Notes under the pieces: model-generated
The model's database searches: none
The model's input: the letters and a program-made list of their open reading frames with translations, nothing else
What the model was told of the DNA's origin: nothing
Translations under genes and position numbers: made by a program
Assembly: GCF_900637185.1 (NCBI RefSeq)
Contig: NZ_LR134352.1
Coordinates: forward strand, 6,252,001-6,316,000
DNA length: 64,000 bases
From: Nocardia asteroides
GTDB lineage: Bacteria; Actinomycetota; Actinomycetes; Mycobacteriales; Mycobacteriaceae
Direction: 5' to 3'
Shown: piece by piece, positions 1-64,000 of the stretch
Position numbering within the stretch: position 1 is the stretch's first letter
Layout of the letters: the number at the start of each line of letters is the position of its first letter

Positions 1-552
1 GACCACCACGATCCGCTTGCCGCGCATATCGATCGGATCGAACGGGTCGTTGTAGGCGTGACTGTGCATCAGCACACCGTCGAATTCGCCCGGGTAGTCG
101 GGGAATCGGGGATTCCAGTGGTGGCCGTTGCAGACGATCAGCGCGTCGAAGACCTCGGTGTCGCCTGCCTGCGTGGTGACGTGCCAGAGGCCGTCCTCGT
201 CGCGTTCGGCGGCGGTGACCAGGCTGTCGAAGCGGATGTGCGCACGCAGGCCGAAATGCTCGACGTAGTCCTTGAAGTACTGCAGCAACTGGGAATGGTG
301 CGGGAAATGCGGCCATTCCTCGGGCGCGGGGAAGTCCTCGAACTGGAGGCGATATTTCGAGGTGTCGATGTGCAGGCTCTGATAGCAGGCCGACATCCCG
401 TTGGGGTTCTTGTAGTACCAGTTGCCGCCGACCTCGTCGGAGGCCTCGTAGCAGACGAACGGGATGCCGTTCTCGGCCAGCCTCTTGGCGACGGTGATAC
501 CCGAAGGTCCGGCGCCGATGACGCAGACCCTGGGCAATTCGCGTGTATCCAT
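1..552 (-). CDS. Flavin-containing monooxygenase, N-terminal part (cut by window edge)
   Basis: The visible 184 codons are the N-terminal part of an FAD- and NAD(P)H-dependent monooxygenase of the FMO/Baeyer-Villiger group. The protein opens with a Rossmann nucleotide-binding motif, VIGAGPSGITVAKRLAE at residues 11-27, followed by an acidic end of the second strand (YEASDEVGGNW), which is typical for the FAD site of this family. The start is the ATG at 552 because the FAD motif follows directly, as in family members. The C-terminal half lies outside the window, so the substrate cannot be guessed. It is divergent from a TetR gene 115 bp away, which is probably its regulator. Family assignment is firm, function is not. 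Confidence 0.88.
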   Translation of the reverse strand, partial: MDTRELPRVCVIGAGPSGITVAKRLAENGIPFVCYEASDEVGGNWYYKNPNGMSACYQSLHIDTSKYRLQFEDFPAPEEWPHFPHHSQLLQYFKDYVEHFGLRAHIRFDSLVTAAERDEDGLWHVTTQAGDTEVFDALIVCNGHHWNPRFPDYPGEFDGVLMHSHAYNDPFDPIDMRGKRIVVV

Positions 553-621
553 GCACAACTCCTGAACGGCTCGATCGACGGTGACCCAGCCGAGTGACGT
601 GAAGCACAGCGTAGCGTCTCG

Positions 622-638
622 CTGGACATCATGTCTAG
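622..638. promoter_or_regulatory. Palindromic operator between monooxygenase and TetR gene
   Basis: GACATCATGTC (625-635) is a perfect palindrome around a central base; extended to 622-638 it has one mismatched pair. It lies in the 115-bp space between the divergent genes and overlaps the expected -35 region of the TetR gene, whose -10 box TAGGAT is at 656-661. Position and symmetry suit a TetR-family operator; binding by the neighbouring TetR protein is an inference. Confidence 0.45.
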
Positions 639-667
639 TGAATGATCGGATCGTCTAGGATGAAGCC

Positions 668-1294
668 ATGCCGACCGAATCCAGTGGCCGCCGCGGCTCG
701 CTGCGCGAGGAACAGAAGCGCCTCACCCGGGCCAGGATCGTGGACACCGCGCGCTCGCTGTTCGAGACCCAGGGCTACTCCGATGTCCGCGTCGACGACA
801 TCGTCGCCGCCGTCGGCTGCAGCCGGGCGACCTTCTACCTGCACTTCACCAGCAAGGGCGAGGTGCTGCGGGCGATCGCCAACGAGGGCACACTGACCAG
901 CGTCCGCGAGTTCTACGCCGACCTGGACCGGGTGCTCACCACCGGATCCCGGGAGGCGTTCGCGGAGTGGATGACCCGCGCGATCTACTGGTTCCTCACC
1001 AACAAGGACATGCTCCCGGCCTGGGACGAGGCCACCGCACTGGAACCGGAGTTCCGGGCCGTGGCGCGTGAGGGCATCATGACGCTGGCCGACAGCATGC
1101 CCGCCTACCTCGCCCGCTGGCCCGAACCGCGCCGCGACGAGGCCAGGCTGCGGATAGAGCTGCTCGTCGCCCAGCTCGAGCGGTTCTTCACCCGGTGGGC
1201 CATGCAGGGCACCATCGAGGTCACCGCGGAGAAGGCCGCCGCCGTGCTCACCGACGTCTGGTATCCCGCGCTGCAGGCCCCGGCGGGCGACTAG
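668..1294 (+). CDS. TetR/AcrR family transcriptional regulator
   Basis: A 208-residue TetR-family repressor. The N-terminal helix-turn-helix is clear at about residues 17-62 (RARIVDTARSLFETQGYSD, then VDDIVAAVGCSRATFYLHF), with the usual Y-x-H-F end of the recognition helix. The C-terminal ligand domain (from about residue 70) is too variable to name an effector. The start ATG at 668 sits 6 nt after TAGGAT (656-661), which suggests a leaderless transcript. It is divergent from the flavin monooxygenase and probably controls it through the palindrome at 622-638. It ends 3 bp from the convergent membrane-protein gene. Confidence 0.93.
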   Translation: MPTESSGRRGSLREEQKRLTRARIVDTARSLFETQGYSDVRVDDIVAAVGCSRATFYLHFTSKGEVLRAIANEGTLTSVREFYADLDRVLTTGSREAFAEWMTRAIYWFLTNKDMLPAWDEATALEPEFRAVAREGIMTLADSMPAYLARWPEPRRDEARLRIELLVAQLERFFTRWAMQGTIEVTAEKAAAVLTDVWYPALQAPAGD

Positions 1295-1297
1295 GCG

Positions 1298-1924
1298 CTA
1301 CCCGGTGGGCCAGCCGCCGTTGCGTTTGCGCTGGTCCGCCTTGCGGTCGTCGTCACCGGCGAGGTGCTCGATGCCGAGCTTCTCGGCGAACAGATGCCGC
1401 TGGGTGATCCAGCCCAGCACCGAGAGCCCGATCCAGGCCAGGGTGGAGGTGATCTGCTGCCAGCCCTGCTCGGGTTCGCGCAGGAACGCCAGCGAGTCGT
1501 CCATCCGGCCCAGGCCCGCCAGCACCATGCCCGCGCCGCCGATGGAGGTGAGCCACAGCAGCGCGCGGGCGCGGAAGCGCTGCGCCAGGAAGGCGCCGGC
1601 CACGCACATCGCCAGCGCGACGATCATGCTCAGCGCGACGTTCTTGTCCCCCGGCTGCAACACGGTGGCCAGCTTGGCGCCGATCATCGCGCCGGTCAGG
1701 CCGCCGATGAAATACGACGCGAACCGGAACACCAGCGAGGTCACCACCCACGCCGAGATCGCGCCGATCAGCGCCACCAGCAGCAACCACCAGAAGGTGG
1801 CGTTGAACAGATCCGCGATCAGCCAGCCCAGGCCGAAGCCGATCGCCAGGATGCCCAGGTGCACCGAGCGGATCCCGTAGAAGCACAGCAGCGCACCGAC
1901 CACCGCGACGACGATGCCGTTCAT
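1298..1924 (-). CDS. Multi-pass membrane protein, DUF4203-like
   Basis: A 208-residue integral membrane protein with about seven hydrophobic segments (first at residues 3-20, last at about 165-180) and a short, charged, lysine/arginine-rich cytoplasmic tail (DDDRKADQRKRNGG). The pattern of short helices with small residues (GALLCFYGIR, YFIGGLTGAMIGAKLA) resembles the DUF4203/TMEM198-like group. No catalytic motif is visible and the role is unknown. A good Shine-Dalgarno sequence (GGAAGGA) precedes the ATG. It is convergent with the TetR gene and stands alone as a transcription unit. Confidence 0.75.
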   Translation of the reverse strand: MNGIVVAVVGALLCFYGIRSVHLGILAIGFGLGWLIADLFNATFWWLLLVALIGAISAWVVTSLVFRFASYFIGGLTGAMIGAKLATVLQPGDKNVALSMIVALAMCVAGAFLAQRFRARALLWLTSIGGAGMVLAGLGRMDDSLAFLREPEQGWQQITSTLAWIGLSVLGWITQRHLFAEKLGIEHLAGDDDRKADQRKRNGGWPTG

Positions 1925-2042
1925 GGGCGTCCTTCCGACAGGGGTGAGCGCGGACCGAGGCCGACACTAGTTGTCGGGCGCGCGGCGCGGTTCATCCGAA
2001 TCGGGTGAGGCGGACCGCACCGCAACGGCGCAGGATCGCCCC

Positions 2043-2474
2043 ATGGGAACAACACCTGCGCTGGGCCCGGTCGACTTCCTCGTCCTCACCTTTCCCGGCA
2101 CCACCGTCGACGACGCCGTCACCGACGCGCTCGCCGAGGTGGTCGGCAACGGCCTGGTGACGCTGCTCGATCTGATCGTGCTGACGATGGACGAGGCGGG
2201 GGTGGTCACCGAACTCGAGATCGAGGACGACCTCACCGAGGTCGGCCTCACCGGGCTGACCGCCGCCGACATCGACCTGGTCAGCGACGCCGATGTGGAA
2301 GTGGTCCGCACCTCCATGGCACCCGGCAGCACCGCGGCGATCCTGGTCTTCGAACAGACCTGGGCCGCCCGGCTGGCGACCGCGGTGCGCGACAGCCGCG
2401 GCGAGGTGGCCCTGCACGTGCAGGTACCGCGCGATGCCGTCGAGACCGCGGTGGCCGCCGCGGCGACGGCCTAG
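2043..2474 (+). CDS. DUF6325-like protein
   Basis: A 143-residue cytoplasmic protein with the pattern of the DUF6325/DUF1269-like family: an N-terminal strand (GPVDFLVLTFPG), a second strand LLDLIVLTMDEAG, and a late strand AAILVFEQTWAARLATAVRDS that pairs with a helix. Such proteins often occur next to small SHOCT proteins, as here: the next gene begins 12 bp downstream and must be co-transcribed. The ATG at 2043 is chosen because the family pattern begins a few residues later; upstream in-frame sequence is not similar to protein. The molecular role is unknown. Confidence 0.8.
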   Translation: MGTTPALGPVDFLVLTFPGTTVDDAVTDALAEVVGNGLVTLLDLIVLTMDEAGVVTELEIEDDLTEVGLTGLTAADIDLVSDADVEVVRTSMAPGSTAAILVFEQTWAARLATAVRDSRGEVALHVQVPRDAVETAVAAAATA

Positions 2475-2486
2475 GGAGGATTCGAC

Positions 2487-2822
2487 ATGCCGCTACGTAG
2501 AGGTCGCGTCGGGCGACCGGGTCTGCTGGGCACCATCGCCCGCACCGCCGTCGTCGCCGGAACGGCCACCGCCACCTCCAACGCGGTGAACAAACGCGCC
2601 GCCCGCCGCTCGTCGGAGCAGCAGGCCTACGCCGACCAGCAGGCCTATGCCCAGCAGCCGCCACCCCAGCCCGCCTACGCTCCCCCGCCACCGCCGCCGC
2701 AGGCACCGCCCGCCGCACCGGTCGACGTGGTCGCCAAGCTGAAGGAACTGAGCGAACTGCACTCCGCCGGCGCCCTCTCCGACGCCGAATTCGCCGCGGC
2801 CAAGGCCCAGTTGCTCGGCTGA
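2487..2822 (+). CDS. SHOCT-domain protein with proline/tyrosine-rich linker
   Basis: A 111-residue protein with three parts: a basic N-terminus (residues 1-40, MPLRRGRVGRPG...NKRAARRS), a low-complexity linker rich in Gln, Pro, Tyr and Ala (about residues 45-78), and a C-terminal SHOCT domain (about residues 80-111, KLKELSELHSAGALSDAEFAAAKAQLLG). SHOCT domains are short helical C-terminal modules thought to help oligomerisation. It follows the DUF6325-like gene by 12 bp, so both are likely made together. A GGAGG Shine-Dalgarno sequence precedes the ATG. Confidence 0.85.
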   Translation: MPLRRGRVGRPGLLGTIARTAVVAGTATATSNAVNKRAARRSSEQQAYADQQAYAQQPPPQPAYAPPPPPPQAPPAAPVDVVAKLKELSELHSAGALSDAEFAAAKAQLLG

Positions 2823-2834
2823 GCCGCGGCGGCC

Positions 2835-2852
2835 CCCGCGATCGATCGCGGG
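2835..2852. terminator. Palindromic hairpin between convergent genes
   Basis: An 18-bp perfect palindrome (CCCGCG, ATCGAT centre, CGCGGG) fills the 31-bp gap between the SHOCT gene and the convergent gene ending at 2854. No T-run follows. Position suggests a bidirectional stop for transcription. Confidence 0.5.
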
Positions 2853-2853
2853 C

Positions 2854-3345
2854 TCAGGTGCGCGGCACCGGGTGGTCGAGCAGCCGGAGCACGGCGTCGA
2901 GACCGGCGGGAGCGTCGGCGAGGGCGTGACTGGTGAATTCGATGATGGCCAGTTCATGGCGGACGACGTAGTCGAAGAACGCCGCCTCGGCGGTGTCGGC
3001 GTAGTAGTGGGCGAGGCGATGAAACGCGGGCAGGTAGCGGGTGGTCGTTTCCCGGACCGCGCGCAGTTGCAGCCCATAGGGCAACACGTGCAATCCGCTG
3101 CCGCCGATGCGGCCGACGGTGTCGGCGACGGCATTGGTCGACGGAATGGCCGGATGGACGCGTTCGAGGAACGCGCCGACACCGGCCTGGGTGCGGATCT
3201 CCAACTCGTGCAGGGCCTGCCATCCGGCGCGGTGCCGAGGTACGGCGGCGTGGTCGGCAGCGGCGGCGAAGAAGGACGAGCCGAGATCCTCCGATTCGAC
3301 GAGACGTCGGAGATCGGCGGCGATGTCGGTGGGCAACGTTGTCAT
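2854..3345 (-). CDS. Hypothetical protein, mostly helical
   Basis: A 163-residue soluble protein that I do not recognise. It is predicted mostly helical, with several histidine and glutamate residues spaced along helices (ALHELEIRTQAG, FHRLAHYYADTAEAAFFDYVVRHELAIIEFTSHAL). This resembles ferritin-like or haem-oxygenase-like bundles, but no complete metal-binding pair is certain. It begins 4 bp after the stop of the alpha/beta hydrolase gene, so the two are an operon, likely under the TetR protein encoded divergently at 4417. Confidence 0.7.
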   Translation of the reverse strand: MTTLPTDIAADLRRLVESEDLGSSFFAAAADHAAVPRHRAGWQALHELEIRTQAGVGAFLERVHPAIPSTNAVADTVGRIGGSGLHVLPYGLQLRAVRETTTRYLPAFHRLAHYYADTAEAAFFDYVVRHELAIIEFTSHALADAPAGLDAVLRLLDHPVPRT

Positions 3346-3349
3346 GAGA

Positions 3350-4267
3350 TCACCTGGCTCCCGCTGCGGCGGATTCGGAGGAGAGGAACCCGGTCACCGT
3401 TCGATTGAATTCCTCGGGCTGTTCGAGCATCGGCAGGTGCCCGGTGCCGGGCAGGATCACCACCTGCCGCACCGCCGGGTTCCCCGCGGCGAAGCCGTGC
3501 AGATCGGCGGCGGGCGCGATCCGGTCGAGCTCGCCGCCGATCACCAGCGTCGGACGGGTGAGCGACCGCGCGGCGGTGAAGTCGTAGCCGAATCCCTGCC
3601 GCAATGTCGACAGGGTGCCCGAACCGCCGACGCCGGCGAGGAAGTGCGCGAACATCTCCGCGGGGATGTCGTCCGGGCGCGGCACATACGGCGCGAGCGC
3701 CAGCCTGCGCGCCCAGGGTGTCCGAACGATCAGTTCCTTGATCGACGAGGGCAGCGGCACTCCCGCGGTGGCCGCCTCGATCAGGAAACTCACCAGCCCG
3801 GGGTCGCGGCGCAAGGTCGTGATCGGCGCGGCGAACAGCTCCAGCACCGAGGTGATCGGGCCACCGGCCAGCACGATTCGGTCCACCGTGTGCGGCAGGG
3901 TCGTCGCGACCTCGCACGCCACCAGCGTGCCCATCGAGTGCCCCACCACATCGATCCGCTCGACCTCGCATCGGTCCCGCAGGGCGTCGATCACCGCCAC
4001 CGCGTTGCCGATGGTCGCGGCGCGCGGTTTCTCGGAATCGCCGAATCCCGGCAGGTCGACCGCGAGGACCCGGTGCGTGCGCGCCAGCGCCGGGATCGTC
4101 GCGGCCCAGTGCCGCCGACAGCCGCCCAGGCCGTGGACGAGGACGCAGACTCGGTCACCGGCCCCCGCCTGCGTGTACGCGACGCGGCGCCCGTCGACGA
4201 CGAGATCGTGCCGCCGCGGCGCGGTTCGGCGCGCGGATCCGGCGCCGACTGTGGAGTTTCCACCCAT
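3350..4267 (-). CDS. Alpha/beta-fold hydrolase
   Basis: A 305-residue alpha/beta hydrolase. The oxyanion-hole motif is VHGLGGCRRHW, the nucleophile elbow is GHSMG in VVGHSMGTLVAC, the acid is in GGELDRIAP, and the catalytic histidine is in GTGHLPMLEQPEEF near the C-terminus. These place it with esterases, epoxide hydrolases and C-C bond hydrolases; the exact substrate is not readable. The ATG at 4267 is preferred over an in-frame GTG 15 bp upstream because CAGGAG lies 6 nt before the ATG. First gene of an operon with the hypothetical helical protein; a palindromic operator lies about 60 bp upstream. Confidence 0.9.
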   Translation of the reverse strand: MGGNSTVGAGSARRTAPRRHDLVVDGRRVAYTQAGAGDRVCVLVHGLGGCRRHWAATIPALARTHRVLAVDLPGFGDSEKPRAATIGNAVAVIDALRDRCEVERIDVVGHSMGTLVACEVATTLPHTVDRIVLAGGPITSVLELFAAPITTLRRDPGLVSFLIEAATAGVPLPSSIKELIVRTPWARRLALAPYVPRPDDIPAEMFAHFLAGVGGSGTLSTLRQGFGYDFTAARSLTRPTLVIGGELDRIAPAADLHGFAAGNPAVRQVVILPGTGHLPMLEQPEEFNRTVTGFLSSESAAAGAR

Positions 4268-4328
4268 CCCTGACTCCTGCACTCTCGGTGAACCGAAGCG
4301 GCCCCCCAGATGAATGTCACTCGCTGTC

Positions 4329-4343
4329 TGAAAGTGACTTTCA
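4329..4343. promoter_or_regulatory. Perfect 15-bp palindrome, probable TetR operator
   Basis: TGAAAGTGACTTTCA is a perfect palindrome about its central base. It lies between the hydrolase operon and the divergent TetR gene, at the place expected for the -35 region of the hydrolase promoter, about 60 bp before that start. Binding by the neighbouring TetR protein is inferred. Confidence 0.55.
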
Positions 4344-4416
4344 TAGGCTAGCGGCGCTCGGGCCGGGGGCGCAAGAGGTGACCGCCGAGGACCGGGGGCT
4401 CGCGTATCGTTTCGGG

Positions 4417-5055
4417 GTGCCCGATCCCCTCCGCCCGCCGCAGGCGCCCGGTCTGCTGGAGCGCCGCAAGATTCAGGCGATGCTGGAAATCCAGGATGTC
4501 GCCCTGGGGCTGTTCGAGTCCGACGGCTATCGCAAGGTGTCGGTCGAGCAGGTCGCCGCCGCCGCCGGGGTCTCGGCGAGCACGATCTACCGCTACTTCG
4601 GCACCAAGGAACAGCTGGTCGTCTGGGACCACATCGACACTCAGGCCCTCACGATCCTGACCGCGGGCAGCGAGACCGTCACCGCCACCGAGCTGTTGGT
4701 CGCGGTCGCCGCCGTCGCGCCGATGGTCATCGCGGCCCTGGCGCACGCGGGCGAGGAGCAACGCATCCGGCGGCGGGTCCAGCTGATGACCTCCGAGCCC
4801 GAGGTCCGCGCCGGTGAGCTGCTGCAGATCCACGGCCTGGAACACCACATCCGGGAGCTGCTCACCCAGCGGCTCGGGCGTGCCGACATCGACCTGAACA
4901 TCCGCTACGCCGCCGCCCAGGCCGCCTGGGGCTACCTCGCCGCCGTCGATCACTGGGCCGCGACGGGATTCGGCGAGCCGCTGACCGAGGTTCTCCAACG
5001 CGCCACCGATCTCATGATCGAGGCCGTGCGCGCCGTGCTGGACACCGACGGCTGA
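4417..5055 (+). CDS. TetR/AcrR family transcriptional regulator
   Basis: A 212-residue TetR-family protein. The helix-turn-helix covers about residues 15-62 (MLEIQDVALGLFESDGYRKVSVEQVAAAAGVSASTIYRYFGTKEQL, given here in part by its key residues: V-x-Q-V-A-x-x-A-G-V-S and T-I-Y-R-Y-F). The start is the GTG at 4417: it follows TATCGT (4405-4410) by 6 nt, as in leaderless mRNAs, and the HTH begins soon after. An ATG 43 codons upstream would add an unrelated N-terminus. It is divergent from the hydrolase operon and probably represses it. Confidence 0.88.
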   Translation: MPDPLRPPQAPGLLERRKIQAMLEIQDVALGLFESDGYRKVSVEQVAAAAGVSASTIYRYFGTKEQLVVWDHIDTQALTILTAGSETVTATELLVAVAAVAPMVIAALAHAGEEQRIRRRVQLMTSEPEVRAGELLQIHGLEHHIRELLTQRLGRADIDLNIRYAAAQAAWGYLAAVDHWAATGFGEPLTEVLQRATDLMIEAVRAVLDTDG

Positions 5056-5058
5056 CGA

Positions 5059-5106
5059 CCTCGGGCAAAGTCCGGGTCGTCGAGGTAGCCGACGAGTTCG
5101 GCGGCC
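5059..5106 (-). pseudogene. Remnant of an alkyl sulfatase C-terminus
   Basis: On the minus strand these bases read AAELVGYLDDPDFARGR, close to the last residues of the intact sulfatase at 6110-8011 (LAELVGYLDNPDPDFA). At the DNA level 21 bases (5083-5103) are identical to 6150-6170, with weaker similarity on both sides. It has no start and lies directly after the stop of the DUF389 gene. It looks like the leftover tail of a second sulfatase copy, so the DUF389 gene is flanked by a short direct repeat. Confidence 0.6.
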
Positions 5107-6075
5107 CTACTGCCGGACCCGGCCGCCGACGGTGTGCACCACGACGACGTCCGGGTTCCACGGCACCAGATCGTCGACCGCGCGCTGCAGTTCCGACACC
5201 GGCGGCAGCTGTTGTGGACCGAGCACCGAGACGGTGGCGACGTCGTTCTGCAGGGTCACGTTCACCACCTGCGCCCCCGGCTCGTCGCGCAGCCAGTCCC
5301 TGGCGGCGTCGGCGATCTGCCCGGCCCACAGGGTGGACAGCGAATTGAGCACCATCGGAATCGTCACCAGCACCAGAACGGCACCCAGCACGAGGTAGGC
5401 CCGACCGCGACGCGCCGTCGCCGCCTCGGCCTCGGCCGCGTACCCGGCGATCAGCAGCACCGCCGTCGCCGTGATGATCATGGCGACGACATTGGACGCG
5501 AACAGCACGAACGCCCCGAGCGCGAGCGAGGGCGCCCCCGAACCCAGGCACACGCCGACCACACCCAGCGGCGGCACCAGCGAGATCGCGATCGCGACGC
5601 CGGGCAGCACGTCGCCCACGTCGCGGCGGGTGATCGCGACCGCCGCGACCAGGCCGGTGGCCATCGCCGCGGTGAGATCCATCAGCTTCGGTGAGGTGCG
5701 CCCGGTGACCTGCGCGTTCGACAGCACATCCACCGGATTCGGCAGCACCTGGGCGAACACGAAACCCAGCGCGACGACGATCACGACCCCCGACAGCACC
5801 AGGATCACGCTGCGCCCCACCAGCGCCGCGCGGCCGGTGACCACGCCGAGCGCCACCCCGAGAATCGGCACCGACAGCGGCGCGACGATCATCGCGCCGA
5901 TGACCGTCGCGGTGGAATCACCGACGACACCGGAGATCGCGATGACCGCCGACAGCACGAGCATGACCCAGAACGCGGATCGTTTCGCCGTGCTGTCCCC
6001 GACCGACAGATCCAGGCTGCCGGTGAGCTCGTCCAGCGACCTGCGCTGAGCCGGGGGAACCAGGAATCGCAGCAT
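5107..6075 (-). CDS. DUF389 family membrane protein
   Basis: A 322-residue multi-pass membrane protein of the DUF389 group. The region from about residue 35 on holds the characteristic conserved stretch (VLSAVIAISGVVGDSTATVIGAMIVAPLSVPILG), followed by at least six more hydrophobic helices, and then a soluble C-terminal domain of about 80 residues (from about residue 245). The function of the family is not established. The ATG at 6075 is chosen because the family homology begins right after; longer readings run into the sulfatase gene upstream. It follows that gene by 34 bp and may be co-transcribed. Confidence 0.88.
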   Translation of the reverse strand: MLRFLVPPAQRRSLDELTGSLDLSVGDSTAKRSAFWVMLVLSAVIAISGVVGDSTATVIGAMIVAPLSVPILGVALGVVTGRAALVGRSVILVLSGVVIVVALGFVFAQVLPNPVDVLSNAQVTGRTSPKLMDLTAAMATGLVAAVAITRRDVGDVLPGVAIAISLVPPLGVVGVCLGSGAPSLALGAFVLFASNVVAMIITATAVLLIAGYAAEAEAATARRGRAYLVLGAVLVLVTIPMVLNSLSTLWAGQIADAARDWLRDEPGAQVVNVTLQNDVATVSVLGPQQLPPVSELQRAVDDLVPWNPDVVVVHTVGGRVRQ

Positions 6076-6109
6076 CGATGCCCCTTCGTCCTCGGAAGTC
6101 GCGGCGGGA

Positions 6110-8011
6110 TCAGGGGGTGACGATGGCGAAGTCGGGATCCGGATTGTCCAGGTAGCCGACGAGTTCGGCGAGCTTGGTCGGATCACCGTCGACGACGATG
6201 CGGCCGTCGGCGATCAGGTGCGACAGATCCTCGGTACCGAGCAGGGCCGCGCGCAGATTCGCCGTGGTGAGGGTGAAGGTGACGCCGGCGGGCGGCAGGT
6301 CGTCGGTCTCCACGTCGAAGTGCACGAGGACGCCGTTGCGGAGCTCGGTGCGGTGCACGAGGCCGGTGTCGGTGAGGTGCCAGTCGATGACGATGTGCGC
6401 CGACCACGAGCGCGGACCGTCGACGCGCAGCGCAATCGCGTCGAAGACCTGCTCCACGGACAGCTCCGCGGCGATGTCGGGCGAGGCCGCGACGGTCGGG
6501 GTGCCGACCGAACCGTGGCGCAGTTCGTAGGCGCCCATGAGGAAGAAGTTGCGCCAGGTGCCGTTCTCGGAGCCGTAGCCGAGCTGCTCGAAGGTGTCGG
6601 CCTGCAGCGCCTTGGCCTCGGCGTTGTCGGGCTCGGCGAAGATCACGTAGTTCAGCACCTGGGTGACCCAGCGGAAGTCGCCGTCGTCGAAGGCCTTGCG
6701 CGCCTTGCGGACCACCTCGTCCGCGCCGCCCATGAAGTCCAGGTGCCGGACCGCGGCGTCCACCGGGGTGTGCTGCCACAGGTTGGCCGGGTTGCCGTCG
6801 AACCAGCCCATGTACCGCTGGTAGATGGCCTTGACGTTGTGGCTCACCGACCCGTAGTACCCGTGCGTATGCCAGGCCGCCTCGATGGCGGGCGGCAGCT
6901 GGATGTCCTCGGCGATCTCGATTCCGGTGGCGCCCTTGTTCAGCGCGCGCAACGTCTGGTCGTGCAGGTAGCCGTAGAGATCGCGCTGCACGGACAGGAA
7001 TTCGGTGAGCCGCTCGGTGCCCCACGTGGGCCAGTGGTGGGAGGCGAATACGACATCGGCGCGGGCGGCGTAGCGGTTGATCGCCTCGGTGAGGTACTTC
7101 GACCACACGTGCGGATCGCGCACCAGCGCGCCGCGCAGGGTGAGCAGATTGTGCAGGGTGTGGGTGGCGTTCTCGGCCATGCACAGCGCGCGGCGGTCGG
7201 GGAAGTAGAAGTTCATCTCCGAGGGCGCCTCGGTGCCGGGGGTCATCTGGAATTCGATGGCGATGCCGTCGACGGTGACGGCCTGACCGGTGTGGTCGAC
7301 GCGAACGGTCGGCGCGATCAGCGTCGGCGTTCCGGTCGAGGTGGTCGGGCCCAGGCCCGCGCCCACCGAACCCAGTGGGCCACGGGGCAATGCCGCGCCG
7401 TACATGTAGGCGGCCCGGCGCGCCATCGCCGTGCCCGCGTAGACGTTCTCCTCGACCGCGTGCTCGGTGAACCCGGCCGGCGCGATGATCGGGCACCGGC
7501 CCGCGGCGACGTCGTCCTCGGTGGTCACCCCCTTGACGCCGCCGAAATGGTCGATGTGGGAGTGCGAGTAGATCACCCCGACGACCGGGCGATCGCCGCG
7601 ATGCTCGCGATACAGCGCGAGCCCGGCCGCCGCGGTCTCCGCCGAGATCAGCGGGTCGACGACCAGCACGCCGGTCTCACCCTCGACCAGGGTCATATTG
7701 GACAGATCGAGTCCGCGGATCTGGTAGATGCCGTCGGTGACCTCGTACAACCCTTGCAGCGCACAGAGTTTCGACTGCCGCCACAGGCTCGGGTGCACCG
7801 TGGGCGGGCAATCGCCGTCGAGGAAGGCGAACTCGTCGCTGTTCCAGACCACCGCGCCCGCCGCGTCCGTCACCACGCCCGGCGTCAGCGCCGCGACGAA
7901 GCCGCGTTCGGCATCGGCGAAATCCTGGGCGTCGTCGAAGGGCAGTGCGCGCAACGCCCGATCGGCGCCTGCTGCGACCGTGGCCGAGACATCCTGCTGC
8001 TGACTGGTCAT
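6110..8011 (-). CDS. Secondary alkyl sulfatase, MBL fold (SdsA1 type)
   Basis: A 633-residue zinc sulfatase that cleaves alkyl sulfate esters such as dodecyl sulfate. It has the metallo-beta-lactamase signature H-x-H-x-D-H (IYSHSHIDHFGG, about residues 150-161), the family-specific A-E-N-x-T-H-T-L-H-N motif (about residues 277-286) and a third histidine block (ASHHWPTWG). A helical dimerisation domain follows, and the last 130 residues resemble the SCP2-like C-terminal domain. No signal peptide is seen, in contrast to the secreted Pseudomonas enzyme. The ATG at 8011 agrees with the family start. The LAL regulator gene ends 29 bp upstream and probably controls it. Confidence 0.93.
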   Translation of the reverse strand: MTSQQQDVSATVAAGADRALRALPFDDAQDFADAERGFVAALTPGVVTDAAGAVVWNSDEFAFLDGDCPPTVHPSLWRQSKLCALQGLYEVTDGIYQIRGLDLSNMTLVEGETGVLVVDPLISAETAAAGLALYREHRGDRPVVGVIYSHSHIDHFGGVKGVTTEDDVAAGRCPIIAPAGFTEHAVEENVYAGTAMARRAAYMYGAALPRGPLGSVGAGLGPTTSTGTPTLIAPTVRVDHTGQAVTVDGIAIEFQMTPGTEAPSEMNFYFPDRRALCMAENATHTLHNLLTLRGALVRDPHVWSKYLTEAINRYAARADVVFASHHWPTWGTERLTEFLSVQRDLYGYLHDQTLRALNKGATGIEIAEDIQLPPAIEAAWHTHGYYGSVSHNVKAIYQRYMGWFDGNPANLWQHTPVDAAVRHLDFMGGADEVVRKARKAFDDGDFRWVTQVLNYVIFAEPDNAEAKALQADTFEQLGYGSENGTWRNFFLMGAYELRHGSVGTPTVAASPDIAAELSVEQVFDAIALRVDGPRSWSAHIVIDWHLTDTGLVHRTELRNGVLVHFDVETDDLPPAGVTFTLTTANLRAALLGTEDLSHLIADGRIVVDGDPTKLAELVGYLDNPDPDFAIVTP

Positions 8012-8040
8012 GGGGTCCTTCCCACAGGGTGGCGCGACGC

Positions 8041-10635
8041 TCAGATGAGGCCGACGCGGCGGGCGTTGGTGATGGCGTCGGCGCGGGCGTTGACACCGAG
8101 TTTCTGATAGATACCGCGCAGATGGGTCTTGACCGTGTTCACCGAAACACCCATGTTGGCGGCGATATTGATCGCGGTCATGCCGGACGGGAGCTGGCGC
8201 AGGACGGCCAGTTCGGTGTCGGTGAGCTGGGGTGCGTCGGTGGCGGGCGCGCGGTGCGAGCGGACCAGGTCGACGAAGGCGTCGTACCGGCCGAATCGGC
8301 CGCCCAGCCGGTCCAGTGCCTCGGCGGCGCCCGGCACGTCCAGGAACGGGCGGATCAGGTGTTCCCCGCAGGCCAGGGCCAGGGCCTGTTCGAAGGCGTC
8401 CTCGGCTTTGCGCGGCCGGTCGAGCCGGTCGGCGGCGACCCCGACCAGCAACCAGGCGGTGACCAGCGGACCAGCGGTGAGCTGCGAAGCTCCGCCGAGG
8501 ACGGGTTCGAGCTGGGCCAGCGCCGCGGTCGGCCGGTGGGTGTGCACGGCCAGGCCCGCCTCGGCGACGGCCAGCTGCGGGGTGAGGCCGAACACCCGCA
8601 GCGCGTGGTCGACCAGATGCTGCGCATCGGTTTTCGCCTGGAGCCGCAACAGCAACCACAGCACGTCGGTGACCAGCGTGCCGACGCCGAGCAGGCCGGG
8701 CGACTCGTCGAGCAGCCGATGGGCCTGCGCGCACAGTGCCGTCGCGACGGCGGCCCGGTCGGTGGCCGCGTCGAAGGTCATGATGCCCGCGTAGATCGCG
8801 CCCTGTCGCACCGGCGCGGGCGCGCCTGCCTCGGGCACAGTGCCGCCGGGTGCGCCCGGCAAGTCGACGGCCGAACCCTGCAGGTAGGCACCGTAAGCCG
8901 CGATCACCCGGGCGCTCGCCGCCTCGGGCGACCGGGTCAGGTCGTGCCGCTCGGCGCACGCGACGGCGGCCTCGGCCAGGGTGCGTAGCTCGTTGATCCG
9001 GCCCGCCGATCCGGCCGCGACGGCCAGCCCGGTCCTGGCCCGCACCGCGATCCGGCCCAGTCCCACTTCCTCGGCGTGTACCAGCGCGTGGCGCAGCGCG
9101 GCGGTTCCACCGTCGAGGTCACCGCCGGTGACCGCCGCGGTGCCGCAGTGCAGCGCGGCGTAGCAGTCCACATCGAGCTGGCCCGTCACGGCGGGCAACG
9201 GCCAGCGCAACGAGGCCGAATCCCCCACCAGCACCGCCAGTCCCGCGCTGACCGCCCGGTCCAGGGCGGCCGTCCAGGCGGCCGGGACCAGGCGCGAGAC
9301 CTGCTCGCTGTCCACATGGGCCGCCTCGAGATATACCTCGGCGGCGGCGATCTCGTCGTTCTCGACCGCGACGGCCGCGCGCAGCAGCCGTACGAAGGTG
9401 TCGTCGGTGGCCTCGGGCAGGTGCTCGACCGCGGCGAGCAGCAGGTGGCCGGTGCCGTCGAGCACCATGCGCGGACCCCACTCCCGCACGAACGGCACCA
9501 GGCCCGGCGCGCCGGGTTCGGCCATGACGTGGTCGAGTGCCGCGCCCGGCATCGCCGCGGCGCCGAACCATTCCGCGACCCGGCGGTGCACGCCGGGCAG
9601 GCTGTCGGCCCTGGTGTGGGTGGCCTCGGCGAGCAGATACGCGCGCAGCAGCGGGTGGTAGCTGTGCCACAGCTGGCCCGCCTCGGCCACGGTCTGCATG
9701 GGGAAGTTGGCGCGCAGCAGCTCGTCGACGATGCGGGCGGCGTGCTCACCGGCCAGTTCCTCGGCCATCGGCAGGCAGAACCGCGCGGGCACCGCGGTGG
9801 CCAGGAGGAATTCGAGCGTCGGCGCGGGCAGCGACTGGATCAGCTCGGCGACCAGGAAGTCGGCGACCGCGTGCGAGGGGCGGGCCAAGGTGGTGAGCGC
9901 GGTGTCGCGGTCGTCGGCGTTCGCGGCCACGTAGATGGCGGCGATCCGGACCAGCGCGGCCCAGCCGCGGGTCAGCGCGTGCACCATGGCGAGTTCGGTG
10001 TCGTCGAGCAGGCAGCCGTGCTGGGCGAACAGCCGGGCGATCCGCTCCGGGGTGAGCGCGAGGTCGGCGACGCCGAGCCGGGTGAGCCGGCCCGCCAGTT
10101 CCAGCGAATGCCAGCGCAGCGGCGGATCGAATCGGCCCGCGATCAGCACGGTGACCGTCGGCGGGAGATGGGTGAGCAGGTGTTCCAGGCCGGCCAGCTG
10201 CATCGGATCGGTCAGCAGGTGGGCGTCGTCGACGATGAGCACCGTGCGCTCGGCTGTGGTGAGCGTGGCCACGAGGTCGGCCGCCTGGTCGACCGGTGTG
10301 CGCACGGTGGCGTCGGCGGCCATCTCGGCCGACCGGTCCAGCACGCGTGCGATGGCGGGCAGCAGGTCGCCGCTGTCGGCCAGCGCGGCGGTGACGGTGA
10401 GCCAGCCGACGGTGGCCGACCGGACCCGGCGCGAGTGGGTCAGCCAGTCGACCAGGGCGACGGTCTTGCCGCTGCCCGCCGGGCCGGACACCAACACGGT
10501 GTGCCCGGCACCGGCCTGGGCGCGATCGAAGCGGGCGCTGATCTCGGCGCACCGGACGGCGGCGAAGGACAGCTCGGGGACGCGGACATCGGCGACCGAA
10601 GGCATTTCAGCTAACGCGCGGTACGAGGCTGCCAC
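8041..10635 (-). CDS. Large ATP-binding LuxR-family (LAL/MalT-like) regulator
   Basis: An 864-residue LAL-type activator. It has a Walker A motif GPAGSGKTVAL near residue 50, a Walker B-like strand TVLIVDDAHLL, a long helical/TPR-like middle, and a C-terminal LuxR helix-turn-helix (about the last 60 residues, LTDTELAVLRQL ... VSVNTVKTHLRGIYQKL). Such proteins couple nucleotide and ligand binding to gene activation. The GTG at 10635 is favoured because AGGAG (10643-10647) lies 7 nt upstream; other GTG codons stand at 10638 and 10641. It lies 29 bp upstream of the alkyl sulfatase gene on the same strand and likely drives it. Confidence 0.9.
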   Translation of the reverse strand: MAASYRALAEMPSVADVRVPELSFAAVRCAEISARFDRAQAGAGHTVLVSGPAGSGKTVALVDWLTHSRRVRSATVGWLTVTAALADSGDLLPAIARVLDRSAEMAADATVRTPVDQAADLVATLTTAERTVLIVDDAHLLTDPMQLAGLEHLLTHLPPTVTVLIAGRFDPPLRWHSLELAGRLTRLGVADLALTPERIARLFAQHGCLLDDTELAMVHALTRGWAALVRIAAIYVAANADDRDTALTTLARPSHAVADFLVAELIQSLPAPTLEFLLATAVPARFCLPMAEELAGEHAARIVDELLRANFPMQTVAEAGQLWHSYHPLLRAYLLAEATHTRADSLPGVHRRVAEWFGAAAMPGAALDHVMAEPGAPGLVPFVREWGPRMVLDGTGHLLLAAVEHLPEATDDTFVRLLRAAVAVENDEIAAAEVYLEAAHVDSEQVSRLVPAAWTAALDRAVSAGLAVLVGDSASLRWPLPAVTGQLDVDCYAALHCGTAAVTGGDLDGGTAALRHALVHAEEVGLGRIAVRARTGLAVAAGSAGRINELRTLAEAAVACAERHDLTRSPEAASARVIAAYGAYLQGSAVDLPGAPGGTVPEAGAPAPVRQGAIYAGIMTFDAATDRAAVATALCAQAHRLLDESPGLLGVGTLVTDVLWLLLRLQAKTDAQHLVDHALRVFGLTPQLAVAEAGLAVHTHRPTAALAQLEPVLGGASQLTAGPLVTAWLLVGVAADRLDRPRKAEDAFEQALALACGEHLIRPFLDVPGAAEALDRLGGRFGRYDAFVDLVRSHRAPATDAPQLTDTELAVLRQLPSGMTAINIAANMGVSVNTVKTHLRGIYQKLGVNARADAITNARRVGLI

Positions 10636-10811
10636 CACCACACTCCTGAGCTCGTCGTCTCCCCTGCGGGTCCGATTCACCAGCAGGTTCGACGGTAGGC
10701 GAAACCCGACCTGCGCGTTCGGGAGTCACGGAGCGACGAGCCGATGGTTATGAGATCGACGTCATCGACCAGGTTTACCCATATCGGCTAATTGTTGGCT
10801 ATCTTCCCCGG

Positions 10812-11129
10812 TCAGTCCGGCAACCGGGACATCCCGAGCAGGGTGAGCCCGAGGACATCGATGCGAGCGAGCACCCCGCGCATGGCGGTGTTGTCGGCGA
10901 GTTCGCCATAGAGCGTGGTGGTTCCGGTGGCCGAATGGGCGCTGCGCCGGAGTTCGGGAAAGGCCGCGACGGCACGTTCGGTCAGCTCGCCCTCGATGAC
11001 GAACTGGTAGCGAACCGCACCCGACGTCGGCATGTGCCCAGTCTCGGCGCACCGGCGCGCGATCGCCTCATCCGCACGGGGTGAATCCGGCGCCACCTGC
11101 GACGAATTGGTCCAGATGATTTTAAACAT
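10812..11129 (-). CDS. Hypothetical protein (105 aa)
   Basis: A 105-residue soluble protein without a recognised family. It begins MFKIIWTNSSQVAP and has alternating strands and helices (YQFVIEGELTERAVAAFPEL, then TTTLYGELADNTAMRGVLARIDVLGLTLLGM), which resembles small BON-like or ACT-like alpha/beta folds found in actinobacterial hypotheticals. It is divergent from the secreted Ig-like gene. The surrounding sequence (10681-10811) shows no gene. Coding is supported by length and codon use; function is unknown. Confidence 0.65.
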   Translation of the reverse strand: MFKIIWTNSSQVAPDSPRADEAIARRCAETGHMPTSGAVRYQFVIEGELTERAVAAFPELRRSAHSATGTTTLYGELADNTAMRGVLARIDVLGLTLLGMSRLPD

Positions 11130-11222
11130 GTGTTTTTCTGTTTCCCGGACAGCGAGCCGACCGGGTGGATAGTCTCGCCCACACCCACAGCGGTGGGACA
11201 GCGCGAAACAGGAGAACACACC

Positions 11223-11648
11223 ATGAAGACCAACCAGGCTCGGCGGGCCGGCTTCGGACTCACAGCACTCACCGCGGTGGCCGCGGCCGGCGTCCTGGTG
11301 GCGCCGCAGGCCTCGGCGCTCGTGCAGAGCGTGACCGTCAGCGGCACCACGCATTACGTCGGTACCCCGTACACCGTCACCGCCGACGTCACCGCGACCT
11401 CGTTCCTGTTCAAGGTGACCTTCTCCGACAACGGCACCCAGATCGGCGAGCCGGTGTCGGTATCCGACGGCAAGGCCACCATCACCTGGACCCCGTCGAC
11501 TCCGGGCGCGCACGAGATCAAGGCGGTACAGGAGCTGATCAGCGTCAAGACGGTGACCGTGCAGGTCAGCGAGAAGCCGACCACCCCGACCCCCGGCGGC
11601 ACCGGCTCGGCCGACCTCGGCGGCCTGCTGACCGGTTCGGCCGGCTGA
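11223..11648 (+). CDS. Secreted Ig-like domain protein
   Basis: A 141-residue exported protein. It has a Sec signal peptide (basic MKTNQARRAG, hydrophobic core LTALTAVAAAGVLVA, cleavage near PQASA-LV, about residue 33) followed by one bacterial Ig-like domain (about residues 34-118) with the repeated strand pattern VSDGKATITWTPSTPGAHEIKA, and a Pro/Thr/Gly-rich tail. The same WTPxxPG pattern recurs in the secreted protein at 54236-55105, so the two are distant paralogues. A Shine-Dalgarno sequence CAGGAGA precedes the ATG. The role is unknown, probably at the cell surface. Confidence 0.82.
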   Translation: MKTNQARRAGFGLTALTAVAAAGVLVAPQASALVQSVTVSGTTHYVGTPYTVTADVTATSFLFKVTFSDNGTQIGEPVSVSDGKATITWTPSTPGAHEIKAVQELISVKTVTVQVSEKPTTPTPGGTGSADLGGLLTGSAG

Positions 11649-11662
11649 CCCGACCCACGCCT

Positions 11663-11701
11663 CGACGGCCGCCGCGGAATACCGATCCGCGGCGGCCGTC
11701 G
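11663..11701. terminator. Strong hairpin between convergent genes
   Basis: A 16-bp perfect stem (CGACGGCCGCCGCGGA and its complement) with a 7-nt loop lies between the secreted Ig-like gene and the convergent VOC gene ending at 11716. It lacks a long T-run but is the likely bidirectional terminator. Confidence 0.65.
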
Positions 11702-11715
11702 TCGTTCGTCACCGA

Positions 11716-12165
11716 TCAGGCCCGGTCGTACGCCTCTTGCAGCGCGGCGATGTCGAGCTTGGACATGCTCCGCAGCGCGGTCCCCACCGCGATCGCCTGC
11801 GCGGGCTCGCCGCCCAGCAGCTTGGGCAGTACGGCGGGCGCCACCTGCCAGGACACCCCGAACCGGTCGGTGAGCCAGCCGCAGGGACCGGGCTCGCCAC
11901 CCTCGGACAGCGCGTCCCAGAGCCGGTCGATCTCGTCCTGGCTGTCCACGATGACCTGCAGCGACGCGGCATCGGTCGGCGGGTGTCCCGGGCCGCCGTT
12001 CATCAGGGTGACCGAGTGGCCGTCGAGCTCGATGCCGACGATGAAGGCCGACCCGTCACCCTGACGGGTGACCTCGACGATCCGTGAATTCGGCACCGTC
12101 GCGGTGTAGAGCTCGGCGGCGGCTTCGGCCTCGGTGTCGAACCAGAGGAAGGTGGTGACGGACAT
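11716..12165 (-). CDS. VOC family (PhnB/glyoxalase-like) protein
   Basis: A 149-residue protein of the vicinal oxygen chelate superfamily, in the PhnB-like (3-demethylubiquinone methyltransferase-like) branch. Typical features are LWFDTEAEAAAELYTATVPNS at the N-terminus, the strand IVGIELDGHSVTLMNGGP with the family's F/L-x-L-N-G-G-P, and the late GWLTDRFGVSWQVAP block. These proteins fold as paired beta-alpha-beta-beta-beta units; many have no known substrate. It lies 57 bp downstream of the TfoX-like gene on the same strand and may be transcribed with it. Confidence 0.9.
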   Translation of the reverse strand: MSVTTFLWFDTEAEAAAELYTATVPNSRIVEVTRQGDGSAFIVGIELDGHSVTLMNGGPGHPPTDAASLQVIVDSQDEIDRLWDALSEGGEPGPCGWLTDRFGVSWQVAPAVLPKLLGGEPAQAIAVGTALRSMSKLDIAALQEAYDRA

Positions 12166-12222
12166 GATGTGCTCCTTGGGGCTGTGTGTTGGCCTGCTGT
12201 CACCCCTTGGTCGGAGCCGTCA

Positions 12223-12591
12223 TCATCGGCTCGACACATCTCCCGAACTTTTCTTCGATTTTTTTCGCGGCAGGCTCCCGGCGTAGCGCACGCCGCGTTC
12301 GACCCACTCCCGCAACACCGCGTCATCGGCGACGGTGGCCGTGGTGACGCGGATCCAGCCGGGCATCTCCCGCCCGCGCATCACCATCGGCGTCGCCGTC
12401 CCGCCGTCGAGCAGCGCCTCGCCCTCGGCGGGGTCGACCCGCACCATCAGCCCGCCCTTGCCGCTGGCGGCCACAGCCATATTGCCGCCGATCAGGAAGG
12501 CGAGCCCGCCGAACATCCGCTGCTCGGTGAGGTCGCGCCCCGGGTAGACGATCTCCCGGATCCGCTCGGCGAGTTCCTCGTCATAGGCCAT
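12223..12591 (-). CDS. TfoX/Sxy N-terminal-domain protein
   Basis: A 122-residue protein matching the TfoX N-terminal domain: MAYDEELAERIREIV, then MFGGLAFLIGGNMAVAASGKGGLMVRV and a central MPGWIRV. Family members are small alpha/beta proteins; in enteric bacteria the longer version regulates competence, but the short actinobacterial form has no established role. The C-terminus is basic (LPRKKSKKSSGD). It sits directly upstream of the VOC gene. Confidence 0.88.
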   Translation of the reverse strand: MAYDEELAERIREIVYPGRDLTEQRMFGGLAFLIGGNMAVAASGKGGLMVRVDPAEGEALLDGGTATPMVMRGREMPGWIRVTTATVADDAVLREWVERGVRYAGSLPRKKSKKSSGDVSSR

Positions 12592-12636
12592 GGATCCAGT
12601 GTGCGCCCGGCCACCGACAGGTTCAGCGCACCGGCG

Positions 12637-12756
12637 CGGTCAGCGGCGCCGGTGGCGTGCGCGGTGAGGGCGGCGGAGTCGTTGCGCCGGTACATGATCC
12701 GTCAGCTCGGGGTGCCGCCCAGCACCTACCGGGCGAACTTCACCACCGCCCGGTAG
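12637..12756 (+). pseudogene. Truncated AraC/GlxA-type HTH remnant
   Basis: The reading frame ending at the TAG at 12754 encodes AAESLRRYMIRQLGVPPST followed by YRANF, which is the second helix-turn-helix of AraC-family GlxA-like regulators (normally ...GFGSAESLRRxFxRxLGVxPxxYRxxF). Only about 35-40 residues are recognisable, there is no upstream domain, and the turn before AESLRR seems to lack about two residues. The last 17 bases overlap the 3' end of the gene on the other strand. It is best read as the tail of a deleted regulator gene. Confidence 0.55.
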
Positions 12757-13672
12757 GCGGGTACGGCGCGTAGGCGGGCGGCGGTGCCGGGGCGAAATAG
12801 GCCGACGAGCGGGGATGCCACAGCAGCACCATGGCCGCGACCCCGATCAGGAATGTCACCGCGCTGAAGGCCAGCGACTGCGGGTCGGTCCCCGTGCCGG
12901 TGCCCAGGTCGCCCCCGATCACCACGCCGATCACCCCGATCACCGCGAACAGCAGATTGATGCCGAAGAACACGGTCGCGGTGACCCTGGCCCAGTTCTT
13001 GCCGGACCGGCACGCGAACGCCATCCAGATCCACAACCCAGCGGACACCGCCGAGGTCAGCAACCCACCGCCGATTCCGGCGTACACCACCAGATCCAGC
13101 TCGTCGCCGCGCAGCACGCCACTCGAGGCATGCGACGCGTTGTCGCGGATGGTGTCGATCGTGGTGAGCATGTACGCGGCGCTGAGCACGGTCACCAGGG
13201 CGCCCGCCAGCATCACGTAGAACGAGATCTGCACCTGCTGCGGCATCGTCCGGGGCGCGGAGGGTGCCACCGGCTGGTTCGGATAGTGCTGTCCGCCAAC
13301 GGGATACGGCGGCTGGCCCGGCACGGGCGGTGGATAGGGCACGGATGCCGGATACGGCGGCTGCCCGGGCACGCCCGGCGGCGGCACAGGCTGACCAGCG
13401 AAAGCGGCGGTGGCCCCCGGCAGGGCAGGGCCGGCGCCCGCCCACGGGACCGGCGATCCCCCATCGTCCGGGCGCGACTGTCGCCCATCGACCACAGGTC
13501 GCGGCACGGGCGCGTCCGAAACAGGCGGCCGCGGCCCCGCGGCGGCACCTGGATACAGCGGCTGTGGAACCGCCGCGTTCGGGGCGCCGGGCGCCCCGGG
13601 AACAGCGTCTGGGTACGACGTCAGGTCATCCTGCGGGCGCGGATGCTCGTGGTCTGCGGATGGATCTGGCAC
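12740..13672 (-). CDS. Proline-rich membrane protein
   Basis: A 310-residue protein with a long disordered N-terminus (about residues 1-150) rich in Pro, Ala, Gly and Tyr with repeated short blocks such as PGQPPYP, then four hydrophobic segments (about 155-175, 200-222, 235-262 and 270-290), and a short proline-rich tail. Actinobacteria have many proteins with this build; the soluble part may bind other cell-envelope proteins. No enzyme motif is seen. Its last codons overlap the AraC remnant on the plus strand. The function is unknown. Confidence 0.82.
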   Translation of the reverse strand: MPDPSADHEHPRPQDDLTSYPDAVPGAPGAPNAAVPQPLYPGAAAGPRPPVSDAPVPRPVVDGRQSRPDDGGSPVPWAGAGPALPGATAAFAGQPVPPPGVPGQPPYPASVPYPPPVPGQPPYPVGGQHYPNQPVAPSAPRTMPQQVQISFYVMLAGALVTVLSAAYMLTTIDTIRDNASHASSGVLRGDELDLVVYAGIGGGLLTSAVSAGLWIWMAFACRSGKNWARVTATVFFGINLLFAVIGVIGVVIGGDLGTGTGTDPQSLAFSAVTFLIGVAAMVLLWHPRSSAYFAPAPPPAYAPYPPTGRW

Positions 13673-13776
13673 GGTGGTCCCCTCCCGGTGAAGTACCGGC
13701 CAACTCTATCCGCCGCGGACCGGAGCTACCCGACGACGACGCGCGAGCCCCCGAGCCCGCGCGGCGCCGGGACCGC

Positions 13777-14550
13777 TCAGCGGACCTGGGCGCGGACCAG
13801 GTCGCGAGCGGCGGTGCGGTAGCGGTCGGCGATGAGCCGGACCACCGCGGGATGGACACCGATGGGCTCGGCGATGCCGTCGGCGCCCGCGTCGTGCAGA
13901 CGCTGGTGGAACAGGCCGTGGGCCAGCAGATACGACGCGACGTAGACCCGTTCGGCGCCGGATTCGCGCAGCTCGGCGACGACTTCGGGGACCCTGGGGG
14001 TGCCGGTCGCCACGTAGGCGATGCGGACCGGGGCGCCGAGTTGTTCGGCCAGCATGCCCGCGGCGCGGCGCACATCCTGCCGGGCCCGCGCGTCCGAGGA
14101 ACCGGCGGCGGCGAAGACCACCGCGTCGCCCGGCCGCCAGCCCGCGGCACGCAGGCGCACCGCCATGATCCTGGTCAGGGCCGGATCGGGGCCCATGGCC
14201 GCGGTGACCGCGACCGAGGGATGACCGCTCTCGGCCACCTCGCGCGGCACGTCCTGGTAGACGTGGTAGCCCGAGGCGAGGAACGCCGGAACCAGCACGG
14301 CCGGTCCGTCGAGGTCGCGCAGCACCTCCGACGGCGACGGGCCGAGCACGTCGACGAAGGCGGTGCGCAGCGCCGGATTGGGCGCCGCCGCCGCGGCTTC
14401 GGCGCCTTCCGCGCGCACCGACACCGCGGCACCGAGTTCGGTGGCCACCGCGTCGGCGAGCGCGGCGATCATCTCCACGCCGCGCGCGCTCCGGGTGCCG
14501 TGCGCGACGAGCACCAGGGCCGGCTCACCCGGCCGCGCGGTACTCACCAC
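13777..14550 (-). CDS. Sirohydrochlorin chelatase-like (CbiX/SirB) protein
   Basis: A 257-residue member of the CbiX family, which inserts Fe2+ (siroheme) or Co2+ (cobalamin) into sirohydrochlorin. The first repeat starts LVLVAHGTRSARG (histidine metal ligand in AHGT), and the second repeat has VFAAAGSSDARARQDV. The paired histidines expected are in AHGTR and in SGYHVYQDVP; the second repeat has lost its first histidine (AAGSSD). It overlaps the uroporphyrinogen-III synthase gene by 7 bp and is the last gene of the nitrite-assimilation group, so an iron-inserting role for the siroheme of NirB is the most likely job. Confidence 0.87.
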   Translation of the reverse strand: MVSTARPGEPALVLVAHGTRSARGVEMIAALADAVATELGAAVSVRAEGAEAAAAAPNPALRTAFVDVLGPSPSEVLRDLDGPAVLVPAFLASGYHVYQDVPREVAESGHPSVAVTAAMGPDPALTRIMAVRLRAAGWRPGDAVVFAAAGSSDARARQDVRRAAGMLAEQLGAPVRIAYVATGTPRVPEVVAELRESGAERVYVASYLLAHGLFHQRLHDAGADGIAEPIGVHPAVVRLIADRYRTAARDLVRAQVR

Positions 14551-15788
14551 GCCCCGATCGCGTGCGCCGGACGCGGCGACCGGGCCGGCGTGCCGATCCC
14601 GGCCTGATGCGGCGACTGCACCGGCGGACGGCCCACCGGCGGGTCGGCGCAGTCGGCGGCGTCGAGCGCGAGGCGGTAGCCCCGCTTGACGACGGTCTGG
14701 ATGGCCTTGGGGGTACCGAGGCCGGCCCGCAGACGGGCGATGGCGGTCTCCACGGCGTGGGTGTCGTCGCCGCCGCCGGGCAGCGCCGAGAGCAGGTCCT
14801 CGCGGGAGACGACCCGGCCGGGCTGACGGGCGAGCGAGCGCATCAGCGCCATCGGCGCGGGCGCCAGCTGACGTACCTCACCGTCGACGACGACACAGCC
14901 ACCGCGCACGCTGATCAGATGACCGGCCGCGTAGATGCGGCTGGCCCGGCGCGGCAGTTCCTCGGCGACGTGGCGGGCCAGCGCACCGAGGCGCGCACGG
15001 CCCGGCATGGTGGTCGGCACGCCGAGTTCCTCCAGCGGCGCCGCGGTGATCGGGCCGACGCAGGCCGCGAGCACCCGGCCGCGCAGCGCGTGCAGCACCG
15101 ACTCGAGCAGCCCGGTCTCCTTGGCCCGCATCAGCAGCGAGGCCACGGCGGGCGCGCTGGTGAAGGTGACGCAGTCCAGGCTGCCGGAGATGATCGACTC
15201 GATCATGTTGTCCATCGGGCCGCGATCGGCCGGCGGCTCCCACCGGTACACCGGCACCGGCACCACGTCGGCGCCGGCGCAGCGCAGCACCTCGCAGAAG
15301 TCCGGAACCGGCTCCCACTCGGTGGTCGCGCCGTGCAGCTGCACCGCGATCCGCACCCCTTCGACGCCCTCGGCGAGCAGGTGGTCGAGCACCTCGGCCG
15401 AGGACTCCGAGGCGGGCGACCATTCCTCGCGCAGTTCGGCGGCGCGGATGGCGCCCTTGGCCTTGGGGCCGCGGGCCAGCATCCGGGTCGCGGCGAGGGT
15501 GTCGCGCAGCGTCTCGGCCAGGCCCCAGCCCTCGGCCGCCTCCATCCAGCCGCGGAAGCCGATGCCGGTGGTGGCCACGGTGATCTGCGGCGGATCGGCG
15601 ATCAGCAGCTCGGTGACGCGCTCGAGTTCGGTGTCGTCGGCCAGCGGGATGATCCGGATGGCCGGGGCGGACACCACGGTCGCGCCCTTGCGGGTGAGGA
15701 GGGTGCCGAATTCCTCGGCGCGGCGCGCCGCGGTGACACCGATGGTGAAACCGGCAAGGCCGTTGCCGCTGTCGGTAGGTCCAGTCAT
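14544..15788 (-). CDS. Uroporphyrinogen-III synthase fused to an OmpR-type winged helix
   Basis: A 414-residue two-domain protein. Residues 1-270 form a uroporphyrinogen-III synthase (HemD) domain (GFTIGVTAARRAEEF, then DCVTFTSAPAVASLLM), which cyclises hydroxymethylbilane. Residues about 280-375 form an OmpR/PhoB winged-helix DNA-binding domain (APAPMALMRSLARQPGRVVSREDLLSAL ... VETAIARLRAGLG ... VVKRGYRLAL, broken here for length). The same fusion is known in mycobacteria as Rv0260c, next to nitrite genes. It may both serve siroheme synthesis and regulate the nearby genes. ATG 4 bp after the nirD stop, overlapping the chelatase gene. Confidence 0.9.
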   Translation of the reverse strand: MTGPTDSGNGLAGFTIGVTAARRAEEFGTLLTRKGATVVSAPAIRIIPLADDTELERVTELLIADPPQITVATTGIGFRGWMEAAEGWGLAETLRDTLAATRMLARGPKAKGAIRAAELREEWSPASESSAEVLDHLLAEGVEGVRIAVQLHGATTEWEPVPDFCEVLRCAGADVVPVPVYRWEPPADRGPMDNMIESIISGSLDCVTFTSAPAVASLLMRAKETGLLESVLHALRGRVLAACVGPITAAPLEELGVPTTMPGRARLGALARHVAEELPRRASRIYAAGHLISVRGGCVVVDGEVRQLAPAPMALMRSLARQPGRVVSREDLLSALPGGGDDTHAVETAIARLRAGLGTPKAIQTVVKRGYRLALDAADCADPPVGRPPVQSPHQAGIGTPARSPRPAHAIGAW

Positions 15789-15792
15789 GTAC

Positions 15793-16194
15793 TCAGCCGT
15801 CCGAGGATTCGAGGCCCGCGACCGGCACCGGCTCGTTGGATACCGCCACGACGCCACCGTCGAGCCGCACGGCGTACACCGGGATGGAGTGCGTGTCGTC
15901 GTCGAGACAGCGGCCGTCGATCAGCGAGAAGGCCTGCTTGAGCAGCGGCGAGGCGACGACGGGGACGCCGCCGCGATCGCCGACGATGCCGCGCGACATC
16001 ACCGCGGCCCGGCCGAACGGATCGATGTTGCCGACGGCGGCGAGCGTGCCGTCCGTGAGCAGGAACAGTGCGGCCTGCCTGCCACCCTTCAGCAGGACTG
16101 CGACGCCGCGGCCCGGGATCAGGAAGTCGAGCCGGCACGCCTGGGTCCAGGTCGCCGTCTCCGTGGTGATGGTGGGTGTGTCGATAACGGTCAT
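15793..16194 (-). CDS. nirD: Nitrite reductase (NADH) small subunit
   Basis: A 133-residue NirD. It has the Rieske-like fold of the family (LDFLIPGRGVAVLLKGGRQAALFLL strand pattern; GNIDPFGRAAVMSRGIVGDRGG) but, as is usual for NirD, no iron-sulfur cysteines. It pairs with NirB to reduce nitrite to ammonium in the cytoplasm. It follows nirB by 63 bp, a gap that holds no obvious promoter, and precedes the uroporphyrinogen-III synthase gene by 4 bp. Confidence 0.95.
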   Translation of the reverse strand: MTVIDTPTITTETATWTQACRLDFLIPGRGVAVLLKGGRQAALFLLTDGTLAAVGNIDPFGRAAVMSRGIVGDRGGVPVVASPLLKQAFSLIDGRCLDDDTHSIPVYAVRLDGGVVAVSNEPVPVAGLESSDG

Positions 16195-16257
16195 CGGTTC
16201 CTCCTCCGAACGCCTTACCTATTGGTACAGGCGCCCTGTTTCCGCAGGGTTAAGCGT

Positions 16258-18807
16258 TTATTTCCCGGCCGGTGCTGTGTCCGAGCCAACACCGACAGGC
16301 ATGCCGGGCAGACCCAGGAGCACGGGAACCTTGCGCTCACCGCTGTCGTCGAACGAGATCGTGGGGTCGGTCTCGTCAGGGGCATTGACGAAGGAGACGA
16401 ACCGGGACAGCTTGTTCTCGTCCTCGAGCACCGCGGCCCACTCGTCCTTGTAACCGTCGACGTGCTTGGCCATGGCGGCCTCCAGGTCGGCGGCGATGCC
16501 CAGGCTGTCGTCGCAGACGACGCCCTTGAGGTAGTCCATGCCACCCTCCAGGGCCTCCTGCCACGGCGCGGTGCGCTGCAGGCGGTCGGCGGTGCGGATG
16601 TAGAACATCAGGTAGCGGTCGATGTACTTGATCAGCGTCTCGTCGTCGAGCTCGCCGGCCAGCAGCACGGCGTGCTTGGGGGTCAGACCGCCGTTGCCGC
16701 CGACGTAGAGGTTCCAGCCGTTCTCGGTGGCGATCACGCCGACGTCCTTGCCGCGGGCCTCGGCGCATTCGCGCGCGCAACCCGACACGGCCAGCTTGAG
16801 CTTGTGCGGCGAGCGCAGCCCGCGGTAGCGCTTCTCCAGCAGCACGGCCATGCCGACCGAGTCCTGCTGGCCGTAGCGGCACCAGGTGGAACCGACGCAG
16901 CTCTTGACGGTGCGCAGCGACTTGCCGTACGCGTGGCCGGACTCCATGCCCGCGTCGACCAGGCGCTGCCAGATCGGCGGCAGCTGGTCCACGGTGGCGC
17001 CGAACAGGTCGATGCGCTGACCACCGGTGACCTTGACGTAGAGGCCGAACTCCTTGGCGACCTCGCCGATCACGATCAGCTGCTCGGCGGTGACCTCGCC
17101 ACCGGGCATCCGCGGCACCACCGAGTAGGTGCCGTTCTTCTGCAGGTTGGCCAGGAAGTGGTCGTTGGTGTCCTGCAGCGCGGCCTGCTCGCCCTCGAGG
17201 ATGTGATCGCTCGAGGTGGAGGCCAGGATGGAGGCGACGGTCGGCTTGCAGATGTCGCAGCCGGTGCCCTTGCCGTGCTTGGCGATCAGCTCCGAGAAGG
17301 TACGGATGCCGGTGACCTGCACGACCTGGAACAGCTCGGCGCGCGACTGGGTGAAGTGCTCACACAGCGCCTTGGACATCTCCACGCCCGACTGCTCGAG
17401 CAGCTTCTTGATCATCGGCACACAGCCACCGCAGGAGGTACCCGCGTTGGTGCAGCTCTTGATGGCCGGGATGTCGCAGGCGCCCTCGGCGATCGCGCCG
17501 CAGATCGAGCCCTTGCTGACGTTGTTGCAGGAGCAGATCTGGGCGTCGTCGGGCAGCGCGTCGGCGCCCAGCTCGGCGCCGGCGGGCGAGATCAGCGCGG
17601 CGGCGTCGGCGGGCAGCGGACGGCCGACCAGCGGGCGCAGCGCCGCGTACTGGCTGGCGTCACCGACCAGGATGCCGCCGAGCAGGGTCTGCGCGTCGTC
17701 GGAGACGACCAGCTTGGCGTAGGTGCCCTTGGCCGCGTCGTGCAGCACGACCGACAGCGCGCCCTCGGTGGTGCCGTGCGCGTCGCCGAAGGAGGCCACG
17801 TCGACGCCCATCAGCTTCAGCTTGGTGGACATGTCGGCGCCGGGGAACTCGCCCTCGCCGCCGAGCAGGCGGTCGGCGACGATCTCGGCGGTGGTGTAAC
17901 CGGGCGCGACCAGGCCGTAGCAGATGCCCTCGACCGCGGCGCACTCGCCGATCGCCCAGATGCTGGGGTCGCTGGACTGCAGGGTGACATCGGTCAGGAT
18001 GCCGCCGCGCGGGCCGAGCTCGAGGCCGGCTTCCTTGGCGACCGCGTCGTGCGGGCGGATACCGGCGGAGAACACCACCAGGGAGGCGTGGATCTCGGAC
18101 TCGTCCGACAGGTGCAGGGTGACGTTGTGCGGGCCGTCCTCCTCGATCGAGACGATCTTGGCGGTGCCGACGCCGGTGTGCACGTTCAGGCCGATGTCGG
18201 AGACCAGCTGCTCGAGGATCGCGCCGCCGCCCGCGTCGACCTGGGCGGGCATCAGGCGGTCGTTGAACTCGATGACGTGCGGGGTCATCCCCATCAGGCG
18301 CAGCGCGTTGGCCGCTTCCAGACCGAGCAGACCGCCGCCGATGACCACGCCGTGCGCGCCGGGACCTGCGGCTTCGGCGGCGGCGCGGATGCCGTCGAGG
18401 TCGTCGATGGTGCGGTAGACGAAGCACTCGGGCAGGTCGTGGCCGGGGACCGGCGGCACGAAGGCGTAGGAGCCGGTGGCCATGACCAGCGCGTCGTAGG
18501 CGATGACGTCGCCGTTGGAGCTGGTGACGGTCTTGGCTTCGCGGTCGATCGAGGCGCCGCGCTGGCCCAGTCGCAGGTCGACCAAGGCGTCGCCGTCGTA
18601 CATGTTGCCCGGCAGCGCCAGCTCGTCGGGGTTCCAGTTGCCGACGTAGTAGGACAGGCCGACCCGGTCGTAGGCGGGCAGCTTCTCCTCGGAGAGGACG
18701 ACGACCTGCCACTGACCGGCCTCGTCGCGGGCGCGCAGGGCCTCGACGAAACGGTGACCGACCATGCCGTGGCCGACCACGACCACTGTTTTGCGAGTGC
18801 TGTTCAT
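16258..18807 (-). CDS. nirB: Nitrite reductase (NADH) large subunit
   Basis: An 849-residue assimilatory nitrite reductase that uses NAD(P)H to make ammonium. Domains in order: FAD/NAD(P)H oxidoreductase (residues about 5-300, GHGMVGHRFVEAL and GGGLLGLEAANAL), a BFD-like [2Fe-2S] domain with CSCNN and CTNAGTSCGGC (about 425-475), the ferredoxin-like half domain (GTYSVVPRMPGGEVT), and the siroheme/[4Fe-4S] domain with CVGSTWC and CAREC cysteines. The ATG at 18807 has a GGAGG Shine-Dalgarno sequence. It lies 31 bp after the NarK gene and is followed by nirD. Confidence 0.97.
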   Translation of the reverse strand: MNSTRKTVVVVGHGMVGHRFVEALRARDEAGQWQVVVLSEEKLPAYDRVGLSYYVGNWNPDELALPGNMYDGDALVDLRLGQRGASIDREAKTVTSSNGDVIAYDALVMATGSYAFVPPVPGHDLPECFVYRTIDDLDGIRAAAEAAGPGAHGVVIGGGLLGLEAANALRLMGMTPHVIEFNDRLMPAQVDAGGGAILEQLVSDIGLNVHTGVGTAKIVSIEEDGPHNVTLHLSDESEIHASLVVFSAGIRPHDAVAKEAGLELGPRGGILTDVTLQSSDPSIWAIGECAAVEGICYGLVAPGYTTAEIVADRLLGGEGEFPGADMSTKLKLMGVDVASFGDAHGTTEGALSVVLHDAAKGTYAKLVVSDDAQTLLGGILVGDASQYAALRPLVGRPLPADAAALISPAGAELGADALPDDAQICSCNNVSKGSICGAIAEGACDIPAIKSCTNAGTSCGGCVPMIKKLLEQSGVEMSKALCEHFTQSRAELFQVVQVTGIRTFSELIAKHGKGTGCDICKPTVASILASTSSDHILEGEQAALQDTNDHFLANLQKNGTYSVVPRMPGGEVTAEQLIVIGEVAKEFGLYVKVTGGQRIDLFGATVDQLPPIWQRLVDAGMESGHAYGKSLRTVKSCVGSTWCRYGQQDSVGMAVLLEKRYRGLRSPHKLKLAVSGCARECAEARGKDVGVIATENGWNLYVGGNGGLTPKHAVLLAGELDDETLIKYIDRYLMFYIRTADRLQRTAPWQEALEGGMDYLKGVVCDDSLGIAADLEAAMAKHVDGYKDEWAAVLEDENKLSRFVSFVNAPDETDPTISFDDSGERKVPVLLGLPGMPVGVGSDTAPAGK

Positions 18808-18838
18808 GAGAGTGACCTCCTTGATGATGGTCGGTTTG

Positions 18839-20299
18839 TCAGCGAGCCGACGTCTTGGCCGACGAAGCGGATGTTTCGGCCTCGAGGACCAGGGACTCGG
18901 CCTCGACCACGACATCGGAGTCGGAGGACACGGGGGACAGACGGGGACGACGCAGGAACACCGTCCAGGTGACGGCCGCGCAGACCACGTAGAAGGCGAG
19001 GAACACCCAGAACGCGGTGGTCGCGGAGTTGGTGCTGGCGTAGGAGGTGCGCAGCACCATGTTGATGCCGACGCCGCCGAGGGAACCGATCGCGCCGACG
19101 AAGCCGATCAGGGCGCCACCGGTGTTCTGCGACCAGGCGGCCTGCTCGGCGCGCGGCATCCGCAGGCTCTTGGACTTGGCCTCGAACACCGACGGGATGA
19201 TCTTGGTGACGGCGCCGTTGCCGAAACCGGAGAGCACGAACAGGGCGATGAAGCCGACGACCAGGAAGGCCATGGTGGCGCCGGAGGCGATCCCGTTGTT
19301 GCGGTCGGCCATGGTCGAGGCGGCGATCACGATCAGCGCGGCGGCCATCATGGCGCCGAAGGTGCCGATCGCGACCTTGCTGCCGCCGATCCGGTCGGCC
19401 ATCTTGCCGCCGTAGGGGCGGGCCAGCGAACCGAGCAGCGGGCCGATGAAGGCGATCGAGGCGGCGTGCACGGCGGCCTGGGCGGCGGTGTCGCCACCGG
19501 CCTTGAAGCTGATCTGCAGGATCTGGCCGAAGGCGAAGCTGTAACCGATGAACGAGCCGAAGGTGCCGATGTAGAGGAACGCGATCGCCCAGGACTGCGG
19601 CACCCGCAGGGCCTTGCCCATGTAGGACAGGTCGGCCTTCTGGTTGCGCAGGTTGTCCATGTACAGCGCGGCGCCGACCGCGGTCGCACCGACGAGGACC
19701 AGGTAGATCGCGCAGATGAGGTAGGCGTAGTCGCCGCCGAGGGTCACCAGCACCAGCAGGCCGAGCAGCTGGATCACCGGGACGCCGATGTTGCCGCCAC
19801 CGGCGTTCATACCCAGCGCCCAGCCCTTGAGCCGCTGCGGGTAGAAGGCGTTGATGTTGGTCATCGACGAGGCGAAGTTGCCGCCACCGACACCGGCGAA
19901 CGCGGCCACGATCAAGAAGGTCGTGTACGAGGTGCCCGGCTGGGTGACGAAGTACAGCGTCAGCAGCAGCGGGACCAGCAGCAGCAGCGCGCTGAAGATC
20001 GTCCAGTTGCGGCCGCCGAAGCGGGCGGTGGCCACGGTGTAGGGGATCCGCAGGAATCCGCCGACCAGGGTCGGCATGGCGACCAGGAAGAACTTGCCCG
20101 CCGGATCGATGCCGAACTTGTCGGTGGGCATGAACAGCACCATCACCGACCAGATCGACCACACCGAGAACCCGATGTGCTCGGCGAACACCGACCAGAT
20201 CAGGTTGCGCTTGGCGATGTCCTTGCCGCCGGCCTCCCAGGCCGCGACATCTTCGGCATCCCAGTGCTCGATGTCGTGGTTACGCTTCAGCGTGCTCAA
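18839..20299 (-). CDS. narK: Nitrate/nitrite transporter, NarK type
   Basis: A 486-residue major facilitator with twelve hydrophobic segments. It has the family start E-x-W-D ... AWEAGGKDIAKRNLIWSVF and the nitrate signature glycine-rich stretch FAGVGGGNFASSM (about residue 160). It probably brings in nitrate or nitrite for NirBD, or exports nitrite. A TTG at 20299 is chosen as start because GGGAGG lies 6 nt before it; a TTG ten codons upstream has no such site. Gene order is narK, nirB, nirD, synthase, chelatase, all on the minus strand. A GlnR-like box lies about 130 bp upstream. Confidence 0.93.
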   Translation of the reverse strand: MSTLKRNHDIEHWDAEDVAAWEAGGKDIAKRNLIWSVFAEHIGFSVWSIWSVMVLFMPTDKFGIDPAGKFFLVAMPTLVGGFLRIPYTVATARFGGRNWTIFSALLLLVPLLLTLYFVTQPGTSYTTFLIVAAFAGVGGGNFASSMTNINAFYPQRLKGWALGMNAGGGNIGVPVIQLLGLLVLVTLGGDYAYLICAIYLVLVGATAVGAALYMDNLRNQKADLSYMGKALRVPQSWAIAFLYIGTFGSFIGYSFAFGQILQISFKAGGDTAAQAAVHAASIAFIGPLLGSLARPYGGKMADRIGGSKVAIGTFGAMMAAALIVIAASTMADRNNGIASGATMAFLVVGFIALFVLSGFGNGAVTKIIPSVFEAKSKSLRMPRAEQAAWSQNTGGALIGFVGAIGSLGGVGINMVLRTSYASTNSATTAFWVFLAFYVVCAAVTWTVFLRRPRLSPVSSDSDVVVEAESLVLEAETSASSAKTSAR

Positions 20300-20396
20300 G
20301 TTGGGCCTCCCAAAAGTGCGATGGCCCAACGGTAGGAAATGGGTATTGCCGGAATGCTGCGGGAAATGTCGCCCGAATCAACGGTTTCTCACGAAT

Positions 20397-20422
20397 CCCC
20401 GATCAGGGAGGTGAGATCGGGG
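20397..20422. repeat. 8-bp-stem hairpin upstream of narK
   Basis: CCCCGATC and GATCGGGG (8-bp stem) enclose a 10-nt loop. On the plus strand a short T-run follows (CTTTTG), as in a terminator, but no plus-strand gene enters here. On the minus strand, the narK direction, the loop reads TCACCTCCCT, which could pair with a GGAGG ribosome site. It lies between the GlnR-like box and the narK start. Confidence 0.4.
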
Positions 20423-20427
20423 CTTTT

Positions 20428-20443
20428 GTTTCCGGCATGTGAC
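20428..20443 (-). promoter_or_regulatory. GlnR-like box upstream of narK-nirBD
   Basis: On the minus strand the sequence is GTCAC-N6-GAAAC, an exact match to half of the actinobacterial GlnR operator (GTnAC-N6-GAAAC, repeated). A weaker second copy (TTAC...GAAAT) lies upstream at about 20449-20463 with slightly irregular spacing. GlnR is known to activate nitrate and nitrite assimilation genes in Mycobacterium, Streptomyces and Amycolatopsis. Confidence 0.55.
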
Positions 20444-20565
20444 ACAACGATTTCCGCACGTAAGGAAGCAGCCGGAAATCGGCATACACCTCGGTGAGGG
20501 TGTGATCTACACAGCATTACTCCGCACGCACACCGGCGCAACTCGAACAGTGAGAATTTCGCGGC

Positions 20566-21822
20566 TCAATTCCAGGTGTCCTCGAGCATGCGCGGCTTGC
20601 AGGCCTGCCAGGCACCGGCCAGCAGCACCGCCAGCGCCACCAGCAGCATGCCGAACGGGGCCAGCCAGCCACCGGTCCAGGTGTGCAGCATGCCGAACAG
20701 CAACGGCCCGACACAGGCCACGGCGTAGCCGACACCCTGGGTGAAACCCGACAGCGCGGCCGAACCGTGCGGGGTGTGGGTGCGCAGGTTGATCAGGGTC
20801 AGCGCCATCGGGAAGGTGCTCGGGCCCAGGCCCAGCAGCACCACCCACAGCACCGGCGCGCCCATCGGGGCGATCAGCAGACCGGCGAAGGCGACGACGA
20901 ACAGCACCATGCAGCCGACGACCACCGGGAACGGGTTGCGCATCCGCGACACCACGGTCGGGGCGGCCAGCGCGGGAATCAGCCCCATCAGCGCGAACAG
21001 CCCGACCATGCTGCCGCCGAAGGCCGCGCTCGCGCCCGCGTCGGACAGGATCTTGGGCAGCCAGGCGAACATCGCGTAGGTGGTCAGCGAGGTCATGCCG
21101 AACATGGCGGCCATGCCCCAGGCCACCGGGGAGCGCCACACCTTGCCGGGAGCCGCGGCGGGCTCGGCCGGCAGCGCGGTGACATCGTGCAGGTCACGAC
21201 CCTTGCGGTCGCGCAGCACGAACAGCCACGGCACGGCGGCGGCGAAGCCGACGATCGCCCACACACCCATCGAGATGCGCCACCCGTGATCGTGGGCCAG
21301 CGGCACCGCGACGAACGCGGGCACCACGGTGCTGATCTGCACCATCACGATGTAGAGGGAGCTGATGGCGGCCAACTGGTCGGCGAAATACCGCTTGACC
21401 AGCGGCGGGATCACCACGTTGCCGATGCCCATGCCGAGCAGCACCACCGCGGAGAAGGCCAGCAGCTCGCCGGTGCCCGCGGCGAACGCGCGGGTCAGCG
21501 AGCCCAGACCGGCCAGCAGCATCGCCAGCAGCACCGTGCGCTCGAGCCCGTACCGGCGCACCAGCAGCGGCGCGATCAGCCCCGCGACCGCGAACATCGC
21601 GGTGGGCAGCATGCCGAACACCCCGACCACCGCGGTCCCGTACCCGATGTCGGCGCCGATCTCCTCGGCCAGCGGACTGAACGCGGTGACCGCGGCGCGC
21701 AGGGTGAGGGCCGACATGACAATGGCCGCCAGCACGAGCAGGCGGCCTTCGATCAGCGCGCGGGTGCGGCTGCGGGTGCCCACATCGGGCACGGAGCTGG
21801 TATCGGGGAGGGTCGCGGTCAC
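20566..21822 (-). CDS. MFS transporter, CynX/NimT family
   Basis: A 418-residue major facilitator with twelve membrane segments. The N-terminal pattern (LTLRAAVTAFSPLAEEIGADIGY) and the early LPTAMFAVAGLIAPLLVRRYGLERTVLLA block are typical for the CynX/NimT group (cyanate, 2-nitroimidazole and related organic anions). The GTG at 21822 is chosen because TATGAT lies 6 nt upstream on the minus strand, which also fits a leaderless mRNA. It is divergent from a FadR-type regulator that probably controls it. The substrate is unknown. Confidence 0.88.
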   Translation of the reverse strand: MTATLPDTSSVPDVGTRSRTRALIEGRLLVLAAIVMSALTLRAAVTAFSPLAEEIGADIGYGTAVVGVFGMLPTAMFAVAGLIAPLLVRRYGLERTVLLAMLLAGLGSLTRAFAAGTGELLAFSAVVLLGMGIGNVVIPPLVKRYFADQLAAISSLYIVMVQISTVVPAFVAVPLAHDHGWRISMGVWAIVGFAAAVPWLFVLRDRKGRDLHDVTALPAEPAAAPGKVWRSPVAWGMAAMFGMTSLTTYAMFAWLPKILSDAGASAAFGGSMVGLFALMGLIPALAAPTVVSRMRNPFPVVVGCMVLFVVAFAGLLIAPMGAPVLWVVLLGLGPSTFPMALTLINLRTHTPHGSAALSGFTQGVGYAVACVGPLLFGMLHTWTGGWLAPFGMLLVALAVLLAGAWQACKPRMLEDTWN

Positions 21823-21841
21823 CGACAAATCATAGGATGAC

Positions 21842-21852
21842 CCGATGATCGG
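21842..21852. promoter_or_regulatory. Palindrome in the CynX-FadR divergent promoter
   Basis: CCGATGATCGG is a perfect palindrome around a central base, lying midway between the -10 boxes of the two divergent genes (TATGAT minus strand, 21829-21834; TACCCT plus strand, 21875-21880). Outside it, CAAATCAT (21826-21833) and ATGATTTG (21857-21864) form a second, wider inverted pair. A FadR/GntR dimer is the likely ligand. Confidence 0.45.
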
Positions 21853-21886
21853 TGCAATGATTTGTGAGCAGCGGTACCCTTGCGAC

Positions 21887-22558
21887 GTGCAACCCGTCCG
21901 GCGAACCAGCCTCATCGCCCAGGTCACCGAGCAGCTTCGGGCCGAAATCCGTTCCGGCCGTTGGCCGACCGGCCAACGGATCCCGACCGAACCCGAGCTC
22001 ACCGAGCTCACCGGGACCGGGCGCAACACCGTGCGCGAGGCCGTGCAGGCCCTCGTGCACGCGGGCATGCTCGAACGCCGTCAGGGCTCGGGCACCTATG
22101 TGATCGCCACCTCCGAGGTGGGCGGCACCCTGGCCAAGTACTTCGCCGACGCCGAGGAGCGCGACATCCTCGAGCTACGCCAGGCCCTCGACACCACCGC
22201 GGCCGGTCTGGCCGCGCGCCGCCGCGACGACACCGACATCGCCAATCTGCGCAGGCTGCTGGCCGAGCGCAGCAACCGCAACTGGACCGAACCGGACCCG
22301 GTCGCCATCGCCGCCGACGTGGAGCTGCACCGGGCGATCGTCGTCGCCAGCCACAACGCGGTATATCTGGAGTTCTACGATTCGCTGCTGCCGATCATCG
22401 AGCACGTGATCCACGCGCGCACCGCCCGTTCCGACGACGCCTACGACACCGAGCACGCCGAACTCGTGCAGGCCGTCATCGACGGCGACGCCGACAAGGC
22501 CATGCAGGCGACCCGCTGCTTCCTCGGTTCGCTCATCGCCGAGTATCCGGATCGCTGA
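21887..22558 (+). CDS. GntR-family regulator, FadR subfamily
   Basis: A 223-residue regulator. The N-terminal winged helix spans about residues 1-72 (IAQVTEQLRAEIRSGRWPTG, then ELTELTGTGRNTVREAVQAL and RQGSGTYV), and the C-terminal helical FCD domain (about 85-215) has the family metal-binding pattern with D/H residues (DVELHRAIVVASHN ... LIEHV-type helix). The GTG at 21887 follows TACCCT (21875-21880) by 6 nt. It is divergent from the CynX/NimT gene and presumably represses it in response to a small carboxylate or anion. Confidence 0.92.
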   Translation: MQPVRRTSLIAQVTEQLRAEIRSGRWPTGQRIPTEPELTELTGTGRNTVREAVQALVHAGMLERRQGSGTYVIATSEVGGTLAKYFADAEERDILELRQALDTTAAGLAARRRDDTDIANLRRLLAERSNRNWTEPDPVAIAADVELHRAIVVASHNAVYLEFYDSLLPIIEHVIHARTARSDDAYDTEHAELVQAVIDGDADKAMQATRCFLGSLIAEYPDR

Positions 22559-22594
22559 CACCGGAACCTTCTCTACGGCCAGGTAACCGAGCAG

Positions 22595-22620
22595 TCACCG
22601 ACCGGCGCTTCGGTCGGTGA
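22595..22620. terminator. Hairpin after the FadR-type gene
   Basis: A 10-bp perfect stem (TCACCGACCG and its complement) with a 6-nt loop begins 36 bp after the regulator stop. No T-run follows. It may end the regulator transcript or lie in the promoter region of the second NarK gene. Confidence 0.4.
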
Positions 22621-22763
22621 GCCCGAGTTGCCGGGAACGTCACCTGAAGCCACGGTCACGCAACAACCGGCTCCTACCGTTTTATCTCGACCCCGCAAGG
22701 AACGCATCGCCGCCGGCGCCCGACGACGATGCGCCTCCGCAGAGCCCGATCGAGAGGAAGCCG

Positions 22764-24248
22764 ATGACCGCGATCGCCGCCACCGGCCAGGAGACGGAAT
22801 CCCCGTCCTTCGAATATCAGAAGAAGGGCCGCTGGCTCACCCAGTGGAACCCCGACAATCCGGCGTTCTGGGAAGCGGGCGGCAAGCAGACCGCCCGCAA
22901 GAACCTCTGGTTCTCCGTCTTCGCCGAGAACCTGGGCTTCAGCATCTGGGTGATCTGGGGTTCCATCGTCACCGCCATGGGTTCGGCCGGTTTCGAGTTC
23001 CTGGCCGGCCTGGGCAAGGGCAACCCGACCGCGGTCAGCAACGCGCTGCTGCTGACCTCCGTCCCGACCCTGGTCGGCGCCGCCCTGCGCATCCCCTACA
23101 CCTTCGCCGTCCCGAAGTTCGGTGGACGCGCCTTCACCGCGTTCAGCGCGGCGATGCTGTTCATCCCGACCCTGGGCATCATCTACTTCGTCAACCAGCC
23201 GGGCACCCCGATGTGGGTGTTCCTGGTGCTGGCCTCGCTGGCCGGTGTCGGTGGCGGTAACTTCTCGTCCTCGATGGCCAACATCTCGTTCTTCTTCCCC
23301 GAGGGCAAGAAGGGCGCAGCGCTGGGCCTCAACGCCGCGGGCGGCAACCTCGGTGTCGCGCAGACCCAGCTGATCGTGCCGCTGCTGATCACCCTGGGCA
23401 CGCACGTGATGGCCAAGGACGCGGGCGGTTACCGCTTCGGCATCACCCTGGCCGTGCTGTTCTGGCTGCCGTTCATCGCGGTCGCCACCCTCGGCGCGCT
23501 GTACTTCATGGACTCGGTCACCGAGGCCAAGTCCGACGGCAAGTCCTACAAGCTGGCCCTGACCAACCGGCACACCTGGGTGATGGCGTTCCTCTACATC
23601 GGCACGTTCGGCTCGTTCATCGGCTTCTCCTTCGCCTTCCCGACGCTGATCAAGGCCACCTTCCCGGACCTGGCCAAGATCGGCTGGATCACCACCCTGG
23701 GCAACCTGGCCTTCCTCGGCGCGCTGGTGGGTTCGTTCAGCCGCCCGTTCGGTGGCTGGGTGGCCGACAAGGTCGGCGGCGGCGCCAAGATCACCGTCTA
23801 TGTCTTCGGCGGCATGTCGATCGCGGTCGCGTTCATCGTGCTCGCGGTGGACCTCAAGAGCTTCCCGCTCTACCTGGCCGCGTTCCTGGCGCTGTTCGTG
23901 CTGGCGGGCATCGGCAACGGTTCCACCTACCGGATGATCCCGTCGATCTTCAACGCCACCGCCAAGAAGTACGCCGCCGAACACGGCATCGACATCGCCG
24001 AAGCCGCCATCTCGGCCAAGCGCCAGGCCGGTGCCGCGATCGGTGTGATCGGCGCGGTGGGCGCCGCGGGCGGGTTCGTGGTCCAGCAGGCGCTGCGCCT
24101 GTCCAATGTCCACCTCAAGACCATGGCCCCCGCCTTCTGGGCCTACGCCGCGGTGTTCCTGGTGATGGCGGCGGTCACCTGGTGGTGCTACCTGCGCTCC
24201 AGCTTCGCCACCGACCGGGTCCCCTCGCTGGCCTACGCCAGCGTCTGA
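22764..24248 (+). CDS. Nitrate/nitrite transporter, NarK type (second copy)
   Basis: A 494-residue major facilitator, paralogue of the NarK at 18839-20299. It shares the opening motif (AFWEAGGKQTARKNLWFSVF) and the nitrate signature LAGVGGGNFSSSMANISFFFP, with twelve membrane segments and an inserted loop of about 25 residues before the tenth (YAAEHGIDIAEAAISAKRQ). The ATG at 22764 follows GAGAGGAAG. It stands alone, so it may work under other conditions, for example nitrite export. A strong terminator follows at 24267-24310. Confidence 0.92.
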   Translation: MTAIAATGQETESPSFEYQKKGRWLTQWNPDNPAFWEAGGKQTARKNLWFSVFAENLGFSIWVIWGSIVTAMGSAGFEFLAGLGKGNPTAVSNALLLTSVPTLVGAALRIPYTFAVPKFGGRAFTAFSAAMLFIPTLGIIYFVNQPGTPMWVFLVLASLAGVGGGNFSSSMANISFFFPEGKKGAALGLNAAGGNLGVAQTQLIVPLLITLGTHVMAKDAGGYRFGITLAVLFWLPFIAVATLGALYFMDSVTEAKSDGKSYKLALTNRHTWVMAFLYIGTFGSFIGFSFAFPTLIKATFPDLAKIGWITTLGNLAFLGALVGSFSRPFGGWVADKVGGGAKITVYVFGGMSIAVAFIVLAVDLKSFPLYLAAFLALFVLAGIGNGSTYRMIPSIFNATAKKYAAEHGIDIAEAAISAKRQAGAAIGVIGAVGAAGGFVVQQALRLSNVHLKTMAPAFWAYAAVFLVMAAVTWWCYLRSSFATDRVPSLAYASV

Positions 24249-24266
24249 GTAACCACCTGTCCCACC

Positions 24267-24310
24267 CCGAAAGCCACGTCCGGCCTCCCCTCGCCGGACG
24301 TGGCTTTCGG
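24267..24310. terminator. Strong hairpin after the second NarK gene
   Basis: An 18-bp perfect stem (CCGAAAGCCACGTCCGGC and its complement) with an 8-nt loop starts 19 bp after the NarK stop. Because of its length and place it is a probable intrinsic terminator, although no clear T-run follows. Confidence 0.7.
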
Positions 24311-24410
24311 CTGTGTGCCAACACCTTTCGGCCGCGATGGTGGCCACGAGCACCGATCTGCCCTTACCCTGGAGTTCAGACTTGCACCGGGGCGGCAGAG
24401 GTGAGCGGTA

Positions 24411-24944
24411 TTGGAATCCTCGAACGAGCAGGCAGAGCTACGATTCCGATCCGCCACCGTCGACGATCTGGCCGCCATCGCCGAGCTCGAATCGCACGAA
24501 TTCATGCCGCTGGCCTATCCCTATTTCGCGCTGCGGCAATTGTTCGATATCCACGGTTCGCAATGGGTGGTCGCCGATCTGGCAGGTTCGATTTGCGGGT
24601 ACGCGCTGGTGGCCGTCGGCAGGCGGTCGGCGTGGCTGATCGGGCTGGCCGTGTCGGCGCGTTTCCAGGGGCGCGGACTCGGCCGGTCGCTGCTCGACCG
24701 CGCGGTGGCCCGCTGCCGGTCCTCCCAGGTGGAGGCCATCTTCATCACCGTGCGCCCGTCGAATGTGCCCGCCGCGAATCTGTACAAGGATTCCGGCTTC
24801 ACCTGGGTGGACCACGAGGACCAGTATTTCGGCGCCGGTGAACCACGAGATCTGCTGGTACACCGCATCACCCACGACTGGGCGGCCGCCGATCCGGATG
24901 ATCGGCGCTGGCACAAAGATCGCGGACCGGTCGACGACGGATGA
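24411..24944 (+). CDS. GNAT family N-acetyltransferase
   Basis: A 177-residue GNAT acetyltransferase. The acetyl-CoA motif A is VSARFQGRGLGRSLLDRAV (about residues 83-101, Q-x-x-G-x-G/A), and motif B is NVPAANLYKDSGF (about 118-130). The N-terminus (LRFRSATVDDLAAIAELESHEF) is the usual first strand and helix. The start is a TTG at 24411. It overlaps the next gene by 4 bp (ATGA), so the two are translationally coupled. The acceptor is unknown, possibly the partner protein. Confidence 0.88.
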   Translation: MESSNEQAELRFRSATVDDLAAIAELESHEFMPLAYPYFALRQLFDIHGSQWVVADLAGSICGYALVAVGRRSAWLIGLAVSARFQGRGLGRSLLDRAVARCRSSQVEAIFITVRPSNVPAANLYKDSGFTWVDHEDQYFGAGEPRDLLVHRITHDWAAADPDDRRWHKDRGPVDDG

Positions 24945-25798
24945 CCGAATACGCCGAGCACGACCGGCTGGGCGATTTCGTCGCCTCCAAGACCACCCTG
25001 ATCCGCAGGCACGCCGGGGCTTTCGCCGACGTGATCACCGATTTCCAGCGCGCGCCCGGAGCCGCCACCGAATACACGCTGCTCGACGAACTCAATCATC
25101 GCGTGGAACAGTTTCTCGCCGACTATGTTCCGCCGTCCTCGCGCCGGATCGGCGACAGCCTGGTCTTCGCCCACCTCTACCGCGACGCCGATCCCGACGT
25201 CCTCGACAACGCGGGTCGCGAACTGGCCTGCGAGACGGTGCTCACCGCGCTGTTCGCCGCCGAGGTGGAATTCCGCGGCCCGCTGCGGCTGAGCCGCACC
25301 CAGTCGGCCCTGCTCGCCGAGCGGTACGAGGAACTGGGCGAACAACTCTCGGCGCACAAGCTGCCCGCGCACGCGGCCCTGGCCTACCGCCAGGCCTACC
25401 GATTGCACACCATCACCGAGAACCCGCGCGGCCAGGACCGGTGCGGGCTGAACCTGGCCCGCGCCAAGACCAGGGCGCGCAACCCACGCTGGCGGCGGGC
25501 GCCCGGTATCGCCTCGGACCTGCTGTGCGGCTACGGGTATCGGCCGTTCCTGCTGCTGGCCTGGATCGCGGTGGAGATCGCGCTGTTCGTGCTGGTCTTC
25601 TACCTGTCGAGCACCGGGATCGGGGTCGCCACCGCCACCCGGGTGGGGCTGCTCAATTTCCTGAACCCGGTCGGCACCGAGGGGTTGCCACCGCTGAGCA
25701 CCTTCGCCCAGACCACGCTGATCGTGGAGTCCTACGCCGGTATCGTGTCGACCTCGGTGTTCTTCGCGCTGCTGGTGCGCCAGCTGTTCCGGCTGTGA
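24941..25798 (+). CDS. Membrane protein resembling a two-helix ion channel without filter
   Basis: A 285-residue protein. Residues 1-190 are soluble and helical, with TPR-like parts (HAALAYRQAYRLH). Then comes a GYGYRPFLLLAW motif, a hydrophobic helix (about 200-222), a loop of about 30 residues and a last helix VESYAGIVSTSVFFALLVRQLF. This order (GYGYRP, helix, pore loop, final E-x-x-G-I-x-x-T helix) is that of bacterial two-helix ion-channel proteins, but the pore loop has no T-x-G-x-G/D selectivity filter. It is coupled to the GNAT gene and ends next to the convergent SCO2521-like gene with no gap. Confidence 0.65.
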   Translation: MTEYAEHDRLGDFVASKTTLIRRHAGAFADVITDFQRAPGAATEYTLLDELNHRVEQFLADYVPPSSRRIGDSLVFAHLYRDADPDVLDNAGRELACETVLTALFAAEVEFRGPLRLSRTQSALLAERYEELGEQLSAHKLPAHAALAYRQAYRLHTITENPRGQDRCGLNLARAKTRARNPRWRRAPGIASDLLCGYGYRPFLLLAWIAVEIALFVLVFYLSSTGIGVATATRVGLLNFLNPVGTEGLPPLSTFAQTTLIVESYAGIVSTSVFFALLVRQLFRL

Positions 25799-26803
25799 TC
25801 ACCACCGGGCCTGGCTGCGGGTCAGCGCACTGAGGGTGGCCACCGCGACCCGGTCGCGCAGCTGGCCGATGCGCGAGTTCCACTGCACCGTGAACCCGGG
25901 ATCGGCCTCGAGCCCCACCCACAGGCCGCGCAGTGGCGGCGGGGTGAACGCCCCGGGCAGCCACAGGTGCACCAGATGCTCCAGCAGCGGGGTGAGCACC
26001 TGCGCGGGCGAGCTGCGCGACAGCTCGGCCATCTCGGCCTCGTCGATCACCTCGGTGAGCACCGTGAGCAGCCAGTCGTGCAGGGCCAGGTCCTCGCAGA
26101 AGCCCTGCACCGCCGCCAGTTCCACCTCGTCGCCGACGACCACCGAGGCGAGCCGGGTCTCCTCGTCGAGCAACACGAACGACATGCTCGGCGCCGCACC
26201 GTGTTCCACCCTGGCCGCCCAGCGCAGCCGGGACGCGCCGGTCTGGATCGGCGGCTTCTGGTTCAGCATGGGATCGGTGCGCACCCGCATGTGCAGGCGG
26301 GCCGCGATCGCACCGGGGTCGAGGGTGGCGACGGTGGGGTCGCCGGTGCCGAGGAACCCCTCGACGAGCAGACTGCCGACATCGGCCGGTATCCGGGTGA
26401 GGATCTCGACGATGCCGATCCGCCCGAGGTAGTGCCCCCAGCCGCGCCGGTGGGTCCCCTCCCCCGCGGTGACCGCCGCCATGGCCGAGCTCTGCAGGAT
26501 CCGCCCACCGGTGACGACGGCGTGCGCGGCGACCGTGCCCACCGCCCGCACCCGCGCGCGATTCGGCGTCGCGAGCCTGCAGTCGACCCCTTCAGCGATC
26601 ACCGGGGACTGTGCCCAGCTGACCGGCCGTTCCCGCGATTGCACGCGACGGCCGCGAACCAGGGTCAGCAATTCCGCCGCCGACCCGCGGCTCAGCGCCG
26701 CCGACTCCGGAAGCAGGCCGGTGCGCACTTCGCCCAGAAGTGCCAGCGGACCACCGCTGCGTTGCATTGCTGCAGCGTAACTGGTTTGCGCAGGTGAGGG
26801 CAT
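25799..26803 (-). CDS. SCO2521 family protein
   Basis: A 334-residue cytoplasmic protein that I assign to the SCO2521 family, mainly from the gene neighbourhood and general composition. It has an N-terminal stretch GGPLALLGEVRTGLLPESAA, a middle with conserved-looking VLLDEETRLASVVVGDEVELAAVQGFCEDLALHDWL (written here in parts: VLLDEETRLASVVVG and FCEDLALHDWL) and a tryptophan-rich end (GLWVGLEADPGFTVQW). No enzyme motif is seen. It is the last gene of a four-gene minus-strand group and starts 4 bp after the SCO2522-like gene. Function unknown. Confidence 0.7.
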   Translation of the reverse strand: MPSPAQTSYAAAMQRSGGPLALLGEVRTGLLPESAALSRGSAAELLTLVRGRRVQSRERPVSWAQSPVIAEGVDCRLATPNRARVRAVGTVAAHAVVTGGRILQSSAMAAVTAGEGTHRRGWGHYLGRIGIVEILTRIPADVGSLLVEGFLGTGDPTVATLDPGAIAARLHMRVRTDPMLNQKPPIQTGASRLRWAARVEHGAAPSMSFVLLDEETRLASVVVGDEVELAAVQGFCEDLALHDWLLTVLTEVIDEAEMAELSRSSPAQVLTPLLEHLVHLWLPGAFTPPPLRGLWVGLEADPGFTVQWNSRIGQLRDRVAVATLSALTRSQARW

Positions 26804-26807
26804 GCGA

Positions 26808-27815
26808 TCAGACGGAGCTGAGGAAGTGGTGCGAGAGCCGGTCGGTGACGTCGTCGGTCATCGTGATCCCCTGCTCCCGGGCGCGGCGGGCGATCAGCGC
26901 GACGACGGCCGGGTCGGGCTGCACATGGTCGAGGATCATCCGCACCGCGTGCTCGATTCCCACGTACCGCTGCGGCAGCAGCGACAGCGAGCGGAACGCG
27001 GCGAAGGGCGCGGCGCGCTCCTGCAACCGGATCACGCTCGGGAAATCGCTCCAGCGGGCGGGCCATTCGTGTCCCGGCGCCCAGTACTCCGCGTCCACGA
27101 CGGCCTTGCCCTCGTAGCGCAGCATCCCCAGGCGCAGCAGCTGCCACACCGACGCCAGGAACGGACACGACCACAGCACGTCCTGGCCGGCGCCGCGGTC
27201 GCGCCACATCTCGACGTCGAGGAAGATGGAGTGGTTGCGCGCGGCGAACTCCACCGGCGGCCGGTAGCCGACCTCCATGGCCTGGCCCGGCTCGTGATCG
27301 CTGGAACGATCGCCGTTGCACAGCCAGCCCGACTCCGCGGTCGGCGGCCTGCGCCCGGTGCTGCCGGGCGCGGGCTCGGCGACGATGGAATCGGCCACCA
27401 TCTGCGCCAGCGGGATCCGGGGTTCGTCGTGCTGGCGGCGCAGGTACTTGCTGCACCCGGCCTCGCTGGCCAGGTAGTCGATCCGGACGCCGCAGTCGCC
27501 GGCGATGCGCAGCAGTTTGGGCACGATGCGGCGGGGGTCGGCGTCGGTCTGGAAGTAGTCGTCGAGCAGGAAGCAGGTGCTCACCCGCACCCGGGACGGG
27601 CCACCGGCGACCTCGCCGAATTCCCGCCTGGCGATATCGGTGAAGGCCTCGAGCAGCGGGGCGACCCGGCGGAACTGGGCCTCGATGGCCGCTTCGCCGT
27701 TGAGCAGATCCGACATGTAGAAATGCCCGACCTCGATCGACAGGTGCGCGAGCGGAACATCCTCGACTCGAACGGACGCCGTCGACTCGGCGTAGACGGC
27801 GCCACCCACAACCAC
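26808..27815 (-). CDS. SCO2522 family protein
   Basis: A 335-residue protein assigned to the SCO2522 family. The start LAHLSIEVGHFYMSDLL and the internal VSTCFLLDDYFQTD and DYLASEAGCSKYL look like a conserved core with acidic and aromatic residues at strand ends, which could be an active site, but no known enzyme family is evident. The GTG at 27815 has AAGGGG upstream. A perfect 20-bp palindrome with TAGAAT lies 24 bp before the start, so the gene probably has its own promoter. Co-transcribed with the SCO2521-like gene. Confidence 0.7.
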   Translation of the reverse strand: MVVGGAVYAESTASVRVEDVPLAHLSIEVGHFYMSDLLNGEAAIEAQFRRVAPLLEAFTDIARREFGEVAGGPSRVRVSTCFLLDDYFQTDADPRRIVPKLLRIAGDCGVRIDYLASEAGCSKYLRRQHDEPRIPLAQMVADSIVAEPAPGSTGRRPPTAESGWLCNGDRSSDHEPGQAMEVGYRPPVEFAARNHSIFLDVEMWRDRGAGQDVLWSCPFLASVWQLLRLGMLRYEGKAVVDAEYWAPGHEWPARWSDFPSVIRLQERAAPFAAFRSLSLLPQRYVGIEHAVRMILDHVQPDPAVVALIARRAREQGITMTDDVTDRLSHHFLSSV

Positions 27816-27838
27816 TGCCCCTTGTCAACCCGTCGGGA

Positions 27839-27858
27839 TAGAATCGCTGGCGATTCTA
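27839..27858. promoter_or_regulatory. 20-bp palindrome over the SCO2522-like promoter
   Basis: TAGAATCGC-TG-GCGATTCTA is an inverted repeat with perfect 9-bp arms. On the minus strand its first six bases, TAGAAT, are a good -10 box about 38 bp before the GTG start at 27815. The palindrome therefore would cover the promoter and start point, as operators do. No regulator gene is adjacent. Confidence 0.55.
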
Positions 27859-27958
27859 ACCACCACGTGGGCAGTGCACAGCCGGAACACGCCCGGTCGA
27901 ATTTTCCCCTCCCGCAGTCCTTTTCGCAACCTTTGCCGGGATTGTGGCTTGTGCCCGG

Positions 27959-28879
27959 CTACACCCGGACCCAGGTGGCGCGATCCCACAGCCGTCGCGC
28001 CAGTTCCTCGAAGGCGTCGACGGTGGCGCGGTTGGCGATGCCCGCGTTCACGTCCGCGTCGAGCACGATCTGCTCGCGCCATTGCAGCACCGGTTCCACC
28101 GGCGTCTCCCCCAGCAACGCGCCCGCGCCGAGCCGGTACTCCGCGGCCAGCGAGCGCAGCGCGTCGTTCTGCTTGAGCAGCCAGGCGGCCTGCGGTCCGC
28201 CGCTGGCCGCGTGCTCGTCGGTGACGCGCGGAACGGCGGTGCGCACGAAGCGGATTCGCGCGAGCAGGTCGTCGGGCGCGTAACCGAGTTCGACGCCGGT
28301 CTTCAACAGGCCCTTGGGCCCGTGCACCAAGCCCTGGGCGGCCATCAGATGCTGGCGGGTCCAGCGGTGATAGACCAGCCAGCACACCTCCTTGTCCGGC
28401 ATGTCCTGCGGCCTGGTCGCCTCCAGCGCGATCTGCATGGCCACCGATCGGCCCGCGCTCAGGTCCACGATCACGACCTTGTAGGTGCTGTCCAGGTCGA
28501 GCAGCAGCTCGCGGCAGCGGCGCACCACCTGGGTGTCGTTGGCCGACATGGCCTCGCCGCCGCCCTCGTCGCCGGGCAGCAGCACCAGCTTGCCGCCGCG
28601 CGAGCGCTGGCTGCGCAGCGCGTCGCGGTTGGTGTTGGCCCGCACGTCGATGCGCTGCGGCAGGGTGTTGTGACCGCGCAGATACGAGTGCAGGCCGTTG
28701 CCCGGCTGGGTGCCACGTTCGACCGCGCTGATCTCGAACAGCGCGCCCGCGGTGGGCGAGCCGAAGTCGAAGTCCAGGTAGGCCGTGCTGATGCCGCGCA
28801 AACCCAGCCGGTAGGCCAGGTTGCAGCTGGTCACCGACCGCCCGGTGCCGCCCTTGTCCGAGGTGGCGAAAACGATCAT
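27959..28879 (-). CDS. SCO2523 family variant P-loop (MinD/ParA-like) protein
   Basis: A 306-residue ATPase-like protein. It opens with MIVFATSDKGGTGRSVTSCN, a deviant Walker A motif of the MinD/ParA/CobQ type (K-G-G-T-G-R-S in place of K-G-G-x-G-K-T/S): the signature lysine is present but the second lysine is arginine. The strand LDFDFGSPTAG follows, like the switch I region, and VVIVDLSAGRSV is at the Walker B place. It starts 4 bp after the SCO2524-like gene. Whether it hydrolyses ATP is open. It is the recognisable core of this unexplained gene group. Confidence 0.8.
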   Translation of the reverse strand: MIVFATSDKGGTGRSVTSCNLAYRLGLRGISTAYLDFDFGSPTAGALFEISAVERGTQPGNGLHSYLRGHNTLPQRIDVRANTNRDALRSQRSRGGKLVLLPGDEGGGEAMSANDTQVVRRCRELLLDLDSTYKVVIVDLSAGRSVAMQIALEATRPQDMPDKEVCWLVYHRWTRQHLMAAQGLVHGPKGLLKTGVELGYAPDDLLARIRFVRTAVPRVTDEHAASGGPQAAWLLKQNDALRSLAAEYRLGAGALLGETPVEPVLQWREQIVLDADVNAGIANRATVDAFEELARRLWDRATWVRV

Positions 28880-28883
28880 GTGA

Positions 28884-30740
28884 TCAGGTGCTCCTCATCG
28901 CGTCGAGACGAGCGTAGGCGAGCCGGTCGAGTTCGATCAGGGCCGCCGAGGCCAGCGTGAACGCCGTTCCCGGTTGCAGATTCACCACGTCGCGCGCCCT
29001 GGCCAGCTGCTGCTCGACGCCGTCGAGGGCGATGCGGTTGGCCGAGGTGTCCTCGACGCTGACATTGAGCATCTCCTGGTTCAGCAGGTGCTCGGCCTCG
29101 TTGAGCAGCTCGACCGCGCGCACGACCATGGCGGGCGACCGCAACGGCGCCTCCCGGTAGGTGCGGTCGGCGGTGACCAGGCATTCGATGACTCGCTCGG
29201 TCATGTACCAGGACGGCAGGGTCTGACCCGCCCGCGCCGCGGCGCCGAAGGCCGCGCCGGGGTCGTCCCACAGGCCCGCGGCGTCGCCCTCGGTGATCAT
29301 GCGCAGGTCGAGGTGGTCCATCACCTTCTTGGCCAGCTCCATCAGCCGGTCGCGCGCGGTGATGTTGCCGGACAGGCGGGCCGCCTGCAGACTCCGCTTG
29401 AGCAGCACCGGCGCGAAGTCCGAGGCGATCCACTCCAGCCGGGGACCGCCGCCCTCCACGAGTTCGCTGCCGCGCAATGTCATCCGGACACCGGGGTGGT
29501 GCAGCGACACCGACGGGTCGTCCTGGGTGGGTCTGCGGATGATGCGGCCGCGCCGGGCCAGCTCGTCGAAGATGCCGATCGCGCGGGTGAGGTCGTCGTC
29601 GGAGGCGGTGCGGGCCACCAGTTCCTGGATCAGCACCGCCGACACGATGAGGGAGAAGTAGTCGGACTCCTCGCCGTCGGAGGTGCGCCACGGAATGTCC
29701 TCCAGCGGCCAGGTGCCGCTGCCGAACCGCGCGACCGTGGCCCAGTAGCGCTGGGTGATGTCCCAGCGGATGCGCAGCGCCTCGGCCAGGCGGTACTGGG
29801 TGTCGTCGAGCAGGTCGAGCTCTCTGGTGCGCTGGGAGAGCACGTCGTTGATGCCGTCGAGCGCGGTGATGGTGAAGTACAGGTAGGGCCGGGGGTCGGC
29901 GTAGCCGACGCTGGAACCGATCGCGTCGGGCACGAAGTCCACCGGGTCGGCACCCTGCACCACGCCCCAGCTCCAGCCGCACTCGAACAGCAGATCCTCG
30001 TCGTCGAGTTCGGATTCCGGCGCCCGGCCCAGGGTGACGTCGTTGCGCAGCCGGGCCCTGACCCGGTCCAGGCTGCGCGAGACCGCGTCCACGACCACCT
30101 TCTCGGGCTGTCCCGACTGGTTGAGCATGCCCAGCATCGCCTTGCCCGAGGGCGAACGCGGCGAGGCCGTGTTGACCACGAAACTGCGCACGAGGCCGGT
30201 CATCGCGGCCGTGAGCCGGGTGCTCAGACCCGTACTGAGCTCGGCGATCCTGGCGCTGACATCCTTGCGCCGTTCGGTGCGCGCCCAGCGGTCGAAGACC
30301 CGCGCGAAACCGAGCGCCGCGATGCACAGCGTCACCGACATGGAGTAGCCGTCCACCACCTCCAGGGTGTGCTGGGCGGCTGTCGGCTCCCGATCGGCGG
30401 TGGCGCGCAGATAGCTGCCCGCGTCGAACCGTGGCAGCCCGTCGGGATCGGTGTTGCGGGCCAGGTACTCCTCGACCAGACCGAGCACCGTGATCCCGAT
30501 CCTGGCCTGCCCGCCGAAGGCCTCGAGCACGATCTTGACGTCGTCCGACATCGCCTCCGGCCGGTCCAGCGCGAAGCTCTCGATCTCGGTCGCCGGATAC
30601 AGCAGGCACAGCAGCTGTTCGGAATCGCTGATCGAATTGGCGCCGAGCACACCGTCCCAATGCCATTTCTCGTCCCGGTAGCAGGCCGAGAGCATGGCGC
30701 TCCAAATATCCAGAATCTGTTGTCTGGGCTGGATTCTCAC
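28884..30740 (-). CDS. SCO2524 family protein
   Basis: A 618-residue soluble, largely helical protein assigned to the SCO2524 family by neighbourhood. It begins VRIQPRQQILDIWSAMLSACY and has many aromatic and charged helices (for example ARVFDRWARTERRKDVSARI), with no motif known to me. The GTG at 30740 has GAGGA 9 nt upstream; a TTG three codons earlier is the other option but overlaps that site. It is the first gene of the cluster, 4 bp before the P-loop gene, so they should be made in fixed ratio. The function is unknown. Confidence 0.7.
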   Translation of the reverse strand: MRIQPRQQILDIWSAMLSACYRDEKWHWDGVLGANSISDSEQLLCLLYPATEIESFALDRPEAMSDDVKIVLEAFGGQARIGITVLGLVEEYLARNTDPDGLPRFDAGSYLRATADREPTAAQHTLEVVDGYSMSVTLCIAALGFARVFDRWARTERRKDVSARIAELSTGLSTRLTAAMTGLVRSFVVNTASPRSPSGKAMLGMLNQSGQPEKVVVDAVSRSLDRVRARLRNDVTLGRAPESELDDEDLLFECGWSWGVVQGADPVDFVPDAIGSSVGYADPRPYLYFTITALDGINDVLSQRTRELDLLDDTQYRLAEALRIRWDITQRYWATVARFGSGTWPLEDIPWRTSDGEESDYFSLIVSAVLIQELVARTASDDDLTRAIGIFDELARRGRIIRRPTQDDPSVSLHHPGVRMTLRGSELVEGGGPRLEWIASDFAPVLLKRSLQAARLSGNITARDRLMELAKKVMDHLDLRMITEGDAAGLWDDPGAAFGAAARAGQTLPSWYMTERVIECLVTADRTYREAPLRSPAMVVRAVELLNEAEHLLNQEMLNVSVEDTSANRIALDGVEQQLARARDVVNLQPGTAFTLASAALIELDRLAYARLDAMRST

Positions 30741-30911
30741 CCGCAGCAATCCTCACCGCTCGTGACGGGCCGCGGTGGGTCCCCCGGTCCGGCGCAGGAC
30801 ACATGGCGGCGATGCTCGCTGAAGATAGCACGTCACCTGCCAGGAAACGTTGGGTCTCAACGGATTTGAAACCACATCCGACCCATCGGTCACGATCGGC
30901 GCAATTCGCCC

Positions 30912-31763
30912 TTACAGCGCCAAACGGACCATGTCGGCCGTGCGGGCCAAACCGGGAAACGCCTCGGGCGTCGACCGCGGGTGCAGCGCGTGCACCGCCA
31001 GCCGGAACATCAACGCGCGCAACAACATCTGCGGCCACTCCGGGAGTGAGGACCAGCGGTCGAGCAGTCCGTCGTCACCGCCGCCCCACGCCAGCGCGTC
31101 CACCACGACCACCCCGGCCGCCCACGCGGCGGGCCGCCAGTACGGAGTGATGTCGGTGAGACCGGGCGTGTGCGCGCCGGCGAACAGCACGGTGCCGAAC
31201 AGATCGCCGTGCACCAGCTGATCGGGACTGCGGATCGGCTTGCGCAGCGTGGACAGCTGACCGATCAGCTCGAGGCTGCGCTGCCCGTCCGGCGACGCGG
31301 TGATCGGCACGCCACCGGCCCGCAGGCTGCGCAGCGGAATCGTCTCCCACGCCGCCCGATCCGCGGCCACGAACACATCGACGTCGACCCACGGCGCCAC
31401 CGGCGGCTGGACCAGGAACCGCGGACGTTCCAGCGTCGCCGTCGCCTTGTGCAGGCGCAGCGACACCGACACCACCTCGTCGTGCCGCGGCTCCGGCGCG
31501 CCGTCGACATAGGTGTCGGCCCGCCAGCCCGACACCACATACCGGCCGTCGGTGGCCCGCACCGGCCGCGCCACCCGCAGCCCGTCGACCGTCAGCGTCT
31601 CGCGCACCTTCGCCGACCACGCGGCCCGCGCATGATCGGCTACCGGACTCAGCACCACGTCACCCAGCCGCCAGCCGCCGTCCCAGTCACCGAGGGAGAC
31701 CGGTGTCACTTCGCGAAGCCCGAATGTGGCCCGCACATGCTCGGGAGGTTCGACTGAGGTCAC
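30912..31763 (-). CDS. TIGR02569 family protein, phosphotransferase-like
   Basis: A 283-residue protein of the actinobacterial TIGR02569 family, distantly related to aminoglycoside phosphotransferases. The kinase-like loop is LVHGDLFGTVLF (H-G-D-x5, with the usual N replaced) and it is followed by LTDITPYWRPAAWAAGVVVVD, where the metal-binding aspartate would lie. Activity is unproven. The GTG at 31763 follows TACGGT by 6 nt on the minus strand, as in leaderless mRNAs. In mycobacteria the same gene lies next to moeZ (Rv3205c-Rv3206c), as here. Confidence 0.85.
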   Translation of the reverse strand: MTSVEPPEHVRATFGLREVTPVSLGDWDGGWRLGDVVLSPVADHARAAWSAKVRETLTVDGLRVARPVRATDGRYVVSGWRADTYVDGAPEPRHDEVVSVSLRLHKATATLERPRFLVQPPVAPWVDVDVFVAADRAAWETIPLRSLRAGGVPITASPDGQRSLELIGQLSTLRKPIRSPDQLVHGDLFGTVLFAGAHTPGLTDITPYWRPAAWAAGVVVVDALAWGGGDDGLLDRWSSLPEWPQMLLRALMFRLAVHALHPRSTPEAFPGLARTADMVRLAL

Positions 31764-31874
31764 GGCCGTACCGTAACCCCGGTTTCACCCCCGGAGCCCG
31801 AAGGCACGCTGGCAACTCCACTTTGCGACCTCGCCGCAATCTTCGGCGAGGACCGCAACAGCGCAGCTACCCGA

Positions 31875-33056
31875 TCAGTACACCGGCAGCGACGGATCCA
31901 CCTGCTTGGCCCAGGCCACCACGCCGCCCTGCAGATGCGTGGCGTCGGCGAAACCGGCCCGCTTGAGCGCGGCCAGCGCCTCGGCCGAGCGGATACCGGT
32001 CTTGCAGTGCAGCACGATCGGCTTGTTCTGCGGCAGCTCGGCCAGCGCCTCACCGGACAGGATGCGGTCCTTCGGGATCAGCGTCGCGCCCTCGATGTGC
32101 ACGATGTCCCACTCCACCGGCTCACGGACATCGATCAGCTCGATCTTGTCCGCGTCGAGCAGATCCTTCAGCTCGGCCGCGGTGATCGTCGAGCCGGCCG
32201 CGGCGGCCATGCCTTCCTCCGAGACCACGCCGCAGAACGCCTCGTAGTCGATCAGCTCGGTGATCGGCTGACGCTCCGGATCGCGGCGCAGCTTGATGGT
32301 GCGGTAGTTCATGTCCAGTGCGTCGTAGACCATCAGCCGGCCCAGCAGCGTCTCACCGATGCCGGTGATCAGCTTGATCGCCTCGGTCACCATCACCGAA
32401 CCGATCGAGGCGCACAGCACGCCCAGCACGCCGCCCTCGGCGCAGGACGGGACCATGCCCGGCGGCGGGGCCTCCGGGTACAGGTCGCGGTAGTTGATGC
32501 CGCGGCCGTCGGGGGCGTCCTCCCAGAACACCGACACCTGGCCCTCGAAGCGGTAGATCGAACCCCACACGTAGGGCTTGCCCGCCAGCACCGCGGCGTC
32601 GTTGACCAGATAGCGGGTGGCGAAGTTGTCGGTGCCGTCGACGATCAGGTCGTACTCGCCGAACAGCTCGACCGCGTTGTCCGGCTCCAGGCGGATCTTG
32701 TGCAGCCGCACGTCGATCCCGGAATTGATCTCCAGGATCGAATCGCGGGCGCTGTCGGCCTTGGACCGGCCGATATCGGACTCGCCGTGGATGATCTGGC
32801 GCTGCAGATTCGACATGTCGACCTCGTCGAACTCGACGATGCCGAGCGTGCCGACACCGGCCGCGGCCAGGTACAGCAGCGCGGGCGAACCCAGCCCGCC
32901 TGCGCCGATCACGAGCACCTTGGCGTTCTTCAGGCGCTTCTGACCGTCGACGCCCAGATCGGGAATGATCAGGTGCCTGCTGTAGCGAGCGACCTCGTCC
33001 TTGGTCAGTTCCGCGGCCGGCTCCACGAGCGGCGGCAGGGACCCGTTGAATGACAC
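31875..33056 (-). CDS. moeZ: Adenylyltransferase/sulfurtransferase MoeZ
   Basis: A 393-residue fusion protein. The E1-like MoeB/ThiF domain (about residues 15-270) has the nucleotide motif VIGAGGLGSPALLYLAAAG, the R-x-x-R-like QRQIIHGESDIG stretch and the aspartate DGTDNFATRYLVND. The rhodanese domain (about 285-390) has the active loop HCKTGIRSAEAL with the persulfide cysteine. It adenylates and thiocarboxylates small sulfur carrier proteins for molybdopterin, thiamine or cysteine synthesis. The GTG at 33056 has AGGAG 7 nt upstream; reading further back would run through the hairpin at 33093-33182. Confidence 0.94.
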   Translation of the reverse strand: MSFNGSLPPLVEPAAELTKDEVARYSRHLIIPDLGVDGQKRLKNAKVLVIGAGGLGSPALLYLAAAGVGTLGIVEFDEVDMSNLQRQIIHGESDIGRSKADSARDSILEINSGIDVRLHKIRLEPDNAVELFGEYDLIVDGTDNFATRYLVNDAAVLAGKPYVWGSIYRFEGQVSVFWEDAPDGRGINYRDLYPEAPPPGMVPSCAEGGVLGVLCASIGSVMVTEAIKLITGIGETLLGRLMVYDALDMNYRTIKLRRDPERQPITELIDYEAFCGVVSEEGMAAAAGSTITAAELKDLLDADKIELIDVREPVEWDIVHIEGATLIPKDRILSGEALAELPQNKPIVLHCKTGIRSAEALAALKRAGFADATHLQGGVVAWAKQVDPSLPVY

Positions 33057-33092
33057 GTCAGAGCTCCTGTATCTATGGCGGCTGGCGCCGCG

Positions 33093-33182
33093 GGTTTTCG
33101 GCCTCGTGACCTCGCCGCCGAGGGGCGATTCTGCGGCTTCGCCGTTACGCCTCGCCCCTCGGCGGCGAGGCGGCCGAAAACC
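33093..33182. repeat. Two-step 90-bp inverted repeat upstream of moeZ
   Basis: Two nested perfect arms are seen. The outer arm is GGTTTTCGGCC (33093-33103) with its complement at 33172-33182; the inner arm is an 18-bp stem, 33111-33128 with 33152-33169 (CTCGCCGCCGAGGGGCGA and complement), around a 23-nt loop. It fills most of the gap between the DUF3152 gene stop and the moeZ start. It could end the first transcript, lie in the moeZ leader, or be a small mobile repeat. Confidence 0.8.
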
Positions 33183-33257
33183 GTGCGGGTTGGCAATGGT
33201 GACAACGTCGCCGGCCGCGGGGTTCTTCCCGTCCATGGTCGCGCATGGACGCGGGGC

Positions 33258-34346
33258 TCACCCCCTCGGGTACGGCCAGGGGTTGAAGCGGCAGGTCTTG
33301 CCGTCGGCGGGGACGACGCCGTGTGGGTCGAGGGTGGCGATGTCGTTGTTCTTGGTGCCGAAGGTCTGCTGCATCATGATCGGGGCGAGGCCGCCGTCGG
33401 TCTCGCAAGGCTGGTGGCCGTGGTAGCCGATGGCGTGGCCGACCTCGTGGTTGATCTGGTACTGCCGGTAGGAGCCGATGTCGCCGTCGAAGGCCAGCGC
33501 GCCGCGCACCCAGCGCACCTCCGACAGCACCACCCGGTCGATGTCGGCGTTGTAGCAGGACGAGTCGATCGGGATCTCGAAACCGCAGGCGGCGCGGGTG
33601 CTTTCGCGGGAGGTCAGCGAGAGCCGGAAGTCGGGGTCGCCCGTGTCGATGCGCTGGAAGGCGAAGCGCTGGTCGTGGATCCAGCTCTTGGGGTTGGCCA
33701 GGGTGGTCTCCACCATCTTGGCCACCGCGGCGTCGCCGCCGAAGGGGGCGGTGTCGATGCCGTCCTCCACCTCCACGGTGTAGCGGAACACGCGCTCGGT
33801 GCCGGTGCCCACCTGGGCGCCGGCGCCGGGCACCACGTGCCAGGTGCCCGCCGCGCGGTCGACGTAGTCGCCGCCCTCGGGCAGGGCGCCCAGCGGCAGG
33901 TCGGCGGGGAACTTGCCGTCGCCCGGCGGCGCGCCGATGATGCCGGTGCGCGCCACCTCGGTGCTGAACGCGCCGAAACCGGGGTCGGTCGGGGCCGGGG
34001 CCGGTCCGGTCCGCAGCGCGTCGACGATCACCAGCACGGTCACCGCCAGCAACACCGGCAACGCGTAGGCCCGCCAGCCATAGCGGCGGACGAACCGGCC
34101 GATCGCGCTCTGCTTCTTGGCCTCGCGCTGCGGGCTGCGCTGACGGCCGAGGTCGGCGTCGGTGGGATTCCAGTGGGCGCGCAGCGGCTGCCGTGATCGG
34201 TCGGCGGGCTGATACAGCCCGAGCGGGTCGTAGACCTGCAGTTCTCGCCCTTCTGGCGCCGACGTCACAGAACCGGACTCGGTGGGTTGCGTGGGGCGAG
34301 CGACATCGCGCCCGCCGCCGGATGGTCGTTCCGGTCGGTCGGTCAC
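33258..34346 (-). CDS. DUF3152 protein, membrane-anchored zinc-peptidase-like
   Basis: A 362-residue protein. After a cytoplasmic N-terminus of about 95 residues there is one membrane segment (about 97-115, AYALPVLLAVTVLVIVDAL), so the rest is outside the cell. The C-terminal domain holds the H-E-x-x-H zinc motif, HEVGHAIGYHGHQPC, with the third histidine in the extended H-E-x-x-H-x-x-G-x-x-H pattern typical of metzincin-like peptidases, and PIMMQQT after it, like a Met-turn. In mycobacteria Rv3207c is the counterpart. The GTG at 34346 gives the start; the substrate is unknown. Confidence 0.88.
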   Translation of the reverse strand: MTDRPERPSGGGRDVARPTQPTESGSVTSAPEGRELQVYDPLGLYQPADRSRQPLRAHWNPTDADLGRQRSPQREAKKQSAIGRFVRRYGWRAYALPVLLAVTVLVIVDALRTGPAPAPTDPGFGAFSTEVARTGIIGAPPGDGKFPADLPLGALPEGGDYVDRAAGTWHVVPGAGAQVGTGTERVFRYTVEVEDGIDTAPFGGDAAVAKMVETTLANPKSWIHDQRFAFQRIDTGDPDFRLSLTSRESTRAACGFEIPIDSSCYNADIDRVVLSEVRWVRGALAFDGDIGSYRQYQINHEVGHAIGYHGHQPCETDGGLAPIMMQQTFGTKNNDIATLDPHGVVPADGKTCRFNPWPYPRG

Positions 34347-34522
34347 CCCACCAGATTCTCACAGTGCGCAACCCCGGCCTTGCGGCCCCCGCGCGAGATC
34401 CCGCGGTTACGGCCCGGCGAACCCCGCTTACTGGTACTACATTTCCAGGGCGAAACTTGTTGGGAACACCAGGCGGGTATCGTTCGTGGGATACCGGACC
34501 GCTCACCCATGGCCCGGGGTAA

Positions 34523-35203
<681 letters not shown>

Positions 35204-35237
35204 CGCGCCAGGGCCATCGGCCCGCCGAGCTGTACGA

Positions 35238-35271
35238 AAACACCCCGCCATCCTCGGATGACGGGGTGTTT
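35238..35271. terminator. Bidirectional intrinsic terminator
   Basis: AAACACCCCG and CGGGGTGTTT are perfect arms, with further pairing (CATC/GATG) towards a 4-nt loop, so the stem reaches about 15 bp with one mismatch. A-run and T-run flank it, as expected for a terminator acting both ways between the TetR gene and the convergent DUF3107 gene. Confidence 0.85.
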
Positions 35272-35284
35272 CGCTGTCAGTACT

Positions 35285-35512
35285 TCAGACCGTGGCGAAG
35301 CCGACGCGGCCGGTCGCGGTCGAGCCGATCTCCACGTAGGCGACCTTCGCCGACTGGATCAGGAACTTGCGGCCCTTCTCGTCGGTCAGCGACACCACAC
35401 CGCTCGCGCCGCTCAGCGCCTCGGAGACCAGCGCCTCGATCTCATCAGGGCTCTGCGCGCTGTTGATGACGAGCTCGCGCGGGCTATCCGAAATACCGAT
35501 CTTGACCTCCAC
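35285..35512 (-). CDS. DUF3107 family protein
   Basis: A 75-residue small protein of the DUF3107 family (Rv3208A/TB9.4 type). It is built of strands and one helix: VEVKIGISDSPRELVI, DEIEALVSEALSG, VVSLTDEKGRKFLIQSAKVAY. It is abundant and immunogenic in mycobacteria, but its job is unknown. The GTG at 35512 is chosen because GGAGG lies 6 nt upstream and the family begins with M/V-E-V-K-I-G; a TTG two codons earlier is less likely. Confidence 0.9.
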   Translation of the reverse strand: MEVKIGISDSPRELVINSAQSPDEIEALVSEALSGASGVVSLTDEKGRKFLIQSAKVAYVEIGSTATGRVGFATV

Positions 35513-35611
35513 GGCCAACCTCCGAACGTAAGAGTCCTGTGTTGTCGTCTCCCAGGCTAATGCAGGCGGGTGAGGACGGCGTCATGCCCGCCTGCGCTGT
35601 GAGCGAACGGA

Positions 35612-36148
35612 TCAGGCGGGTTCGACGAGCTCGATGTCGAGTTCGATCTTCACCGCGTCCGACAGCATGCCCGGCATGGGACCGCCGACTCCGAAGTCGG
35701 TGCGCTTGATGGTGCCGGTCGCGGAGAAGCCGGCGTGCCGGGTGCCGTCCACGAAGTCGGCGACGCCGCCCCATTCGACCTCGAGGGTCACCGGCTTGGT
35801 GACGGCGCCGAGGGTGGCCTGGCCCTCGACGGTGAACGACTCGGCCACGCGCACCGGACCGGCGGCACGGAAGGTCAGGGTCGGCCGGTTGGCGACGTCG
35901 AGGAAGTCGGCGTTGCGGATGTGGGCGTCGCGGTCGGCGTTGCCGGTGTCGAAGGAGTCCAGGTCGATGGTGGCGCCGATGGTCGCGGCCCCGGTCTCGT
36001 CGACGACGAACTCGGTCTCGAAGCGGGTGAAACCGCCGCGGACCTTGGCGATGCCGAGGTGGCGGACGGTGAAGGCGACCGTGGAGTGGCTGGCGTCCAG
36101 CGCCCAGGATCCGGCCTTCAGCTGCTGGGTCTGTGTCGGAGAAGTCAT
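35612..36148 (-). CDS. YceI-like family protein
   Basis: A 178-residue YceI-like protein, a lipocalin-like beta barrel that in other bacteria binds isoprenoid lipids. The opening WALDASHSTVAFTVRHLGIAKVRG, the block ATIDLDSFDTGNADRDAHIRNADF (quoted in part: SFDTGNADRDAHI) and the end FGVGGPMPGMLSDAVKIELD are all diagnostic. No signal peptide is present, so it is a cytoplasmic form. It is divergent from an HTH regulator (start 36249) which may control it. Confidence 0.93.
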   Translation of the reverse strand: MTSPTQTQQLKAGSWALDASHSTVAFTVRHLGIAKVRGGFTRFETEFVVDETGAATIGATIDLDSFDTGNADRDAHIRNADFLDVANRPTLTFRAAGPVRVAESFTVEGQATLGAVTKPVTLEVEWGGVADFVDGTRHAGFSATGTIKRTDFGVGGPMPGMLSDAVKIELDIELVEPA

Positions 36149-36248
36149 GCCTCCACCCTGACCGGACCGCAGTCCGCTAACCAGACCGCGCTTATCCTGG
36201 ACCTGCCAGGGCGTGGCTGCCGAGCCGCGGACCCGGCACCATCGAGAT

Positions 36249-37121
36249 ATGGCAGGCCACGACATGACCGACCACACGGCGGCTCGTTCGGCGTTCGCGG
36301 AACTCCTCGTCGCCCGGCGGGCCGAGCTCACGCCGCAGGAGGTCGGGCTGCCCGGCGGCGGCCGCAGGCGCACGCCCGGACTGCGACGCGAGGAGGTCGC
36401 GGTGCTGGCCGGCGTGAGCGCGGACTATCTGGCCCGGCTCGAGCAGGGCCGCGACACCAACCCGTCGATGGCCGTCGTCGACGCGCTGGCCACCGCGCTG
36501 CGGTTCAACGACACCGAACGCGCGCACTTCGGCTGGCTGGCACTGACCTCGAGCGCCGAGGCGCGCTGCCCGAGTACCGCGTTCGATCCGGTCCTGGATC
36601 AGGTGCCGACCGCGTTGCGCGGGGTGCTCGACGCGCTCGCGCCGACACCGGCCTTCGCGCTGGGCCCGCGCGCCAATGTCCTCGCCTACAACTCCGCCTG
36701 GGCGGACCTGGCCCGGCCGCTGGGCCTGCTCGACGACCCGGCCCAGGTCAACCTGGCCGACTGGGCCTTCCGGCATCCGCTGGCGCGGACCACGGTGAGC
36801 GACTGGCCGCAGTACGCCGACCACCTCGCCGATCAGCTGGCCCGCACCCGGCTGCGCAGGCCGGAGGACGAGCGGGTGGCCGCGGTCATCGCGCACCTGT
36901 GCACGGAACCGGAATTCGCCCGCCGCTGGCAACCGCACCGGCTGGCCGAGGACACCCCCACCCTGCTCGGCTTCGAACACCCGGTCCGCGGCACGCTCAC
37001 CTTCACGGTGCAGACCCTGGCGGCCGAGCGCGATCAGCAGGTCGTCATCTGGCTACCGCGCCAGACCGCGGCCCGCGCACCAGAACTGCGTCTGGTACCA
37101 GGTCACGCGGTCGGCGAGTAA
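36249..37121 (+). CDS. XRE-family regulator with MmyB-like ligand domain
   Basis: A 290-residue regulator. The N-terminal helix-turn-helix is RTPGLRREEVAVLAGVSADY followed by LARLEQGRD (about residues 37-70), the hallmark of the MmyB/helix-turn-helix_31 group; the C-terminal MmyB-like LBR domain (about 100-270) contains ANVLAYNSAWADL and WLPRQTAARAPEL-like parts and is thought to bind fatty acyl ligands. The ATG at 36249 is likely; another ATG lies five codons on. It is divergent from the YceI gene and could regulate it. Confidence 0.9.
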   Translation: MAGHDMTDHTAARSAFAELLVARRAELTPQEVGLPGGGRRRTPGLRREEVAVLAGVSADYLARLEQGRDTNPSMAVVDALATALRFNDTERAHFGWLALTSSAEARCPSTAFDPVLDQVPTALRGVLDALAPTPAFALGPRANVLAYNSAWADLARPLGLLDDPAQVNLADWAFRHPLARTTVSDWPQYADHLADQLARTRLRRPEDERVAAVIAHLCTEPEFARRWQPHRLAEDTPTLLGFEHPVRGTLTFTVQTLAAERDQQVVIWLPRQTAARAPELRLVPGHAVGE

Positions 37122-37124
37122 CGA

Positions 37125-37814
37125 CTACAGCCCGAGTTCGGCCATGCGGGCGGCGTGGCGCTCCTGCATGCGGTCGAACAGGGTGGCGATGCCGTTGAGG
37201 TCACCGGTCGCGGCGAGGACCAGTTCGGCCAGCTCGTCGCGCTGGGCCATCACGTACTGAGCCTGGGTGATCGCCTCGCCGAGCAGCCTGCGCCCCCACA
37301 GGGTGAGGCGGTCGCGCTCGGAGCGGCTGGCGGCCACCGCGCTGCGGACCTCGTCGACGACGAACTGCGAATGCCCGGTCTCGGCGAGCACGTCGCGCAC
37401 CACGTCGGCGACCTCGGCGGGGAGCACGCCGACGATCTCGCTGTAGAAGTCGGCGGCCAGACCGTCACCGACGTAGAACTTGACCATCGACTCGAGCCAG
37501 GTCGAGGGGTCGGTGGAGGCGTGGTAGGAGTCCAACGCGCCCTGGTACTGCGCCATCGACGCCTCGGGATCGGCGCCGCGCGCGGTGAGCGCCGACTCCA
37601 GGGTCTCGAAGTGCGCCAGCTCGGCGGCGGCCATCTTGGCCACGGCCACCCGGCCGCGCAGCGACGGCGCGAGCTTGGCTTCTTCGGCCAGCCGGTAGAA
37701 GGCCGAGATCTCGCCGTAGGCGACCACGGCGTACAGCTCGGTCACCCCCGGGTGGTCCGCGGCGAGCGGTTCGGTCGAGGCAACATCCGGCGCGGCAGAG
37801 GTCTGTGCTCCCAT
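37125..37814 (-). CDS. Ferritin-like fold protein (MiaE-like hydroxylase relative)
   Basis: A 229-residue helical protein, counterpart of mycobacterial Rv3210c. It has di-iron-type residues on helices: E in VVAYGEISAFYRLAEEA, E-x-x-H in KMAAAELAHFETLE, E/D in DGLAADFYSEIVG and E-x-x-H-like VLAETGHSQFVVDEV. This order matches the ferritin-like fold of MiaE-type tRNA hydroxylases, though the actinobacterial group has not been shown to act on tRNA. The ATG at 37814 is chosen; TAAGGT lies 8 nt upstream. It is the first of two minus-strand genes that face the helicase. Confidence 0.85.
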   Translation of the reverse strand: MGAQTSAAPDVASTEPLAADHPGVTELYAVVAYGEISAFYRLAEEAKLAPSLRGRVAVAKMAAAELAHFETLESALTARGADPEASMAQYQGALDSYHASTDPSTWLESMVKFYVGDGLAADFYSEIVGVLPAEVADVVRDVLAETGHSQFVVDEVRSAVAASRSERDRLTLWGRRLLGEAITQAQYVMAQRDELAELVLAATGDLNGIATLFDRMQERHAARMAELGL

Positions 37815-37842
37815 GACCGTCAACCTTAGTCCCGATCGATGA

Positions 37843-38895
37843 TCAGTCGCGCTCCGCCAGGAACTTGTCGAGGTAGGTCCACGTGGTGTGGCGGGCGTCC
37901 GGGCCAGCCAGGATGCCCAGATGGCTGCCGGGAGCGACCTCGTAGGTGACCGAGGGCGAGCCGGTGAGCGTGCGCAGACCCGCCTCGACGGCGGCCTTGG
38001 GCGTGATGACGTCGGCCGTGCCGCCGACCAGCAGCACCGGGACGCGCACGTCGGCGAGTTCCACCACGCGGTCGCGCAGTTGCAGCCTGCCCTTGCCGAT
38101 GTCGTTGGCCAGGATGAACCGGCCCCAGATCTGGCCGTAGAAGCGGCCGGGGTAGCCGGGCATGGCGGCCCGGAACCGGTCGATGGATTCCATCTTGGCC
38201 AGCGTCCGGGTGCGCGCGATATTGGTCGCGAGGAACATCGGCCTGGCCAGTTCCCGGTCGATGGCGGCGAGCCGGTAGCCGATCTTGACCAGCGGCGCGG
38301 GGATGCCGCCCGCGGCTCGCACCAGCGCGGTGGTGGCCTGGCCGCCGGTCAGGCTCGCGACGGCGCGCAGCTGCGGCATGCCGAGCATCTTGTCGTAGTC
38401 CAGCGGCGAGCCGACGCCGGTGACCGAGCGGATCGGCAGTTCCGGGTTGGCGGCCGCGGTGAGCAGCGCGAACACCCCGCCGATCGACCAGCCGACCAGG
38501 TCGACGGGCGCGCCGCCGCGATCGGCGCTGGTGCGCAGGATCGCCTCGGGCAGGATGTCGGTGACCCAGTCCTCGAAGCCCATCGCGCGGTCGGCGAAGC
38601 TGATGTCGCCGTAGTCGACCAGGTAGGTCGAGCGGCCGGTGGACACCAGATGCCGGGCCAGGCTCTGGTCGGGACGCAGGTCGAAGCAGGTCGCGGGCGC
38701 GGCCAGCGGCGGCACCAGCAGCACCGCGGAATCACTTGCGGCGGAAGCTGTTTCGCTCTCGTAGCGACGCAGCAAGCGATGCGGCTCGTCCCACAGCACG
38801 GTCGAGGGCGCCGGGTCGGGCGCTTCGATGCCGGAGCCGAAGCTCAGCGCCCACGCGTTGCGGGCCGCGGTGGTGACGGTGTCGGTGATGCTCAC
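37843..38895 (-). CDS. Alpha/beta hydrolase, polyhydroxyalkanoate-synthase-like
   Basis: A 350-residue alpha/beta-fold protein similar to class III PHA synthases and their relatives. Visible motifs: VLLVPPLAAPATCFDL (oxyanion side), LARHLVSTGRSTYLVDYGDI, the nucleophile elbow VGWSIGG with serine where PhaC enzymes carry cysteine, the acid in GGTADVITP and histidine in APGSHLGILAG. With serine it is probably a hydrolase or acyltransferase rather than a polymerase. Start GTG at 38895. It is 28 bp upstream of the ferritin-like gene and may be co-transcribed. Confidence 0.87.
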   Translation of the reverse strand: MSITDTVTTAARNAWALSFGSGIEAPDPAPSTVLWDEPHRLLRRYESETASAASDSAVLLVPPLAAPATCFDLRPDQSLARHLVSTGRSTYLVDYGDISFADRAMGFEDWVTDILPEAILRTSADRGGAPVDLVGWSIGGVFALLTAAANPELPIRSVTGVGSPLDYDKMLGMPQLRAVASLTGGQATTALVRAAGGIPAPLVKIGYRLAAIDRELARPMFLATNIARTRTLAKMESIDRFRAAMPGYPGRFYGQIWGRFILANDIGKGRLQLRDRVVELADVRVPVLLVGGTADVITPKAAVEAGLRTLTGSPSVTYEVAPGSHLGILAGPDARHTTWTYLDKFLAERD

Positions 38896-39341
38896 GACAA
38901 GAATGTCTCATATCCGGTACCGCCGGTCCCACGTGAGCCTCGTTACAGTGCCGCGCCACGCCCGAATTGCGGGACGGCCGAATTGCCCTGCGGGACACGG
39001 CCCGAACGGCGCGCAACGCCCCTGATCGAGGCCATTTCCGCACCGGGAAGCCGGGCCGAAATTCGGGCTGCGAACAATATCACGCTACAATCACCGTGGA
39101 CAACGCTAGATTTATCGCCCCGACAGGCTCTGCGGGCGCGGTACTCCCGCACTTCGCCTGCGCCTCACGCGGGTGGAACAGCGGCGATGTCCACGGAAAA
39201 TGTGCGCGCACCGAATCCGCATCACCGATGTGCCGCGCCGATGACGCGTTAGCGCTCGGTGCAGGCCCGGTGAATATCACAGGCGGATATGTGGTCGTCG
39301 CGGGCCGACCGGCCCGCCCCACCTCGTGCGTGCGAGATGCA
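38896..39341. other. 446-bp divergent intergenic region with long helicase leader
   Basis: No gene is seen here. A likely -10 box for the helicase, TACAAT, lies at 39086-39091, about 250 bp before the helicase start, which implies a long 5' leader. The stretch around 39070-39120 is relatively AT-rich for this genome. A plus-strand frame stays open through much of the region but has no ribosome site or protein-like composition. Confidence 0.55.
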
Positions 39342-41105
39342 ATGACGAGGAAGGCACGAACCCTGAGCAAGATCACTGTCGAACAGGAACCCGGTTTGAC
39401 CGACACCCTCCTGACGGCCGAACTGGACAACACCCACATCCCGCCGAGTTTCGCCGAATTGGGCGTGCGCGACGAAATCGTGCGCGCGCTCGGCGAGATC
39501 GGCATCGAACGCACCTTCGCGATTCAGGAACTGACCCTGCCGCTGGCGCTGGCCGGCGAGGATCTCATCGGTCAGGCCCGCACCGGCATGGGCAAGACAT
39601 TCGGTTTCGGTGTGCCGCTGCTGCACCGCGTCGCCACCGCCGATTCCGGCACCACCCCGCTCGACGGCACCCCGCGCGCCCTGGTCATCGTGCCGACGCG
39701 TGAGCTGTGCATCCAGGTCACCAAGGACCTGGAGAACGCGAGCAAGTACCTGACCAACCACCAGGGCCCGCTGAAGGTCGCCTCCATCTACGGTGGCCGG
39801 CCCTACGACACCCAGATCGCCGCCCTGCGCGACGGCGTCGACGTGGTCGTCGGTACCCCCGGACGCCTGCTCGATCTGGCCAACCAGAACCACCTGATCC
39901 TCGGCAAGATCGGCGTGCTGGTCCTGGACGAGGCCGACGAGATGCTCGACCTCGGCTTCCTGCCCGACATCGAGCGCATCCTGGCGATGGTCCCCGACAA
40001 GCGGCAGACCATGCTGTTCTCGGCCACCATGCCGGGCCCGATCATCACCCTGGCCCGCACGTTCCTGACCCGGCCCACGCACATCCGCGCCGAGCTGGCC
40101 AACGATTCCGCCGTGCACGACCGCACCGCGCAGTTCGTCTACCGCGCGCACGCGCTGGACAAGAGCGAGCTGGTCGCGCGGGTGCTGCAGGCCGAGTCCC
40201 GCGGCGCCACGATGATCTTCACCCGCACCAAGCGGACCGCGCAGAAGGTGGCCGACGACCTGGCCGAGCGCGGTTTCGCGGTCGGCGCCGTGCACGGCGA
40301 CCTGGGCCAGATCGCCCGCGAGAAGGCGCTGACCAAGTTCCGCAAGGGCAGCATCGACGTGCTCGTCGCCACCGATGTCGCCGCGCGCGGTATCGACATC
40401 GACGACGTCACCCACGTCATCAACTACCAGTGCCCCGAGGACGAGAAGACCTACGTGCACCGGATCGGCCGCACCGGCCGCGCCGGGCGCACCGGTGTCG
40501 CGATCACCCTGATCGACTGGGACGAGCTGCACCGCTGGGCCGCCATCGACAAGGCGCTCGGCCTCGGCATTCCCGAGCCCGCCGAGACCTACTCGCGCTC
40601 GCCGCACCTGTACTCCGATCTCGGCATCCCGGAGGGCGTCACCGGCGTCATCCGGAAGCCGAAGCCGGTCCGCGAGGAGGGCGACGTGGTGGAGGACCGC
40701 CCCGAGCGGCCCAAGTCCACCCGCAACCGCCGCCGCACCAGGGGCGGCAAGGCCGATGCCGCGGCCACCGAGCCGCAGGCCGACGCGGGCACCGGCGAGA
40801 CCACCGCGGCCCCGGCCGACGACGCCGAGGGCGACAAGCCGGCCCGCCGCAGGCGCCGTCGCCGCAAGCCCGCCGAGTCGGGCGAGTCGACCACGACCGA
40901 GTCGGGCGCCGAAGCAGCTCCGGCCGCCTCGGGCGACTCCCCTACCGAGTCCGCCACCGGCGACGCCGCCGCCGAGCCCGCCACCACCGGTGACGCGCCC
41001 GCCGAAGCCAAGCCCGCCCGGCGCCGCCGTCGGCGCAAGCCGGCCGAGTCCGCCACGGCCGACAGCCCGGCATCCGTCGACAGCCCCGTCACCGTCGACG
41101 CCTGA
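39342..41105 (+). CDS. DEAD-box RNA helicase, RhlE-like
   Basis: A 587-residue ATP-dependent RNA helicase (Rv3211-like). Motifs in order: Q motif (FAIQELTLPLAL), I (ARTGMGKT), Ia (PTRELCIQV), Ib (GTPGRLLDL), II (VLDEADEMLDLG), III (SATMPG), IV (MIFTRTK), V (ATDVAARGIDI), VI (HRIGRTGRAG). The C-terminal 150 residues are disordered and highly basic, with two RRRRRRK-type blocks that should bind RNA. The ATG at 39342 is given as start, but the ribosome site GAGGAAGG lies after it, 9 nt before an in-frame CTG at 39363, so a CTG start is possible. It probably works in cold adaptation or ribosome assembly. Confidence 0.93.
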   Translation: MTRKARTLSKITVEQEPGLTDTLLTAELDNTHIPPSFAELGVRDEIVRALGEIGIERTFAIQELTLPLALAGEDLIGQARTGMGKTFGFGVPLLHRVATADSGTTPLDGTPRALVIVPTRELCIQVTKDLENASKYLTNHQGPLKVASIYGGRPYDTQIAALRDGVDVVVGTPGRLLDLANQNHLILGKIGVLVLDEADEMLDLGFLPDIERILAMVPDKRQTMLFSATMPGPIITLARTFLTRPTHIRAELANDSAVHDRTAQFVYRAHALDKSELVARVLQAESRGATMIFTRTKRTAQKVADDLAERGFAVGAVHGDLGQIAREKALTKFRKGSIDVLVATDVAARGIDIDDVTHVINYQCPEDEKTYVHRIGRTGRAGRTGVAITLIDWDELHRWAAIDKALGLGIPEPAETYSRSPHLYSDLGIPEGVTGVIRKPKPVREEGDVVEDRPERPKSTRNRRRTRGGKADAAATEPQADAGTGETTAAPADDAEGDKPARRRRRRRKPAESGESTTTESGAEAAPAASGDSPTESATGDAAAEPATTGDAPAEAKPARRRRRRKPAESATADSPASVDSPVTVDA

Positions 41106-41713
41106 CCCAGGCCCCGCACGCCGCCCGCCCCCTGCCCACCTCGGGCCGGGGGCGGTCGCATTTCCGCTTGCCGCCCCGGTCAGGCTCGCCCCGTCCCCAC
41201 GCGCCGAGCGACTCTGCCTCTCCTCGGGACCGGGCACGGTTGACGCTCCCGCCACGCCGAGCGCCCCTGCCCACCTCGGGACCGAGGCGGTCGGCGCACC
41301 CGCCGGTCTTCTGCTCAGGCGCCTGCGCGCCGAGGACAGCCTCGCGGACAGCGCCGATCACCCGGACTCCCGGCCCGGCAGCCCGCCGACCTCGACGCAC
41401 GACGCGGCACGCCACGCCGATCGCCCCTTGCCCCTCGGGGCCGGATGCGGTCGACGTTCCGCTGGTCAGGCGCCTGCGCACGGAGGACGGCCTCGCGGAC
41501 GGCGCCGATCACCCGGACTCCCGGCCCGGCAGCCCGCCGACCTCGACGCACGACGCGGCACGCCACGCCGATCGCCCCTTGCCCCTCGGGGCCGGATGCG
41601 GTCGACGTTCCGCTGGTCAGATGCCTGCGCGCGGACGACAGCGCTACCGGCGCGAGCGAGCCACCAGGGCCCGCGGACTCGGGTGCCGGCGTGCGGCAAA
41701 TACACTCGCCTGT
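41106..41713. other. 608-bp non-coding region with tandem repeats
   Basis: No gene is supported. A long plus-strand frame runs through it, but it is full of repeats whose length is not a multiple of three. Besides the 151-bp tandem repeats, the first 200 bp contain degenerate copies of the C-rich pieces GCCCCTGCCCACCTCGGGAC and GGTCGGCGCACC-like sequence, so older repeat units probably lie there. The end carries the promoter of the PQQ-like gene (TACACT at 41701-41706). Confidence 0.7.
41315..41640. repeat. 151-bp tandem repeat (two full units and a partial third)
   Basis: Unit 1 spans 41315-41465 and unit 2 spans 41466-41616; they are almost identical, with differences near their starts (for example GAGGACAGCC against GAGGACGGCC). 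A third, diverged copy begins at 41617 (TCAGATGCCTGCGCGCGGAC) and fades after about 25 bases. The shared core includes GATCACCCGGACTCCCGGCC and CCCCTTGCCCCTCGGGGCCG, the latter with a small hairpin. Confidence 0.9.
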
Positions 41714-42952
41714 GTGCTCGCACCCGAGCGGCGGACGCGCGCCGATATCTTTGCCGCAGTAGCGATCGCCGTCACCCTCGTGGTGGCGGCGATCGTGGTG
41801 TGGGCGCGAGCCGACGCCACCGGGACCGATTCGGTCACCGCCTCCACCCCGCCGTCGACGGTCACCGCGGCCACCCAGCTGCCCGCCACCCTGAACGAAC
41901 TGTGGCACGCGGGCGACGCGGCCAGCACGCGGGCGCTCACCGCGGGCAATGTCGTGGTCACCGGCGACGCGGGCACCGTGAGCGGCCGCGATCCACGCTC
42001 CGGCGAGCAGCTGTGGTGGTACCGCAGGGACATGCCGCTGTGCGCGGTGGAATCGCAGTTCGGCACCGTCATCGCCACCTACCGTGACCAGCGCGGATGC
42101 AGCCAGACCACAATGCTCGCGGCCGACACCGGCCAGCGCGAGGTGGCGCGCAGCAGCTACATGGACGACGCGATCACCGTCACCGGTGACGGCACCTATC
42201 TGCTCGCCCTGGGCCCAGAGCGGCTGGAGATGTGGCGTTCGGACCTGGTGCGCACCCTCGAATACGGCTACCTCGACGCACCGGTGAACCCGAACACCCA
42301 GCCCCGCTCCGGCTGCGCCCTGCACTCGGCCGCGTCGAGTTCCACCCGGCTCGCGGTGCTGGAACGCTGCCCCGACGACCCCACCGCCCGGCTCACCGTG
42401 CTCAATCCGGCGCCGAAGGAGTCGACCAACCCCGAGGAGTACGGCTCGCGGGTACTCACCGCGCCGGGCGCCGACGCCCCCGAGGTGCGGGTGATCGCGG
42501 TGTCGGAGAACAAGGTCGCGGTCTACTACCCGCCGACCCCGGCGACGGCCACCGAACCCGGGCTGCCCGCGCGGCTCGCGGTGTACGACGGCACCGGCAA
42601 CGAGATCGCCGAACACCGGCTGGCCGCGCCGTGGAACGAGCGGACCACCACGGTGGCCCGGCTCGGATCGTCGGTGTACGTCTTCACCGGCGACAGCCTG
42701 ATCGCGTTGAGCGCGAGCACTTTACAGCCGGCGTGGACCGTCCCGAACGTGCTCGGCACGCCCGCGCTGATGGCGGGCAGGCTGCTGGTCCCGGTGGCCG
42801 ACGGGATGCTCGCGGTCGACTCCGCCACCGGCGCGACGGTAGCCCGGATCCCGGTCCAGCGCAGCGACTACGACGGCGGCACCATCTCCACGGCCGTCCT
42901 CGGCAACACTGTGTTCGAGCGGCGCGGCGGTCAGCTCTACGCCCTCGGCTGA
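41714..42952 (+). CDS. Membrane-anchored PQQ-like beta-propeller protein
   Basis: A 412-residue protein, counterpart of Rv3212. It has one N-terminal membrane segment (about residues 12-32, FAAVAIAVTLVVAAIVVWA) and an outer domain of PQQ-like beta-propeller blades (ALTAGNVVVTGDAGTVSGRD, ALSASTLQPAWTV, MLAVDSATGATVARIPV). It has a pair of cysteines in the mid region (PRSGCALH and LERCPDD) which could form a disulfide. The GTG at 41714 follows TACACT (41701-41706) by 7 nt, consistent with a leaderless mRNA. A role in the cell envelope is inferred. Confidence 0.88.
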   Translation: MLAPERRTRADIFAAVAIAVTLVVAAIVVWARADATGTDSVTASTPPSTVTAATQLPATLNELWHAGDAASTRALTAGNVVVTGDAGTVSGRDPRSGEQLWWYRRDMPLCAVESQFGTVIATYRDQRGCSQTTMLAADTGQREVARSSYMDDAITVTGDGTYLLALGPERLEMWRSDLVRTLEYGYLDAPVNPNTQPRSGCALHSAASSSTRLAVLERCPDDPTARLTVLNPAPKESTNPEEYGSRVLTAPGADAPEVRVIAVSENKVAVYYPPTPATATEPGLPARLAVYDGTGNEIAEHRLAAPWNERTTTVARLGSSVYVFTGDSLIALSASTLQPAWTVPNVLGTPALMAGRLLVPVADGMLAVDSATGATVARIPVQRSDYDGGTISTAVLGNTVFERRGGQLYALG

Positions 42953-42988
42953 CGGGGTCGCCCGGCGCGCGCCTGCCATGATGGACCC

Positions 42989-43606
42989 ATGTCCACTCCC
43001 GACGCCCGGCTGGTCCTGCTGCGCCACGGCGAAACCACCTGGTCCCGGCAGCGACGGCACACCAGCCACACCGATCTGCCACTGACCTCGCTCGGTGAGA
43101 CCCAGGCCAGGTCGGCCGGGCTCGTGCTGAAATCGCTGGACCTGCGCGATCCGCTGGTCTTCACCAGCCCGCGGCTGCGCGCCCGCCAGACCGCGGAGCT
43201 GGCCGGCCTCGGGCACGCCCACGTCGACGACGACCTGGCCGAGTGGAACTACGGCGACTACGAGGGCCTGACCACCGTCCAGATCCGCGAGTCCGTCCCC
43301 GGCTGGACCGTGTGGACCGCCCCCGTCCCCGGCGGCGAGACGACCGAGCAGGTGGGCGCCCGCGCCGACCGCGTCCTGGCCCGCGTGGAGCCCCTGCTGG
43401 CCGACCGCGACGTCGTCCTCGTCGGCCACGGCCACTTCTCCCGCGTCCTGATCGCCCGCTGGTCCGAATTCCCGGTCACCGAGGGCCGCCGCTTCGCCAT
43501 GTCCACCGGCGCCATCAGCGAACTCGGCTACGACCACGACGCCCGCACCGTCTGGGGCCACAACCTCACCACCCGCACCGAACCCACCGAGGGAGCCACC
43601 CGATGA
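42989..43606 (+). CDS. Histidine phosphatase family protein
   Basis: A 205-residue phosphoglycerate-mutase-like phosphatase, counterpart of Rv3214 (acid phosphatase, formerly called Gpm2). The phosphohistidine motif is LLRHGETTW (RHGE) near residue 11, the second arginine is in SPRLRARQTA, E in EWNYGDYEG, and the second histidine in LVGHGHFSRVL. These are the full catalytic set. The ATG at 42989 lies 6 nt after CATGAT and may be leaderless. It overlaps the next gene by 4 bp (ATGA). Confidence 0.94.
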   Translation: MSTPDARLVLLRHGETTWSRQRRHTSHTDLPLTSLGETQARSAGLVLKSLDLRDPLVFTSPRLRARQTAELAGLGHAHVDDDLAEWNYGDYEGLTTVQIRESVPGWTVWTAPVPGGETTEQVGARADRVLARVEPLLADRDVVLVGHGHFSRVLIARWSEFPVTEGRRFAMSTGAISELGYDHDARTVWGHNLTTRTEPTEGATR

Positions 43607-44088
43607 GTGCTGTCGTCCGCCGCGCGATCCCCGCCGACGTGCCGGCGATGGTGGGGCTGGTGCACGATCTGGCCGAGTACGAGAAGGCCGCCGAGGAGTG
43701 CACGCTCACGGACGAGCAGCTCGACACGGCGCTGTTCGGGGCGGCGCCCGCGCTGTTCGCGCATGTGGCCGAGCTCGACGGGGTGGTGGTCGGGTGCGCG
43801 ATCTGGTTCCTGAACTACTCCACGTGGGACGGGGTGCACGGGATCTACCTGGAGGATCTGTACGTGCGGCCGGAGGCGCGTGGCAGCGGGCTCGGGCGGG
43901 CGCTGGTGGCCGCGCTGGCGGCCGAGGCGGTGGCGCAGGGCTACAGCCGGGTCTCGTGGTCGGTGCTCACCTGGAACACGCCCTCGATCGCGTTCTACGA
44001 ATCCCTCGGGGCCGCGGCGCAGGACGAGTGGATCGGCTACCGGATCGCCGGTGCCGAACTGGCCGCGCTGGCCGCGACGGCGGGCTGA
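43603..44088 (+). CDS. GNAT family N-acetyltransferase
   Basis: A 161-residue GNAT enzyme similar to the diamine/thialysine acetyltransferase type. The N-terminal VRRAIPADVPAMVGLVHDLAEYEKA is characteristic of that group, the acetyl-CoA motif is YVRPEARGSGLGRALVAAL (about 88-106), and motif B is NTPSIAFYESLGA. The aromatic strand GIYLEDLYV precedes motif A. It is translationally coupled to the phosphatase gene. Acetylation of small amines is likely but not proven. Confidence 0.9.
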   Translation: MSAVVRRAIPADVPAMVGLVHDLAEYEKAAEECTLTDEQLDTALFGAAPALFAHVAELDGVVVGCAIWFLNYSTWDGVHGIYLEDLYVRPEARGSGLGRALVAALAAEAVAQGYSRVSWSVLTWNTPSIAFYESLGAAAQDEWIGYRIAGAELAALAATAG

Positions 44089-44093
44089 ACCGG

Positions 44094-44771
44094 ATGCGGA
44101 TCACCGCACCCGCCGAATGGCCGGACACGCCCGCGGCGGCGATCGCGCTCCAGGACGAACTGCGCCCGCTGGTGCGCGCGGAAAACCCCGCGCCGCCGCA
44201 ATTCTCGACCGCGGCCGGAATCGACTCCGCCTATGCCGAGGACGGCACGGTGGCCACCGCGGCGGTAATTCTCGATATCGCCACCCTTGATACCGTGGAA
44301 ACTGCTGTGGCACAAGGAATTTCGGAATTCCCTTATGTGCCGGGACTGCTCGCGTTCCGGGAACTCCCGGCGACCGTGGCCGCCTTGGAGAAACTCACCG
44401 GCACACCGGATCTGCTCGTCTGCGACGCCCAGGGCATCGCCCATCCGCGGCGTTTCGGGCTGGCCTGCCATGTGGGGTTGCTGACCGGAATTCCGACCGT
44501 CGGCGTCGCGAAATCGGTGTGGGGTGAATACCGGGAACCGGGCCCGCGCCGGGGCGACGCCACCGACGTCACCATCGACGGCGAGATCGTGGGCCGGGCC
44601 CTGCGCACCCGTGACGGGGTCAAGCCGCTGTTCGTCTCCGTGGGCCACCTCGTCGACCTGGACACCGCGTGCGCGCAGGTGCTCGCGCTCACCCGGGGTT
44701 TCCGACAGCCGGAGACCACGCGCAGGGCCGATCAGCTGTGCCGCGCGGCGCTGCGCGCGGCCACGGCCTGA
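44094..44771 (+). CDS. nfi: Endonuclease V
   Basis: A 225-residue endonuclease V, which cuts DNA next to deoxyinosine (or RNA at inosine). The active-site residues are in GIDSAYAEDG (D), EFPYVPGLLAFRE (E) and VCDAQGIAHPRRFGLACHVG (D-x-Q-G-x-x-H-P-R), followed by PTVGVAKSV. The family pattern is complete from QDELRPLV to GFRQPETTRRAD. It starts 5 bp after the GNAT gene and so belongs to the same operon; it ends directly against the convergent membrane-protein gene. Confidence 0.95.
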   Translation: MRITAPAEWPDTPAAAIALQDELRPLVRAENPAPPQFSTAAGIDSAYAEDGTVATAAVILDIATLDTVETAVAQGISEFPYVPGLLAFRELPATVAALEKLTGTPDLLVCDAQGIAHPRRFGLACHVGLLTGIPTVGVAKSVWGEYREPGPRRGDATDVTIDGEIVGRALRTRDGVKPLFVSVGHLVDLDTACAQVLALTRGFRQPETTRRADQLCRAALRAATA

Positions 44772-45242
44772 CTAGCGGCCGTCGCGCTCGTCGTCGGGCA
44801 GCTCGCCGTAGTCCTGGGCCATGAACCGGCTCGACGCGGGCGCGAACAGCGCGCCGAGCGCGCCGACGACGACGATCGCCAGCAGGGTTCCCCACAGGGG
44901 CTGATGCGAGTCGGTCAGCAACGACCAGGCCACCGGCAGCAGCAGCACCTGGGCGATGACCGCGATGGCCCGGCCCCAGCGCTTGCCGCGCAGCAGCGCG
45001 ATGCCCGCGGCGAGCACGCCGCCGAACAGCACGCCGAACCACATCGCGGTGCCGATGCCGCTGGCCACCGACTGGTCGTGGCCGGTCAGCGCCCGCACCA
45101 CCAGCACGATCGCCGTGCCGACACCGGCCAGGCCCTCCAGCGTCACCAGCGCGCCCGCCACCCGCACGCTCGCCGGGATGCCCGCTCGCGCCGGTTCGCC
45201 CTCGCGCTGTTCGCCACCGTCTGTCACGTCCTGCTCCGCCAC
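44772..45242 (-). CDS. Small integral membrane protein (Rv3217c-like)
   Basis: A 156-residue membrane protein with about four hydrophobic segments (residues about 30-48, 63-80, 88-105, 115-132) and charged ends. It matches the position of Rv3217c in the conserved gene order. The GTG at 45242 lies 7 nt after TAGGCT on the minus strand, which fits a leaderless start and sits back-to-back with the leaderless diacylglycerol-kinase-like gene. No motif suggests a function. Confidence 0.8.
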   Translation of the reverse strand: MAEQDVTDGGEQREGEPARAGIPASVRVAGALVTLEGLAGVGTAIVLVVRALTGHDQSVASGIGTAMWFGVLFGGVLAAGIALLRGKRWGRAIAVIAQVLLLPVAWSLLTDSHQPLWGTLLAIVVVGALGALFAPASSRFMAQDYGELPDDERDGR

Positions 45243-45320
45243 GGGCCCCAGCCTACGACGCCGTGTCGTGGCGGCCCGGCGCGTACCGGCCGATCGGTGA
45301 CGCCCATTACCCTCGACAGC

Positions 45321-46265
45321 GTGCGGACGCTGCTCATCGTCAACCCGAATGCCACCTCGACCACCCCGGCGACCCGGGACCTGCTCGCCCATGCCCTGGA
45401 GAGCCGGACCCAGCTGACCGTTGCGCACACCCAGCATCGCGGCCACGCGGCCGAACTGGCCCAGTGGGCATCGACCCAGGAGATGGACCTGATCGTCGTG
45501 CACGGTGGCGATGGGACGGTCAACGAGACCATCAACGGGTTCCTGCCGGTCCCCCAGGTCGGTGACGACCAGGTGTGGCGGCCGCGCCTCGGCATCATCC
45601 CCGGCGGCTCGGCCAACGTCTTCGCCCGCGCGCTCGGCCTGTCCCCCGATCCGGTCACCGCGACCAACCAGCTCATCGATCTGCTCGGCCGCGACGCCGA
45701 CCGCCGGATCGGGCTCGGGCTGGCCGACGACCGCTGGTTCACCTTCAGCGCGGGCGTCGGCCTGGACGCCGATGTGTGCGAGGCGATCGACGCCGCGCGC
45801 GCGAAAGGCCGCAAGGCCACCCCGGCCCGGTATCTGCGCACCACCGTGCGCCAGTTCTTCCGCGCGCGCAAGCAAGAACCGAGCGTCACTGTCGAGGTCC
45901 CGGGACACGATCCGGTGGAGTCGGTGTATTACGCCTTCGTCACGAATTCGAGCCCGTGGACCTATCTCGAGGACCGCCCGATTCGCACGAATCCCGATAC
46001 CACGTTCGAGACCGGGCTGGGGGTGTTCGCGGTGCGATCGATGAGTGTGACCCGCACGCTGCTGCTTGCCCGCCAGTTGCTGGCCGAGAATGGAAACCCC
46101 AAGTCGGACGTGTTGTTTCGGGCCGACGACGTCCCTTCGGTGCACGTCGAGACGCCGACCGAGATCGGCCTGCAAATCGATGGCGACTTCATCGGAAAAC
46201 GCAAGATGGTGCATTTCACATCGGTGCCCAGTGTGCTCGATGTGGTGGCCCCCAAGCCGTCCTGA
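45321..46265 (+). CDS. Diacylglycerol kinase/lipid kinase-like protein
   Basis: A 314-residue member of the diacylglycerol kinase catalytic-domain family (counterpart of Rv3218). It starts VRTLLIVNPNATSTTPATRD, has the GGDGT nucleotide loop in VVHGGDGTVNETINGFL and the second glycine motif IIPGGSANVFARAL. These phosphorylate lipids or sphingoid-like substrates. The GTG at 45321 is preferred over a GTG eight codons upstream because TACCCT (45308-45313) lies 7 nt before it and the family starts with this strand. It precedes whiB1. Confidence 0.92.
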   Translation: MRTLLIVNPNATSTTPATRDLLAHALESRTQLTVAHTQHRGHAAELAQWASTQEMDLIVVHGGDGTVNETINGFLPVPQVGDDQVWRPRLGIIPGGSANVFARALGLSPDPVTATNQLIDLLGRDADRRIGLGLADDRWFTFSAGVGLDADVCEAIDAARAKGRKATPARYLRTTVRQFFRARKQEPSVTVEVPGHDPVESVYYAFVTNSSPWTYLEDRPIRTNPDTTFETGLGVFAVRSMSVTRTLLLARQLLAENGNPKSDVLFRADDVPSVHVETPTEIGLQIDGDFIGKRKMVHFTSVPSVLDVVAPKPS

Positions 46266-46362
46266 CCTCCGGACACGCGGAAAAATCTCCCGGTTGCGCT
46301 GCGAAAACCAGTAGACGCGAGTACAAAGGACCGGGCAGGTTCCCCCTGTGGGACCTCTAGAG

Positions 46363-46378
46363 CGTGATCTCCCCCACG
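46363..46378. promoter_or_regulatory. Weak CRP-like site upstream of whiB1
   Basis: CGTGATCTCCCCCACG keeps the left half (GTGA) of a CRP site and a poorer right half. A similar GTGA...CCCACG site occurs, as I recall, before whiB1 in M. tuberculosis. It lies 49 bp (centre to centre) from the better site at 46412. Confidence 0.35.
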
Positions 46379-46411
46379 GTGCGCCGGACACCTATTGACA
46401 TCTACGGTGTT

Positions 46412-46427
46412 CGTGAAAGCATTCACA
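46412..46427. promoter_or_regulatory. CRP/Cmr-type operator upstream of whiB1
   Basis: CGTGAAAGCATTCACA has the form GTGA-N6-TCAC, the core of the CRP consensus TGTGA-N6-TCACA with one outer mismatch. It lies about 90 bp before the whiB1 start. In M. tuberculosis the CRP protein Rv3676 activates whiB1, so the same control is likely. TTGACA at 46395-46400 may be a -35 box overlapping this region. Confidence 0.6.
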
Positions 46428-46516
46428 AGCAACCGTGCGGAAACATTCGAGTCGCACAAGTGAACGATCCACTAACCAGAGGTGCCCTTGTGGCGCCCGC
46501 GCAAAGGAGCAGAGGA

Positions 46517-46771
46517 ATGGACTGGCGCCACAAGGCCATCTGTCGCGACGAGGACCCCGAGCTGTTCTTCCCGGTGGGTAACAGTGGTCCGGCGCTCGCG
46601 CAGATTGCCGATGCCAAGCTGGTCTGCGCCCGTTGCCCCGTCACTGCCGATTGCCTGTCGTGGGCCCTGAAGTCCGGACAGGATGCCGGCGTGTGGGGTG
46701 GAATGAGCGAAGACGAGCGTCGCGCGCTCAAGCGGCGCAACGCGCGCACCCGTACGCGTACCTCCGTCTAG
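46517..46771 (+). CDS. whiB1: Iron-sulfur transcriptional regulator WhiB1
   Basis: An 84-residue WhiB1, the same length as the mycobacterial protein and nearly identical in sequence. It carries a [4Fe-4S] cluster bound by Cys9, Cys37, Cys40 and Cys46 (KAIC, LVCARCP, TADC), the turn G-V-W-G-G, and a basic C-terminus (ALKRRNARTRTRT) for DNA contact. WhiB1 is essential in mycobacteria, responds to nitric oxide and binds the sigma-A domain 4. The start ATG has a good GAGGA ribosome site. The upstream region carries CRP-like sites, and two hairpins follow. Confidence 0.97.
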   Translation: MDWRHKAICRDEDPELFFPVGNSGPALAQIADAKLVCARCPVTADCLSWALKSGQDAGVWGGMSEDERRALKRRNARTRTRTSV

Positions 46772-46783
46772 TCGACGAAGGAG

Positions 46784-46855
46784 GCGTTACCGGGCCATTC
46801 AGCCCGGTCCGGTAACGCGTGTGAGAACCCGGCACCTCGCGGTGCCGGGTTTATT
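46784..46855. terminator. Two hairpins between whiB1 and pdtaS
   Basis: First hairpin: GCGTTACCGG (46784-46793) with CCGGTAACGC (46809-46818); an alternative pairing of ACCGGGC with GCCCGGT (46789-46808) excludes it. Second hairpin: AACCCGGCACC with GGTGCCGGGTT (46826-46851) around a TCGC loop, followed by TATTGTTG, a convincing terminator for the whiB1 mRNA, and possibly also for the convergent pdtaS mRNA. Confidence 0.75.
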
Positions 46856-46883
46856 GTTGCCCTACAGCCGTTTTCGGTGATTC

Positions 46884-48398
46884 TCAGCGCGCCGAGCGAC
46901 GGCCCAGCGGTACCCGCAGCACCGCGTCGGTCCCCACGTCGGCGCCCGGGTGCAGCCCGATCGAACCACCGAGTTCCGAGGTCACCAGAGTCCGCACGAT
47001 CTGCAGGCCGAGGCGGTCGGAACTCTCCAGACTGAACCCGGCGGGCAGGCCACGGCCGTCGTCGCTGATGATCACGTCGAGCCAGCGGGCCGACCGTTCC
47101 GACCGAATCGTCACGGTACCGTTCTGGCCCGCGTCGAAGGCGTGCTCGATCGCGTTCTGCACCAGTTCGGTCAGCACCATCACCAGCGGCGTCGCGCGCT
47201 CGGCGGAGAACACCCCGAGCGAGCCCGCCCGGCGCACCTTGATCCGCGCGGTGTGGACCGTGGCCACGTCGGCCATGATCGGCAGCAGCCGGTCGACGAC
47301 CTCGTCGAGATCCACCTCTTCGTCCACCGACATCGACAGCATCTCGTGCACCGAGGCGATCGAGGTCACCCGGCGCACCGACTCCGTCAGCGCCACTTGG
47401 GCTTCCGGGTTCTCGGTGCGGCGGGCCTGCAGGCGCAGCAGCGCCGCGACGGTCTGCAGATTGTTCTTCACCCGGTGGTGGATCTCGCGGATCGTGGCGT
47501 CCTTGCTCAGCAGCGCGCGGTCGCGCCGCTTCACCTCGGTGACGTCACGCACCAGCACCGCGGGCCCGGCCAGTTGGCCGCCGGGCCGCATCACCAGCGT
47601 GCGCAGCAGCACCGTCGCGCCGCGCGCCTCCACCTCCATGCGGCGGCCGGTGCGCCCGGCCAGCGCGGCCTGGATGTCGGCCACCACTTCCTGCGCGTCG
47701 AACGGGTCGGTGATCAGCGAGCGCGTGGTCACCGCCAGATCCTGGCCGACCAGATCGGCCTGCATGCCCATCCGGTGATAGGCCGACAGCGCGTTGGGGC
47801 TGGCGTAGACGACGATGCCGTCGGTGTCGAGGCGGATGAAGCCGTCGCCGGCGCGTGGGCTGGAATGGGTCGCCGCGCGGTCCTCCGGTGTCGGGAAGCT
47901 GCCGTCGGCGATCATCTGGCACAGGTCGTCGGCGCAGGAGACATACGCCGTCTCCAGCAGGCTGCGCACCCGCGCGCGCTGCAGATCGGAGTCGCGGCTG
48001 AGCACGGCGATCACGTCCTCGCCGCAGCGCACCGGGATCGCCTCGCGCACCGCGTGCATCGGGCTGGGGTGATAGACGCTGCTCACCTCGACCTCGGTGT
48101 CGGTGCGCGCGGTCTGCCCGGTCAGCAGGGCGTCGAAGACCTGCGGGAAATCGATGCGCGAGGCGGTGGTGCCCACCTTGTCGTCGAGATGGACCGTCGG
48201 CGCCGTCGTCGGGCGGATCTGGGCGACGCAGACGACGTCGGCCCCGTCGGCGACCGGTCCGGCGCCCACCCACAGCAGCAGATCCGAGAACGAGAGGTCG
48301 GCCAGCAACTGCCAGTCGCCCACCACCCGCTGCAAGTGATCCACGGCGATGCCGGGAAGGTCGGTGTGTTCGGCCAGGAGCTCGCTCAGTGTTGCCAC
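46884..48398 (-). CDS. pdtaS: Sensor histidine kinase PdtaS
   Basis: A 504-residue cytosolic kinase matching Rv3220c PdtaS in length and motifs. Residues 1-145 form a GAF domain, about 170-285 a PAS domain (DGFIRLDTDGIVVYASPNA), and about 295-500 the HisKA_2/HATPase core with the phosphorylated histidine in REIHHRVKNNLQTVAALLRL, the N box VLTELVQNAIEHAF and the G box DDGRGLPAGF. It phosphorylates the ANTAR-type RNA-binding regulator PdtaR, encoded elsewhere. It has no membrane segment. The starts and the order after the convergent whiB1 are the same as in mycobacteria. Confidence 0.96.
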   Translation of the reverse strand: MATLSELLAEHTDLPGIAVDHLQRVVGDWQLLADLSFSDLLLWVGAGPVADGADVVCVAQIRPTTAPTVHLDDKVGTTASRIDFPQVFDALLTGQTARTDTEVEVSSVYHPSPMHAVREAIPVRCGEDVIAVLSRDSDLQRARVRSLLETAYVSCADDLCQMIADGSFPTPEDRAATHSSPRAGDGFIRLDTDGIVVYASPNALSAYHRMGMQADLVGQDLAVTTRSLITDPFDAQEVVADIQAALAGRTGRRMEVEARGATVLLRTLVMRPGGQLAGPAVLVRDVTEVKRRDRALLSKDATIREIHHRVKNNLQTVAALLRLQARRTENPEAQVALTESVRRVTSIASVHEMLSMSVDEEVDLDEVVDRLLPIMADVATVHTARIKVRRAGSLGVFSAERATPLVMVLTELVQNAIEHAFDAGQNGTVTIRSERSARWLDVIISDDGRGLPAGFSLESSDRLGLQIVRTLVTSELGGSIGLHPGADVGTDAVLRVPLGRRSAR

Positions 48399-48428
48399 GT
48401 GGATCTACCGCTTCGCTTGTCCGGTGTC

Positions 48429-48644
48429 CTAGGCGATGGTGGCGATCAGGTCGCCCGCCTGCAGCACCTGGCCGGGCCGCACATCGATCGAGGTGACGTC
48501 GCCCTCGACCTCGGTGAGCACCGGGATCTCCATCTTCATCGACTCCAGCAGCACCAGCGTCTGGTCGACCTGGACGTGCTCGCCGACCGCGACCTCCACC
48601 GCGAGCACGGTCGAGACCATCTCCGCGCGCACTTCCTCAGCCAT
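48429..48644 (-). CDS. Small biotinyl/lipoyl-attachment protein
   Basis: A 71-residue stand-alone carrier domain (counterpart of Rv3221c/TB7.3). It keeps the biotin carboxyl carrier hairpin with the attachment motif ESMKME (Lys37), preceded by VEVAVGEHVQVDQTLVLLE and followed by V-x-V-x-x-G-x-x-V. Which carboxylase it serves is unknown. It lies 30 bp upstream of pdtaS on the same strand and divergent from the bL37 gene. Confidence 0.94.
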   Translation of the reverse strand: MAEEVRAEMVSTVLAVEVAVGEHVQVDQTLVLLESMKMEIPVLTEVEGDVTSIDVRPGQVLQAGDLIATIA

Positions 48645-48791
48645 GGCACCCCGTTCAGTAGTCGTTCGGCCACCGCGAGCGGGCGATGGCCGTATCCGCC
48701 GAAGCTACAGCCAATCACACATGAAACAATGGCTCTCGATCAGATCGTGCTCCGCGCTCCGGCGGGGAGGACCCAGAGAAGGGAGCTACCT

Positions 48792-48866
48792 ATGGGTAAG
48801 CGTGGACGTAAGAAGCGCAGCCGTAAGGGCAACGCCGCCAACCACGGCAAGCGGCCCAACTCCTGA
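48792..48866 (+). CDS. Ribosomal protein bL37, 24 residues
   Basis: A 24-codon gene encoding MGKRGRKKRSRKGNAANHGK followed by RPNS. The sequence has the build of actinobacterial bL37, the very small, basic large-subunit protein first seen in mycobacterial ribosome structures, with the conserved start M-x-K-R-G-R-K-K-R and end A-N-H-G-K-R-P-N. A ribosome site GAAGGGAG lies 7-8 nt before the ATG, and a strong terminator follows 20 bp after the stop. It would be missed by a minimum-length cut-off. Confidence 0.9.
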   Translation: MGKRGRKKRSRKGNAANHGKRPNS

Positions 48867-48885
48867 GCTGCGCTCGGAAGTTGCG

Positions 48886-48914
48886 AAAAGGGGCACCCGA
48901 CGGGTGCCCCTTTT
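48886..48914. terminator. Intrinsic terminator after bL37
   Basis: AAAAGGGGCACCC and GGGTGCCCCTTTT form a 13-bp perfect stem around a GAC loop, with A-run and T-run on the two sides. It can act for both the bL37 transcript and the convergent anti-sigma gene. Confidence 0.92.
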
Positions 48915-48934
48915 CTGTGTCCCGACCCGGGCGC

Positions 48935-49213
48935 TCAGCCCTCGGTGGTCTCGATCCTGGTGACCGTGATCGAGCGGTGGATCTCCAGCTTCAGCCGCTC
49001 GCGCAGACCCTCCGGCGCGTGCTCACCACCGCATTTGCGGCTGAGCAGCCCCTTGATCTTCTCCTCGATGCCGTAGGCCTCGATGCACGGACTGCAGTGG
49101 TCCATGTGCTGCTGGAGCCGGTCACGGGTGGCCTGGTCGCATTCGCCGTCGAGCATGAGCCATACGTCGGCCAGAACCGCCGTGCAGTCCATCTCCATAT
49201 CGGGGTCGCTCAC
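48935..49213 (-). CDS. rsrA: Mycothiol-system anti-sigma factor (RsrA/RshA type)
   Basis: A 92-residue zinc anti-sigma factor that holds SigR/SigH inactive until oxidised. The ZAS motif is H36-x3-C40-x2-C43 (HMDHCSPC), with Cys10 near the N-terminus as the likely fourth zinc ligand or redox partner and further cysteines at 25 and about 60. Its gene starts within the end of the sigma gene (4-bp overlap), so both are translated together, as in Streptomyces and Mycobacterium. Confidence 0.93.
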
Positions 49214-49953
49214 TTCGAAACCTCCTGGCGTTCCCCACGGTCGAATCCACGGTCGCGCGCCACGTCGGCGAGCAAACCCTTGAGTTGCTTACGGCCGCGA
49301 TGCAGCCGGGACATCACGGTACCGATGGGGGTGCCCATGATGTCGGCGATTTCCTTGTACGGGAAGCCTTCGACATCGGCGTAGTACACCGCCATCCGGA
49401 ATTCCTCCGGCAGCTGCTGCAGCGCGGCCTTGATCTCGTCGTCGGGCAGCGCGTCCAGCGCCTCCACCTCGGCCGAGCGCAGGCCCGTCGAGGAATGCTC
49501 GGCGGTTGCCGCGAGCTGCCAGTCGGTGATCTCGTCGGTCGGGTACTGCGCGGGCTGACGCTGCTTCTTGCGGTAGGAGTTGATGTAGGTGTTGGTCAGG
49601 ATGCGGTACAGCCAGGCGCGCAGGTTGGTGCCCTCCTTGAAGGACTTGAACCCCTGGAACGCCTTCACATACGTCTCCTGCACCAGGTCCTCGGCGTCGG
49701 CCGGGTTCCTGGTCATCCGCAGGGCCGCGCCGTAGAGCTGGTCCAGCATCGGGAGCGCGTCGCGCTCGAACCGGGCCGCCAGCTCGGCGTCGTCGACTGC
49801 CGAGCCTGATGCCTCGGTGGGCACCACGTCATCGTCGCTCGTCACACCAATCCCTTCGATCGCCGTAGTAGCCGAATCTACCGGCACCACGGATTCGAAA
49901 GGCAATCGCGCACCCCGGGGCGAGACGGGACGCTCCTCGAGCAGCACTGTCAC
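49210..49953 (-). CDS. sigR: ECF sigma factor, SigR/SigH type
   Basis: A 247-residue ECF sigma factor for thiol-oxidative and heat stress. Region 2 contains [20 protein letters not shown] and [16 protein letters not shown]; region 4 contains [20 protein letters not shown] and [20 protein letters not shown]. The N-terminus is about 55 residues longer than the core. The GTG at 49953 has AAGGAG 5 nt upstream. A promoter of its own class lies at 50002-50028. The anti-sigma gene overlaps the 3' end. Known in mycobacteria as sigH. Confidence 0.94.
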
Positions 49954-50001
49954 AGTCTCTCCTTCACCGGTCGGGGGGCGGTTGGCTTGTCACTCGTGTG
50001 C

Positions 50002-50028
50002 AACATGCACTCACGGACCGGTGTTCCC
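50002..50028 (-). promoter_or_regulatory. SigR/SigH-type autoregulatory promoter
   Basis: On the minus strand GGGAAC (50023-50028) is followed after 18 nt by GTT (50002-50004). This fits the SigR/SigH consensus GGGAAT-N18-GTT apart from the last base of the -35 box. It lies about 50 bp upstream of the sigma gene, so the sigma factor probably drives its own expression, as in relatives. Confidence 0.75.
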
Positions 50029-50084
50029 GGCGGGTCGGAAAATTGTTTGCCGGGCGGGGCGGCGCGGTGGTTAGGGTGACGCTC

Positions 50085-50588
50085 ATGGCAGCCGCGTCGA
50101 CGCCCGCTATCAAGGTCCTCACCGGTGCGGGTATCGCGCACCGGGTGCACGCCTACGCCCATGATCCGCGGGCGGAGTCCTATGGCGGCGAGGCCGTCGA
50201 CGCGCTCGGCGCCGAGCTGGGGGTGGCGGCCGGGCAGATCTTCAAGACGCTGGTGATCGAGCTGTCCACCGGCGCGCTGGCGGTGGCGGTGCTGCCGGTA
50301 CCGGCCAAGTTGTCGCTGAAAGCGGCGGCCGCGGCGCTGGGCGCGCCGAAGGCGGGGATGGCCGACAAGACCAAGGCCGAGCGCACCACCGGCTATGTGC
50401 TGGGTGGCGTGTCGCCGCTGGGACAGCGCAAGAAGCTCGCGACGGTCGTCGACGCCTCGGCGCTGACGTGGGACCGGGTGCTGTGCAGCGCGGGCAGACG
50501 GGGGCTCGAGATCGAGCTCGCCCCGGCCGATCTGGTCCGCGCGACGGGCGCGGTCACGGCGGAGATCACAGCCCAGGCGCGCGGATAG
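50085..50588 (+). CDS. ybaK: YbaK/EbsC-type aminoacyl-tRNA deacylase
   Basis: A 167-residue YbaK protein, which removes cysteine mis-attached to tRNA-Pro. Family features: an N-terminal helix-strand (PAIKVLTGAGIAHRVHAYAHD), the catalytic lysine in IFKTLVIE, and TTGYVLGGVSPLGQRKKLATVVD with the G-x-S-P-x-G core. The ATG at 50085 lies 7 nt after TAGGGT (50072-50077), suggesting a leaderless mRNA. The promoter overlaps the divergent sigma-factor promoter region. Confidence 0.93.
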   Translation: MAAASTPAIKVLTGAGIAHRVHAYAHDPRAESYGGEAVDALGAELGVAAGQIFKTLVIELSTGALAVAVLPVPAKLSLKAAAAALGAPKAGMADKTKAERTTGYVLGGVSPLGQRKKLATVVDASALTWDRVLCSAGRRGLEIELAPADLVRATGAVTAEITAQARG

Positions 50589-50666
50589 CCATCCGATCCC
50601 GGTCTGGTTCCGAATCCACAACGACGCATTCCGCGCCCGGTACGACCGATTCGACCCGAGGATGTG

Positions 50667-50987
50667 ATGCGAGAAATGTCCGCTCGTTCGACGATCGCCA
50701 CCCTGTCCGGTGCTCTTGTCCTGACCTTCGGCGCTGTCGCCTTCGCCGCGCCGGCCACCGCCATCCCACCCGTCGCGCCCTCGGCGCCCACCGACCCGGG
50801 CGACTACCCGCTCAACGGCCAGGGCACGCCGAAGAACTCGCCGCAGGCCGCGCCGGAGAAGGACGAAAAGGCTGAGAAGGCGGAGAAGCTCGGCGGCGGT
50901 GTCGCCAGTGAATTGATCGACCTGGCCACCGGCATCCTCAAGTGTGGTTTGAACATCGCCACCGATGCGGTGCCCTGCAAGCTCTGA
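50667..50987 (+). CDS. Small secreted protein
   Basis: A 106-residue exported protein. The signal peptide has basic start MREMSARS, hydrophobic core TIATLSGALVLTFGAVAFA and a likely cut after APATA (about residue 32). The mature part is proline-rich, then has an acidic/lysine block EKDEKAEKAEKLGG, and ends with two cysteines (ILKCGLNIATDAVPCKL) that could form a disulfide. It resembles the many small secreted proteins of Nocardia and is not otherwise recognisable. A second ATG lies three codons downstream. Confidence 0.7.
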   Translation: MREMSARSTIATLSGALVLTFGAVAFAAPATAIPPVAPSAPTDPGDYPLNGQGTPKNSPQAAPEKDEKAEKAEKLGGGVASELIDLATGILKCGLNIATDAVPCKL

Positions 50988-50994
50988 CGTACCC

Positions 50995-51034
50995 GCGACG
51001 GGCCGGATCAGCGACCGCTGATCCGGCCCGTCGC
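50995..51034. terminator. 40-bp near-perfect palindrome, bidirectional terminator
   Basis: A 19-bp perfect stem (GCGACGGGCCGGATCAGCG and its complement) with only 2 nt between the arms fills the gap between the secreted-protein gene and the convergent SRAP gene. Such a short centre means the RNA loop must open one or two pairs. No T-run; position supports a terminator. Confidence 0.7.
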
Positions 51035-51035
51035 G

Positions 51036-51815
51036 TCAGAACAACCCCGGTTCGCCCGCTGTGTCAGCCGTGGCGAGCAGTTCCGGGCCGTTGTTGCGCA
51101 CGCTGTTGACCAATGTCGACACCGGCCGCGCCACGATCGACGACACCTCCTCGGGCGAGGCGCCGGTGAGCAGCTCGGCCGGCGCCGGATGATCGGGGTC
51201 GAGCCACGCGTCCCAGTGCTCACGCGGCATCGGCAGCGGCATCCGGTCGTGGATGCGCGCGAGGTCGCCGATCGCGTCGGTGGTCAGGATCGTGCACGAC
51301 AGCAGCGGCGCGGAATCGGGCGCCTCGCGGTCGCGCCAGACCGACCACAGCCCGGCCATGTACAGCCGGGAACCGTCGGCGTGCGCCATGTAATACGGCT
51401 GCTTGACGGCCTTGCCCTTGGCGGTCGGCGCCGATTCCACCAGCCACTCGTACCAGCCGTCCATCGGGACCAGGCAGCGCTTGTGCTTGGCCGAGTCGCG
51501 GAACGAGGGCGCGGTGATCGCCTTGTCGGCGCGGGCGTTGAACAGCGGCTTGCCCTTGGCGGGCACGCCCGGCTCGCCCGCCTTGGTCCAGGACGGGATC
51601 AGGCCCCAGCGCATGCGGCGCACCCGCAGCTTCGGGTCGTCCTCGGGCTCACCGTGCTCGTGCCGTTCCACCACGGTCAGCACCTGACTGGTGGGCGCCA
51701 CGTTGTAGCTCACCGCCGCGTCCTGCTGGTCGGTGTCGAGATCGGTTTCGTCGATCGCGTCGAGTTCGGCCGCCAGCCGACCCGGATTCGTGGTCGTCGC
51801 ATATCGTCCGCACAT
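51036..51815 (-). CDS. SRAP family abasic-site protein (YedK/HMCES)
   Basis: A 259-residue SRAP-domain protein that covalently traps abasic sites in single-stranded DNA. The catalytic cysteine is residue 2 after Met removal ([11 protein letters not shown]), followed by the conserved [10 protein letters not shown], the WGLIPSW strand, NARADKA, the GWYEWL glutamate and the late histidine in IHDRMPLP. All active-site elements are present. It is the counterpart of Rv3226c and is divergent from aroA, as in mycobacteria. Confidence 0.95.
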
Positions 51816-51917
51816 AGGGCCATCGTCTCATCGGAGTCCGACACCCGGAGGCGACGCGACGCGGTCGAATTCCACACCAGCCGTGTGTCCGGACCGCACA
51901 TGCGCGAAGATGGGCGG

Positions 51918-53210
51918 GTGAGTTTCTGGCCAGCGCCCCATATCGAGGTCCCCGTCCACGCGACCGTGACCCTGCCCGGTTCGAAATCCATCACCAATCG
52001 CGCGCTCATCCTGGCCGCACTGGCCGATGGCCCGTCCACCCTCACCGGTGCGCTGCGCAGCCGCGACACCGACCTGATGATCAAGGCGCTGCAGGGCCTG
52101 GGTACCGAGATCCTCGGCGACGCCGAGACGCTCGAGGTCACCCCGGCGCCGCTGCGCAGTTCCGCCGTCGACTGCGGGCTGGCGGGCACCATCATGCGGT
52201 TCCTGCCGCCGGCGGCCGCCCTGGCCACCGGCGATGTGGCCTTCTTCGGTGACGAGCAGGCCAAGTCCCGCCCGCTGACCACCATCCTGGACGCGCTGCG
52301 CGCGCTCGGTCTCGACGTCGACGGCGACGCCCTGCCGTTCGTCGTGCACGGCACCGGCAGGCTGCGCGGCGGCACCGTCACCATCGATGCCTCCGGCTCC
52401 TCGCAGTTCGTCTCCGGGCTGCTGCTCTCGGCGGCCCGCTTCGACGAGGGCATCACCGTCCACCACGACGGCAAGCAGCTGCCGTCCATGCCGCACATCG
52501 AGATGACGGTGGAGATGCTGCGCCGCGCCGACGTGGTGGTGCACACCCCCGCCGACTCGCGCAGCGCGCAGACCTGGACCGTGGAGCCGGGCCCGATCCG
52601 CGCGGTCGACTGGGAGATCGAGCCCGATCTGTCCAACGCCACCCCGTTCCTGGCGGCGGCCGCCGTCACCGGCGGCGAGGTGAGCATTCCGATGTGGCCG
52701 CGCGGCACCACCCAGCCCGGCGACGTGATCCGCGAGATCCTGGTGCGGATGGGCGCCGAGGCGCGCATCTTCGACGGTGTGCTCACCGTGCGCGGCCCGG
52801 CGAGCCTGGCCGGCATCGATATCGACCTGCACGACGTCGGCGAACTCACCCCCACCGTCGCCGCGCTGGCCGCCCTGGCCGACTCGCCCTCGCACCTGCG
52901 CGGCATCGCGCACCTGCGCGGTCACGAGACCGACCGGCTGGCCGCGCTGTCGACCGAGATCAACCGGCTCGGCGGCGATGTCACCGAGACCGAGGACGGC
53001 CTGGTGATCAATCCCGCCCCGCTGAAGGGCGGGCAGTGGCACTCCTACGCCGACCACCGGATGGCCACCGCGGGCGCCATCCTGGGCCTGCGGGTGCCCG
53101 GCGTGGAGATCGAGGACATCGGCACCACCGCCAAGACGCTGCCGACCTTCGTCGCGCTGTGGGAGCAGATGCTGGCTCCCGCCTTATCGGGTGAGGGAGC
53201 GGTGCGCTGA
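51918..53210 (+). CDS. aroA: 3-phosphoshikimate 1-carboxyvinyltransferase (EPSP synthase)
   Basis: A 430-residue EPSP synthase, step six of the shikimate pathway to aromatic amino acids. Motifs include [20 protein letters not shown] near the N-terminus (phosphate-binding K-S), [24 protein letters not shown], and the C-terminal HYADHRMA-like [12 protein letters not shown]. The GTG at 51918 gives the usual length, with no strong ribosome site. The end overlaps the following rsgA gene by 4 bp if rsgA uses a CTG start, which keeps the mycobacterial order Rv3227-Rv3228. Confidence 0.95.
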
Positions 53211-54208
53211 GCCGCCGCGGCCGCACCGCAGCCAGCTACGACGAGACCGATGTGCGGGTTCGTCCCGGCCGGGCCTCGCGACCGCGCACCAAGACGCGTC
53301 CCCAGCACAGCGACGCCGAGCCCGCGATGGTGGTCTCGGTGGACCGCGGGCGCTGGGGGTGTGTCCTCGACGGTGACGCCGACCGCCGCATCGTGGCCAT
53401 GCGGGCCAGGGAACTGGGCCGCACCCCGATCGTGGTCGGCGACCAGGTCGACGTCGTCGGCGATCTGACCGGCAAGCCCGACACCCTGGCCCGGATCGTG
53501 CGCGTCGCCGAGCGCGGCACCGTGCTGCGGCGTACCGCCGACGACACCGATCCGTTCGAACGGATCGTGGTGGCCAATGCCGAGCAGTTGTTCATCGTGG
53601 TTGCGCTGGCGGATCCGCCGCCGCGCACCGGCTTCGTCGAGCGGGCCATGGTGGCCGCGTATGCAGGCGGGCTGGAACCGATCCTGGTGCTCACCAAGCG
53701 CGATCTGGTGGCGGAATCCGAATTCGCTTCCGCCTTCGAGGGTCTGGATCTGAAGATCCGCTACGCGGGGATCGACGACCCGATCGAGCCGGTGCTGGAG
53801 TTGCTCGACGACCGGCTCACCGCCCTCATCGGCCATTCCGGCGTCGGCAAGTCGACGATGGTGAATCGTCTTGTGCCCGACGCGTATCGGGCCGTGGGCG
53901 AGGTGTCCGGGGTGGGCAAGGGCAAGCACACCTCCACCCAGTCGGTGGCGCTGCCGCTGCCCGGCGGTGGCTGGGTGATCGACACACCGGGCGTGCGGTC
54001 CTTCGGGCTGGCGCACATCACCTCCGACGACGTGATCGCCGCGTTCACCGACCTCGCCGACGCCATCGAGGACTGCCCGCGTGGCTGCACCCACCTGGGG
54101 CCGCCCGCCGATCCGGAGTGCGCGCTGGACCAGCTCCCCGGCACGGAACGGCGGGTCGCCGCGATTCGTCAGCTGCTGACCGCGCTGATCTCCAACGAGA
54201 CCTGGTAG
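53207..54208 (+). CDS. rsgA: Ribosome-assembly GTPase RsgA (start uncertain, probably CTG)
   Basis: A circularly permuted GTPase that checks 30S subunit maturation, 333 residues if begun at CTG 53207. G motifs in order: LTKRDLV (G4), [15 protein letters not shown] (G1), DTPGVRSFG (G3), then the zinc finger with [16 protein letters not shown]. The family N-terminus [11 protein letters not shown] lies upstream of the first GTG (53252), and the only possible start codon before it in this frame is CTG at 53207, which overlaps the aroA stop as CTGA. GTG 53252 would remove these conserved residues. Confidence 0.88.
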
Positions 54209-54235
54209 CAACCGATTCCGTGCCGGGGAGGGTGC

Positions 54236-55105
54236 TCAGAACCCGAAGGATCCGGTGCCGGTGCCGCCGCCGTCACCCGGGCCGGGATCGGTCGGCACGT
54301 CGGCCACGGTGACCACCTTGGTGGTCGAGGAACTGGCCACGCCGCTGCGCCCGGAGAAGGTCGCGCCGATGGTGTAGGCGCCGGGCGCGCCCGGGGTCCA
54401 CACGATCGAGGCCTTGCCGTTCGCGCCGACCGGGATGTCGCCCAGGACGTTGTCGCCCGCCTTGAACTGGACGGTGCCGCCCGCCGCCGCGGGCGAGACG
54501 CTGGCCTCGAGTGTGACGGCCTTGCCCACCTGGGCACCGGAGACGTCGGTGATGACCGTGCTCGACACCGCGTCGCTGGACACCGTGATGGCCGGGCCCT
54601 TGCCCTGATAGGTGCCGTCGCCCAGGGAGCCGCCGTAGTGCATGGAGGTCGGCAGCGGGGTGTCGCGGGCGCAGTTCACGCCCACCTTGTACTGCACCTC
54701 GAAGGTCTGCGACTTGGGCTCGATGTTCGGGTACACCGGGTACTTGGTGATGCCGAACTCGGCACGCACCCAGTCCGAGGACGAGGTGTCGAGCTGGACC
54801 GGGTCACCGCCCATCTTCGCCGAGCCCGCGACCGGGGTCAGGCAGGCCGGGTGCAGATCCTTGATGTTGTAGATGTATTCGACCGGGATGCCGGTGCGTT
54901 CGAACTTCGTCGTCACGGTCACGGTGTCGCCGACGACCGGGTTGGTGTTGGACACCGTCCTGGTGAACTTGCTGTTCCCGTCGTTCCAGGTGATCGTGCC
55001 CGGGGCGGCCGCGGCCGTACCGGGGACCGCCGCCACGGCGAAACCCGCCGCCACCGCGAACACGGCCATCGCACCGGCTGCCCGCTGCCTGTTTCTGTCC
55101 ACCAT
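54236..55105 (-). CDS. Secreted Ig-like domain protein
   Basis: A 289-residue exported protein. The signal peptide covers about residues 1-36 (basic MVDRNRQR, core AVFAVAAGFAVAAVPG, cut near AAAA-PG). The first 165 residues of the mature chain form an all-beta domain (VVGDTVTVTTKFERTGIPVE), and the C-terminal Ig-like repeat (about 200-275) has the pattern GTVQFKAGDNVLGDIPVG and IVWTPGAPGAYTIGATFSG also found in the small protein at 11223-11648. The end is Gly/Asp-rich. The ATG at 55105 has GGGAG upstream. It is probably a surface protein. Confidence 0.85.
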   Translation of the reverse strand: MVDRNRQRAAGAMAVFAVAAGFAVAAVPGTAAAAPGTITWNDGNSKFTRTVSNTNPVVGDTVTVTTKFERTGIPVEYIYNIKDLHPACLTPVAGSAKMGGDPVQLDTSSSDWVRAEFGITKYPVYPNIEPKSQTFEVQYKVGVNCARDTPLPTSMHYGGSLGDGTYQGKGPAITVSSDAVSSTVITDVSGAQVGKAVTLEASVSPAAAGGTVQFKAGDNVLGDIPVGANGKASIVWTPGAPGAYTIGATFSGRSGVASSSTTKVVTVADVPTDPGPGDGGGTGTGSFGF

Positions 55106-55303
55106 CGTTGTCTCCCACATGCGTCGGGCGCCCCTCGACATCGTCGTCGAGGCGGCTGGTTCGCCCGAGTTGGCGAGCAGTAGATCACGGCGGCGGGCAC
55201 TCGCGGACCGGAATCCGAAATGAGCATCATTCAGATTGCGAATTCGACTCACGTTCGTCCGCGTTCCCGGTCTCGGACACCCGGCGCCGGTAGCGTCTCC
55301 CCC

Positions 55304-55621
55304 ATGAAGCCACCGGCGATCGGTTATCTGCGCCGCGACATCTCGGGTGTCGCCCAATCCTGGGACGAAACGCAGATCCGTTCGCTAGCCGAGCGGCTCG
55401 GCTACCGCTTCACCAAGACCGTCGTCTTCAGCAATCGCACCACCGATCCGATCGGCCGCCTCCTCGACGTGGTCGCCACCACCGAGGCCGTCGCGGTGGT
55501 CATCCCCGACCTCACCCACCTCGATCCCGACCTCCCCGACGCCCTGCTCGCGCGCTGCGACATCATCACCGTCTCCCCCGAGGTCGTCCACCCACGCACC
55601 ATCCCGGCCCTGCCCGCGTAG
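55304..55621 (+). CDS. Mini-protein resembling a serine-recombinase N-terminal domain
   Basis: A 105-residue protein similar in pattern to the resolvase catalytic fold: IGYLRRDISGVAQSWDETQI, LAERLGYRF, IGRLLDVVATTEAVAVVIPDLTHL and ending soon after ITVSPEVVHP. Serine recombinases need Y-x-R-x-S near the start; here the segment reads YLRRDIS, and the DNA-binding C-terminus is missing, so it is unlikely to recombine DNA. Similar short proteins occur in other Nocardia and mycobacteria as far as I know. The ATG at 55304 lies 7 nt after TAGCGT (55291-55296). Confidence 0.65.
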   Translation: MKPPAIGYLRRDISGVAQSWDETQIRSLAERLGYRFTKTVVFSNRTTDPIGRLLDVVATTEAVAVVIPDLTHLDPDLPDALLARCDIITVSPEVVHPRTIPALPA

Positions 55622-55674
55622 ACCGCACCATCGACGTTCCTATCGTCTGATCGACGTGGGCGCCGGGACCACCG

Positions 55675-55728
55675 GCGCAAGCAGTGGGCGCGCAACGATA
55701 AACCTCGCAAAACGCCCACTCCTTGCGC
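55675..55728. promoter_or_regulatory. 16-bp-arm inverted repeat in the leader of the carboxylate-reductase genes
   Basis: GCGCAAGCAGTGGGCG (55675-55690) pairs with 55713-55728 with one mismatch, around a 22-nt A-rich loop. It ends 4 bp before the ribosome site GGAGG of the gene starting at 55746. A possible -10 box TATCGT is at 55641-55646, so the repeat would lie in the mRNA leader, or act as an operator over two turns of DNA. Confidence 0.6.
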
Positions 55729-55745
55729 GCTCCGGAGGCTGTGCC

Positions 55746-56828
55746 ATGTGGTCCGACATACTCGATCTGGATGTGGTCGACCCCGACCCCGACGACTACA
55801 TCCAGGCGGTGATGCACTGGCATTTCAGCCCCGAGACGGGCAGCCCGTACTGGCTGCGCCGCGTCGAACGGCTCGACTTCGATCCACGGACCGACGTGCG
55901 GACCTTCGACGATCTTCGCCTGTTCCCCAACGTGATCGACGAGTTCCGCGACGTCGCCGTCGGGGATCTGATTCCGCGCGGTCTGCGCGGAGCCGATCGC
56001 GAGATCGCGGGGATCTACGAGAGCGGCGGCACGACGGGCGCGCCGAAGCGGTTCGTGATGTTCGAGCGGTGGATGGAATTCGCGCTGTCCTGGGACGAGC
56101 ACCACTACGCCGACCTCGGCACCACGAACACCCTGGCCATCGCGCCCAGCGGCCCGCACATGTTCGGCGAGTTCGCCTCCCGGCGCGCCCGCAGGCACGA
56201 CGGGGTGAAGTTCACCGTCGACCTGGACCCGCGCTGGATCAAGCACCTCATCGCCACCGGCGACACCGAGGGCGCCGATCGCTACGCCGAGCACCTGATC
56301 GACCAGGCCGCGGCGATCCTGACCACCCAGTCGGTGGGCATCCTCATCACCACGCCGCCCCTGCTGGAGCGACTGGCCAGGCGCCCGGAGCTCGTGGACG
56401 CGGTGCGCGCGCAGGTGCGGTACCTGTGCTGGAGTGGAGCACACATGGATGCCGACACCAGGGAGATCCTGCGCCAGGAGGTCTTTCCCGGCATCCCGCT
56501 CAAAGGCCTCTACGGCAGCACCACCATCCTCGGCATGTCCCGTGAACGCGACAGCGAACGCGACGACGGGCTCGCGGTGTTCGACACGCCCAGCCCCTTC
56601 ATCACCTTCCGGGTGGTCGACCCCGCCACCGGCGACGACGTCGACGAGGGTGAGCGCGGACAGGTGGTGATGAACCATCTCACCAGATACGCGCTGCTGC
56701 CGAACAATCTGGAGCGCGACACCGCGCTGCGCGCCGAGCCGGCGCCGGGCACGCTCGGCTGCGCGGTCGCCGATGTGCGACCGGTGTCGACCTTCGCCGA
56801 GAAGTCGGTCATCGAGGGTGTGTACTGA
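55746..56828 (+). CDS. Acyl-adenylating enzyme, EhpF/LuxE-like
   Basis: A 360-residue member of the ANL adenylating family in the phenazine-biosynthesis EhpF/LuxE-like branch (short, without the usual C-terminal subdomain length). The phosphate loop is YESGGTTGAPKR (about residues 96-107), the A5-like motif is GLYGSTTILGM, and the A7 region is DVDEGERGQVVMNHL. It probably activates a carboxylic acid as acyl-AMP and hands it to the reductase encoded next. The two genes overlap (TGATG). The acid is unknown; griseoluteate-type phenazine acids are the known example for EhpF. Confidence 0.8.
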   Translation: MWSDILDLDVVDPDPDDYIQAVMHWHFSPETGSPYWLRRVERLDFDPRTDVRTFDDLRLFPNVIDEFRDVAVGDLIPRGLRGADREIAGIYESGGTTGAPKRFVMFERWMEFALSWDEHHYADLGTTNTLAIAPSGPHMFGEFASRRARRHDGVKFTVDLDPRWIKHLIATGDTEGADRYAEHLIDQAAAILTTQSVGILITTPPLLERLARRPELVDAVRAQVRYLCWSGAHMDADTREILRQEVFPGIPLKGLYGSTTILGMSRERDSERDDGLAVFDTPSPFITFRVVDPATGDDVDEGERGQVVMNHLTRYALLPNNLERDTALRAEPAPGTLGCAVADVRPVSTFAEKSVIEGVY

Positions 56829-58198
56829 TGATCGAGATCGACGCCCTCGGCCCGGCCGGCGCGTACCGGGCCAGGCAGCGCATTCCGATCACCGCGCTGG
56901 ACGGCACGAAAGTCGGTGAGCTGGGCCAGGTTCCGGCGCTGTTCGTCCGGCGGGCGCTCACCGCGATGCGCGCCGCGCCCACGCTGCCGGTGGGCGAATG
57001 CCTCGCGCTGATGAGCGAGGCCGCCGAGCTGTTCACCACCGCGACCATCGGCGGGCTCGATCCCGAGGAGTACGTCCGGATCGTCTCGACCGTGTCGGGC
57101 GTGCCCCGGCAGGTGGTGCGCCAGTCGGTCGAGTGGGTCGCCGAGGTGCTGCGCGCACAGCCCGACACGATGGCGCTGGCGATGCCGCGCGGCGCCGTCG
57201 CCGAGTGGTCCGACGCGCGCACCGGCGACGGCGCGGGCGTGTGGGTCCGCAAGGGCGACGTCTTCGCGGTGCACGCGGCGGGCAACACTCCGGCGGTGCA
57301 CGGGCTCTGGCCCGAGGCGCTGGCGCTGGGTTACAAGGTGGTCGTGCGGCCGTCGGCGCGCGAGCCGTTCACCGCGTTCCGGCTGGTGAGTGCCCTGCGG
57401 GCGGCCGGCTTCCCGCCGGAGATCGTGACCCTGCTGCCCACCGACTACGCCGCCGCCGACGTGATCATCGCCGAGGCCGACTACGCGATCGTGTACGGCG
57501 GTCAGGATGTCGTGGACAAGTACGGCGCGAGCCCGCGGGTGCTCACCCAGGGCCCCGGCCGGTCCAAGATCCTGATCACCGCGGACGTGGACTGGCGGGA
57601 GCGGATCGACGTGATCGCCGATTCGGTGAGTCACCTGGGCGGCACCGCCTGCACCTGCACCACCGGGGTGCTGGTGGAGGGCGATCCGGAGCCGCTCGCG
57701 CGGGCGCTGGCCGAGCGGCTCGCCCGCATTCCGAGCCTGCCCGCCGATCATCCCGACGCCCTGCTCACCGTGCAGCCGGTGCCCGCGGTGGTCGCGATCG
57801 ACGAATACCTGCACGAGGTCGCCGGATCGGCGCGGCCGCTGCTCGGCGGAGAGACCATCGTCGACGAACTGCCGTCCGGGGGCGCGGTGCTGCGCCCCGC
57901 GGTCCACCTGGTCGACTCGGCGACGGCACCACAGCTCGGCGTCGAGCTGGCCTTCCCCTGCGTCTGGGTGGGGCCCTGGCGGCCCGCGGACGGCATTGCG
58001 CCCCTGCGGGATTCACTGGTGCTCACCGCGATGACCACCCGCGCCGACCTGGTCGACGCCCTGCTGACCGAGCCGACGATCACCAATCTCTATCTCGGCG
58101 ACAATCCCACCACCTGGCTGCGGCCCGGCGTTCCGCACGACGGTTACCTGGCCGAATTCCTCATGCGCTGCAAGGGCATGATCCGCTCGGGCATCTGA
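56828..58198 (+). CDS. Acyl-CoA-reductase-like aldehyde dehydrogenase (LuxC/EhpG-like)
   Basis: A 456-residue protein of the ALDH superfamily. The Rossmann side has VHAAGNTPAVHG and LALGYKVVVRPSAREPFTAF (substrate/cofactor cradle), and the catalytic cysteine is in LGGTACTCTTGVLVEG (about residue 280), the place of the LuxC cysteine. In this branch the enzyme reduces an activated acyl group to an aldehyde with NAD(P)H. Together with the adenylating enzyme it forms a carboxylic-acid-reducing pair. The start codon overlaps the preceding stop. A MarR gene follows 62 bp on. Confidence 0.82.
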   Translation: MIEIDALGPAGAYRARQRIPITALDGTKVGELGQVPALFVRRALTAMRAAPTLPVGECLALMSEAAELFTTATIGGLDPEEYVRIVSTVSGVPRQVVRQSVEWVAEVLRAQPDTMALAMPRGAVAEWSDARTGDGAGVWVRKGDVFAVHAAGNTPAVHGLWPEALALGYKVVVRPSAREPFTAFRLVSALRAAGFPPEIVTLLPTDYAAADVIIAEADYAIVYGGQDVVDKYGASPRVLTQGPGRSKILITADVDWRERIDVIADSVSHLGGTACTCTTGVLVEGDPEPLARALAERLARIPSLPADHPDALLTVQPVPAVVAIDEYLHEVAGSARPLLGGETIVDELPSGGAVLRPAVHLVDSATAPQLGVELAFPCVWVGPWRPADGIAPLRDSLVLTAMTTRADLVDALLTEPTITNLYLGDNPTTWLRPGVPHDGYLAEFLMRCKGMIRSGI

Positions 58199-58203
58199 TC
58201 CGG

Positions 58204-58243
58204 CGCGCCCGCGCCCGGCCTGTCCCGGCCGGGTGTGGGCGCG
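58204..58243. terminator. GC-rich hairpin after the reductase gene
   Basis: A 17-pair stem with two G-T pairs and a 6-nt loop starts 5 bp after the stop of the reductase gene and ends before the MarR start (58261). It may end or weaken transcription into the MarR gene. No T-run follows. Confidence 0.55.
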
Positions 58244-58260
58244 TACGGGAAAATGACCGG

Positions 58261-58707
58261 GTGACCACCGAGAATCCGCGCCCCCGACCGCCGGCGATGA
58301 GCCCGACCATCCTGGTGATCACGCTGTCGCGGCGGGTCGAGGCCGAGCTGAGCGCTGCCTTGGCGCCGCTGGATCTCACCGTGGCCCGGCTCGGGCTGCT
58401 CGGGCATATCAACGGCGTCCCGGGAGCCTCGTTCAGCGAGCTGGCGCGGATGTCGGGGACCAGCGTGCAGAGTGCGCACACCGCGGTGAAGTCGCTGGTG
58501 GCGGCGGGACTGGTGCAGGACCGCACGGCCCGCGCCGGGTCGGCCTCGGCGATCGAGCTCACCGAGGCGGGGACGCGACTGCTCGGCGAGGCGCGAAAAG
58601 TGGTGACCCAGGTCGACACCCAGCTCTTCGGGCCCGATGCCGATCCCATCCAGCGGCGCGTCGGGGCGGCCATCGTGGCGGCGTTCACCGGCGCGTCACC
58701 CGCCTGA
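58261..58707 (+). CDS. MarR family transcriptional regulator
   Basis: A 148-residue MarR protein. The winged helix lies at about residues 45-100 (GASFSELARMSGTSVQSAHTAV, KSLVAAGLVQDRTARAGSAS, IELTEAGTRLL), with dimerising helices at both ends. It may answer phenolic or other small ligands. It starts with GTG at 58261. The twin palindromes 34 bp after its stop, before the next operon, suit a MarR-type dimer, so it might repress the membrane-protein/monooxygenase pair downstream as well as its own group. Confidence 0.88.
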   Translation: MTTENPRPRPPAMSPTILVITLSRRVEAELSAALAPLDLTVARLGLLGHINGVPGASFSELARMSGTSVQSAHTAVKSLVAAGLVQDRTARAGSASAIELTEAGTRLLGEARKVVTQVDTQLFGPDADPIQRRVGAAIVAAFTGASPA

Positions 58708-58738
58708 CCAGCGCTCCCACCGGACGTGATCCAGACAA

Positions 58739-58785
58739 CCTTCAACATGGCTGAAACTCGAGCTAAGCTTCAGCCATATTGAAGG
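58739..58785. promoter_or_regulatory. Twin inverted operators in front of the 58803 operon
   Basis: Two 15-bp sites, TTCAACATGGCTGAA (58741-58755) and TTCAGCCATATTGAA (58769-58783), each form TTCA-N7-TGAA. The second is the reverse complement of the first with one change, so together they make a 17-bp-arm inverted repeat. A promoter TTCAAC-N17-TAAGCT (58741-58769) lies between and on them. A repressor dimer pair could bind here. Confidence 0.65.
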
Positions 58786-58802
58786 TCGGAGGGAGTTCAC
58801 CG

Positions 58803-59252
58803 GTGGAACATTTCTTGCTGTCCGTGCACGTGGTCGCGGGCATCGTCTTCGTCGGGGGTTCGGCAGTCGCCACCAGCCTGTTTCCCCGCTACGCCCCGGT
58901 CGCCGCGGGCGGGCCCGACCCGGATTCGGTGCGCAGCCGGTCGGTGGCGGTGGCCCTGCACCGGATCACCGGCAACTACGCCAAGCTCGCGATCATCGTC
59001 CCGGTGATCGGCATCGTGCTGGCCACCATCCAGGGCCGGATGAACGAAATCTGGATCACCGTCGCCATGATCACCACCGCGATCGCCGGCGGCCTGCTCG
59101 CCGTCCAGATCCACCCACTCCAGCGCCTGGCCCTCGCCGAACCCGACACCGGCCGGCGCCTGAAGACCCTGTCGATGCTCGCCGGCATCTACAACCTGCT
59201 CTGGACAGCCGTCGTCGTCCTCATGATCGTCCGCCCCGGCTCCACCAACTGA
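58803..59252 (+). CDS. Small membrane protein, DUF2269-like
   Basis: A 149-residue protein with four hydrophobic segments (about residues 5-25, 57-80, 85-103, 125-145). Its start EHFLLSVHVVAGIVFVGGSAVATSLFPR resembles the DUF2269 integral membrane family, with a histidine and a conserved glycine in helix one. The GTG at 58803 follows GGAGGGA. A promoter with twin operators precedes it, and a monooxygenase-like gene follows 11 bp on. Function unknown; a role in redox or heavy-metal handling cannot be judged. Confidence 0.78.
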   Translation: MEHFLLSVHVVAGIVFVGGSAVATSLFPRYAPVAAGGPDPDSVRSRSVAVALHRITGNYAKLAIIVPVIGIVLATIQGRMNEIWITVAMITTAIAGGLLAVQIHPLQRLALAEPDTGRRLKTLSMLAGIYNLLWTAVVVLMIVRPGSTN

Positions 59253-59263
59253 AGGATTCCGAC

Positions 59264-59572
59264 ATGCCCGACCAGGGAGTCACTTTCATCAATGTCATCG
59301 AGGTAGCCGCCGCCGACGTCGACGCCTTCGTCGACCAGTGGCGCGAGCGAGCCGCCCTCATGCGCACCGCCCCCGGCTTCCGCGACGTCCGCCTGCACCG
59401 CGCCCTGCTCCCCGACACCCGCTTCCAGCTGATCAACGTCGCCCACTGGGACAGCGCCGAAGCCTGCGAGGCCGCCGGCCTCAACCCCACCGTCGTCGCC
59501 TCCGTCGACCAGGCCCGCCGGGTCGCCACCGCCAACCCCGCCCTCTACGAAGTGGTCGCCGAATTCCCCTGA
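59264..59572 (+). CDS. Antibiotic biosynthesis monooxygenase (ABM) domain protein
   Basis: A 102-residue ABM-domain protein with a ferredoxin-like alpha/beta fold. The pattern is FINVIEVAAADVDAFVDQW, MRTAPGFRDVRLHRALLPDT and FQLINVAHWDSAEA. Members act as cofactor-free oxygenases on quinols or as haem-degrading enzymes; the key N-W-x-x-W-x set of haem enzymes is not complete here. It belongs to the operon with the DUF2269-like protein, presumably under the twin operators upstream. Confidence 0.88.
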   Translation: MPDQGVTFINVIEVAAADVDAFVDQWRERAALMRTAPGFRDVRLHRALLPDTRFQLINVAHWDSAEACEAAGLNPTVVASVDQARRVATANPALYEVVAEFP

Positions 59573-59658
59573 GCCACAACACCTGCGGCGCGGCGCCACG
59601 TGCTCGCCCCGCGTCTCGCCTCCCCTGCGCGCCCATACCTCCGGGCCACGCAGTCACC

Positions 59659-59994
59659 TCAGGTGTGTTTGGCGCCGATGGTGTGGAGGATTTCGTGGAT
59701 GGTGGGGTCCGTCAGGCGGTTGGTGACGGTGCGGCCTTCGCGGGTGGAGGTGACGCAGCCTTCGTGGCGCAGGACGCGCAGGGCCTGGGAGATGGCGTTC
59801 TCGGTGCGGCCGATGGCGGCGGCGAGTTCGCCGACGCTGATACCGGGGGTGCGGTGCAGGCAGAGCAGGATTTCCAGGCGGTTCGGGTCGGACAGCAGGT
59901 CGAAACGCTGCGCCCAGGCGGCGATCTCGACATCGCCGATCGCGCGCCGGCCCAGTTCGACCGGCGTTCCCTCCAGTGTGCGTGGCTCTCCCAT
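59659..59994 (-). CDS. ArsR/SmtB family metalloregulator
   Basis: A 111-residue ArsR-type repressor. The winged helix holds LLSDPNRLEILLCLH, GELAAAIGRTENAISQALRV and the wing TSTREGRTVTNRL. The alpha-3 C-x-C metal site is absent; instead the last helix has D96, H100, H104 and H110 (DPTIHEILHTIGAKH), a pattern like the alpha-5 metal site of nickel/cobalt/zinc sensors. It is divergent from a nickel/peptide-type ABC importer, with an operator between. A nickel or cobalt sensor is likely. Confidence 0.9.
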   Translation of the reverse strand: MGEPRTLEGTPVELGRRAIGDVEIAAWAQRFDLLSDPNRLEILLCLHRTPGISVGELAAAIGRTENAISQALRVLRHEGCVTSTREGRTVTNRLTDPTIHEILHTIGAKHT

Positions 59995-60034
59995 GGCCCG
60001 CTCAGCTTAGTCCCCGGCTGGACAGCGCCGCTAT

Positions 60035-60056
60035 TATCTGTCCATCTGTTCAGATA
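60035..60056. promoter_or_regulatory. ArsR-type operator before the ABC importer
   Basis: TATCTG-N10-CAGATA, with inner ATCTGTCCA-TC-TGTTCAGAT, is close to the typical ArsR/SmtB operator (AT-n-TGAACA and its complement). It directly follows a good -10 box TATTAT (60032-60037) and covers the likely transcription start of the importer genes, about 20 bp before the 60077 start. Confidence 0.65.
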
Positions 60057-60076
60057 GACATGAGTTGGGATGTGGG

Positions 60077-61681
60077 ATGAGGCTCCGCGCTCGGCCGCTG
60101 TTCGCTGTGGGGGCCGCGTGCGCGCTGGTCGTCGCCGGGTCCGCGTGCGGCGCGCCGACCAGCGGTCCCACCGATTCCCTGGTCCTCGCCGACGCCTATG
60201 AGCTGGGCGGATACAACCCGGTGGCGGGCTACGGCGCGGCCGGCGAGGCCAAGGTCTACGACGGCCTGCTGCGCCTGACGGGCAGCGCGGGCCTGCCCGG
60301 TTTCGCACCCGCGCTGGCCACCGCGCTGCCGACACCGAACGCCGACGCCACCGTCTGGACCGCGCCGCTGCGCCCGGGCGTGCGCTTCAGCGACGGCTCC
60401 GAATTCGACGCCGCCGACGTGGTCGCCACCTACCGGGCGATTCTGGATCCCGCCTCGGCGTCGGAGGCGCGGTCCTCGTTCTCGATGATCGAGCGGGTGG
60501 AGGCGGTCGACCCGGCGTCGGTGCGATTCACCCTGCGCCATCCCTATGCCGCCTTCCACACCAAACTGCTGATCGGCATCGTCCCGTCGGAGTCGGTCGC
60601 GACGCCGGGACCGGCCACCGCGTCCCCGCTCAACACCGCCCCGATCGGCACCGGCCCCTACCGGCTCACCAGCCTGGAGCCCACCCGCGCGGTCTTCGCG
60701 GCGAACGAGAACTACTGGGGCGGTGCGCCTGCCGTGAAACGGCTGACCCTGCTCCACGTCCCCGACGACAACACCCGCGCCCAGCGCATGGCGGGCGGCG
60801 AACTCGACGGCACCTCCCTGCCGCCGCTGCTGGCCGCCACCTTCGACGGGAAGCCGTCGATATCGGTGCGGTCCAGCACTTCCGCCGACTGGCGCGGCGT
60901 CTCGATGCCCGCCGGCGACCGGGTGGCGGGCGATCCGGCCGTGCGCCTGGCCCTGAACTACGCGGTGGACCGGCAGTCCATGATCGACAACATCCTCGGC
61001 GGCTACGGCAGGCCCGCCTACACCCCACTACCCGCGGTCTACGGCGAATCACACAATCCGGCAGCCACTTTCACCTTCGACCGGGCCCGTGCCGAACGGA
61101 TTCTCGACGACGCGGGCTGGCGCGCCGGCGCCGACGGCATCCGCGCGAAAGACGGTGTGCGCGCCCGGTTCACGGTGATGTACAACTCCACCGACACGCT
61201 GCGCCGCGACCTCGCCCTCGCCTTCGCCTCCGATGCCAGGCGCGTCGGCGTCGAGGTGGATCTGGAAGCGCTGTCCTGGGATCGGATCGAGCCACGCATC
61301 GGGCAGGCGGGCATTCTGCTCGGCGGTGGCGCCGAACCCTTCGATCCCGACACCCAGGTCTACGGCACCCTGCACTCGCCGTCGGCGGATCCCGGCGCGA
61401 GCAGCCCCTACGACAATGCGAGCAGGCACACCGATCCCGCGATCGACTCGCTGCTCGACCGGGCGCGGCGCAGTACCGATCCGGCGGTGCGGGCCGGCGC
61501 CTATCGCGAGGTGCAGAGCCGGTACGTCCAGGACCCGAGCCACGTGTTCCTGGTGCACCTCGATCACACCTACGTGCTGAAGGAGTCGGGCTGGGCGAGT
61601 TCGGGACGGATTCTCGAACCGCACGCCCACGGCGTCACCTGGGGTCCGTGGTGGTCGCTGCACACCTGGACGCGCCGGTGA
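60077..61681 (+). CDS. ABC importer substrate-binding lipoprotein (NikA/peptide type)
   Basis: A 534-residue extracellular binding protein of the SBP_bac_5 family. The lipobox is VAGSACGAP, with Cys25 as lipid anchor. The mature part follows the family with TYRAILDPASASEARSS, the block LNTAPIGTGPYRL and LALNYAVDRQSMIDNILGGY. Such proteins bind oligopeptides, nickel or nickel complexes. The partnered ArsR regulator favours metal complexes. The start ATG is at 60077, preceded by GGGATG. It overlaps the permease gene by 4 bp. Confidence 0.92.
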   Translation: MRLRARPLFAVGAACALVVAGSACGAPTSGPTDSLVLADAYELGGYNPVAGYGAAGEAKVYDGLLRLTGSAGLPGFAPALATALPTPNADATVWTAPLRPGVRFSDGSEFDAADVVATYRAILDPASASEARSSFSMIERVEAVDPASVRFTLRHPYAAFHTKLLIGIVPSESVATPGPATASPLNTAPIGTGPYRLTSLEPTRAVFAANENYWGGAPAVKRLTLLHVPDDNTRAQRMAGGELDGTSLPPLLAATFDGKPSISVRSSTSADWRGVSMPAGDRVAGDPAVRLALNYAVDRQSMIDNILGGYGRPAYTPLPAVYGESHNPAATFTFDRARAERILDDAGWRAGADGIRAKDGVRARFTVMYNSTDTLRRDLALAFASDARRVGVEVDLEALSWDRIEPRIGQAGILLGGGAEPFDPDTQVYGTLHSPSADPGASSPYDNASRHTDPAIDSLLDRARRSTDPAVRAGAYREVQSRYVQDPSHVFLVHLDHTYVLKESGWASSGRILEPHAHGVTWGPWWSLHTWTRR

Positions 61682-62664
61682 CCCGTTGGCGCGGGCGTGG
61701 TCTCGGCGCGATGATCGGGCTCCGGCTGGCGACCTTGGTGCCGGTGCTGACGGCGGTGTCGGCCGCGCTGTTCGCGGCGGCGGCGGTGTCGCCGTTCGAT
61801 CCGCTGGTCGGCTATCTCGGTGACCGCTACGAATCCACCAGCGCGGCCGACCGGACCGTGCTCGCCCAGCAGCTGGGCGTCGACCTGCCCTGGTACGAGC
61901 TGTACCGGCGGTGGGCCGTCGACCTGGTCCACGGCGATCTCGGAGTGTCGCGCGGATTCGCCCAGCCGGTGAGCGAGCTACTCGCCCAGCGCATTCCGTG
62001 GACGGTCCTGCTGGTGGTGGTCGCGATGAGCGCGGCCGTGGCCGTGGCGCTCGGGGCGGGTGTCTGGGCGGGGATGCGTCGGGGCGGCATCGTGGACCGG
62101 GCGCTGGCCGCCACCTGTGTGGTGCTGCAAGGGCTGCCGCCGTTCGTGGTGTCGCTGGCGGCGATCGCGCTGTTCGCGGTGGGGCTGGGCTGGCTGCCGC
62201 CCGCCGGGCTCACCGACGCCGGGGCCGAGGTCGGGTTCGGCCAGGTGGCCCGGCATCTCGTGCTGCCCGCCGCCGCGCTGGCGCTCTCGCAGGTGCCGTG
62301 GCTGCTGCTGGCGGTGCGGGAGTCGGTGTCGGCCAATCGCAGTGAGGACTTCGTGGTGGGCGCGGCGACCCGGGGGATCGAGAACGCCACCATCACCCGC
62401 AGGCACATCCTGCCCGCCTCGCTCGCGCCGTTCGTGACGATCCTCGGGGTGCGCCTGCCCGAGATCGTGGTCGGCGCGGTGCTGGTGGAGGAGATCTTCT
62501 CCTGGCCCGGCGTCGCGGGCGCGTTCGTGCGGTCGGCGCAGGATCTGGACATGGCGCTGCTCGCGGTCCTCACCGTGGGCACCACCTGCGCGGTCATGCT
62601 GGGTTCGCTGCTCGCCGATGTCGCTGTCGTGGTGCTGGATCCGCGGGTGCGGGCCGATGGCTGA
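61678..62664 (+). CDS. ABC importer permease 1 (NikB/DppB type)
   Basis: A 328-residue inner-membrane permease with six hydrophobic segments. The N-terminal block LGVDLPWYELYRRWAVDLVHGDLGVS is typical of the DppB/NikB side, and the EAA loop reads GAATRGIENATITRRHILPAS. It begins with GTG at 61678, overlapping the stop of the binding-protein gene (GTGA), and its end overlaps the next permease gene by 8 bp. Translation of the operon is therefore coupled. Confidence 0.93.
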   Translation: MTRWRGRGLGAMIGLRLATLVPVLTAVSAALFAAAAVSPFDPLVGYLGDRYESTSAADRTVLAQQLGVDLPWYELYRRWAVDLVHGDLGVSRGFAQPVSELLAQRIPWTVLLVVVAMSAAVAVALGAGVWAGMRRGGIVDRALAATCVVLQGLPPFVVSLAAIALFAVGLGWLPPAGLTDAGAEVGFGQVARHLVLPAAALALSQVPWLLLAVRESVSANRSEDFVVGAATRGIENATITRRHILPASLAPFVTILGVRLPEIVVGAVLVEEIFSWPGVAGAFVRSAQDLDMALLAVLTVGTTCAVMLGSLLADVAVVVLDPRVRADG

Positions 62665-63478
62665 GCGGCGGTTGACGATGGCGCTGGCGGTGCTGGTCGC
62701 GGTGGTGCTGTACGCGGTGCTGGTCCCGTGGCTGGCCGGTGTCGACGACCGGCTCACCGACTTCGCCGTCGCCCGCCAGGCGCCGTCGGGCGCGTGGTGG
62801 TTCGGCACCGACGCGGCCGGGCGTTCGCTGTTCGTGCGGATCGCGGCGGCGCTGCGGACCTCGCTGCTGGTGGCGGCCTGCGCGGCGGCGGTGTCGACGG
62901 CGATCGGGGTGCTGGTCGGCGCGGTGTCGGCGCTGGCGGGCGGCTGGACCGACCGGGTGGTGATGCGCGCCGCCGACACCGCCAACGCGCTGCCGCACCT
63001 GCTGCTTGGCATCGTGCTCGTGGCGCTGTTCCGCGGCAACACGGTGGCGGTGGTGCTCTCGATCGGGCTGACGCACTGGGTGCAGGTCGCCCGGATCGTG
63101 CGCGCGGAGAGCCTGAGTCTGCGCGAACGCGAGTACGTGGCGGCCGCGGTGCTGGCCGGGGCGGGGCGTGGGCATCTGCTGCGGCGGCATCTGCTGCCCG
63201 CCGTCGCCCCGCAGGCGCTGATCGCGGTGGTCCTGCTGCTGCCGCACGCGATCTGGCACGAGTCGACGCTGTCGTTCCTCGGGTTCGGGCTGCCCCCGCA
63301 CGAACCGAGCCTGGGCACCCTGCTCGCCGAGGCGCGGACCTCGCTGCTGCTCGGCGGCTGGTGGACGCTGGCCTTCCCGGCCGGTTTCCTGGTGCTGACC
63401 ACGGTGGCGGTGGCTGTCGCCGGATCGGCGCTGCGTGGGGTGCTGCTGCCACCGAAACCGTCGAGGATGCCGCGATGA
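62657..63478 (+). CDS. ABC importer permease 2 (NikC/DppC type)
   Basis: A 273-residue permease with six hydrophobic segments, the DppC/NikC partner. Recognisable parts are WWFGTDAAGRSLFVRIAAAL near the start, the EAA loop YVAAAVLAGAGRGHLLRRHL with LPAV after it, and the C-terminal STLSFLGFGLPPHEPSLGTL that marks DppC-type permeases. It overlaps both neighbours (8 bp before, 4 bp after), so it must be co-translated with them. Confidence 0.93.
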   Translation: MAERRLTMALAVLVAVVLYAVLVPWLAGVDDRLTDFAVARQAPSGAWWFGTDAAGRSLFVRIAAALRTSLLVAACAAAVSTAIGVLVGAVSALAGGWTDRVVMRAADTANALPHLLLGIVLVALFRGNTVAVVLSIGLTHWVQVARIVRAESLSLREREYVAAAVLAGAGRGHLLRRHLLPAVAPQALIAVVLLLPHAIWHESTLSFLGFGLPPHEPSLGTLLAEARTSLLLGGWWTLAFPAGFLVLTTVAVAVAGSALRGVLLPPKPSRMPR

Positions 63479-64000
63479 CCGGATTGTCGATCACCGATCT
63501 CACCGTGCGGATTCCGGTGTGCGGCACAGGCGTTGTGCATGCCGCGACCGAAGTGACGCTGGATATCGCCGCGGGCACGGTGACGGCGCTGGCGGGCGAA
63601 TCCGGTTGCGGGAAATCGATCGTGGCGAGCGCCGTGCTCGACGTGCTGCCGCCGGAAGCCGTGGTCACCGGGTCGATCCGGCTGGAACTGGCCGACCGGA
63701 CGCTCGATCTGCGCAGCACCGATCAGCCGTATCGGGGCAGGCACGTCGCGCTGGTCCCGCAGTCGCCCGGGACGCATTTCACCCCGGTGCGCACGATCGG
63801 CGCCCAGCTGGCCGAGACCATCGCCGCGCTCGGGACCGCGCACACTCCCGCCGACCTGGTCGACCGGGCGGGGCTGCCCAGCGCGGCGCTGGCGATGTTC
63901 CCGCACGAACTGTCCGGCGGGATGGCGCAGCGGGCGGCGGTGGCCGCGGCGCTGGCCGGTGACCCGGAGGTGATCATCGCCGACGAACCGACCTCGGGCC
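63475..64000 (+). CDS. ABC importer ATPase 1 (NikD/DppD type), cut by window end
   Basis: The first 175 codons of an importer ATPase. It has the Walker A motif AGESGCGKSIVASAV, the Q loop in VALVPQSPGTHF, the ABC signature LSGGMAQRAAVAAALAG and Walker B VIIADEPTSG, where the window ends. It couples ATP use to the two permeases. The ATG overlaps the stop of permease 2 (ATGA). A second ATPase gene is expected just beyond the window. Confidence 0.93.
   Translation, partial: MTGLSITDLTVRIPVCGTGVVHAATEVTLDIAAGTVTALAGESGCGKSIVASAVLDVLPPEAVVTGSIRLELADRTLDLRSTDQPYRGRHVALVPQSPGTHFTPVRTIGAQLAETIAALGTAHTPADLVDRAGLPSAALAMFPHELSGGMAQRAAVAAALAGDPEVIIADEPTSG

Follow-up and report, generated by a model that had tools for sequence, protein, structure and literature searches.

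Four adjoining minus-strand genes at positions 25799..30740 of a 64,000-nucleotide stretch of Nocardia asteroides DNA (the window, that is, the whole stretch analysed) raise the question of what kind of apparatus they encode. The initial annotation had read them as a four-gene system of the SCO2521-SCO2524 type, and had suggested a role in sorting, positioning or modification. The core is conserved over several filamentous actinobacterial families, and a passage in PMC11472566 places the corresponding Streptomyces coelicolor operon under HupS control and describes one of its members, SCO2525, as needed for normal growth; yet no function for any of the four core proteins was found in the family records or the literature searched, in which, of SCO2521-2525, only SCO2521 and SCO2525 are named.

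Gene content and linkage of the cassette

Profile searches agree with the family assignments, all four proteins exceeding the curated cut-offs of the NCBIfam equivalog models (343 bits against 150 for SCO2521, 439.7 against 200 for SCO2522, 422.9 against 200 for SCO2523 and 810 against 300 for SCO2524). The coordinates likewise bear out the proposed gene order and the 4-bp gaps inside each pair, the distances from gene to gene being 4 bp (SCO2524-SCO2523), 143 bp (SCO2523-SCO2522) and 4 bp (SCO2522-SCO2521). Matches to SCO25xx families are absent among the families listed for five other window proteins scanned (for one of these, 25 of 33 families are listed). The linked system is real, but its extent had been drawn too narrowly: two plus-strand genes at 24411-25798, missed by the first reading, belong to the same unit, so that the four genes form the core of a cassette which at this locus comprises six. 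The features are:

24411..24944, plus strand: GNAT acetyltransferase, 177 aa, RimI-like (PF00583 62.4 bits; TIGR01575 71.5 bits, under the RimI cut-off of 86.4)
24941..25798, plus strand: two-TM membrane protein ('CH'), 285 aa, from hydropathy, spacing, family alignment and neighbourhood counts
25799..26803, minus strand: SCO2521-family protein, 334 aa (NF040565, 343 bits)
26808..27815, minus strand: SCO2522-family protein, 335 aa, modelled with a Rossmann (HUP) core like that of class I aminoacyl-tRNA synthetases but lacking a conserved KMSKS
27959..28879, minus strand: SCO2523-family MinD/ParA-like protein, 306 aa (NF040564, 422.9 bits; CbiA, 25.7 bits), P-loop KGGTGRS
28884..30740, minus strand: SCO2524-family protein, 618 aa (NCBIfam, 810 bits), modelled as an (alpha/alpha)6 toroid with C-terminal helices

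The GNAT gene overlaps the membrane-protein gene by 4 bp, and the latter is convergent with SCO2521, with 0 bp between the two stop codons. For SCO2524, the start at 30740 (GTG, 618 aa) suits the conserved N-terminus, M-x-I-Q-P-R, better than does the longer ORF from 30749. As its genes abut, the core probably holds no RiPP precursor.

Linkage was assessed at 93 loci selected for SCO2524, with repeats judged by identical SCO2524 sequence (8 true repeats). SCO2524 is adjoined by SCO2523 at 93/93 loci, by SCO2522 at 91/93 and by SCO2521 at 90/93, two of the shortfalls being contig ends and one a split match. This linkage extends over several families of actinobacteria, with Streptomyces among the genera. 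The four genes stay together at these loci, but the linkage is not absolute: SCO2522 occurs without SCO2523 in 2 of 59 Nocardia genomes, and 4 of 20 further Nocardia regions keep SCO2522 without intact SCO2523 and SCO2524, so that the core can be split.

The GNAT gene is present in 15 of the 19 complete Nocardia loci examined and at 28 of the 93 loci overall, and the two-TM family adjoins the core in 16/19 and 6/93, respectively. The slot neighbouring the core holds a DUF6879-like membrane protein at 77 of the 93 loci and a protein of the window's two-TM family at six, with both together at none. Repeated module swapping behind this mutual exclusion is weakened by the tree (which leaves out locus L143, included in the corrected 93-locus counts), where the loci with the two-TM protein fall in one clade spanning three families, consistent with one origin. 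The two-TM protein of the window has a soluble N-terminus of about 200 residues and predicted transmembrane segments at 204-222 and 261-279 with a pore-loop-like stretch between them. No match to the potassium-channel family PF07885 was found in three members scanned, and hhalign gave 8.8% and 13.6%, the alignment lying in the GYGD register; G-x-G-D is present in 14 of 18 members, the window protein having GTEG instead. Genes for an NNMT-like methyltransferase and a DAO-type FAD-oxidase are linked to the core elsewhere, while the window locus has neither the methyltransferase nor the DUF6879-like gene, and the tailoring genes are not constant across loci.

The SCO2521-SCO2526 locus of S. coelicolor (NF040564-NF040568) shares with the window the four core families and the GNAT, and the core order is that of the Streptomyces loci compared (S. 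coelicolor itself not among them). However, the GNAT gene lies here on the plus strand beside SCO2521, whereas in the Streptomyces loci it is divergent from SCO2525, and the window lacks both SCO2525 and the DUF6879-like protein (no paper on DUF6879 was found in the literature searched), having instead a two-TM protein of another family. The absence of the SCO2525 methyltransferase, remarked on at the outset, holds in the HMM search of the window and extends to the whole genome, where model NF040568 found no match, the same search being positive in 3 of 11 genomes.

Predicted folds and the arginine P-loop

The Walker A motif of the window SCO2523 reads KGGTGRS, with arginine for the second lysine, as first noticed in this one protein, and the change proves to be family-wide, KGGxGR[ST] being present in 110/110 sequences. 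The signature lysine (the first of KGGxGK) is kept in all 110, while the catalytic P-loop lysine is arginine in every one, a departure from the MinD/ParA pattern. Among the closest known groups are the KGGVGR-motif variant AAA ATPase (NF047398) and the inactive MinD/ParA domains of actinobacterial conflict systems, which may or may not be one and the same group. The former by its motif name shares the arginine, and SCO2523 matches it at E 1.4e-8, although with 35.3 bits against a cut-off of 90. No paper on KGGVGR was found in the literature searched.

For the other three proteins no fold had been named at first; folds are now proposed from models for two of them, SCO2522 and SCO2524. The model of SCO2522 resembles a class I aminoacyl-tRNA synthetase (HUP) reduced to its core. 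Of the predicted class I Rossmann catalytic core, among the matches listed, 175-213 residues align with ArgRS, CysRS, MetRS and MshC at 3.1-4.4 A; at E <= 0.001, Foldseek gave no match for this model or for that of SCO2524. K[MLFI]S[KTG] occurs anywhere in only 1 of 79 members and is absent from the consensus, and H-x-G-H occurs anywhere in 2/79. E-x-G-H, found in 79/79, is not claimed as a HIGH motif, as the model places E28-G30-H31 inside its first strand (23-33) and not clearly at the HIGH position. Sequence homology to MshC or ArgRS was not found by hhalign profile comparison, which gave probabilities of 0.4% for MshC (16 of 30 fetched loci) and 0.2% for ArgRS (16 of 25 fetched loci), no better than the 0.6% of an unrelated control. 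The SCO2522 profile found nothing at E <= 5 among PDB sequences, and the Pfam domain most shared among the 79 members, GlfT2_domain3 (7/79, best E 0.0038), is taken as chance. The genome carries its own MshC and ArgRS, together with a weaker second match taken for CysRS. SCO2522 would thus share with class I synthetases and MshC the predicted Rossmann core, but not a conserved KMSKS, a clear HIGH or any detectable similarity of sequence. Cyclodipeptide synthases have lost both synthetase signatures, and set a precedent in that their class I synthetase domain, although far altered, serves outside ribosomal chemistry; SCO2522, with 335 aa and its own invariant residues, differs from them, and none is among the fold-search matches listed. 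Their use of a derived class I synthetase fold in non-ribosomal chemistry is described in a passage of PMC2922099.

SCO2524 is modelled as an (alpha/alpha)6 toroid as in sugar 2-epimerases and glycosidases, the predicted six hairpins being those of the AGE / (alpha/alpha)6 superfamily. Among the matches listed, identity to the AGE/cellobiose 2-epimerase superfamily, GH76 and unsaturated glucuronyl hydrolase is 5-12%, and SCO2524 has about 85 extra C-terminal residues. H414 is invariant (64/64) and H476 nearly so (63/64). As the toroid is also common to complement C3/C5 and squalene-hopene cyclases, the fold does not point to sugars alone. In the profile search of PDB sequences YacP came first, at E 0.036, with two antibody chains at E values above 1, and no Pfam domain is present in more than 3 of 17 members (DUF6829, best E 0.029), which is taken as chance. 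For SCO2521 there was no match to PDB sequences at E <= 5, and no Pfam domain is common to more than 2 of 70 members, again taken as chance.

A proposed enzymatic pathway weighed against its rivals

Of the roles first suggested, sorting found no support and positioning is carried by MinD/ParA kinship only, while modification gains support because of the synthetase-like fold predicted for SCO2522, the sugar-epimerase-like toroid predicted for SCO2524 and the linkage of the core to genes for a GNAT, a methyltransferase and FAD-oxidases. The account we favour, tentatively and at somewhat short of even chances, is that the cassette encodes an enzymatic pathway, directed at a small molecule or at tagging, in which a membrane protein takes part. 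SCO2522 would transfer or ligate an aminoacyl or similar group, for which cyclodipeptide synthases and MshC are precedents, each in its own way; normal tRNA charging is improbable because a conserved KMSKS is lacking. SCO2524 may bind or reshape an acceptor, perhaps sugar-like, and SCO2523, with nucleotide bound, would serve as a switch or scaffold and not as a fast ATPase. The GNAT in the window, and the NNMT-like methyltransferase and DAO-type oxidases elsewhere, could tailor or neutralise an amine-bearing product, and the two-TM protein here or the DUF6879-like membrane protein elsewhere would sense, export or execute the response. Against such a pathway stand the facts that a shared fold shows no function, that the GNAT is present at less than a third of the loci and that the core can split. 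The lack of sequence kinship to MshC or ArgRS, the absence of Foldseek matches at E <= 0.001, the occurrence of the toroid outside sugar enzymes and the inconstancy of the tailoring genes count against it as well.

A serious rival, although on balance unlikely, is a biological-conflict system (phage defence or cell death) of multicellular actinobacteria, in which invasion would be detected by the core and answered by an effector, either the exchangeable membrane protein (two-TM or DUF6879-like) or a NACHT protein encoded nearby. The exchangeable slot itself speaks for it, as do the patchy presence of the cassette (43 of 59 Nocardia genomes), the divergence of its proteins at one site that the chromosomes have in common (identities of 45-71% in 4 of 6 genomes, against 71-95% for the flanks) and the location of locus L079 on a contig titled as a plasmid. 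In five Plantactinospora/Micromonospora loci, moreover, from a set that like the tree leaves out L143, SCO2522 and SCO2521 lie 4.5-4.7 kb apart. L063, the sole one of the five scanned, encodes in this interval, on the strand opposite to the core genes, a DUF4062-NACHT-HEAT protein, the coding large ORF there being that of the minus strand. Inactive MinD/ParA-like domains are described in such conflict systems in a passage of PMC7159879. However, PADLOC gave no convincing match for nine cassette proteins (two reached E 0.002-0.003 to candidate models), the window SCO2522 has no match among 72,556 plasmid or 50,697 phage records, a single evolutionary event would account for the exchange of membrane proteins, and HupS control together with the need for SCO2525 in growth (PMC11472566, in the passage cited above) reads more like housekeeping or development.

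Modification of a macromolecule (tRNA, protein or cell-wall precursor), with no free small molecule and with SCO2522 transferring an amino acid in the manner of GluQ-RS, which transfers one to tRNA, is a reading to which we give little credence. The modelled synthetase-like fold would suit it, and an amine on a protein or peptide is a fitting substrate for the RimI-like GNAT, but no RNA- or protein-binding domain was recognised in the Pfam scans of SCO2521, SCO2522 and SCO2524 members, and the 335 residues of SCO2522 would leave little space for a tRNA-binding appendage. Most doubtful of all is an apparatus that governs positioning or polarity in hyphal cells, with SCO2523 as a MinD/ParA-like switch and the others as cargo or adaptors. 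Besides the kinship of SCO2523, it is consistent with the named matches from genera such as Streptomyces, Frankia, Microbispora and Actinoplanes, which are mycelial or sporulating, and with the lack of any match in the 19 genomes listed from the window's family outside Nocardia; a morphogenetic role is also cited for SCO2525 in a passage of PMC6344877. The P-loop arginine in 110/110 speaks against the usual ATPase cycle, however, two of the partners have enzyme-like predicted folds, and the linked families are acetyl- and methyltransferases, oxidases and membrane proteins rather than cytoskeletal or DNA-segregation genes.

Returning to the enzymatic pathway, the gene set suggests an unrecognised chemical or signalling route. 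A bolder version, which we regard as unlikely, would place SCO2522 in a third line of class I synthetase domains with roles outside translation, next to MshC-type paralogues and cyclodipeptide synthases. In mycelial actinobacteria it would act together with the sugar-epimerase-like toroid and the MinD-like switch with its arginine P-loop, and the aminoacyl-type product so made or attached would take effect by way of the exchangeable small membrane protein, which may be a channel. With folds proposed from models for two proteins, an anonymous operon becomes open to biochemical test: SCO2522 would be expected to bind nucleotide and amino acid, SCO2524 a sugar, and SCO2523 a nucleotide that it does not turn over. 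The exchangeable membrane protein provides a handle on the output.

The core genes and their adjoining partners

The initial annotation had assigned four minus-strand genes (25799..30740) to the SCO2521-SCO2524 families, and all four assignments hold against the NCBIfam equivalog models, each above its curated cut-off (SCO2521, 343 bits; SCO2522, 439.7 bits; SCO2523, 422.9 bits; SCO2524, 810 bits). In Pfam, at E <= 0.01, the only match among the four core proteins is that of the P-loop protein to CbiA (25.7 bits). The 4-bp gaps described inside each pair are indeed present (SCO2524-SCO2523 and SCO2522-SCO2521), with 143 bp between SCO2523 and SCO2522, and the SCO2524 start at 30740 is consistent with the conserved N-terminus of the family. 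The SAM-dependent methyltransferase SCO2525, noted as missing from the window, was not found across the whole genome either. Two plus-strand genes overlooked in that reading are also part of the finding and, with the core, make up the cassette.

24411-24944, plus strand: GNAT acetyltransferase, 177 aa (PF00583, 62.4 bits)
24941-25798, plus strand: membrane protein, 285 aa, its gene overlapping the GNAT gene by 4 bp
20566-24248 and 30912-34346: flank genes for MFS transporters, MoeZ and a DUF3152 protein, and a 283-aa ORF

The GNAT is RimI-like, under the RimI cut-off, and the end of the membrane-protein gene abuts the end of SCO2521 exactly. The flanks look ordinary; one MFS transporter is nitrate/nitrite-like, under the model cut-off, and the 283-aa ORF has no Pfam match. 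The 143-bp gap holds an inverted repeat, AGAATCGC-CA-GCGATTCT (27838-27859), an imperfect form of which is found 5' of SCO2522 at locus L147. Besides the window, a SCO2523-SCO2522 gap above 100 bp is seen only at L047 and L049, where another gene intervenes.

Linkage of the core and its P-loop signature

The 93 neighbourhoods compared (80 named loci, the window, and 12 unnamed loci left from 20 fetched after removal of 8 repeats with identical SCO2524) were all chosen by SCO2524, and their counts thus tell what accompanies this gene. SCO2523 is present in all 93, SCO2522 in 91 and SCO2521 in 90; L048 and L093, where the contig ends, and L067, with a split match, account for the shortfalls. Among 106 four-gene loci, this genus included and these three excluded, spacing is at most 50 bp for SCO2524-SCO2523 in 105 and for SCO2523-SCO2522 in 100, and SCO2521 shares their strand in 77 and has the opposite one in 29. 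SCO2522 occurs without intact SCO2524 and SCO2523 in 4/20 further genus regions (L151, L153, L160, L161), hand-picked from 49 SCO2522 matches with a bias to high scorers and two-copy genomes. The linkage is strong, but not absolute. Of these reduced loci, two retain SCO2521 (L153, L160) and three carry the GNAT (L151, L153, L161). Region L155 carries two complete cores in tandem with a single membrane protein and a single GNAT upstream of one copy, and L105 has a second SCO2525, a second SCO2524 and extra DUF6879-like matches, all upstream of a complete cassette. In five Plantactinospora/Micromonospora loci (L061, L063, L072, L073, L084) SCO2522 and SCO2521 are separated by 4.5-4.7 kb, occupied in four of them by an opposite-strand ORF of 1450-1519 aa and in L063 by the following gene, similar in size.

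L063:13720-18624, opposite strand: DUF4062-NACHT-HEAT protein, between SCO2522 and SCO2521

The unusual P-loop of the window's SCO2523, KGGTGRS, was correctly read. As KGGxGR[ST] is found in 110/110 SCO2523 sequences (93 loci and 17 further genus copies), the arginine belongs to the family as a whole and is no defect of this genome. All 41 aligned sequences (of 81 available) keep DFDFGSPT as the switch region, and one sequence outside the alignment reads DYDLGSPT. The Walker B pattern used left 64/109 sequences unmatched and carries no claim here.

The exchangeable membrane-protein slot

The window, L140, L142 and 16 of the 20 regions fetched make up 19 loci of the genus with a complete core; the window-type membrane protein adjoins the core in 16 of them and the GNAT in 15. 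In other families the slot is occupied by a different membrane protein with a DUF6879-like C-terminus (22.5 and 24.9 bits against PF21806, cut-off 23.9, in the two scanned) and one or two predicted TM segments (four checked). Counting neighbours within 8 kb that match at least 60% of the profile, which excludes a partial DUF6879-like match at the L048 contig end, the 93 loci hold the DUF6879-like protein in 77 cases, the window type in six, both in none and neither in ten. SCO2525 is present in 53/93 and the GNAT in 28/93, and DAO-type FAD oxidases adjoin many loci.

The two TM segments of the window-type protein flank a stretch that reads G-x-G-D in 14/18 aligned members (of 19, L141 being left out) and GTEG in the window; the hydropathy scan is crude and flagged one borderline segment in the GNAT as well. 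Compared to true potassium-channel pores (18 of 30 fetched loci), the window-type protein gives probabilities of 8.8 and 13.6%, in the expected register, which is suggestive of a possible potassium-channel-like pore.

Distribution, descent and possible role

Counting the window's own genome, SCO2522 occurs in 4/198 genomes of a phylum sample and in 43/59 of the genus, SCO2524 in 37/394 of a class sample (7/137 genera), and SCO2523, above cut-off, in 45/99 relatives. Within the genus, 41/59 genomes have both SCO2522 and SCO2523, two have SCO2522 without SCO2523 (G608, G613) and 16 have neither. Named genomes, scanned with a 17-sequence SCO2524 alignment, gave 406 relatives, and the best 80 of these include Frankia, Microbispora, Planotetraspora, Actinoplanes and its kin, Streptomyces, Kitasatospora, Kibdelosporangium and others. 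In Sphaerisporangium sp. TRM90804 (L079) the contig that carries the cassette is titled as a plasmid.

In a SCO2524 tree of 106 sequences (quick method, SH-aLRT only; L143, L048, L093 and L067 absent), all 20 window-type rows fall in one 23-row clade (SH-aLRT 100), apart from the remaining Frankia rows and comprising this genus, Solihabitans, Candidatus Frankia meridionalis and genome G313 of the latter's family. Such a grouping fits a single origin of the window-type variant and its transfer between three families. Six of the 20 fetched regions share a chromosomal site; in four of these genomes cassette proteins are 45-71% identical to those of the window, compared to 71-95% for the flanking proteins, a contrast absent from the other two (L147, L157).

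Such divergence, the patchy presence of the cassette and its exchangeable membrane protein would all be accounted for by the main rival explanation, a conflict system, and predicted inactive MinD/ParA-like domains are described, in the part of PMC7159879 available, from conflict systems of multicellular actinobacteria. However, neither PADLOC nor, the plasmid-titled contig aside, the plasmid and phage collections lend this support. The best fit, which we hold tentatively and with function inferred throughout, is that the cassette may be an enzymatic pathway with a membrane output.

In the literature searched by gene name no mention of SCO2522-2524 was found, while SCO2521 and SCO2525 are named. 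In the portions available, PMC11472566 lists an operon sco2521-sco2526 as HupS-controlled and, citing Gehring 2004, states that normal growth needs SCO2525, PMC6344877 assigns SCO2525 a morphogenetic role, PMC3017869 mentions it as a SAM-dependent methyltransferase, and PMC4255298 yielded no mention of SCO252x genes. Precedent for derived class I synthetase domains is given in the available part of PMC2922099. At L159 (G583:C7:23738-25306) the genome's argS is some 1 kb away from SCO2521, which may be coincidence, and the window's genome carries an argS-like fragment with in-frame stops (G000:C1:2800703-2801509) besides a full-length argS at C1:2065491.
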